A DNA stretch of 26,804 nt, taken from positions 1-26,804 of IMG/VR virus record IMGVR_UViG_3300025120_007533; one strand, written 5' to 3'. Shown piece after piece: positions 1 through 26,804 of this stretch. The position numbers were made by a program, and so were the translations under genes. This stretch comes from a virus. Below the pieces are notes generated by a model. That model was not told the DNA's origin, made no database searches, and was given only the letters and a program-made list of their open reading frames with translations. Positions within the stretch are counted from its first letter, which is position 1. Each line of letters opens with the position of its first letter.

Positions 1-1337
1 ACAGTGTAAAGTCCTGTGATCTGAAGTGTAAGTCCTTCAACTTTTTCTGCTAGAATGTAGCCAATTAGCATAGCAGGTCTGCTAAATTTGTAATGTCGCA
101 TTGTAAATCCTATTACAGAAAATACTGCTAACATTGCAAGATCTTCCCATCCGCCTGTGTACTGCATACTAGTGAAAATAATCAATCCTAGTAGCACAGG
201 GAAATAGTATTTGTATGGCACTGCGGCTAGTTTACTAATAGGTTTAATTAGAAACATACAAATAAGTGCAACAACTATTGTAGCACCTAAGAAGCCAAAT
301 GTCATACTTTTAAATAACTCTGTGTCCTCTGCAATATCTGGAGTGCCTAGTTCTATGTTTAGATACATAAACAAACTCATTAATATAGCAGCAAACTTTG
401 CACCCGGTATTCCAAATATTACTGTTGTAATCATAGATGTTGCTTTTTGTGCATTGTTAGCACCCTCTGGTCCTATTACACCTTTGATATTGCCTTTGCC
501 AAACTGCTCATCGGGGTTACTAGCAACTGCTTGACCATAAGCCATCCAGTCTGCCATCTGTCCACCTAGTCCAGGCAGCAAGCCAATAAACGCACCAATG
601 AAACCGCCGCGCAGTGCAAGCCAACGATTGTCCCAACTTGCTTTCATGCCTGCCCATAATTCACCGTCACGAATCACGCTGTCCGCAGTGCTGTGTTTGA
701 GAAACAATCCTCGTGTAAGTTCTGGCACAGCAAATAGTCCTGCGGCAACTGCCATAATCTGTATACCGTCTTCTAAGTAGAACCAATATTGTGCGCCGAA
801 TCTTGCTTCGTTGTTATCAGGGTTGACACCTACCATGCCTACAAAGATTCCAAATGCAATAGCAAGCACAGTGCGGAACCAAAACTGGTTAGTTAAAAAT
901 CCTACAGTAACAAATGCTAGTAGAACAAATGCCCACAGTTCAGGAACGCCTAGTATGTAAATTAAATTAGTGTACCAGGGTAGTAGTAGAAAAACTAAAC
1001 AACCCCATAACAGTCCATTTACTGTGCTTGTTGTGACTGCAGCACTAATGGCATAACCTGCCCTGCCCTTTTGTGCTAGTGGGAAACCATCTACCATAGT
1101 AGCAGCCGCACTGTTAGCACCTGGTATACCCAGCAGTATTGCAGTAAAACTGTCGCCTGTTGTGCTTGCTGCAACAACTGCCATAAGGAATATTACTCCC
1201 ATATATGGCTCGTGTGCAAAATAACCTATGAATCCAAACAGTGCAACCAAACCTGTAGTAGCACCTGCACTAGGTATAATACCTATAATAAGTCCATAAA
1301 ATACTCCTGCGAGTAAATATGCTATCATTTCAATCAT
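1..1337 (-). CDS. tctA: TctA-family tripartite tricarboxylate transporter permease (3' end outside window)
   Basis: The reading frame is open from the ATG at 1337 to the left edge (445 codons, no stop), so the C-terminus lies outside. The protein is very hydrophobic with many membrane segments. It shows both TctA half-repeats: near residues 61-94 GDSFTAILLGIPG, then DGFPLAQKGRAG; and from about residue 247 IGAFIGLLPGLGG, followed by KGNIKGVIGPEGANNA and FGIPGAK. TctA is the large membrane subunit of carboxylate importers (citrate, tartrate and similar acids) that work with TctB and a periplasmic TctC. Neither partner is visible here. A late-promoter motif lies about 110 bases upstream and a hairpin sits just before the start; no clear ribosome-binding site is seen. 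As a phage gene it is probably an auxiliary metabolic gene; the substrate is unknown. Confidence 0.9.
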   Translation of the reverse strand, partial: MIEMIAYLLAGVFYGLIIGIIPSAGATTGLVALFGFIGYFAHEPYMGVIFLMAVVAASTTGDSFTAILLGIPGANSAAATMVDGFPLAQKGRAGYAISAAVTTSTVNGLLWGCLVFLLLPWYTNLIYILGVPELWAFVLLAFVTVGFLTNQFWFRTVLAIAFGIFVGMVGVNPDNNEARFGAQYWFYLEDGIQIMAVAAGLFAVPELTRGLFLKHSTADSVIRDGELWAGMKASWDNRWLALRGGFIGAFIGLLPGLGGQMADWMAYGQAVASNPDEQFGKGNIKGVIGPEGANNAQKATSMITTVIFGIPGAKFAAILMSLFMYLNIELGTPDIAEDTELFKSMTFGFLGATIVVALICMFLIKPISKLAAVPYKYYFPVLLGLIIFTSMQYTGGWEDLAMLAVFSVIGFTMRHYKFSRPAMLIGYILAEKVEGLTLQITGLYT

Positions 1338-1345
1338 GGTGAATC

Positions 1346-1370
1346 CACGACGGCGCAAACACCGATCGTG
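1346..1370 (-). other. Hairpin in the tctA leader
   Basis: In the minus-strand RNA, CACGA-t-CGG pairs with CCG-TCGTG around an 8-base loop, giving eight pairs with one bulged base. It ends about 8 bases before the tctA ATG and has no T tract, so it does not look like a terminator. It may affect translation start or mRNA stability; this is inference. Confidence 0.5.
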
Positions 1371-1445
1371 CCTTTAATAATTTACGGGAATCTACAATGT
1401 TAGTTCTAGGCCTTCCGCCATGCAAACATTAATTGTAGTATGCTT

Positions 1446-2387
1446 TTATTTATACTTTTCTATTTGAGGAAGTAAAGTTTTTGACATTGCTATGTGACCT
1501 GCTTTTGTAGGGTGCATAGTAATTGGATTGAGTAATTTTAATTTTATGCCTTCGCTGATCCTCGGATCGTCAACTGTCCAATTACTGTAATGGTAAAACG
1601 CTTTACTGATCTTTGATTTGTTTACATCTAACATTTGTGTAAGTAAATCTCCACCTGGTATAAAGTTTCTAGGTAAACGTGGATAGTTGTGAGTATTGAA
1701 TGTGTCAAACCAAATTACAGGCACATTATAATAGTCAAATATTGTATTCCACAATTCTATTTGATTGCACAAATCACTAACACGTTGCTCGTGATCATAA
1801 TATAATTTCGTATACAATGTTTTGTATAATTCTTCTTCATTTTTTGAACCTACATCAGAGTTGTTTGCAGACAACATTATAGATTTATTGTTCCTAAAAA
1901 TTCTTGCAGTACTAGTTATTCCCCATAAAACAACGGGATCGCTTTCAATGAATTGTTCTCGTTTTTTAGCGTCGCCAAATATTTTAGACATGATATCAAA
2001 CTGTTCATCATTACTAGATCCTCCTAAACTAAAATTAACATTGTTTAAGTATAATAACTTTGATATTATGCCTCTAAAACTGTATAGGTCTGCTATACCC
2101 TCGTCGGCTCTAATTTTATTATATATTGTTTCGTCTGACTCTGTGTGCTCTTGCGTTAATTCTTCCCATACAAAATTTGTAAAGTAATCTTGGTTTTTTC
2201 TATTTTTAATAAAATTTTCGTAACTAGGATAGTCTGCGCCTTTTATACTATCATATTCCTCTTCTGTGTATATACGAGGAAATTTTTTTATGTCTGCAAA
2301 TGCTGCCAGCATCTGTGCCGGATCTTCGTCATAGCCTACTCCTATACCAAATGTCCAACTACATCCTAGTGTTACTAGAGTCTTCAT
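1446..2387 (-). CDS. SGNH/GDSL-hydrolase-like protein
   Basis: A 313-residue protein. The N-terminal TLGCSWTFGIGVG fits block I of SGNH hydrolases (GDS-type nucleophile Ser in a GxSxT setting). LGGSSNDEQF near residue 120 fits the Gly/Asn oxyanion blocks, and the C-terminal MHPTKAGHIAMSK fits block V with the catalytic His. SGNH enzymes are esterases or acyl transferases acting on sugars, lipids or peptidoglycan. The exact substrate cannot be read from the sequence. It is the last gene of a compact minus-strand cassette and lies 3 bases after the methyltransferase gene. A role in modifying a virion or host surface sugar is plausible but inferred. Confidence 0.7.
   Translation of the reverse strand: MKTLVTLGCSWTFGIGVGYDEDPAQMLAAFADIKKFPRIYTEEEYDSIKGADYPSYENFIKNRKNQDYFTNFVWEELTQEHTESDETIYNKIRADEGIADLYSFRGIISKLLYLNNVNFSLGGSSNDEQFDIMSKIFGDAKKREQFIESDPVVLWGITSTARIFRNNKSIMLSANNSDVGSKNEEELYKTLYTKLYYDHEQRVSDLCNQIELWNTIFDYYNVPVIWFDTFNTHNYPRLPRNFIPGGDLLTQMLDVNKSKISKAFYHYSNWTVDDPRISEGIKLKLLNPITMHPTKAGHIAMSKTLLPQIEKYK
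1447..1454 (-). promoter_or_regulatory. T4-type late promoter motif TATAAATA before tctA
   Basis: An exact TATAAATA on the minus strand, overlapping the stop codon of the upstream SGNH gene. T4 late promoters consist of this -10 element alone. It would give tctA a leader of roughly 100 bases that contains the hairpin at 1346-1370. Confidence 0.5.
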
Positions 2388-2390
2388 GCT

Positions 2391-3071
2391 TTATTTTTTA
2401 CGCCAAGCGAAGTATAACCTGTTTTTGTGGCTATCAGTACGAATATCTAATACTTCTACATTAAGTTGTTCAGCACAATTAACAATAAAGTTACTGTCCC
2501 ATGGGTAAAAGTAAATCCAATCACTTTCTAATTTATCATGTGGTAACCCTGGATTTGCACGGAAGTACATTACAGCACCTGGATTACAAAGACTTACTGC
2601 ATGTTCTAGTTCAGCATAAATTTTATCTGTGCTACCAAAGTTAATTGATCCTAGTGCCATTGTAACATCAAACTTTTCTTCTGGATGATAATCTAACAGT
2701 GCAACTTCGTGATCTGCGGCTGAGTTGTATGGATCAATGCCAACAATGTTATCTATCTTATCCTTGAATAGATGATAACCGCACCCAATGTCTAGCACAC
2801 GACGCGGCTTTTGATTGTTAATTTCATCAACAAGTGCGTATCCACTATACTTAAACTTTGCCATGTCGCCTTTCCATACGCTGCCAAAGTATTTGTGTAG
2901 TACTTTATCATCAATACGATCTACAAGTTCGCCTATGTTATTATATGATACATCGTCTATTTCAATGTTAAATGTGCCTTGTATAGCCTGCTGTAGTGTT
3001 ACAGGGTTGCGCAACAACTGTGGACTAATGTGTATCATTTTTTCAAGTTTGTGTAATATTTTGTGGTTCAT
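2391..3071 (-). CDS. Class I SAM-dependent methyltransferase
   Basis: 226 residues. Motif I RVLDIGCGYHLF near residues 90-101 binds the methionine part of SAM, and the following IVGIDPY is the acidic ribose-binding strand. These identify a Rossmann-fold methyltransferase. The C-terminal half continues the fold (KFDVTMALGSINFG, then a strand-rich end). The substrate is unknown. Its start overlaps the end of the next upstream SGNH gene by 29 bases, implying translational coupling. The first 85 residues are not recognised. Methylation of a small molecule or sugar in the same pathway as its SGNH and sulfotransferase-like neighbours is an inference from context. Confidence 0.8.
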   Translation of the reverse strand: MNHKILHKLEKMIHISPQLLRNPVTLQQAIQGTFNIEIDDVSYNNIGELVDRIDDKVLHKYFGSVWKGDMAKFKYSGYALVDEINNQKPRRVLDIGCGYHLFKDKIDNIVGIDPYNSAADHEVALLDYHPEEKFDVTMALGSINFGSTDKIYAELEHAVSLCNPGAVMYFRANPGLPHDKLESDWIYFYPWDSNFIVNCAEQLNVEVLDIRTDSHKNRLYFAWRKK

Positions 3072-3738
3072 TTTTTAATTTCCATTGGTTGTAAAAGTAG
3101 TCTGCGTATATTTTGTTTGCTTTTTGATCCATATGAAATCCGTCACGATTTCTTTGTTTTGTATCTATAGTAAAGATTTTACAGTACTTCAATAATGCTT
3201 TTTCTATATTTGAAAAACCATATAAAGGTAGTGCAGTCTCGTATGCATCTGTTATCCGGTGTTCTAAGAAATAATCCTTATTATCTATAAATTCATCCGC
3301 TACTTGTATAAACTCATCCAAGTGCAGTCTACGATGCAAAAAACTGTACATTACAAAAGCGTTCTTAACTTCAAATAATTTACATGCTCGATCGTACACT
3401 AACTTAATTGCATCATTGCCAGCGCCGTCCATTCCTAAATTTAGTGTAGGTATATCAAACTGTAGTGCAAGTTGACTAGTCCAACTGTGTTCTATAGGCC
3501 CACCAATGTTAACTGTGAAACTATCTCCTAAACAAATGTTTACTGGCTTTCCAATATATTGCTCATAATCTAAACCTCTGAATCCCCAACTATTATACTT
3601 GTAATCAAAGTCCTGTACAGGATATTGATGCCAGTCTTGATTTGTGCAATGTGGACTTTTATTAGGATCGTCGATTCCATTTGTTTTACCGATATAGTTA
3701 GCACTTCTTTTAAAGTAATTTAAATCAGTTATCAGCAT
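3043..3738 (-). CDS. Second SGNH-hydrolase-like protein
   Basis: 231 residues. NICLGDSFTVNIGG near residues 67-80 is a GDS-type block I with the expected Ser. NLGMDGAGNDAI near residue 100 fits the Gly and Asn blocks. Close to the C-terminus DGFHMDQKANKIYADYF fits the DxxH catalytic block. It differs strongly from the 1446-2387 protein, so it is a separate family member rather than a recent duplicate. It overlaps both neighbours (29 bases downstream, 14 bases upstream), as expected for coupled translation in one operon. Acyl-esterase or transferase activity on a surface glycan is possible; the substrate is not known. Confidence 0.7.
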   Translation of the reverse strand: MLITDLNYFKRSANYIGKTNGIDDPNKSPHCTNQDWHQYPVQDFDYKYNSWGFRGLDYEQYIGKPVNICLGDSFTVNIGGPIEHSWTSQLALQFDIPTLNLGMDGAGNDAIKLVYDRACKLFEVKNAFVMYSFLHRRLHLDEFIQVADEFIDNKDYFLEHRITDAYETALPLYGFSNIEKALLKYCKIFTIDTKQRNRDGFHMDQKANKIYADYFYNQWKLKNEPQNITQT

Positions 3739-4276
3739 TAGGCTTGTATGTACCTATAAAAATGTCACTGTGCTTGTGATGTTGCAACCATTGTACACTG
3801 TTTTTGCGTCCAAAGTCAAGTATTAATTGATTCTGTTCTTGTATACGATAGGTCATTAGATAATCACTTTCGTACCAGTCATAGTTTGGGTAGGTAATAT
3901 CAAACCCGCCTGCTTGTTTCCACCATAAAAAACTTGCCCAGTCTGGTCTATATACTAATTGTATCCAAGCAAGTGGATAAGCATCTTGTATTGCCTCAAA
4001 GTAATAGGGCCACTCATGGCTCATTATTAGTTTACAGCCTTGTGCAGGATCTGCATCTGTATATGGAGCATTTAAGTTCGAACGATCTAAACTTACATTA
4101 AACTCCATGCCTGTGCCATAGTATGCCTCTTGGTGACCTGCAAAACCATGATGAGTGTAATTGCGATGTTCTGCACGATCTGTGCAGTTGTATTGACCCG
4201 AGGATTTTATTTCCCTGGCAATGCCACTCCATCGACTGCCTGGAACACCTGTGAAAAATATATATTCAGGTAGCAT
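3725..4276 (-). CDS. Sulfotransferase-like P-loop protein
   Basis: 183 residues. The N-terminal FFTGVPGSRWSGIA resembles the PAPS 5'-phosphosulfate loop of sulfotransferases. WIQLVYRPDWASFLWW near residues 104-119 resembles the 3'-phosphate-binding Arg/Ser motif. MSHEWPYYFEA, in between, sits where these enzymes often carry an active-site His. The protein is shorter than most sulfotransferases, and similarity to other P-loop kinases cannot be excluded. It overlaps the upstream sulfotransferase-like gene by 11 bases and the downstream SGNH gene by 14 bases. No PAPS-synthesis gene is present in the window, so PAPS would have to come from the host. Confidence 0.55.
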   Translation of the reverse strand: MLPEYIFFTGVPGSRWSGIAREIKSSGQYNCTDRAEHRNYTHHGFAGHQEAYYGTGMEFNVSLDRSNLNAPYTDADPAQGCKLIMSHEWPYYFEAIQDAYPLAWIQLVYRPDWASFLWWKQAGGFDITYPNYDWYESDYLMTYRIQEQNQLILDFGRKNSVQWLQHHKHSDIFIGTYKPNADN

Positions 4277-5219
4277 AAATTTTACTTTCTGTTAATATTC
4301 TTTGTGCAATATCCTCTTGCGATATTGCTGTATAGTTGTTAGTTGTAGTTGTCCATTTATTATAAACTTCAACTGCGTCATCAAAGTTAACAACACGTTT
4401 CTGTTTGTCTTGCATGGTATTCATTTTTACAGGAATTTCATTTGGTAGTTTAATTGGAACCATGCTTTGTATAAACTTTTTTAATTGTATAGCACGTGGT
4501 GCTTTATCTTTGTTGAACAAATATTCTTTGTTTTTGGTTTGCATATACATGCTAACCAGGTATCTTACAGTGCTATAATCTTGTAAACTTATACCAAATC
4601 TATCTGCAACATTATGATCTAGTCCTGTTAATTCTTTCATCATATTATCAACATCACTGTGATTATCATCATAGTTTACTGCTCTTGTAATTTTAAAATT
4701 ATCTTCTGCCCAATATTCGTAACCAGAATATTGTTCTAATTTTTGATTAAAATATTCTAAATTTAATTTCTGCTTTATAGAATTGCTGTGTACTTTAATC
4801 CTATCTGCAACACTAAACACATTAAGCGTATGTGTATTTTGTCTAATGCTCCAACTTAATGCATACTCAAATGGGTCTCTGGTACAGTAAAATATCTTAT
4901 CAAACTTTTTATTACATGTATCATATAATTGTTGATAATCTTCTTTTTTATCTTTCAAACGATTAGTGATATGATATTTTGCAATACGTGACACTAAATT
5001 ATTAGTTGTAGACTCTAGTAATCCACATATTTCAGGAATTGCCTGTTTATATTGTTTATCCTCTTTGCAAAGATTACCTTTTGAAAATCCTAATCCATTA
5101 AGCAGTTCATGTGTATTCCAGTAATCCAAATAAGCACTGTTTAGATATACTGTAAGAGCCCTTTGCAAATAGGTACTGCCTACACCATCAGGTGTTAAAA
5201 TTAAATAGTTTGGAAGCAT
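4266..5219 (-). CDS. Sulfotransferase family protein
   Basis: 317 residues, a usual length for a cytosolic-type sulfotransferase domain. LILTPDGVGSTYLQRAL near residues 6-22 matches the 5'-phosphosulfate-binding loop. FDKIFYCTRDPFEYALSWS near residues 106-124 matches the 3'-phosphate motif with the conserved Arg, Asp-Pro and Ser. It heads the five-gene cassette that runs down to 1446. No Shine-Dalgarno sequence precedes the ATG; a late-promoter motif lies only 6-13 bases upstream, so the mRNA could be leaderless. Its acceptor is unknown; sulfation of a glycan or lipid head group is an inference from the cassette. Confidence 0.7.
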   Translation of the reverse strand: MLPNYLILTPDGVGSTYLQRALTVYLNSAYLDYWNTHELLNGLGFSKGNLCKEDKQYKQAIPEICGLLESTTNNLVSRIAKYHITNRLKDKKEDYQQLYDTCNKKFDKIFYCTRDPFEYALSWSIRQNTHTLNVFSVADRIKVHSNSIKQKLNLEYFNQKLEQYSGYEYWAEDNFKITRAVNYDDNHSDVDNMMKELTGLDHNVADRFGISLQDYSTVRYLVSMYMQTKNKEYLFNKDKAPRAIQLKKFIQSMVPIKLPNEIPVKMNTMQDKQKRVVNFDDAVEVYNKWTTTTNNYTAISQEDIAQRILTESKIYAT

Positions 5220-5224
5220 AAAAA

Positions 5225-5232
5225 TATTTATC
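5225..5232 (-). promoter_or_regulatory. Late promoter motif GATAAATA before the sulfotransferase cassette
   Basis: Minus-strand GATAAATA, matching the NATAAATA form of the T4-type late promoter. With T4 spacing (motif at -13 to -6) the first transcribed base would be the A of the ATG at 5219. The region is AT-rich, so a chance match is possible. Confidence 0.35.
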
Positions 5233-5319
5233 CATTATATGCGCACTTATCTAATATATGATACTATAATAACGATAGATGCGTTGTAAGTAATATTGAA
5301 AGGGAGGCATTTGGTCTTC

Positions 5320-5367
5320 ATGAATTCGAGTAACATTCCTATGCTTCTCTACAACCCAAGGAGATAG
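5320..5367 (+). CDS. Possible 15-residue leader peptide before phoH
   Basis: A short frame, MNSSNIPMLLYNPRR followed by TAG, begins at the ATG at 5320. A GGGAGG sequence lies about 12 bases upstream. Its last codons AGG AGA TAG form the Shine-Dalgarno (AAGGAGA) of phoH, whose ATG is 8 bases after the stop. It could couple or tune phoH translation. Only the reading frame and ribosome-site layout support it, and chance is a real alternative. Confidence 0.3.
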   Translation: MNSSNIPMLLYNPRR

Positions 5368-5375
5368 CATATACA

Positions 5376-6122
5376 ATGGCTAGAAAACAACGCAAAGCAA
5401 AAGCTCAGCGACGTCAGACACACGCTGAATTTGTAGAATCTAATGTACACTACTTACCACAAGCACAGAAACAAAAACAAGTTCATATACATGGACGCAA
5501 TCCTAATCAAGAAGAGTATATACAAAAACTCTTAGATCCCCAACAAACTATTATTTTCGCAACAGGGCCTGCAGGCACGGGTAAAACTATGCTGGCTGTA
5601 CTAGCGGCTGTTAAAGCACTTAAGGATCAGACGATTGACAGAATTATTGTGACGAGACCAGCAGTGGGTGTTGACGATGAAAAGCATGGTTTTTTACCAG
5701 GAAGTTTAGAGGAGAAGATGGAGCCGTGGACTAAGCCTATATTTGATGTAGTGCGTGAATACTATAATGCAAAGCAAATACAAACCATGATTGCTGAAGG
5801 TGTGATTGAAATATCTCCACTTGCTTTCATGCGGGGTCGAACTTTTAAAAACGCTTTCGTAATTGCAGATGAAATGCAGAACGCTACACCAGGACAAATG
5901 AAAATGCTACTAACACGCATTGGCGACAATAGTCGCATGGCTATTACAGGAGATACGGCACAAACAGATCGCAGAGAACATGAGAACGGACTAATGGATT
6001 TTCAGAAGTTATATGCACGTTACAATGAAAGTAAGTACATAAGTGTTTGTGCTTTTGATAATAGGGATATCGAAAGACACCCTGCAGTTGCAGAAGTGCT
6101 AGACATATATGGTGATAAATAA
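5376..6122 (+). CDS. phoH: PhoH-like ATPase
   Basis: 248 residues, the usual size of phage PhoH proteins. Walker A GPAGTGKT lies at residues 64-71 and Walker B FVIADEMQN at 161-169 (Asp165, Glu166), followed by the family motif ATPGQMKMLLTRIG and the sensor-like MAITGDTAQTD. The N-terminus is strongly basic. PhoH proteins are cytosolic P-loop ATPases, very common in marine phages and often used as a marker gene; their role in infection remains unclear, with RNA handling and phosphate stress proposed. The start is chosen by the AAGGAGA upstream. The last codons contain a GATAAATA late motif that serves the next gene. Confidence 0.93.
   Translation: MARKQRKAKAQRRQTHAEFVESNVHYLPQAQKQKQVHIHGRNPNQEEYIQKLLDPQQTIIFATGPAGTGKTMLAVLAAVKALKDQTIDRIIVTRPAVGVDDEKHGFLPGSLEEKMEPWTKPIFDVVREYYNAKQIQTMIAEGVIEISPLAFMRGRTFKNAFVIADEMQNATPGQMKMLLTRIGDNSRMAITGDTAQTDRREHENGLMDFQKLYARYNESKYISVCAFDNRDIERHPAVAEVLDIYGDK
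6114..6121 (+). promoter_or_regulatory. Late promoter motif GATAAATA before the virion-type gene at 6152
   Basis: Plus-strand GATAAATA, formed by the last codons and stop of phoH, 31 bases before the next ATG. This leaves room for a short leader with the GGAGAA ribosome site. The position suits a late structural gene. Confidence 0.45.
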
Positions 6123-6151
6123 ACGTGTTATAACAAACTCGGAGAATTCAA

Positions 6152-6697
6152 ATGGATTATAGATTCGCAATTCGTTGCTGGCAAGATAAAGCAGGTGATG
6201 ACAATGCAAAAGCAAATGTTTTTGTTGGCAGTACTAAGGTACTTTCAGAAGTTGAGATTACTGCTACCAGTGCAGACAGTCCACAAATTGTTGCGTGGGA
6301 AAGCACAGGATTAACAGCAGCTGCTGATGGTGTGGCATTTGCTGTTAAAGTGGTACTAGTAAATGAATACTATGTTGATGCCGACACAGATAGAAATATT
6401 TGGATCAATGGCTGCGGGTATATTACCAAAGCCACCGACGGTAACTACAAACAAAGTATTATGAATGACGCAACTCCACAGGTAAAAACTGGTGAAGGCA
6501 CAATTACAGATTTTACTGATTTTGGTAACTACAACTACGTTGTTCCAACTGCAGTGGCAGGTGATCAAATTGCAAGCGATTGGTGGAGCGGCAGAGGAGA
6601 CACTACTTTCTTTAACATTCCAGTTTGGGGCGATGATGGTGATACTGGCATGACCATGACAGTTCCGGCACTTACTAAAACATGTTCAGACGGTTAA
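6152..6697 (+). CDS. Probable virion protein with a CBM60/xylan-binding-like domain
   Basis: 181 residues. The stretch VFVGSTKVLSEVEIT, then FAVKVVLVNEYYVDADTDRN and IWINGCGYI (residues 24 to about 92), resembles the calcium-dependent carbohydrate-binding module seen in xylan-binding domains, where an Asp-rich loop followed by DRN-[ILV]-x-[IV] marks the Ca site. The C-terminal part (residues 95-181) is Gly/Asp/Thr-rich and unrecognised. There are no enzyme motifs, signal peptide or membrane segment. A late motif lies upstream and a strong terminator downstream, so it is a single-gene late transcript. It may decorate the capsid or tail and bind host sugars; this is inferred. The domain call is from memory of the fold signature. 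Confidence 0.5.
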   Translation: MDYRFAIRCWQDKAGDDNAKANVFVGSTKVLSEVEITATSADSPQIVAWESTGLTAAADGVAFAVKVVLVNEYYVDADTDRNIWINGCGYITKATDGNYKQSIMNDATPQVKTGEGTITDFTDFGNYNYVVPTAVAGDQIASDWWSGRGDTTFFNIPVWGDDGDTGMTMTVPALTKTCSDG

Positions 6698-6711
6698 TAA
6701 TTTAAAATACG

Positions 6712-6736
6712 AAAAGAGCCGAAAGGCTCTTTTTTT
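6712..6736 (+). terminator. Rho-independent terminator, probably bidirectional
   Basis: A nine-pair stem AAAAGAGCC / GGCTCTTTT closed by a GAAA tetraloop and followed by a T run. It ends the plus-strand phoH region. On the minus strand the same hairpin is followed by TTTTC and lies just after the tRNA-Trp 3' end, so it may stop that transcript too. Confidence 0.9.
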
Positions 6737-6748
6737 ATGACTAAAATT

Positions 6749-6822
6749 TGGCAGAGGATGTAGGAGTCGAACCCACGCTCGCAGGGTTGGAGCCTGCTGT
6801 GCTACCGTAACACTTATCCCCT
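6749..6822 (-). tRNA. tRNA-Trp (CCA)
   Basis: 74 bases with a complete cloverleaf: acceptor AGGGGAT/ATCCTCT, D arm GTGT..GCAC, anticodon stem GCAGG/CCTGC with loop CTCCAAC (anticodon CCA), T arm GTGGG TTCGACT CCTAC, discriminator G and encoded CCA. It is 2 bases from tRNA-Arg in the same transcript. Confidence 0.93.
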
Positions 6823-6824
6823 AT

Positions 6825-6900
<76 letters not shown>

Positions 6901-6901
<1 letters not shown>

Positions 6902-7047
6902 TAAACTTTTGTGTTGCGCTTACCAGCTCTACGAAGTTTTCTTAACTTGTTAAATTTACGCTGTATACAACTACAAATTATATCTTTAAGTTTTCTGCGC
7001 TTTGATCTTGCCGCGTCACTCTTTGCAATACGTTTTGCTTTATTCAT
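6901..7047 (-). CDS. Small basic protein, unknown function
   Basis: 48 residues beginning MNKAKRIAKSD and ending AGKRNTKV. It is very rich in Lys and Arg, with two adjacent Cys-containing positions (IICSCI) in the middle, so it probably binds nucleic acid. The start is supported by a GGTGGAG ribosome site inside the end of the upstream membrane-protein gene, which it overlaps by 8 bases. Its TAG stop uses the first base of the tRNA-Arg gene. No family is recognised. Confidence 0.6.
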
Positions 7048-7603
7048 GTTCTCCACCGGGATCATTTGGATCTAGCATAACTTTTTTTCCATTAATCCAC
7101 ATGTACCCACGGGCGCGACTTACACTGTGATAACCAGGGCGCAAATTAAAAAGTGATGGATTATTTTTTGCTACAGCAAATGTACCAACAGTAACTACAA
7201 TACCAGCAATGAACAAGATGTGTGCTACTGCACTTACTGCAAACACAGTAATACTACCAACACTCATTGAAAAGATAATACACCACATCCATGCAAGTAT
7301 TTGCATAACAAAGTGTCTTGTTTGTAAATCTGGAATGTTGCTTAGTGGATTCATTTTATGATCCATTACGCTGTTCCAACAATTAATAATAAATGTACTC
7401 ACTGGATAAACTCCTTTTTCAAAAGTAACTTTTAGTGGATAGTGAGCATCCACTATGTCTTTATAGTCAATAGCATCATACTTGTCAGCAAAGTACTTGA
7501 CCACTGTATGATCTCTAAAGTATCCACTAACCCTGTACAATGTCGTATATCTCTTTCCAGTTCTTAGCGAGCGGAAAGTCCTTGTTGTCCATGTTAAATC
7601 CAT
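7040..7603 (-). CDS. Membrane protein of unknown function
   Basis: Up to 187 residues. The N-terminal about 90 residues are soluble and basic-aromatic. Two hydrophobic stretches follow (about residues 100-145, ILAWMWCIIFSMSV and ITVFAVSAVAHILFIAGIVV). The C-terminus is hydrophilic, with a short motif ARGYMWINGKKVMLDPNDPGG. The ATG at 7603 overlaps the HAD gene by 77 bases, which is unusually long. A TTG just inside that gene's 3' end could be the real start, giving a protein about 20 residues shorter. No homologous family is recognised. It is probably an inner-membrane protein made early with its neighbours. Confidence 0.7.
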   Translation of the reverse strand: MDLTWTTRTFRSLRTGKRYTTLYRVSGYFRDHTVVKYFADKYDAIDYKDIVDAHYPLKVTFEKGVYPVSTFIINCWNSVMDHKMNPLSNIPDLQTRHFVMQILAWMWCIIFSMSVGSITVFAVSAVAHILFIAGIVVTVGTFAVAKNNPSLFNLRPGYHSVSRARGYMWINGKKVMLDPNDPGGEHE

Positions 7604-8099
7604 GTTCTACCAAGATTGGCTTTAGTCCTTGCTTTTCTCCAGCAAGTGCGTTTGCAGGCTTATCTTCTACCCAATACATACCGCTATCTTTGTACTTAGC
7701 AAGTGCATTATCTTTGTCAGCACCTGTTCCTAGACATGTAACAGTTTCAAATGTACCTTCGCCAAACAGTTTATCTAAGTTACGCTTGCGTAACTTTTGT
7801 GCATACTTGTTTGTTGAAAGGCTTGTAATCGCAATAAATGTCCAACCTTCGTCTGCCATCTTGGTCACATATTCAACTGCATCTCGCAGAGGAGGAAGGT
7901 AACCAATTGCAGCACTTTCATTGAAGATCTTAACTAGTTTTTTGACTTGCGGCTTGTCAATACCATAACGTAGTGCCATATCATACATACGATTTGCACC
8001 TTCAACCTTAGTAAATCCATGCTCTTGCATAAAAATATCAAAAGCATATTCCCAATTAAGAACAACGCCATCACAGTCTACTAGTATTGTCTTTTTCAT
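7527..8099 (-). CDS. HAD-superfamily phosphatase, 5'(3')-deoxyribonucleotidase-like
   Basis: 190 residues. Motif I ILVDCDGVVLNW places the nucleophile Asp8 and the acid/base Asp10. FIAITSLST is motif II. YWVEDKPANA, near residue 142, carries the late acidic Mg-binding motif. Size and motif spacing fit small cap-type nucleotidases that dephosphorylate (d)NMPs, though other substrates are possible. A strong AGGAGA precedes the ATG, and a TTGACA-N16-TATATT promoter lies 30-58 bases upstream, so it is likely expressed early. A nucleotide-pool role fits the MazG gene elsewhere in the early block. Confidence 0.8.
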   Translation of the reverse strand: MKKTILVDCDGVVLNWEYAFDIFMQEHGFTKVEGANRMYDMALRYGIDKPQVKKLVKIFNESAAIGYLPPLRDAVEYVTKMADEGWTFIAITSLSTNKYAQKLRKRNLDKLFGEGTFETVTCLGTGADKDNALAKYKDSGMYWVEDKPANALAGEKQGLKPILVEHGFNMDNKDFPLAKNWKEIYDIVQG

Positions 8100-8129
8100 A
8101 TTATCTCCTCAATATCAACTTACTATATT

Positions 8130-8157
8130 AATATAGCACAGTATTAGACTTTGTCAA
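8130..8157 (-). promoter_or_regulatory. Sigma70-type promoter before the HAD gene
   Basis: Minus-strand TTGACA, 16-base spacer ending TGTGC, then TATATT (extended -10). It lies over the stop codon of the upstream gene. Its spacer end and -10 closely match the promoter at 8841-8868. Confidence 0.75.
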
Positions 8158-8806
8158 CCGTTTTAACATAGTTTAGCACAGTTTCTTTTCCACCGTGAAA
8201 TTTACTTGTTTGATGGCGTTTTATCTTGCCTTTGATTTCACAAGTTTCTCCCCAATGCTCTGCATCATGTTTAGTAAAAAAGCATACAATGTTACCATTC
8301 ATTTCTGCATTAACTACATGACACTGCAAGCGTTGAATAAAACTACAATTTAGAATGTTAATTGTGTCGGTAATATCTTCGCCTAGTGTGCCAACATGTA
8401 TGCTAGTAATGCTTAGTTTACGCATCTTTGTGTCAGTAGCATCACGCTTTACTGCACGAAAGTATGCTTTAGGCAAACTAGCAATAACACCAATATCACG
8501 GCGATCAACCAGTTTACAATTAATAAGACCAAGAACTTTTTGTTCAAAATCATTTATTTTATTACCCATAGCCTTAAATGTAAGACCTTTGTAGTATTGA
8601 ATAATATTTTCAGCTATATTTTCGCATTCTTGTGAGACATGATCTACAAATACTGCACGACTATCTTCCAATAGTCCTAGATGCGTTTGCACAATCGATT
8701 TATTTGTAACTGTACCGTAGTTAACGTAATCTTCATTTTTCTGCTTATGGGCAGATACTGCAAAAGTCATTACAGTTTTAAGATCGAATAGTTGTTGCGC
8801 TTGCAT
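8144..8806 (-). CDS. Phage protein of unknown function, possible OB-fold C-terminus
   Basis: 220 residues. The N-terminal 150 residues are helical-looking and unrecognised. The C-terminal segment GNIVCFFTKHDAEHWGETCEIKGKIKRH, ending KETVLNYVK, resembles the strand pattern G-x-[IV]-K-x-H...T-x-L-x-[RY]-V that I associate with a recurrent phage domain of OB-fold type. This is a weak inference. It has its own TTGACA-N16-TATAGT promoter, which fits early expression next to replication genes. There are no catalytic motifs, Cys clusters or membrane segments. It may be a DNA-binding accessory protein. Confidence 0.65.
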   Translation of the reverse strand: MQAQQLFDLKTVMTFAVSAHKQKNEDYVNYGTVTNKSIVQTHLGLLEDSRAVFVDHVSQECENIAENIIQYYKGLTFKAMGNKINDFEQKVLGLINCKLVDRRDIGVIASLPKAYFRAVKRDATDTKMRKLSITSIHVGTLGEDITDTINILNCSFIQRLQCHVVNAEMNGNIVCFFTKHDAEHWGETCEIKGKIKRHQTSKFHGGKETVLNYVKTVDKV

Positions 8807-8840
8807 TTATTTGGTCCTCGTTTGTTTAAACATTAAATAT

Positions 8841-8868
8841 ACTATAGCACATATGGAACATTTGTCAA
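8841..8868 (-). promoter_or_regulatory. Sigma70-type promoter before the 8144-8806 gene
   Basis: Minus-strand TTGACA, 16-base spacer ending TGTGC, then TATAGT. The -35 box lies inside the first codons of the divergent plus-strand oxygenase gene, so the two transcription units overlap at their starts. Confidence 0.7.
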
Positions 8869-9491
8869 CCTTAAAATGGAAAGAATATCAAGATTACACT
8901 ATAGAACGTTTTGATTCTACTGGTGTTGAATATGATCCTTATTGGCATGTTTTCATCGAGGACATACTGCATCCCGAGTTGTTTAAACTAGTGCAAATTG
9001 AATGGCCCGACTTTGAAGCAGGACACTGGCAGTGGGCTTTTAGTAACAATGCAATAGATCAAAATCAAAATAGAAAAATATATCAACCTAACAGAACAGA
9101 CGGGCACGAGTTTTGGAAACAATACTACGACAATATAATTGATAACCCTAATATTATTAGTGCGGCATATAGACTAGAAGGTCTAACTACAACACCTGAT
9201 TATGTTACTGCAGGTGTTTGGGAAGATTACCATGGATATGCTGTAGGCAATCATATAGATCATTACAGTATTGATCTTGCATGGCAAACATACGTTTATT
9301 GTAGTGGCGGTGAAGGTTGGGGTACTAGCATGAATAACTCAGTAGGTAAACAACTAAAACGTTTCCCGTTTAAACAAAACAGTGGTTGGCTAATGCGTGT
9401 TGATGCTAACAGTTGGCACAGTTGTGATCCTGTGGACTGCGATGTACGTCGTAGTATTATGGCTCGTTTTATGACTTCACAGAGAGGGTAG
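8853..9491 (+). CDS. 2-oxoglutarate/Fe(II)-dependent oxygenase
   Basis: 212 residues from the ATG at 8853. The frame also allows a TTG at 8811, but nothing supports that start. The facial triad is visible: H134-I-D136 in GNHIDHYSIDLAWQ and the distal H189 in ANSWHSCDP, followed 10-11 residues later by Arg (VRRSIMARF) to hold 2-oxoglutarate. Between them lies GGEGWGT, then FPFKQNSGWLMR, the usual double-stranded beta-helix layout of prolyl-4-hydroxylase-like enzymes. Marine T4-like phages often carry several such genes; substrates (protein, nucleic acid or small molecule) are mostly unknown. It is isolated on the plus strand, divergent from the 8144 gene and overlapping the radical SAM gene tail-to-tail by 23 bases. 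Confidence 0.85.
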   Translation: MEHLSTLKWKEYQDYTIERFDSTGVEYDPYWHVFIEDILHPELFKLVQIEWPDFEAGHWQWAFSNNAIDQNQNRKIYQPNRTDGHEFWKQYYDNIIDNPNIISAAYRLEGLTTTPDYVTAGVWEDYHGYAVGNHIDHYSIDLAWQTYVYCSGGEGWGTSMNNSVGKQLKRFPFKQNSGWLMRVDANSWHSCDPVDCDVRRSIMARFMTSQRG

Positions 9492-10443
9492 AGTGTACTA
9501 GTTTTAAACTATTTTTTGCTTGTATATTTTTATTCACACATGCTCTATCCCACAATCCTTCATTCCAATTTATTGTACCAGCATAATGCTTGTAGTGAAA
9601 CTCCTCCGGATTTGTACAAATTGTTGTATGCCATATTGTAACACCTTGATCATCTATCCATTGTGCTAGTTCTGGTATATTATCAATATTATCCTTTTGG
9701 ATAACAGTGTTAACCATAAAATTAGGATTAAGTTTATCGCGTAGTATTTCAATATTAGTGTTAATTATATCCCAAATACAAAGTGTACGAATACGTTCTA
9801 TTGTTTCACCTGTGCCGTCAATACTTAAAACAAAACAAACATTAGTAAATGGTTCAAGTGCAGACATCATATGATCTGTAAGTATTGTGGCATTTGTATT
9901 AATAACTATTTCACAGTCTTTGTTTTTAATACCATTTAGCATTCGACTAAAACTTTTAATCATAAAAGGTTCACCGCCTGCAAGATATATACGTTTTGCA
10001 TTAGGACTTATTTGTATACTTTCTAGCTCTACTGTTCTATAAACATCTTCCTTGCCCAAGTATCTAGCCCATTCGCTGCTACTTTTTGCATTACACATTT
10101 GACAACGCAGATTGCAAAGATTACTGTATCTTAGATCATAACTTAATTCTTGTGGATTATGGAAATCTAAATCAGGATATTTGCGCATCCACTCTGATGT
10201 AAGTAACTGACGTTCACTAAAAGTTTTAAGTTGTTCTTGTTTTAAGCAGTTTGTACATTCAGACACAGGCTGATTATTCATCATTAATTGACGTATTTCA
10301 AATAGTCTGTCATCATCTATTTGATCACTACTAATACAACAAACTTTTTGTTCGTTATTAAGATCTATATGTTTATGGATAAAAGGTAATACGCAGAAAC
10401 TATTTTCGTATTTTAGAACATCTTTTAGTTTGATATCTGACAT
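9469..10443 (-). CDS. Radical SAM protein with an extra N-terminal Cys cluster (twitch-type)
   Basis: 324 residues. The SAM [4Fe-4S] motif CNLRCQMC is Cys110, Cys114 and Cys117 (CX3CX2C). YLAGGEPFM further on is the GGE motif that binds the SAM amino group. The first 70 residues carry further Cys at 17, 35, 36, 63 and 66 (FCVLPF, VCCIS, CTNC), which probably bind an auxiliary cluster as in SPASM/twitch enzymes, although here the cluster precedes the core. Many relatives modify peptides or sugars. The ATG overlaps the clamp-loader gene by 19 bases, so it is translated from the replication transcript. The substrate is unknown. Confidence 0.85.
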   Translation of the reverse strand: MSDIKLKDVLKYENSFCVLPFIHKHIDLNNEQKVCCISSDQIDDDRLFEIRQLMMNNQPVSECTNCLKQEQLKTFSERQLLTSEWMRKYPDLDFHNPQELSYDLRYSNLCNLRCQMCNAKSSSEWARYLGKEDVYRTVELESIQISPNAKRIYLAGGEPFMIKSFSRMLNGIKNKDCEIVINTNATILTDHMMSALEPFTNVCFVLSIDGTGETIERIRTLCIWDIINTNIEILRDKLNPNFMVNTVIQKDNIDNIPELAQWIDDQGVTIWHTTICTNPEEFHYKHYAGTINWNEGLWDRACVNKNIQAKNSLKLVHSTLSVKS

Positions 10444-11348
10444 AGTTCTACTAGTGTTGCTGCCAAGTTAATCTCTTGGTCTGCTACCATTGGAATGTTG
10501 CGCAATCCTTTTGCAATAATAAGAATAGCAGCATCCTTTTGCTCCTCTGTTGTACCCCACAATTCCAAGTTGTCATACATCCAACGGAACAGTTCATCCA
10601 TTTCCTCAGGACGTACTTGACTGCACAGCATCTTACGAGCTTCTAGTATTTTGCCTTGCTTAAACAAGTCTACTACTGCTAGTTTATAGTCTGCTGTTGA
10701 ACTGTCGCCTTCATTTGGCTTTACAAGTTTACCGTCAACTGTGTTCATCTGACACAGGTTAAGACACTTGCGCAAGTCAGGATATGTTGCTTTTACATAA
10801 CTATCCAGTGTGTCAATATCAATCTCTACACCCTCTTCAACACATACTGTTGCAATGCGAGCAGTAAACTCTGTGTGATCAATCTTTTCAATATGAAAGC
10901 CTTGACACCTACTATGCAGTGCAGGGATAACTTTGTTTGGATAGTTACATGTAAGAATAAAGCGACTGCTACTTGCATATGTTTCCATTACACCGCGCAA
11001 TGCTGCTTGACCATTGGGTGAAATATAATCAGCCTCATCAAGTAATACAACTTTAAATTCACCAAACGGCATAGTTTGTACAAAGTTAGTAATCTTATCA
11101 CGCACGTTTTCAACACTGTTTTCACGACTAGCATTGATCTCTAGTACATCATATTCGTCAATGTCCAGCATGTTAATAAGCACTTTTGCAAGCGTGGTTT
11201 TACCTGTACCTGGTGCTCCACTAAACAACAAGTGTGGAATAGTTTTACTATCTACCCATCCCTGTACTTGTTTACGCTGTGCATCATCGCGGAACACATA
11301 GTCAGTTAGTGTGCTAGGGCGATACTTTTCAGTCCATAGTTCTTTCAT
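10425..11348 (-). CDS. 44: Sliding-clamp loader large subunit (gp44-like AAA+ ATPase)
   Basis: 307 residues, close to T4 gp44. N-terminal LWTEKYRP is the classic clamp-loader start. Walker A is SGAPGTGKTT (44-51), Walker B VVLLDEAD (Asp104, Glu105), and the SRC motif (Ser146-Arg147-Cys148) senses ATP in the neighbouring subunit. The protein opens the gp45 clamp and loads it at primer-template junctions with the small subunit gp62. No clear gp62 or gp45 gene is seen in the window. A near-consensus TTGACA-N18-TATAAT promoter lies 33-62 bases upstream, and the stop of a possible small ORF overlaps the start (ATGA). Confidence 0.95.
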   Translation of the reverse strand: MKELWTEKYRPSTLTDYVFRDDAQRKQVQGWVDSKTIPHLLFSGAPGTGKTTLAKVLINMLDIDEYDVLEINASRENSVENVRDKITNFVQTMPFGEFKVVLLDEADYISPNGQAALRGVMETYASSSRFILTCNYPNKVIPALHSRCQGFHIEKIDHTEFTARIATVCVEEGVEIDIDTLDSYVKATYPDLRKCLNLCQMNTVDGKLVKPNEGDSSTADYKLAVVDLFKQGKILEARKMLCSQVRPEEMDELFRWMYDNLELWGTTEEQKDAAILIIAKGLRNIPMVADQEINLAATLVELCQISN

Positions 11349-11506
11349 TTATAATTTCCATCTATGTCGTAATGTTTAGCATTATACATGAAACACTGCA
11401 ATGCTGTCAAGATTCCATACTGATTGCGTAATTTCTGGAACCAAGCGTTGTAGTGTCTAAAGTGATTGATAAAGATTAAAATCTTCTTTATAAAGGTCTT
11501 CAACAT
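11345..11506 (-). CDS. Possible small protein between the clamp loader and the upstream gene
   Basis: A 53-residue frame beginning MLKTFIKKILIF and ending DIDGNYK. A GAAGAG sequence lies 4 bases before the ATG. It overlaps the upstream gene by 50 bases and the clamp-loader ATG through ATGA, both typical of coupled phage genes. Against it, a near-perfect sigma70 promoter (11381-11410) lies inside the frame, so the stretch may exist for the promoter rather than a protein. It is basic-aromatic with no known motif, and too short to be a normal gp62. Confidence 0.35.
   Translation of the reverse strand: MLKTFIKKILIFINHFRHYNAWFQKLRNQYGILTALQCFMYNAKHYDIDGNYK
11381..11410 (-). promoter_or_regulatory. 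Sigma70-type promoter before the clamp-loader gene
   Basis: Minus-strand TTGACA, 18-base spacer, TATAAT: both boxes are full consensus. The -10 lies 33 bases before the clamp-loader ATG. Confidence 0.75.
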
Positions 11507-11996
11507 TGCACTCTTCTATGAAAAAGTTAATTAGTGCTATTAATGCAGGGTCTGCATTCTCTGGATATAGTTCAAATGATTCATATCCATTGTCAGTTGT
11601 CCAGTCGCAAAAGTCATCTAGTTTAACAAACTTCCATGTAATATTTTTATAGCGTTCGCTTGCACTAGTTTGCCTTTGTAAATGTACAGGATCAATGTTA
11701 TGCCAATCTTTAGGATCATCTTCCAATGTCTCACGCAACAGTTCTTCAGTGTACTGCCACTGTGCCATAGGCTCTTTGTTCTGTGCTGACGCAAAGCGTT
11801 TGGTTACTGTTTGAATCTGTTTGGGCAATCTGCCGTTAGGATTCCTAACAAGATAAATTGCTGTTGCTTCTTCGATCTTTTTAACATCTGCATCGCCAAG
11901 TTGAACAAAGCCATTTGCTTCGCCCCAACTAACAATACTGCGTCTAGCACACTTTGGGCTTGTGCCAATTAGATGTTTACCGTTCCATATTACCAT
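11457..11996 (-). CDS. Protein of unknown function, weakly sulfotransferase-like
   Basis: 179 residues. Near the N-terminus HLIGTSPKCARRSIVSWG resembles the nucleotide loop of family-2 sulfotransferases (a PKC-x-x-x-S pattern). ATAIYLVRNPNGRLPKQI at about residues 45-62 resembles their VRxPxxR motif. The remainder (Trp-rich middle, acidic C-terminus) is unrecognised and the protein is shorter than usual for the family. The call is therefore tentative, and an unrelated phage protein is possible. The ATG overlaps the small coiled-coil gene by 20 bases. It is co-oriented with the co-chaperonin and clamp-loader genes. Confidence 0.6.
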   Translation of the reverse strand: MVIWNGKHLIGTSPKCARRSIVSWGEANGFVQLGDADVKKIEEATAIYLVRNPNGRLPKQIQTVTKRFASAQNKEPMAQWQYTEELLRETLEDDPKDWHNIDPVHLQRQTSASERYKNITWKFVKLDDFCDWTTDNGYESFELYPENADPALIALINFFIEECNVEDLYKEDFNLYQSL

Positions 11997-12147
11997 CGAT
12001 TAGTTCTGCAATTCTCTTATAGGAGTTTTGCAGTTGCTCCTGTAGTTCTCTTACGTTATGTCGTAAAATGTCATTTTCTTTTTGTGTACTCAACATTTGA
12101 CTACGATACATCTCTGCTTCGCTTTTAGTGTGATCTTCGTAAGTCAT
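11977..12147 (-). CDS. Small coiled-coil protein
   Basis: 56 residues, MTYEDHTKSEAEMY to ELIDGNMER. Nearly the whole chain is charged and helical with heptad spacing (LSTQKENDILRHNVRELQ), predicting a short coiled coil. Translation is well supported: GGAGGT lies in the last codons of the co-chaperonin gene and the ATG directly follows that gene's stop (TAAATG). No family is recognised; a small scaffold or accessory protein is possible. Confidence 0.7.
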   Translation of the reverse strand: MTYEDHTKSEAEMYRSQMLSTQKENDILRHNVRELQEQLQNSYKRIAELIDGNMER

Positions 12148-12534
12148 TTAGACCTCCAGTTTACCTACACTTACCTTGCCTTCATATGCACGAGTCTGAT
12201 GACCAAGTGTTGATTTCATCAATGCTTTTTCGGGCTCTTCATCTTGAATACCTAATACATCCTTGGGATCTACTGTACGCACTGTTTCACCGTTAAGTTC
12301 AAAGCCACGACTCCAACGTCCATGTGCAACCATAACATATTGTCCCACATCTACATCTTGTTGCTCGTTGCCAACAGCAATTACTTCACCCCAGCGTGGA
12401 TGAATACCGCCAAGTTTGCCATCATCACTTAGAACAATAATTCCACCTGGAGTTTTATGTCCTTTAAAATCCATGTTGCGTACAAGGATGCCGTCACGCA
12501 ATGGCTTAAAAATACCGTCAATTCTAGTGTTCAT
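12148..12534 (-). CDS. GroES-like co-chaperonin (gp31-type)
   Basis: 128 residues. FKPLRDGILVRNMDFKG, then TPGGIIVLSDDGK and WGEVIAVGNEQQDVDVGQYVM follow the GroES beta-barrel pattern, including the mobile-loop region before GGII. The C-terminal 35 residues (QDEEPEKALMKS...) are extra compared with GroES. T4 gp31 replaces GroES so that host GroEL can fold the major capsid protein; the same job is likely here. It starts 1 base inside the stop of the upstream gene (TAATG), and its own 3' end holds the ribosome site of the next gene. Confidence 0.85.
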   Translation of the reverse strand: MNTRIDGIFKPLRDGILVRNMDFKGHKTPGGIIVLSDDGKLGGIHPRWGEVIAVGNEQQDVDVGQYVMVAHGRWSRGFELNGETVRTVDPKDVLGIQDEEPEKALMKSTLGHQTRAYEGKVSVGKLEV

Positions 12535-13007
12535 TAAATTCTCCGTACGCCTGGGTTTTGTTTTTCTTGTTCTTGTGCAGACTGCTGAACATTACTTTCA
12601 GGCTTTTTTGCTGCCGCTACTGCCGCTGCTAATCCACCTGTTGGAGTTTTAGGTTCTTCTTGCGGTTTCTCTTGTTCAGCCACCTGCTTGCCTACGTTTG
12701 TGCCCTTTACAGGTGCAGGTTCTTCTTGTACTGGTGGCTGCCAGTCTTGCCAATCATCATCTGCTTGCAAACCTGTGCCTTCTGGAATGGCGCCATCAGA
12801 TGGAACCATGGTATTAAGTTCATTGTATTCGCGCATGATATCTTCGCGACTTTTAGTAATAGTGCCATCAGGTGCAATTTCATCACCGCGAGCATTTACA
12901 TTCATGTTGCCTATTGCCGGCACAGTTTCGTTATTTAAAAGTAAAGCACCAAAGTCTACTTGTTGACCGCTTGATGTTCTGTAAGTTTTGCCACGTTTAG
13001 GTGCCAT
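12534..13007 (-). CDS. Conserved T4-like marine phage protein, unknown function
   Basis: 157 residues. The N-terminus MAPKRGKTYRTSSGQQVDFGALLL, with NETVPAIGNMNVNARGDEI, matches my memory of a protein widely conserved in T4-like cyanophages. The rest is low-complexity, rich in Pro, Glu, Gln and Ala (EEPAPVKG, EQEKPQEEPKTP), so probably disordered. There are no catalytic motifs. A good AGGAG lies upstream and it is coupled to the co-chaperonin gene, which suggests an assembly or structural role; that is inference only. Confidence 0.75.
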   Translation of the reverse strand: MAPKRGKTYRTSSGQQVDFGALLLNNETVPAIGNMNVNARGDEIAPDGTITKSREDIMREYNELNTMVPSDGAIPEGTGLQADDDWQDWQPPVQEEPAPVKGTNVGKQVAEQEKPQEEPKTPTGGLAAAVAAAKKPESNVQQSAQEQEKQNPGVRRI

Positions 13008-13041
13008 TTCAATTCTCCTATTATATGCGTATATTATATAC

Positions 13042-13557
13042 TTATCTTAAAAATTCTGCAATATCTAAATCATAGTAAAGACTATCAATTTTGTGTACAC
13101 CTATTAGATAAAGCACATAACTTGCTACACTTGATCCTCTGCCTACCCCCCAAACAATGTCTTGCTCTCGCATAACATCTACAATGTAAACAAGAAAGCG
13201 TAGTAGATCAAACATATCTCGTTCTTGATACAGTAAAAGTTCTGCGCCTACACGTTGCAGTTCTGCATCTGTTTTGCATAGTTTTAGCAGATATGCTGCA
13301 ATGTCCAAGTCTTTGTAGTCAACGGGCATACGCCAGCTGGATTGATTATGCTTATGATACTCTTTTACATCAATACCAAGTTCATCCAACTGCGTAAGCA
13401 CTGTGTTTAAATGTAGTAGTTTACTTGCACCATTGAACTTCGTAACATCTTCTAAACACAAGTTACTAACGTCAAGTTTAGGATCAGCATATAGCATCTC
13501 TACTGCCTGATTCTCACTTAGTACCTGTCTACTATATTTGTCAAGCAGTATCGTCAT
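13042..13557 (-). CDS. DnaE/PolIII-alpha-like fragment protein
   Basis: 171 residues. The C-terminal 50 residues (FLVYIVDVMREQDIVWGVGRGS and SVASYVLYLIGVHKID, ending YDLDIAEFLR) align closely with the palm entry of bacterial DNA polymerase III alpha, consensus VGPGRGS-x2-S-LVAY-x-LGIT-x-ID-P...FERFLN. The protein stops exactly where DnaE would continue to the PDxDxDF catalytic aspartates, so it cannot be a polymerase by itself. The frame ends with a normal stop and no matching continuation is seen downstream. It overlaps the upstream gene by 17 bases. It may be a domesticated fragment that binds DNA or host replication proteins; the role is unknown. Confidence 0.7.
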   Translation of the reverse strand: MTILLDKYSRQVLSENQAVEMLYADPKLDVSNLCLEDVTKFNGASKLLHLNTVLTQLDELGIDVKEYHKHNQSSWRMPVDYKDLDIAAYLLKLCKTDAELQRVGAELLLYQERDMFDLLRFLVYIVDVMREQDIVWGVGRGSSVASYVLYLIGVHKIDSLYYDLDIAEFLR

Positions 13558-14161
13558 TGTCGCCCTTTGGTGGCTTTTTAAAATCTTTCAGATTAACTAC
13601 ATCGGCTTCTTTTGGCTTATCGTCATACTGTAGTTCAATTTCATCCCAGGGATGATCCACAAGTTTTAGTCCTTCGTGCAGTAAAAATAATTGCGGTGTA
13701 GGTTTATACCAATACTTTACATATGCTTCCAAGTCCGGTTCATCTTCAAACAGTTCCAACAAGTTTTCGTTACCACCATCTACTTCGCTAAAGTTATGAC
13801 TTACACTTCGTGCCTGATGACTACTGATGTTAATATTGTCTACGAAAAAGACTTCTTCGCACATACTGTTAATCTTAGTGTACAAACACATTGCAATAAG
13901 ATGGTCCCATGGATCATCTGGAAACACATGTACCTGTGCTTTAAATGGAATCTCACTTAATAGTTTGAGATTATGACTGCCAACAAAAATACTGTTATCC
14001 AGTATCTCTTGAATATAGTATTGTACACGTTCCATTGCTTTATTGTAAAGTTTATTTTTAGCAGTGTTTGGAACTAGTTGCACAGTGATATTCCAAGTGT
14101 TCGGAATAACAACATCCTCAATAATCATTGTAGTACTAAAGGTTTCGTTAAGTTCTATCAT
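13541..14161 (-). CDS. Conserved phage protein of unknown function
   Basis: 206 residues beginning MIELNETFSTTMIIEDVVIPNTWNI. It is mixed alpha/beta with an acidic middle (LLELFEDEPDLEAYV) and a charged C-terminal tail (KDFKKPPKGDNDDTA). No nucleotide-binding, metal or membrane motif is visible. I associate it with the conserved core of T4-like marine phages, but no function is known to me. The ATG immediately follows the stop of the 82-residue gene upstream (TAAATG), and its end overlaps the DnaE-like gene, so all are read from one message. Confidence 0.7.
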   Translation of the reverse strand: MIELNETFSTTMIIEDVVIPNTWNITVQLVPNTAKNKLYNKAMERVQYYIQEILDNSIFVGSHNLKLLSEIPFKAQVHVFPDDPWDHLIAMCLYTKINSMCEEVFFVDNINISSHQARSVSHNFSEVDGGNENLLELFEDEPDLEAYVKYWYKPTPQLFLLHEGLKLVDHPWDEIELQYDDKPKEADVVNLKDFKKPPKGDNDDTA

Positions 14162-14410
14162 TTAAATGTCGATTAAATCGTCCCAGTTTTTGCCTTTGCC
14201 TTCGGCAGTTTCGTTTGCTTGTGCTGTGCGCTCTCTGTCTCTGCGCATTGATTCTTCTCTGTAATCGTTAAGCATTAGTTCTACTTGTGAGATCATGTTT
14301 GAGTTGCCAGTTTGATATCCGTAGATAATACGCTTTTGCAGTTCACTTTGTTTTTTCATCAAGTCAGTATCGCTTAATTCTCTTAGATTAGGCGTTAGAG
14401 GATGGTTCAT
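14162..14410 (-). CDS. Small helical phage protein, unknown function
   Basis: 82 residues. It has a helical heptad-like centre (LSDTDLMKKQSELQKRII, then SQVELMLNDYREESMRRDRE) and a C-terminal acidic-aromatic tail KNWDDLIDI. No known domain. Its ATG overlaps the stop of the upstream membrane protein (ATGA), supporting coupled translation. Confidence 0.7.
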   Translation of the reverse strand: MNHPLTPNLRELSDTDLMKKQSELQKRIIYGYQTGNSNMISQVELMLNDYREESMRRDRERTAQANETAEGKGKNWDDLIDI

Positions 14411-14580
14411 CTTAGTCCGTCCCTTCGTTGTTCACAGTATATGTTGAACGTGGTCCAGTTTCGCCACACAAGCCAAGCACCAACCATGCTCCAAATTACA
14501 TTTGGAATCAGCATTAGTTTAAGACTAAACATTAAAAGTACAGCAAATACTGCACAAAAAATATGATCTTTAGAGGTCAC
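14407..14580 (-). CDS. Small membrane protein, unknown function
   Basis: 57 residues when started at the GTG at 14580, which overlaps the MazG gene by 11 bases. The frame extends up to a TTG at 14661, but that would lie 92 bases inside MazG. The chain has two hydrophobic segments (IFCAVFAVLLMFSLKLMLI and VIWSMVGAWLVWRNW) and a basic C-terminus (CEQRRDGLR). It is probably an inner-membrane protein. The start is uncertain. Confidence 0.6.
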   Translation of the reverse strand: MTSKDHIFCAVFAVLLMFSLKLMLIPNVIWSMVGAWLVWRNWTTFNIYCEQRRDGLR

Positions 14581-14977
14581 CGTCTTGCCTGTTCTCGCTA
14601 TAGTATGCATCAAAACTTCCGCCTGGATAACGTGCTTCCAGTTTGCGTACATTCTCTGCAATTACATCGTTAGGATCAATGTTAAGAGCGCGGCAACTAT
14701 TAATCCAGTACCACATAATATCACCCAGTTCTCGTTTTGCATGAAATTGAGTCTCCTCTGATAAAGGTTTTCCTTGGAAAATGCACTTTTTTACAATTTC
14801 CATGAACTCACCGCCTTCAGCACTAATGCCAACAGCACCTGTTAGTAGCAAACTTACGTTTACGCCACTTTCTTCTAGTTTGCTAATAGCCATAGCCATT
14901 TCGCCACTATCGTTAGATTCTTGTGATGTTACTTCTTGTACGAAGTCTTGATACTTGTTTAAGTCAATTTTGTTCAT
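14570..14977 (-). CDS. mazG: MazG-like nucleoside triphosphate pyrophosphohydrolase
   Basis: 135 residues. The metal-binding pattern of all-alpha NTP pyrophosphatases is visible: SAEGGEFMEIVKK (Glu54, Glu57, Glu60) and then KRELGDIMWYW (Glu83, Asp86), followed by the family C-terminal helix NVRKLEARYPGG. These enzymes hydrolyse dNTPs or other NTPs to NMP and PPi. Phage versions are thought to tune nucleotide pools, and an effect on ppGpp has been proposed. A TTGACT-N16-TATAAT promoter lies just upstream, so this gene leads the early block that runs leftwards. Confidence 0.88.
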   Translation of the reverse strand: MNKIDLNKYQDFVQEVTSQESNDSGEMAMAISKLEESGVNVSLLLTGAVGISAEGGEFMEIVKKCIFQGKPLSEETQFHAKRELGDIMWYWINSCRALNIDPNDVIAENVRKLEARYPGGSFDAYYSENRQDGDL

Positions 14978-15000
14978 AGATACCTCTTATATAATGTTAT

Positions 15001-15028
15001 ATTATACAGGATATAGAGGCAAAGTCAA
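15001..15028 (-). promoter_or_regulatory. Sigma70-type promoter before mazG
   Basis: Minus-strand TTGACT, 16-base spacer, TATAAT. It has the same spacing and -35 variant as the promoter before tRNA-Leu (26227-26254). It separates the early block from the structural genes. Confidence 0.75.
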
Positions 15029-15031
15029 CCG

Positions 15032-15760
15032 TTAAATTGCTTGTAGAACTAGTTTTTTCCAAATTACAGTACTGCCGTCATATGTACCTGTGCATACATA
15101 TAGGTTAGTTGCATCTGCTGCAATGTCGCCTGCTTTATCGCCGGCTTGTCCAGCCGCTACTGCAGTGCGTACTTCAATTGCTCTGCTATTACGCAAACAA
15201 TCAATAACAGCAATACTAGAACCGCTATCATCTGTAACGAATTCAAAAATGTGTACGCCAGTTCTATCTGGTGTAATAACTCTTGCACCATTGCTGCCAA
15301 TTAGTTGATCTTGTCCAATATCTACTGCAGCAGGAAGTGTGATTGTGTGCGCTACACTAGCAACATTAATTTCAGCGCGAATTGTACCTACTTTGCCTGC
15401 AGCAGGAAAGTTACTAAATGCAAGCGTAATACTTCCACTTGTAGTAATTGTTACATACGGCCCATCTTCATAATTACAAGTTACTGTTCCACTTACAGCT
15501 CCTTTAGCAATACGAGTTTCACTCATGTCTTTAAGTTCAAAATCTTCTATAACAGCGCCAGCGCCATCGTTACTTAAACTTTCGCCTGATAGCGCACTTT
15601 TAAGTACTGCTTTTGCTTCTAGGTCACTGATCTCTGTCTTAGCAGTGTCTAGTGCTGTTTTTAGGTTTGTAAAGTTATCACGAAATCCTTGACTGTCATT
15701 GTCCTGACCTGCCACTGGATACGCTGTGTCAATACCTGTTGTAATAATTCCGCTTGCCAT
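15032..15760 (-). CDS. Virion structural (tail fibre or baseplate-type) protein
   Basis: 242 residues. The N-terminus TGIDTAYPVAGQDNDSQGFR, with DNFTNLKTALDTAKTEISD, is a variant of the module at the start of the fibre proteins at 19225 and 21835 (a short head followed by FRDNF and a coiled helix). The middle is a beta-rich segment (VTITTSGSITLAFSNFPAAG, then HTITLPAAVDI) as in phage fibre trimers. The C-terminus (ADATNLYVCTGTYDGSTVIWKKL) resembles tip motifs of phage fibres. A GATAAATA late motif lies 35-42 bases upstream. It is probably an adhesin or fibre subunit. Confidence 0.7.
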   Translation of the reverse strand: MASGIITTGIDTAYPVAGQDNDSQGFRDNFTNLKTALDTAKTEISDLEAKAVLKSALSGESLSNDGAGAVIEDFELKDMSETRIAKGAVSGTVTCNYEDGPYVTITTSGSITLAFSNFPAAGKVGTIRAEINVASVAHTITLPAAVDIGQDQLIGSNGARVITPDRTGVHIFEFVTDDSGSSIAVIDCLRNSRAIEVRTAVAAGQAGDKAGDIAADATNLYVCTGTYDGSTVIWKKLVLQAI

Positions 15761-15794
15761 TATCTATAAACTCCGTCTGTGGAAACTGTGTATA

Positions 15795-15802
15795 TATTTA
15801 TC
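15795..15802 (-). promoter_or_regulatory. Late promoter motif GATAAATA before the 15032 gene
   Basis: Minus-strand GATAAATA overlapping the stop codon of the Ig-repeat gene. It leaves a leader of about 30 bases before the ATG at 15760. Confidence 0.5.
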
Positions 15803-18341
15803 TTTCCGTGTAAGGCAGTCTATCAAAAGGTCCTGCCTGCTGGAACTTAACAAACTTGTCGCCGTCATCTTTTGAAGAATATACATCTATGCTTGCAAAG
15901 AAACGTGTGCCATCGCCATCAAATGTTGTAGTAGGATCATTTAAATCAAATGCTGTTTCAGACGTTAAGGTATACTTGCCAGTGGTCTTGTCAAAGTATT
16001 TGCTTAGATTATTATCCAGTATTAATCTATCAATCTCAAAACTTATTAATTTGATATTCAGATTAGCAGTCTTAATACGCTCTTCTAGTCTGTATTTAAT
16101 TTTAGCACTAGTACCAGGCTTACAGTATACAATAGGTGCAGCAAGTGTCCATCCTAGTACAGTATCATCTGCTTGTTTGTCCTGCATCCAATCAGGTAAT
16201 ACTTTGCGTTCTAGTATTTGGTAACCAATGTCCGACTTTAATCTACTGCGCATATTTTCTATACTGTTTGGATATACATGGTAATCGTTGGCTTGTGAAG
16301 CAAGGTAATGTCCGTGACTTACATCTGGCATAGTTTCACTTACTGCTAGTGGATTAGTCCAAGTGCTAGTATTACTACGCACATCTTGACGTAGTACAGG
16401 ACTTGCACTTAATCCAGTAGTTGGATCGATGCCTTGTGTATTATCCACAAGTTCTACATAAACAACTTCATATTTTACTGTGCCATCACTGTTGAGTGCT
16501 CTTGCAGTTTTAAAACCGCCAAATCTTAGTGTGTTGTTCCAGAAGTTTTTACTCATTGCTTCAACATAGTCTGTTTCTTGCGCAGGTGTTAAGCCTGCTG
16601 CAATAATGCTGCGTATGTCTTTTTGAATACCAAATGCATAATCGCTTGCACGGTATACATCTTCACTTGGTATATCATCATTGTTTTGGACTAAATTGTC
16701 GTATATATCTCTTTGATGTTGCGGCGGCAATGCACGAACATACAAACTTTCATAAGGTTTGCTACTATCTGCACTTGTTGTTACACTAAACTTTTTGTAT
16801 GTGTCAACTACACCGTCGGCACTGAATACTCTTGCAACAAAACTATATACTTGTTCAAATGTTGTTGTGTTGGTATAGACATTTGTTATATCAAACGTTG
16901 TTGTTCCAGTATCAAACGTCATATTTTCAAAACTTACTCTGCCTACAATTAACCCATCTTCATTTAACTTTAAACCTTGAGGAAGTTTATTTGTACCTAA
17001 ACTTGCTGTACCAGATCCACTGCCAATGTCGGTTGCTGTGAATATTGTACCAACTGTGTTATCTGCACTTCCGATACTTATAAAATCTGTAGTGCCTGCA
17101 CTAACAATTGTATACGTTTCGCCGACAACAAAGTTGCCTGCAATTACACTGGTACTGCCACTTTTAAGTTCATATTGTACAGGACGATTATCGCTAATAG
17201 AAGCTATAACATTTAATTGACTTTGTTCTCCTGCGATAATTGTTAAATTTCTGTCAGGCCAAGTCACTGTACTATCTACGTCACCTACCACAGTTATTGT
17301 GAAATTGGTCGCAGTGCTTACATATGCTGTATTATTGCGCTTTCTAACTTTTATACCAAAGTTAAAATTAGTTTCGGTAGCACTGAAATTTGGTAAAGTA
17401 CCTGTAAGCCAGCCGCTTTTTGTATCCAATGATAGTCCTGTTGGTAAACTTCCACTATCTAATATATAATCTATAGGGACACTATCAAAGTCTTTGCCAA
17501 CAAACTGAAAATTAAATCTATTGTCGTGTGATATTCTACCTAATCCTGTGCTTTCAGTAAGCAATACTGGAACACGAAGACTTGTTTGGCTTGCATCTAA
17601 CAATTGATCAATTGTTGTATTTGTATTGCTACTTTCAACATTGTCGGCAGTTACGATATCCATATCAGCAGTTGCAATGTTCCGACTCACTGCATATAGA
17701 CTGTAGGTTTTTAAATCAATTTGCTTGCTGTCACTTACTTGAATCGTAAACTCGTAATTCTTGTTTACACTTTTAGTAGCAAAGTCCCACTCGCCAATAT
17801 CAAAGTTGTTAATATCAAAACCAGGAGTGCCATCAACTGCAGCAAATGGTTCTATATAGCCTAATATACGACCGCTAGTGCTAATGCTTAATCCTGTTGG
17901 TAACTCGCCACTTTGTAGTTTCCATGTAAGTGTATCACCTGGATCAGGATCTGTAGCAGTGAGTTGTACGTCAACTTTGTCGCCATCAAAATATGCGCCC
18001 AAGTTTTCTGAAGGAAGTGTATCAATAACGGGAGCGTCTTGACCTGTAACAGTCATTTCAAACACACGGTCTGCTACAGTACCGTCTGAGCTAGTTGCAC
18101 GAACAACAAACTTACTAGTAACATCCTGTGCTATTTCAACAGGAACACCTTGAATGTAATCGTAGTTTTTAGGATTGCCTTCTAGTATTCCATACTGCGT
18201 AACACGAATGCCAACAGGCAATACGCCGCTAAGATAAAGATAACTGTCTGCATTGTCAGCATTTAACTGTACTTGGTAAAATTCACCTTCAACAACTGTG
18301 CCTAGATCACCTGGTGGTGTTATCCATACTGGAGCCGTCAT
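15798..18341 (-). CDS. Large structural protein with putative-Ig (He_PIG-like) repeats
   Basis: 847 residues from the ATG at 18341, placed 9 bases after GGAG; a TTG 6 bases earlier is less well spaced. Four repeats carry the LPxGLxL...G-x-[IL]-x-G signature of putative Ig (He_PIG/cadherin-like) domains, at about residues 8-57, 110-170, 268-320 and 365-470. The fourth is interrupted by an inserted module at about residues 396-448 (GETYTIVSAGTTDFISIG, then NTVGTIFTAT). The C-terminal 350 residues (FWNNTLRFGGFKTARA..., LPDWMQDKQADDTVLGWTLA) are not repetitive and resemble baseplate-associated proteins of marine T4-like phages. It is probably a long adhesin or baseplate spike part, expressed late. 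Confidence 0.8.
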   Translation of the reverse strand: MTAPVWITPPGDLGTVVEGEFYQVQLNADNADSYLYLSGVLPVGIRVTQYGILEGNPKNYDYIQGVPVEIAQDVTSKFVVRATSSDGTVADRVFEMTVTGQDAPVIDTLPSENLGAYFDGDKVDVQLTATDPDPGDTLTWKLQSGELPTGLSISTSGRILGYIEPFAAVDGTPGFDINNFDIGEWDFATKSVNKNYEFTIQVSDSKQIDLKTYSLYAVSRNIATADMDIVTADNVESSNTNTTIDQLLDASQTSLRVPVLLTESTGLGRISHDNRFNFQFVGKDFDSVPIDYILDSGSLPTGLSLDTKSGWLTGTLPNFSATETNFNFGIKVRKRNNTAYVSTATNFTITVVGDVDSTVTWPDRNLTIIAGEQSQLNVIASISDNRPVQYELKSGSTSVIAGNFVVGETYTIVSAGTTDFISIGSADNTVGTIFTATDIGSGSGTASLGTNKLPQGLKLNEDGLIVGRVSFENMTFDTGTTTFDITNVYTNTTTFEQVYSFVARVFSADGVVDTYKKFSVTTSADSSKPYESLYVRALPPQHQRDIYDNLVQNNDDIPSEDVYRASDYAFGIQKDIRSIIAAGLTPAQETDYVEAMSKNFWNNTLRFGGFKTARALNSDGTVKYEVVYVELVDNTQGIDPTTGLSASPVLRQDVRSNTSTWTNPLAVSETMPDVSHGHYLASQANDYHVYPNSIENMRSRLKSDIGYQILERKVLPDWMQDKQADDTVLGWTLAAPIVYCKPGTSAKIKYRLEERIKTANLNIKLISFEIDRLILDNNLSKYFDKTTGKYTLTSETAFDLNDPTTTFDGDGTRFFASIDVYSSKDDGDKFVKFQQAGPFDRLPYTER

Positions 18342-18365
18342 GCTCAAATACTCCTCATTATCTAG

Positions 18366-18373
18366 TATTTATC
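18366..18373 (-). promoter_or_regulatory. Late promoter motif GATAAATA before the Ig-repeat gene
   Basis: Minus-strand GATAAATA directly after the stop of the LamG-like gene, about 25 bases before the Ig-repeat ATG, with GAGGAG in between. Confidence 0.55.
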
Positions 18374-19225
18374 CTAGGGTGCTGACGATTTATATGTATG
18401 ATCTGCAGGTAAATTACTTGTTAATCCCCATTTATGAGCAAGGTAGCCTTCTGCTTGTATTACAGTTGAGATGTCTGTGCTGCCTGTGCCAGGAATACTT
18501 GCTACTGAGAAAAATTCTGCCATTCTGCCGGACATACGTTCGTTTGCTCTGTTGCGCATGATGCGTAGATCCATAAGAGTGTCTAGTGAGTTGTCATAGT
18601 CATTCACAGGTGTAAACGCATCTGTTCCGTCCACTCTCAGTGCAATTTGGTTGCCAGTTTTGTTGAATATAACAACCATTATAATCCAAGTGTTTTGTGC
18701 TACACCTGAATCAAAATCCTGTGTGTTTCCTATAGTTGACGAGATTCTACCTGTAATCAGTCCATCCAAATCTAACTCACCATCAAAGTTACTGGCACCA
18801 GCACTGATAGCATAGTCTCTTTTGGTTGCTATTGACCCGCTGTTATTTTCAGTACTCCAGAAACTATCTTGTGAGTCGTTGCGAGTGTTCCATTGCATAA
18901 CTCCTATTGCCCAGTGATTGCCACTGCTGGCTTGTGCAACCTCATCGGTGGTAAAATCTTCGCTACTACCTGAGAATGAAAAAACCGCCTTGCTGTCCAA
19001 TGTGTTGCTTACATTAGGCGTGCCATTTACTGTAACAGTGGCATTGCCTGCTTTGTCTGTTACTGCTGTTACATCTGATCCACTAAGTGTATAACTGCCA
19101 GTGTCACTAGCATCAAACCAAATTGCAGTAGTTATGCTTGAAGCAGGATTCCAAGCCGCCGCGCTGTACGCAGTTGATCTACGTCCTGCAAAAAAACTTC
19201 CGTTTACTGTGGATAATATTGGCAT
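18374..19225 (-). CDS. LamG/concanavalin-A-like lectin-fold virion protein
   Basis: 283 residues. The domain starts after residue 25 with ITTAIWFDASDTGSYTLSG and runs through jelly-roll strands (AVFSFSGSSEDF, NHWAIGVMQWN, NTWIIMVVIFNKTGNQIALRVDG). It ends in MSGRMAEFFSVAS and EGYLAHKWGLTSNLPADHTYK, a C-terminal motif common in LamG-like domains of marine phage tail proteins. Such domains bind sugars, so it is a candidate receptor-binding or decoration protein. It overlaps the upstream fibre gene by 1 base (TAATG) and is read from the same late message. Confidence 0.75.
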   Translation of the reverse strand: MPILSTVNGSFFAGRRSTAYSAAAWNPASSITTAIWFDASDTGSYTLSGSDVTAVTDKAGNATVTVNGTPNVSNTLDSKAVFSFSGSSEDFTTDEVAQASSGNHWAIGVMQWNTRNDSQDSFWSTENNSGSIATKRDYAISAGASNFDGELDLDGLITGRISSTIGNTQDFDSGVAQNTWIIMVVIFNKTGNQIALRVDGTDAFTPVNDYDNSLDTLMDLRIMRNRANERMSGRMAEFFSVASIPGTGSTDISTVIQAEGYLAHKWGLTSNLPADHTYKSSAP

Positions 19226-21822
19226 TATGTAAAGTCTACCATCTGTCCAAGAACAACATAAGTACCGCCATCATTTAATATTGTAAATGAGAAACTATCA
19301 ATTCCGTTTGCATTTCCTGTAGGAGCACTGCCACCTTGCCATTCTATGGTCTGTCCCGCTCCACCTATCTGCACAGCGGTAACTTCATAAGGTGTGCCAC
19401 CTTGATTAATTATTACTGTTAAGTTTGTAGCATATTCTGCAGTAAGACCTAGGTTAGTAAAGTTTGCAGTAATATCACCACTAGCACCTGTGTGATAAAA
19501 TAGGTGTCCGTTATTGCAATCGTGTGCAACAACTCCTGTTGAGCCTGTAAGTGTTGCAAACTTTTCTTCTACACCTGTGTTAAATTTAACATCAGCAGTA
19601 AATGTAGTTTCTGACCCTGCACTTACGGTGTTATTATCTACATAATCTTTTACTGCCGCACTTGTTGGAATAGTGGTATCATTGTCGTTACTTGCAATGC
19701 CTTCGCCTTCAGTAACTATTGCACTTGCTTTAAAGTTGTCTACTTCTATATTAGATACAGTTGCATTATCAGCATCTATTGTACCAGTTATAGTTCCTGA
19801 CACTGTTAAGTTACTACGGATCTCAACTGCACCAGTGCCATTGGGGACAAGTACAACATTAGCATTACTTTGTGTGCCTTGTATATTGTTATCTACAATT
19901 TTTAAACCTGTAGTGCTAATACTTTCAATGCCTGAAATATCATCTGCTAAACTAAAAGATAATGCACTACCCGCAGCATTTACATTTATTTCATTTGTTG
20001 TACCTAGTGCCTGTAGTGTATCTCCTACACCGATGCTACCAGTACCAGTATTACCGGCAGTTGCTATTGCACCTTGAGCAGTACTAGTCAGTGCTACTGT
20101 ACCTGATGCGGCTGGCAATGTAATAGTTACATCGGCAGTGCTTGCAGGACCTATTAGTGTTGCTTTATTAGTACCGTTGTTTGTTCCTTCTAAAAACTCA
20201 ATCTTACCACCTGTTGTAGCAGTAGGAGATAGAATAGGATCAGTTAACGTTTTGTTTGTTAGTGTTTGCGATCCAGTAAGTGTGGCTACAGTAGAATCTA
20301 TATTTAATGTAACATCACCTGAAGTACCTCCACCTGACAAACCTGTGCCTGCTACTACTGACGTAATATCTCCACTTGCAACTATTTGTGAATCAACATA
20401 TGCTTTAATACTTTGTTGGGTAGCAATATGAACTGCACTATTACTAGCCATGTTATCTTCATCTAGCACACCGGTGCCTGTTACAGTACCATTTAGATTA
20501 ATGCTTCCTGTACCACTTGGTGAAAGTATAAGATCATCGTTAGTTCTATTACTACTAATGTTATTGTCTACAATAGTCAAGCCATCTGTATTAACACCGC
20601 CTACAGTAATAGTATTAACAGTTGTTGTACCAGCATTGGTAACTGTTTCCAGTGTTTGTGTTGCGACACTAATAGCAACCTTGTTTGCTGATACTGCAGT
20701 AGTAACAAGACCTTCGCCATTAAAGTCAATAACATAACCGTTGTTTACTGTCTGTGCTGCACTGTCATCACCACTAATAAGTATGCTCTGAACTGCACTA
20801 TCTGCTGTCGCACCTTGTGCTGCAGTCGCATAGTTACTTGCAAGTCCATCAGCATAACCTTTTGTTGCTGCATCTGTAGTACTGGTTGGTGTTGCAACAC
20901 TTTGTACTCTATTACCGCCCATGTCAATAGTTTGTGTGCCATTGATTTGGAATGTTCCATCTACACGCAACTGTCCTGCAACAATAGCAATACCTGTGCC
21001 TTGAGGATCAATAGTAATGTTGCTGTTTGTGTTTAGACTTTTAATAGTGTTTGATACAATGTCTAAGCCGCCAACTTCTGCACTTGTGCCAATAAAGCGA
21101 TCACTGTACACTGCAAGGTAACGTTTGTCTGTGCTACCAACATTGTATAAACTGTCGCTGTTTGGAATTAGATCATTTGCAAGTTCAGCATTAATACTAA
21201 TATTATCTGTGTCTGCATCCCCAATAGTAATATTTCCACCAATGGTAACGTTGCCACCAAATGTTGCATCGCCGCTTGTGTTAATAGTTGTACTATAGAT
21301 GTCTTTCCAACGTAGTGTTGAACTGCCAAAGTCATTTGTATTATTTGCACTAGGCACTAAACTACTGTCAAAACGACCTGTTACAGTAATTGTATCGCCA
21401 CTTGCATCGCCTAAATTTACATCGCCATTTAGGTTAGATACACCTGCAATTGTAATGCTGCTAGGAGCGAATGTGCCTGCAGTTAGTGTGCCTGTAACTC
21501 CTAGATTACCGCCTACTGTAGCGCCTGCTGTTACTGCTAGACTAGCAGGGCTAAGTGCACCTGATACATCTAGTGTCCCAGTTAGAGTAGTGTTACCTGT
21601 TAGTGTTATAGTGCCGGTACCTTGTGGATCAATAATAATTCCACTGTTACTTGTGTCTGTAGTAATAGTACTGCCACTCATCTTAATGTTACTAAGTGCC
21701 ACACCACCTAGTTCATTATAGACTTCAGTAAAGTTGTCATTAACCTTTACAAATGCAGCACGGAGATTATCACCTGTGCCGTCATCTTGATTAGTACCTA
21801 CATTAATAATTTGTTTACTCAT
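19225..21822 (-). CDS. Long repeat-rich tail fibre protein
   Basis: 865 residues. The N-terminal 40 residues (INVGTNQDDGTGDNLRAAFV, then KVNDNFTEVYNELGG) form the module shared with the 21835 gene. Four copies of a strand-turn repeat N-x-[IV]-x-[IL]-x-P-x-GTG-x-[IV] recur along the chain (for example SGIIIDPQGTGTI, NSNITIDPQGTGIA, NDDLILSPSGTGS, NANVVLVPNGTGAV). They are interspersed with ATKGYAD and QQSIKAYVD motifs typical of fibre trimer shafts. The final 130 residues (EEKFATLTGSTGVVAHDCNN onward) look like a globular tip. A good AGGAG precedes the ATG. It is probably a host-recognition fibre. Confidence 0.82.
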   Translation of the reverse strand: MSKQIINVGTNQDDGTGDNLRAAFVKVNDNFTEVYNELGGVALSNIKMSGSTITTDTSNSGIIIDPQGTGTITLTGNTTLTGTLDVSGALSPASLAVTAGATVGGNLGVTGTLTAGTFAPSSITIAGVSNLNGDVNLGDASGDTITVTGRFDSSLVPSANNTNDFGSSTLRWKDIYSTTINTSGDATFGGNVTIGGNITIGDADTDNISINAELANDLIPNSDSLYNVGSTDKRYLAVYSDRFIGTSAEVGGLDIVSNTIKSLNTNSNITIDPQGTGIAIVAGQLRVDGTFQINGTQTIDMGGNRVQSVATPTSTTDAATKGYADGLASNYATAAQGATADSAVQSILISGDDSAAQTVNNGYVIDFNGEGLVTTAVSANKVAISVATQTLETVTNAGTTTVNTITVGGVNTDGLTIVDNNISSNRTNDDLILSPSGTGSINLNGTVTGTGVLDEDNMASNSAVHIATQQSIKAYVDSQIVASGDITSVVAGTGLSGGGTSGDVTLNIDSTVATLTGSQTLTNKTLTDPILSPTATTGGKIEFLEGTNNGTNKATLIGPASTADVTITLPAASGTVALTSTAQGAIATAGNTGTGSIGVGDTLQALGTTNEINVNAAGSALSFSLADDISGIESISTTGLKIVDNNIQGTQSNANVVLVPNGTGAVEIRSNLTVSGTITGTIDADNATVSNIEVDNFKASAIVTEGEGIASNDNDTTIPTSAAVKDYVDNNTVSAGSETTFTADVKFNTGVEEKFATLTGSTGVVAHDCNNGHLFYHTGASGDITANFTNLGLTAEYATNLTVIINQGGTPYEVTAVQIGGAGQTIEWQGGSAPTGNANGIDSFSFTILNDGGTYVVLGQMVDFT

Positions 21823-21834
21823 GGGTACTACTCC

Positions 21835-22419
21835 TTAACTAACAGCAAACGCTGGTACTACATATGTTACGCCGTTAACTTTGATCTGAAAGTAGGTTGT
21901 TGGTGCTGCTGGTACGTTAGTTGCAGCGCCTGCTGATCCTACAGTTGCCTGCGCTGTTGTAATAAGGTTAACTAAACCTGTGCCTGCTGGATCGATGTCA
22001 ATGTCATCATTTGTTGTTTGTGTAGTAATGCGGTTGTCTTCCAACTTCAATCTACTGTTAACATTAATACTTCCTGTTGTTGCAACGTTTGTTCCATCAA
22101 AGGTAAAGCCTGCACTCATTGTGAGGTTGCCACTTGCATCACTAAACAAAACTGCATTGTCTGTATGATCTGTAAGTGTTAGTTCCGCGCCAGTCGCTAC
22201 TACAATGTCGCCTGTGCCGTTTGGATCAAGTATAATGTTGCCGTTGGTGTTATCACTAGCAATTGTATTGCCGGTTATAGTAATGTTATTGCCTGTTGCT
22301 GCAGTACTGTATAGATACAGTTCATCAAAGTTGTCGTTAATTTTATCAAAGGCGGTGCGTAGCGGATCGCCTGTTCCGTCATTGGCACTACTGCCAAGAT
22401 TTACTGTTTGTTTAGCCAT
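21835..22419 (-). CDS. Short fibre protein, paralogue of the long fibre
   Basis: 194 residues. The first 36 residues (VNLGSSANDGTGDPLRTAFD, then KINDNFDELYLYS) are clearly homologous to the start of the 865-residue fibre. Two copies of the GTG repeat follow (NGNIILDPNGTGDIV and NDDIDIDPAGTGLV), and the chain ends in a compact domain (TYFQIKVNGVTYVVPAFAVS). It looks like a cut-down version of its neighbour, from which it is separated by 12 bases. A late motif and AGGAG lie upstream, so it leads the structural operon. Confidence 0.78.
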   Translation of the reverse strand: MAKQTVNLGSSANDGTGDPLRTAFDKINDNFDELYLYSTAATGNNITITGNTIASDNTNGNIILDPNGTGDIVVATGAELTLTDHTDNAVLFSDASGNLTMSAGFTFDGTNVATTGSINVNSRLKLEDNRITTQTTNDDIDIDPAGTGLVNLITTAQATVGSAGAATNVPAAPTTYFQIKVNGVTYVVPAFAVS

Positions 22420-22443
22420 GTGTGGGACTCCTAAATTATAGTG

Positions 22444-22451
22444 TATTTATT
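22444..22451 (-). promoter_or_regulatory. Late promoter motif AATAAATA before the fibre operon
   Basis: Minus-strand AATAAATA, about 25 bases before the ATG at 22419, with AGGAGT in the leader. It is the likely start of the fibre/LamG message. Confidence 0.5.
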
Positions 22452-22486
22452 ACGAGTTTTAATCTAGCCGTTTGCTAAATATTTGT

Positions 22487-22750
22487 ATGATATTAGGTGA
22501 GGCAAAAATACGCACAGATTATTTTCGCACTAGAAATGGTGTGCGTGAAAGATGTTTCACTACAAAAACCATATACAAAATTAGATGTGATGTGTGCGAG
22601 TGTGAGTTTACTAGAACTAGCAAAGAAATTAATCGCCGTAGCAGTGCTCACTGTTGTAGCAATTGCGACACTAAACGCTTTGCACAGAGACAGAGTGCTA
22701 CACTACGTCAATATAATAAATGGGATGCTAGTAGCAGTAAGCCTATTTAA
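22487..22750 (+). CDS. Small zinc-binding protein (two CxxC pairs)
   Basis: 87 residues from the ATG at 22487; the frame also allows a TTG 15 bases earlier. IYKIRCDVCECEFTR and HCCSNCDTKRFAQRQS give two CxxC pairs about 24 residues apart, a zinc ribbon or HNH-like knuckle. The protein is basic throughout (KIRTDYFRTRNGVRER). No HNH catalytic His-Asn pair is evident, so a nuclease is not proved; DNA or RNA binding is likely. It is the only plus-strand gene between two minus-strand late units, with no Shine-Dalgarno sequence seen. I recall similar small proteins in other T4-like marine phages. Confidence 0.6.
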   Translation: MILGEAKIRTDYFRTRNGVRERCFTTKTIYKIRCDVCECEFTRTSKEINRRSSAHCCSNCDTKRFAQRQSATLRQYNKWDASSSKPI

Positions 22751-22769
22751 TTACGACCCATGTGCTTGC

Positions 22770-22786
22770 AGCCAGAGTCTCTGGCT
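22770..22786. terminator. Hairpin between convergent genes, possible terminator
   Basis: A perfect seven-pair stem AGCCAGA / TCTGGCT with a GTC loop, in the 63-base gap between the plus-strand zinc protein and the minus-strand oxygenase. There is no T tract on either side, so termination is uncertain; it could protect mRNA 3' ends. Confidence 0.45.
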
Positions 22787-22813
22787 ATCCAATCCATTAG
22801 TCTAAATATCTTT

Positions 22814-23905
22814 TTACGCAGCCTTACTAACATCTTGAAGTTGTCCTTGTAGTGGATTTGCAGGATCAACTCCTAGGAAGTTGCCCCACTCTGCATAGTA
22901 GTGACGCATTCCAACTTCATCATGTATAGTCGAGTTCTCATGTCTGCCGTGCAGTATGTTTCTTGATTCTGTACCCTCACGCATTGTGGTACCTTGACCA
23001 GCAACACCAATAAGGTCTTCGTGCAAGTTTCTGCCGAAAGGTCCCCATATACTATTGTGATGCTTTATGCGTGTTTGTCTTTCCTCTGGTGTATCTTTTC
23101 GTAGTCCATAACCACGAAATTCTATTAGTACTTTGTTTGGTCCTAGTGGTGTTACTGAGTCACTGCGATATGCACTCCCGCGGAGGTTAAAGTTGAATCC
23201 TGGAAAGAGGTCAACCATGTACCACTGGTTGGGCGGCAAATTGGGAAAAGATAGTTCCCCGCGATCTTCAAATCCGTCATACTCTTCATAGTTAACAGTA
23301 AAGCTAGACACATTAACGTGACCATTATCAAAAGGGATATTTTTTCTAGCGAAATATTCGTCATTAAATCCACTCACTCTATTAAAGTAATGCATGAAGT
23401 CGTGATAAAATTCACTGTTTGTGTCATGCCACAATTTATAATTTGTATCTATAACTGCTTTGTGATAATGGAATACTTCCATTTCCTCTGTGTCAATTGC
23501 TTCAGCAATACAATCAAATGCGCCTGCTGTCCACTGATCTACACTGCAATCTGGATTTTCATTTAGTGTTACCCATACCATACCACCATGGTAAACTTCA
23601 CAGTGTAGTTCTTTGCCAGCGGCTTCGTTGCTGGCCATGTTACCTCTTACACTAGTGATGTTATCTCCAAGATATGCTTTTACGCCTGAACCTGTGTTCC
23701 ACGCAACCACACGCTGTCCTGCAATTTGACTTGTGCGGAAGTCACCTTGATTATACATCTCACTGATATGACACATGGGCACCCAAACTTTACTAAAGAT
23801 CAGTTCTTGTTCTTGTGTATATAGGTAGTGACTGTTATAAGCATCACTGCTGATGTGTTCTACTTTAGGTGTTTTGGTCCAGTTATTATGATTACGTGGT
23901 GGCAT
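22814..23905 (-). CDS. Oxygenase related to Rieske ring-hydroxylase alpha subunit, lacking Rieske ligands
   Basis: 363 residues from the ATG at 23905, which has AGGAGA 6 bases upstream; the frame also extends 30 bases further. The N-terminal YLYTQEQELIFSKVWVPMCH, then GDFRTSQIAGQRVVAW and VKAYL, follows ring-hydroxylating oxygenase alpha subunits. The expected Rieske pairs (CxH and CxxH) and about 40 residues around them are missing before EVYHGGMVWVTLNENP. The catalytic domain remains: NYKLWHDTNSEFYHDFMH offers Glu165, His168 and His172 (one residue closer than the usual H-x4-H), and GRNLHEDLIGVAGQG offers Glu296-Asp297. It probably binds mononuclear iron and needs an outside electron donor. 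It overlaps the AprB-like ferredoxin gene by 14 bases. Confidence 0.75.
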   Translation of the reverse strand: MPPRNHNNWTKTPKVEHISSDAYNSHYLYTQEQELIFSKVWVPMCHISEMYNQGDFRTSQIAGQRVVAWNTGSGVKAYLGDNITSVRGNMASNEAAGKELHCEVYHGGMVWVTLNENPDCSVDQWTAGAFDCIAEAIDTEEMEVFHYHKAVIDTNYKLWHDTNSEFYHDFMHYFNRVSGFNDEYFARKNIPFDNGHVNVSSFTVNYEEYDGFEDRGELSFPNLPPNQWYMVDLFPGFNFNLRGSAYRSDSVTPLGPNKVLIEFRGYGLRKDTPEERQTRIKHHNSIWGPFGRNLHEDLIGVAGQGTTMREGTESRNILHGRHENSTIHDEVGMRHYYAEWGNFLGVDPANPLQGQLQDVSKAA

Positions 23906-24380
23906 GTGTGTCTCCTGTGTACTCGTATTTAACAAATTTATTTTTACTAATCATGCGCAACCCGCCATCTGCTAGTAAGTATTCTGGTTCATGTGCTAGT
24001 TGCTGTGTATCGTTAAGTCCCGTTTCGGGCATGTCATACTCACTTGCACATTTTATACTGTCCCAAGGTGTTGTACGGATAGGACTTTCAAAGTGTTTTT
24101 CTCTGCCGTCTCTAAATTTAAGCCGCCAACTGATAACGCCTTTTTCTGGTTCTCGTAATACTCTGACCTTGTGGTTCATGGGCGCAAAGTCACTGTACCC
24201 TCTGTCGTCGATTGCATTTTGTGGACATGCTTTTATACAACTGTAACACTCCCAACAAAAGTTTGGTTCTATGTTTACTGCTCTTCGTGTTACTGGATCA
24301 ATGTGCATGATGTCACTTGGACAAATATCAACGCAATAACCGCATCCATCACAGGCGGTCATATATACAAATGTTGGCAT
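23892..24380 (-). CDS. AprB-like ferredoxin with two [4Fe-4S] clusters
   Basis: 162 residues. Cluster ligands are Cys10, 13, 16, 20 (CDGCGYCVDICP) and Cys42, 45, 48, 52 (CWECYSCIKACP). The following region (NAIDDRGYSDFAPM, VISWRLKFRDG, FESPIRTTPWDSI) matches the beta subunit of adenylylsulfate (APS) reductase, beyond what generic ferredoxins share. The first cluster loop is shorter than in standard AprB. In bacteria AprB passes electrons to the flavoprotein AprA, which is absent here. Instead the gene is coupled to an oxygenase, with the oxygenase ribosome site and ATG inside its 3' end. AAAGGAG precedes the ATG. Electron delivery to the oxygenase is the simplest inference. Confidence 0.85.
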   Translation of the reverse strand: MPTFVYMTACDGCGYCVDICPSDIMHIDPVTRRAVNIEPNFCWECYSCIKACPQNAIDDRGYSDFAPMNHKVRVLREPEKGVISWRLKFRDGREKHFESPIRTTPWDSIKCASEYDMPETGLNDTQQLAHEPEYLLADGGLRMISKNKFVKYEYTGDTHATT

Positions 24381-24470
24381 AGTTACTCCTTTAGACTATA
24401 CAAATATTTACATATAGTAGGCATGATTGTTTATATTTTATGGGCTATTAGTATATAGTTGTTGACTATG

Positions 24471-24776
24471 TTATACTGCAAAACTTTCGCCGCAGCCACA
24501 ACTTGCAGTTGCATTTGGATTGATTACTGTTAGGTAACTTCCACCTAGTTCGTTTTTGTAATCAATTGTACACCCCGCAACAAACATTTCTGCCATTGGA
24601 TCTAGCACTAGCGCATCCTCATAGGGCTCGCTCCAGTGTACATCAGGCCAGTTGTTTTTAAAGTCCCAAACATAGGTAAATCCGCTACAACCACCACCCT
24701 TTACACCAAGTGTAACGTAGTCGTCATTGCGTACTTTGTCTAAATATTCTTTTGCTTCTTGGGTAATTGTTATCAT
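24471..24776 (-). CDS. iscA: A-type Fe-S cluster carrier (IscA/ErpA/HesB family)
   Basis: 101 residues, full length for the family. The three invariant Cys are present: Cys30 in GGGCSGFTY, and Cys93 and Cys95 in the C-terminal SCGCGESFAV. A-type carriers take Fe-S clusters from the scaffold and deliver them to apoproteins in the cytosol. It lies 90 bases upstream of the AprB-like gene in the same orientation, so it may load clusters into that ferredoxin or into host proteins during infection. No Shine-Dalgarno sequence is visible. A late motif AATAAATA lies between its ATG and the tRNA-Glu 3' end, giving at most a very short leader. Confidence 0.92.
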   Translation of the reverse strand: MITITQEAKEYLDKVRNDDYVTLGVKGGGCSGFTYVWDFKNNWPDVHWSEPYEDALVLDPMAEMFVAGCTIDYKNELGGSYLTVINPNATASCGCGESFAV

Positions 24777-24784
24777 TGTACTAC

Positions 24785-24792
24785 TATTTATT
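24785..24792 (-). promoter_or_regulatory. Late promoter motif AATAAATA before iscA
   Basis: Minus-strand AATAAATA immediately after the CCA end of tRNA-Glu and 8 bases before the iscA ATG. If used, the leader would be about 3 bases. A chance match in AT-rich sequence is possible. Confidence 0.4.
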
Positions 24793-24868
24793 TGGTATCC
24801 CGTAGGAGACTCGAACTCCTGTTACTACCGTGAAAGGGTAGGGTCCTGGGCCACTAGACGAACGGGAC
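24793..24868 (-). tRNA. tRNA-Glu (UUC)
   Basis: 76 bases: acceptor GTCCCGT/ACGGGAT (with a first-pair G-U), D arm TCGTCTAGTGGCCCAGGA, anticodon stem CTACC/GGTAG with loop CTTTCAC (anticodon TTC), T arm AGGAGTTCGAGTCTCCT and encoded CCA. Confidence 0.93.
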
Positions 24869-24961
24869 ATAAAAAATACAAGCAGTTTTACAACCTGCTC
24901 AGGTTATCCTGGGCACCATCCGTTCGGTTATTTTACCAGTGAAACGGAACACTGGACTGTG
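24869..24961 (-). other. Structured spacer RNA: possible pseudoknot followed by a terminator-like hairpin
   Basis: On the minus strand, 7 bases after the stop of the 75-residue gene, a hairpin CCAGTG/CACTGG (24936-24955) has the loop TTCCGTTT. Its TCCGTT can pair perfectly with AACGGA at 24919-24924, an H-type pseudoknot layout. Next come CAGG-ATAA-CCTG and an AGCAG/CTGCT hairpin followed by TGTATTTTTTA, which may terminate or mark processing before tRNA-Glu. No tRNA or protein frame is seen here. Confidence 0.4.
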
Positions 24962-25189
24962 TTATTTTAGATCCGCTACGTCTCTTGCAAAAGGACCATT
25001 GTCAAGACTTGTAATAGCCTCTGACGTATTGTCTGCTTCAAACATTAGATTAAGACTTTCAAATTTCTTTGTTTCCCAATCTTCGTTGCTGCGCAATTGT
25101 GCATCTGTTGCACCATTGTCTAGTGCAAGTTTAAATGCAGCCAACCCTGCGTCTACATCTTTTGTGTAAACATCTACTGATACTTTCAT
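24962..25189 (-). CDS. Small acidic protein, unknown function
   Basis: 75 residues, MKVSVDVYTKDVDAGLAAFK to FARDVADLK. It is acidic and soluble, with a helix-rich middle; no Cys, metal or membrane motif is visible. AGAGGA lies before the ATG. It belongs to the string of tiny genes interleaved with tRNAs. No family is recognised. Confidence 0.6.
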   Translation of the reverse strand: MKVSVDVYTKDVDAGLAAFKLALDNGATDAQLRSNEDWETKKFESLNLMFEADNTSEAITSLDNGPFARDVADLK

Positions 25190-25209
25190 TTTATATTCCT
25201 CTTATTAGA

Positions 25210-25437
25210 TTAGTTAGTAATAAAAACCCACTGTACGCCGTTCTCACTTGAATCAGCAACAATACTATTGCCTGCTTTGCTCCAGTCAATACTTGCAAGA
25301 CTAACATCGTCGTGACCAAAGTTTACAATTTCTCCAATAGGTTGTGAGCTGATTTCAGCTTGTGGTGCAACTGGTTCATCTTGAGTCAAGTAATGATGAC
25401 CTGCTGCTAATGCTCCAAATAATAGTAACACTTCCAT
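25210..25437 (-). CDS. Small protein with an N-terminal hydrophobic segment
   Basis: 75 residues. The first 17 (MEVLLLFGALAAGHHYL) form a short hydrophobic stretch that could be a signal or membrane anchor, followed by an acidic, probably periplasmic or soluble domain (DDVSLASIDWSKAG...GVQWVFITN). There is no lipobox Cys. A clear AAAGGAG supports the start. It sits between tRNA-Ser and another small gene. Function unknown; a role in the cell envelope during infection is only a guess. Confidence 0.6.
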   Translation of the reverse strand: MEVLLLFGALAAGHHYLTQDEPVAPQAEISSQPIGEIVNFGHDDVSLASIDWSKAGNSIVADSSENGVQWVFITN

Positions 25438-25458
25438 AGTCTATACTCCTTTACAAAT

Positions 25459-25548
25459 TGGCGGACAGTGTAGGATTCGAACCCACGGAACGCTCACACG
25501 TTCAAAAGATTAGTAATCTTCCGCTTTCGACCACTCAGCCAACTGTCC
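25459..25548 (-). tRNA. tRNA-Ser with anticodon ACU
   Basis: 90 bases with a long variable arm (GAACG/CGTTC), as in class II tRNAs. Acceptor GGACAGT/ACTGTCC, discriminator G, encoded CCA, T arm GTGGGTTCGAATCCTAC. The anticodon stem GAAGA/TCTTT (one G-U) closes the loop TTACTAA, so the anticodon reads ACT. The usual bacterial isoacceptor for AGC/AGU is GCT. A at position 34 is unusual and could be inosine or a direct AGU reader. Confidence 0.85.
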
Positions 25549-25555
25549 TATAATT

Positions 25556-25735
25556 TTATGAAGTTACAAAGTTTGTCGCTTCATAGTGTGCCGAAATAGC
25601 ACGATTATTGATTGCTTGCTTTGCAACTTCTCTATCACAATCTGAGACACGCATAACAAATTTAATACTTTGTTCGGCACTAAGATTCATACTAGATGCT
25701 TCTTGTACTGCATATTCAACTTCGCTTTTCATCAT
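25556..25735 (-). CDS. Small phage protein, unknown function
   Basis: 59 residues, MMKSEVEYAVQEASSMNLSA to YEATNFVTS. It is mostly helical (EQSIKFVMRVSDCDREVAKQAI), with no known motif. Two ATG codons are adjacent; the first is 4 bases after GGGAG and is chosen. It is the first gene after a strong sigma70-type promoter, so it is probably made very early, and tRNA-Ser follows 7 bases after its stop. Small early phage proteins often act on host functions, but nothing here shows which. Confidence 0.65.
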   Translation of the reverse strand: MMKSEVEYAVQEASSMNLSAEQSIKFVMRVSDCDREVAKQAINNRAISAHYEATNFVTS

Positions 25736-25757
25736 GTTCTCCCTTTATTGTCTATAC

Positions 25758-25786
25758 AGTATACTACTGTATAGCAGGAGTGTCAA
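25758..25786 (-). promoter_or_regulatory. Strong sigma70-type promoter before the 59-residue gene and tRNA-Ser
   Basis: Minus-strand TTGACA, 17-base spacer, TATACT: consensus -35 and optimal spacing. It overlaps the stop of the 38-residue gene and would drive the small-gene/tRNA string leftwards. Confidence 0.8.
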
Positions 25787-25903
25787 CTATTTTTTTGTGT
25801 ATTTGGCAAAGTTTTCTGTGTCTACACCGTATTGTTCTACCCAATCCATAAGTCGTTCTAATGCTTCTCTTGCTATTTTTTCTGCAGGTGTTTCCTGTTT
25901 CAA
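25787..25903 (-). CDS. Very small protein, TTG start
   Basis: 38 residues, MKQETPAEKIAREALERLMD to FAKYTKK. It is a single predicted amphipathic helix followed by a short basic end. No ATG is in frame; the TTG at 25903 has AAAGGA 9 bases upstream and lies 4 bases after the stop of the preceding gene, a layout typical of coupled phage genes. No family is recognised. Confidence 0.5.
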   Translation of the reverse strand: MKQETPAEKIAREALERLMDWVEQYGVDTENFAKYTKK

Positions 25904-25907
25904 TTGA

Positions 25908-26108
25908 TTAATCCTTTATTAGTTTGTTGCAAACTATTTCTTTACCGCTGAATGTTTTTACTGTTAATGCTGGTAATTCTGGATCTACTTGTCTACAGTG
26001 AATTTGGTGCCAGTCATGTGTGTGTATTTGTTCTGCTACGGTGTCAAAGAATTCTTTATTGTCAAAGGCAATAACGCCTGCCATTAGTGCTACTAAAATC
26101 ATTTTCAT
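25908..26108 (-). CDS. Small secreted or membrane-anchored protein
   Basis: 66 residues. MKMILVALMAGVIAFDNKEF begins with Lys and a 13-residue hydrophobic core, so it is a likely signal peptide or anchor. The remaining chain has two Cys (HCRQVDP and EIVCNKL) that could form a disulfide in the periplasm, plus several His. GAGGAG precedes the ATG and an exact TATAAATA late motif lies further upstream, after tRNA-Leu. Function unknown; a late envelope protein is possible. Confidence 0.6.
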   Translation of the reverse strand: MKMILVALMAGVIAFDNKEFFDTVAEQIHTHDWHQIHCRQVDPELPALTVKTFSGKEIVCNKLIKD

Positions 26109-26123
26109 ACTCCTCTCTAGGAG

Positions 26124-26131
26124 TATTTATA
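26124..26131 (-). promoter_or_regulatory. Late promoter motif TATAAATA before the 66-residue gene
   Basis: An exact minus-strand TATAAATA, 15 bases before the ATG at 26108, with a GAGGAG ribosome site in the short leader. It lies 3 bases after the tRNA-Leu 3' end. Confidence 0.55.
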
Positions 26132-26134
26132 GAA

Positions 26135-26217
26135 TGGTGCCCCGGGAGGGACTCGAACCCCCACGCCATAAGCACTGGTACCTAAAACCAGCGTGTCTAC
26201 CATTTCACCACCGGGGC
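26135..26217 (-). tRNA. tRNA-Leu (UAG)
   Basis: 83 bases: acceptor GCCCCGG/CCGGGGC, discriminator A, encoded CCA, D arm GGTGAAATGGTAGACAC, anticodon stem CTGGT/ACCAG with loop TTTAGGT (anticodon TAG), a variable arm TGCTTATGGCG and T arm GGGGGTTCGAGTCCCTC. Confidence 0.92.
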
Positions 26218-26226
26218 AATATATGT

Positions 26227-26254
26227 ATTATATATGTATTTAATTTTTAGTCAA
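26227..26254 (-). promoter_or_regulatory. Sigma70-type promoter before tRNA-Leu
   Basis: Minus-strand TTGACT, 16-base spacer, TATAAT, 10 bases before the tRNA 5' end. It has the same layout as the mazG promoter. Confidence 0.7.
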
Positions 26255-26260
26255 TCTTTA

Positions 26261-26804
26261 TTACAGTTTATTGATGTCAGTATGTGGTATTAGTTCTATA
26301 CTATCATCCAATATTTTAAAAATAGCACCAGTTCTAGCCGTATTTGTTGTAAGTTTAACACTATGATTAATCTCTTTAATATAGACACTGCGCTGTTCAA
26401 TTCCAAAAAGTGAATCACTCAGTGATTTATCAATAAATTCACTTACATTTATCCAATCATTGATAATATCATTCCTGCCTAGTTGAAGCATCTGTGTTAG
26501 ACTACGTCTATGTTTTTCATTAAGATATCCAAATTCGTGATGATCTTTGTTTGTTTTTCTAATTTTGTTATCTATGCCTTTTTGTATATTAAGATACCTA
26601 CTGAAAGATTCTACATCTAACATTTTACAGTCAATGAAACCTTGTTTAGATGGGTAATATTTTTTTAAGTAATCTACGCCTAGCAGTACTTGTTTAACAG
26701 CAAGTTCTGGAAACTTACTTCCTATGAAAAAATCTTCGTGCTCTGTATCTAACCCCCAATCAGAATTATCGGTAATGATCCAATAATACACACCGTCTTT
26801 ACAA
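26261..26804 (-). CDS. Protein of unknown function (5' end outside window)
   Basis: At least 180 codons. A GTG at 26791 could start a 176-residue protein, but the frame is open to the right edge and KDGVYYWIITDNSDWGLDT reads as continuous protein, so the true start probably lies beyond the window. The chain is mixed and charged (KIRKTNKDHHEFGYLNEKHR, then RRSLTQMLQLGRNDIINDW), with no recognised catalytic or metal motif and no membrane segment. It is the last gene before the tRNA-Leu promoter. No function can be assigned. Confidence 0.65.
   Translation of the reverse strand, partial: CKDGVYYWIITDNSDWGLDTEHEDFFIGSKFPELAVKQVLLGVDYLKKYYPSKQGFIDCKMLDVESFSRYLNIQKGIDNKIRKTNKDHHEFGYLNEKHRRSLTQMLQLGRNDIINDWINVSEFIDKSLSDSLFGIEQRSVYIKEINHSVKLTTNTARTGAIFKILDDSIELIPHTDINKL

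Follow-up and report, generated by a model that had tools for sequence, protein, structure and literature searches.

The window and its oxygenase gene

The window is the whole stretch of DNA that was analysed, 26,804 nucleotides of an IMG/VR virus record (IMGVR_UViG_3300025120_007533) with a G+C content of 38%. PhoH, clamp loader and baseplate wedge families identify its source, a marine phage, as T4-like. On the minus strand, an A-type Fe-S carrier gene, a gene for a two-[4Fe-4S] protein and an oxygenase gene follow each other in the direction of transcription (Table 1). An earlier note, made from the sequence alone, had placed the oxygenase start inside the end of the preceding gene, and this is what is found: the 3′ end of the latter and the 5′ end of the former overlap by 14 nt, with AGGAG immediately 5′ of the oxygenase ATG. 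The Fe-S carrier gene possibly forms one transcription unit with the other two. Carrier genes of this type also lie near the Rieske-less oxygenase at five other loci (L003, L032, L033, L048 and L051), and at the last four of these they adjoin it directly on the upstream side, without aprB, so that in phages the oxygenase may be coupled to a supply of Fe-S clusters or iron. Elsewhere in the window (9469–10443, minus strand), a radical SAM protein with QueE-like similarity (phrog_2076) is encoded.

Table 1. Features of the minus-strand gene group in the window.
Feature	Position	Strand	Basis
Rieske-less MsmA-type oxygenase subunit (SHORT), 363 aa	22814..23905	-	ORF, Pfam, alignments, AF2, Foldseek
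Putative iron ligands H168, H172, D297 and bridging carboxylate E165 of SHORT	within 22814..23905	-	predicted
Site from which the Rieske cluster-binding segment is deleted, approximately residues 81–112	23570..23665	-	alignments, segment identity, loop dN/dS
AprB (APS reductase beta subunit, two [4Fe-4S]), 162 aa	23892..24380	-	NCBIfam, Pfam, structure matches
A-type Fe-S cluster carrier (ErpA/IscA/HesB-like), 101 aa	24471..24776	-	upstream of aprB, co-directional

The oxygenase, hereafter SHORT, matches the Pfam family Ring_hydroxyl_A (PF00848) above cut-off (E 4e-7), while the Pfam Rieske match is sub-threshold (E 0.15). An AF2 model based on an alignment of 69 sequences, which replaced one obtained with 20 close sequences (pLDDT 50), reached a pLDDT of 85 and a pTM of 0.87, with block means of 57–73, that is, moderate confidence, at residues 161–190 near the active site. 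The best PDB matches of this model in Foldseek are alpha subunits of Rieske oxygenases (TPADO, NagGH, CntA), which bears out the ring-hydroxylase-like character proposed in the earlier note. The protein has all four residues that the note had assigned to the mononuclear-iron side, E165, H168, H172 and D297, and none of them varies in an alignment of 69 homologs. In the cumene/biphenyl dioxygenase motif, E165 corresponds to the Asp and H168 to the first His; D297 aligns in 7vju. SHORT has the Ring_hydroxyl_A fold with the 2-His-1-carboxylate site of Rieske non-heme iron oxygenase alpha subunits, and lacks the CxH-Xn-CxxH [2Fe-2S] site that these carry on the same chain. The His spacing, regarded before as one residue short, is normal, as full-length MsmA, the alpha subunit of methanesulfonate monooxygenase, has the identical NSEFYHDFMH.

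No CxH/CxxH pair was found in the 363 residues, either in the sequence itself or upon alignment to full-length MsmA. In that alignment the Rieske segment spans 66 columns, and SHORT has gaps in 45–48 of them, with an identity of 5–11%. The earlier note was right in that the site is absent, and went too far in taking the whole segment as missing: what is left is a variable loop plus LHCEVYHGGMVWV, and the alignments indicate a Rieske domain trimmed to a remnant rather than entirely lost. The loop at residues 57–107 (window protein P0001 and its equivalents) is hypervariable and of differing lengths, while the catalytic part is nearly fixed. Among phages, dN/dS was about 0.47 for the loop that replaces the Rieske segment and about 0.04 for the viral catalytic domain, both rough values from few unsaturated pairs.

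SHORT is 53–61% identical to full-length MsmA, and this identity and the catalytic-domain tree show its relationship to the MsmA catalytic domain; the MsmA-diagnostic CxH-X26-CxxH motif is absent from it. Judged by its sequence, the gene encodes an MsmA-type subunit in which the Rieske segment has been deleted and the mononuclear-iron site is predicted to be intact. Relatives of the window oxygenase are encoded at at least 598 IMG/VR loci and, this number being taken together with the low dN/dS of the catalytic domain, the Rieske-less form is far beyond what chance would produce. Among named phages, a full-length relative was found only in the two records of the SAR116 phage HMO-2011 (71% identity), where the gene is annotated as methanesulfonate monooxygenase alpha. 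A Rieske-less viral MsmA is already known and the window protein is not unique in this respect, since Henriques and De Marco reported in 2015 that HMO-2011 MsmA and many virome sequences are devoid of the Rieske motif (PMC4433239).

AprB beside the oxygenase

The gene directly upstream encodes, as had been noted, a protein with two [4Fe-4S] clusters according to Pfam. By sequence this 8Fe ferredoxin is AprB: it scores 168.7 against a cut-off of 135.65 for the NCBIfam aprB equivalog, matches APS reductase structures, and contains two [4Fe-4S] motifs, the APS-reductase_C domain and the tail. It is 76–82% identical to AprB of five SAR116 genomes, where its partner is AprA; in the four genomes whose surroundings were read, the gene order is sat-aprM-aprB-aprA. 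We found viral aprB on 20 contigs, single-sequence and profile scans being in agreement, and a profile scan for more distant viral AprB yielded only those same 20 contigs. One locus is cut by the contig end; in the 19 informative ones SHORT lies immediately downstream of aprB or one gene further. Encoded with AprA in SAR116, AprB is without it in the viral loci examined. One oxygenase-aprB pair (L039/L166, IMGVR_UViG_3300021197_001489) is located on a 316-kb viral contig, far above the size of the other carriers.

The earlier note put forward that this ferredoxin reduces the Rieske-less oxygenase directly and replaces the fused Rieske domain. That the Rieske function resides on another polypeptide is an idea that our analysis supports; that AprB is this polypeptide appears very improbable. 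The pairing can be read in favour of it, as the oxygenase lies beside aprB, mostly with overlapping ends, at each of the 19 informative viral loci, and none of these loci yielded AprA. Counted from the oxygenase, however, the adjacency that the note had offered as a check breaks down: of 160 phage loci retrieved by searching with the oxygenase, only 9 show aprB and the other 151 do not (about 94%, some loci being incomplete upstream), which makes AprB an unlikely replacement for the Rieske domain. In addition, the host homolog belongs to sat-aprM-aprB-aprA, separate from the oxygenase operon, and the phage protein is an ordinary AprB throughout that keeps the tail motif AHEPxYL, which one would not expect to survive in a repurposed ferredoxin. 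The oxygenase does not need AprB, but in phages AprB occurs only in its company. Read most simply, both proteins serve two steps of one pathway, from methanesulfonate to sulfite and from sulfite to APS, with the host supplying the remaining subunits.

A complementary paralog in SAR116 genomes

A search of a genome collection retrieved full-length MsmA, mostly of 409–433 residues and with CxH-X26-CxxH, from Hyphomicrobium relatives, Filomicrobium, Methylocella and gammaproteobacteria. From SAR116, it retrieved a Rieske-less form of 362–364 residues that is 78–81% identical to the window protein. In the catalytic-domain tree the window clade groups with SAR116 SHORT (100/100), and the host of the window phage is, on sequence, likely of SAR116 type. 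For the HMO-2011 host IMCC1322, two MsmA annotations had been described, one of them with the Rieske motif (PMC4433239).

The SAR116 operon holds SHORT, a beta subunit, a Rieske ferredoxin, a 279-residue protein that we term X, and a second MsmA paralog of about 800 residues, FUS, in which the Rieske site, with its CxH-X26-CxxH motif, is followed by C-terminal Pyr_redox_2 and Reductase_C domains (an NADH/FAD reductase). The two paralogs are mirror images of each other. In 12 of 12 FUS proteins the four Rieske ligands are intact and the iron-site residues are all gone; SHORT keeps the iron residues and lacks the Rieske set in the two proteins tabulated. Identity to full-length MsmA in the Rieske segment is 86–91% for FUS versus 5–11% for SHORT, and the relation is inverted in the iron helix (17–33% versus 91–98%) and in the segment with the Asp ligand (10–17% versus 88–90%). 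The iron helix of FUS in a single-contig SAR116 genome (2,753,527 bases) is undeleted, its ligands being replaced (E to K, H to Q and H to K).

Both paralogs also occur together. Among 136 genomes of the SAR116 order, SHORT is present in 12, FUS in the same 12 and neither in the remaining 124; the FUS count includes one fragment and one broken frame, and the genomes are related, so these are not 12 independent events. Full-length FUS was found in 3 of 385 alphaproteobacterial genomes drawn, all in the SAR116 order. The beta subunit, the Rieske ferredoxin and protein X accompany the pair at 12 of 12 split loci. The usual reductase MsmD, carried by 50 other cellular loci, was found at none of the 12, as expected if the reductase fused to FUS took over from it. 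Protein X (L180:4953-5792 and equivalents), located between the Rieske ferredoxin and SHORT, is a conserved protein of 270–290 residues with no Pfam match; distant relatives (27–35%) are encoded near some full-length msmA genes. Further neighbours of the split operon are an ABC transporter, a TauE-like exporter and C1-folate genes, and in two SAR116 genomes sat-aprMBA lies about 10 kb away. This neighbourhood, sat-aprMBA included, fits methanesulfonate oxidation, and it is from the family and the genomic context that we take methanesulfonate to be the probable substrate.

Every one of the 12 split operons retains the gene for the free Rieske ferredoxin, MsmC, and this offers another electron donor: MsmC might reduce SHORT directly, with FUS acting chiefly as the NADH reductase of MsmC. 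Pyr_redox_2-type reductase domains, such as that of FUS, commonly feed ferredoxins, which would suit such a role. Against it, FUS retains the whole MsmA Rieske segment (86–91% identity), including the MsmA-specific 26-residue spacer, which a ferredoxin reductase would not need. We consider this route unlikely.

We favour, with a probability of about 0.72, that a split methanesulfonate monooxygenase is common to phages and SAR116-type hosts and that the window gene encodes its iron-bearing half. The complementary loss of sites, the co-occurrence, the operon context, the selection on the iron site and the identity of AprB can all be read in the sequences. An ancestral one-chain MsmA, with Rieske centre and mononuclear iron, would have been duplicated in the hosts, and each copy would have lost one cofactor site: FUS the iron site, keeping the Rieske [2Fe-2S] centre and ending in the NADH/FAD reductase, and SHORT the Rieske segment, keeping the iron. 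Electrons would pass from NADH to the FAD of FUS and then to its Rieske centre, possibly via MsmC, and from there cross the subunit interface through the bridging carboxylate E165 to Fe(II) held by H168, H172 and D297 in SHORT, where O2 would be activated and methanesulfonate converted into formaldehyde and sulfite. Known Rieske oxygenases already work across subunits, a carboxylate relaying electrons from one chain's Rieske centre to the iron held by the adjacent chain; two sites placed on alternating subunits thus need no new chemistry. As E165 is invariant and aligned to the Asp of cumene dioxygenase, an alternating SHORT/FUS hetero-complex is plausible. During infection, SHORT would come from the phage and FUS, MsmB and MsmC from the host. 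In the minority of phages that add AprB, this protein would most likely dock on host AprA and aid the conversion of sulfite to APS and sulfate.

One half in phages and comparison with known systems

FUS, MsmB, MsmC, MsmD, protein X and AprA were not found in the viral loci examined, nor was CxH-X26-CxxH in any MsmA frame there. A profile scan for a viral Rieske-reductase partner gave 64 matches, nearly all at 26–33% identity, and those examined turned out to be SHORT. Two apparently cellular SHORT genes from Hellea and Rickettsiales MAGs (L193, L195) lie on contigs that look phage-like. They were left out of the host count, and for Rieske-less msmA a host assignment based on MAGs may in some cases be a binning artefact.

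In the catalytic-domain tree, other viral Rieske-less proteins fall inside gammaproteobacterial full-length MsmA, and the full-length label requires three changes, forced by well-supported branches. The viral proteins concerned form two further groups (L271, L273, L274 and L278; L281, L284 and L286). A gammaproteobacterial full-length query recovered seven viral relatives, on contigs already known to be Rieske-less. The tree suggests that phages lost the Rieske segment repeatedly, and again in gammaproteobacterial-type MsmA; in the L281 group, the loop may instead have been exchanged between phages and not have arisen by independent deletion. The cellular relatives found for these further clades are full-length MsmA only, which means that a FUS partner cannot be general. 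We tentatively propose, at somewhat less than even odds, that marine phages have more than once removed the Rieske segment of MsmA and that the iron half plugs into Rieske-bearing hetero-oligomers of the host, made of FUS in SAR116 and of ordinary MsmA in gammaproteobacteria. Of the parts of the enzyme, the iron half may be the first to suffer damage from its own oxygen chemistry; a parallel is the psbA carried by cyanophages.

A protein that lacks the cofactor ordinary MsmA needs, and that is encoded without partners, might have no catalytic role and instead join the MsmA oligomers of the host as a decoy or regulatory subunit, blocking or redirecting them. The invariant iron ligands and the catalytic-domain dN/dS of about 0.04 speak against this, as does the occurrence of the Rieske-less form as a regular member of the msm operon in SAR116, and we consider this explanation very unlikely.

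Ocean virus surveys list phage msmA as a sulfur-cycle auxiliary gene (PMC10134843), and the protein as annotated cannot function alone. A likely partner in the host operon recasts this puzzling, seemingly defective phage gene as one part of a testable two-part enzyme. If the split-oxygenase reading is true, an oxygenase is shared between phage and host, SAR116 methanesulfonate use is predicted to run on an architecture unlike that behind the standard msmA marker, and the NdmC/NdmD design arose independently a second time in SAR116. Another Rieske oxygenase divided by nature would help to study electron transfer between two metal sites separately.

As to known systems, SHORT shares with MsmA of MsmABCD its catalytic segments (about 82–98% identity), the MsmB and MsmC neighbours, the transporter and the TauE context, and differs in lacking the Rieske segment with its CxH-X26-CxxH and in having the fusion partner FUS in place of MsmD. 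The MsmA of phage HMO-2011 (phage1322_61) is a 71% identical ortholog that is Rieske-less too; there, no aprB match was found, and the window phage is T4-like, which we take HMO-2011 not to be. Phage AprB has the cluster motifs, the APS-reductase_C domain and the tail of the adenylylsulfate reductase beta subunit, but its loci are devoid of aprA and its neighbour is the oxygenase. The statement of the earlier note that no enzyme of this layout had been described was too strong, in view of the published motif loss in HMO-2011 (PMC4433239) and of a split Rieske oxygenase already described, the caffeine N7-demethylase NdmC/NdmD/NdmE of Pseudomonas putida CBB5 (PMC4408171). There, as in SAR116, where a Rieske-less oxygenase and a Rieske-reductase fusion lie in one operon and the phage has one half, the non-heme-iron oxygenase subunit is without a Rieske cluster and the Rieske domain is on the reductase polypeptide (PMC4408171). 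By sequence and by this analogy, SHORT/FUS is best described as a split Rieske oxygenase. It belongs to another subfamily and would act on another substrate; NdmD has an FMN domain, while FUS has a Pyr_redox_2-type reductase and retains parts of a defunct oxygenase domain; the SAR116 operon showed no GST-like NdmE; and one half carried by a phage has not been reported for Ndm. We found no published description of the SAR116 pair in the open-access literature, and what is new here is the likely partner of the phage protein, the mirror-image paralog FUS in the same 12 genomes of the SAR116 order.
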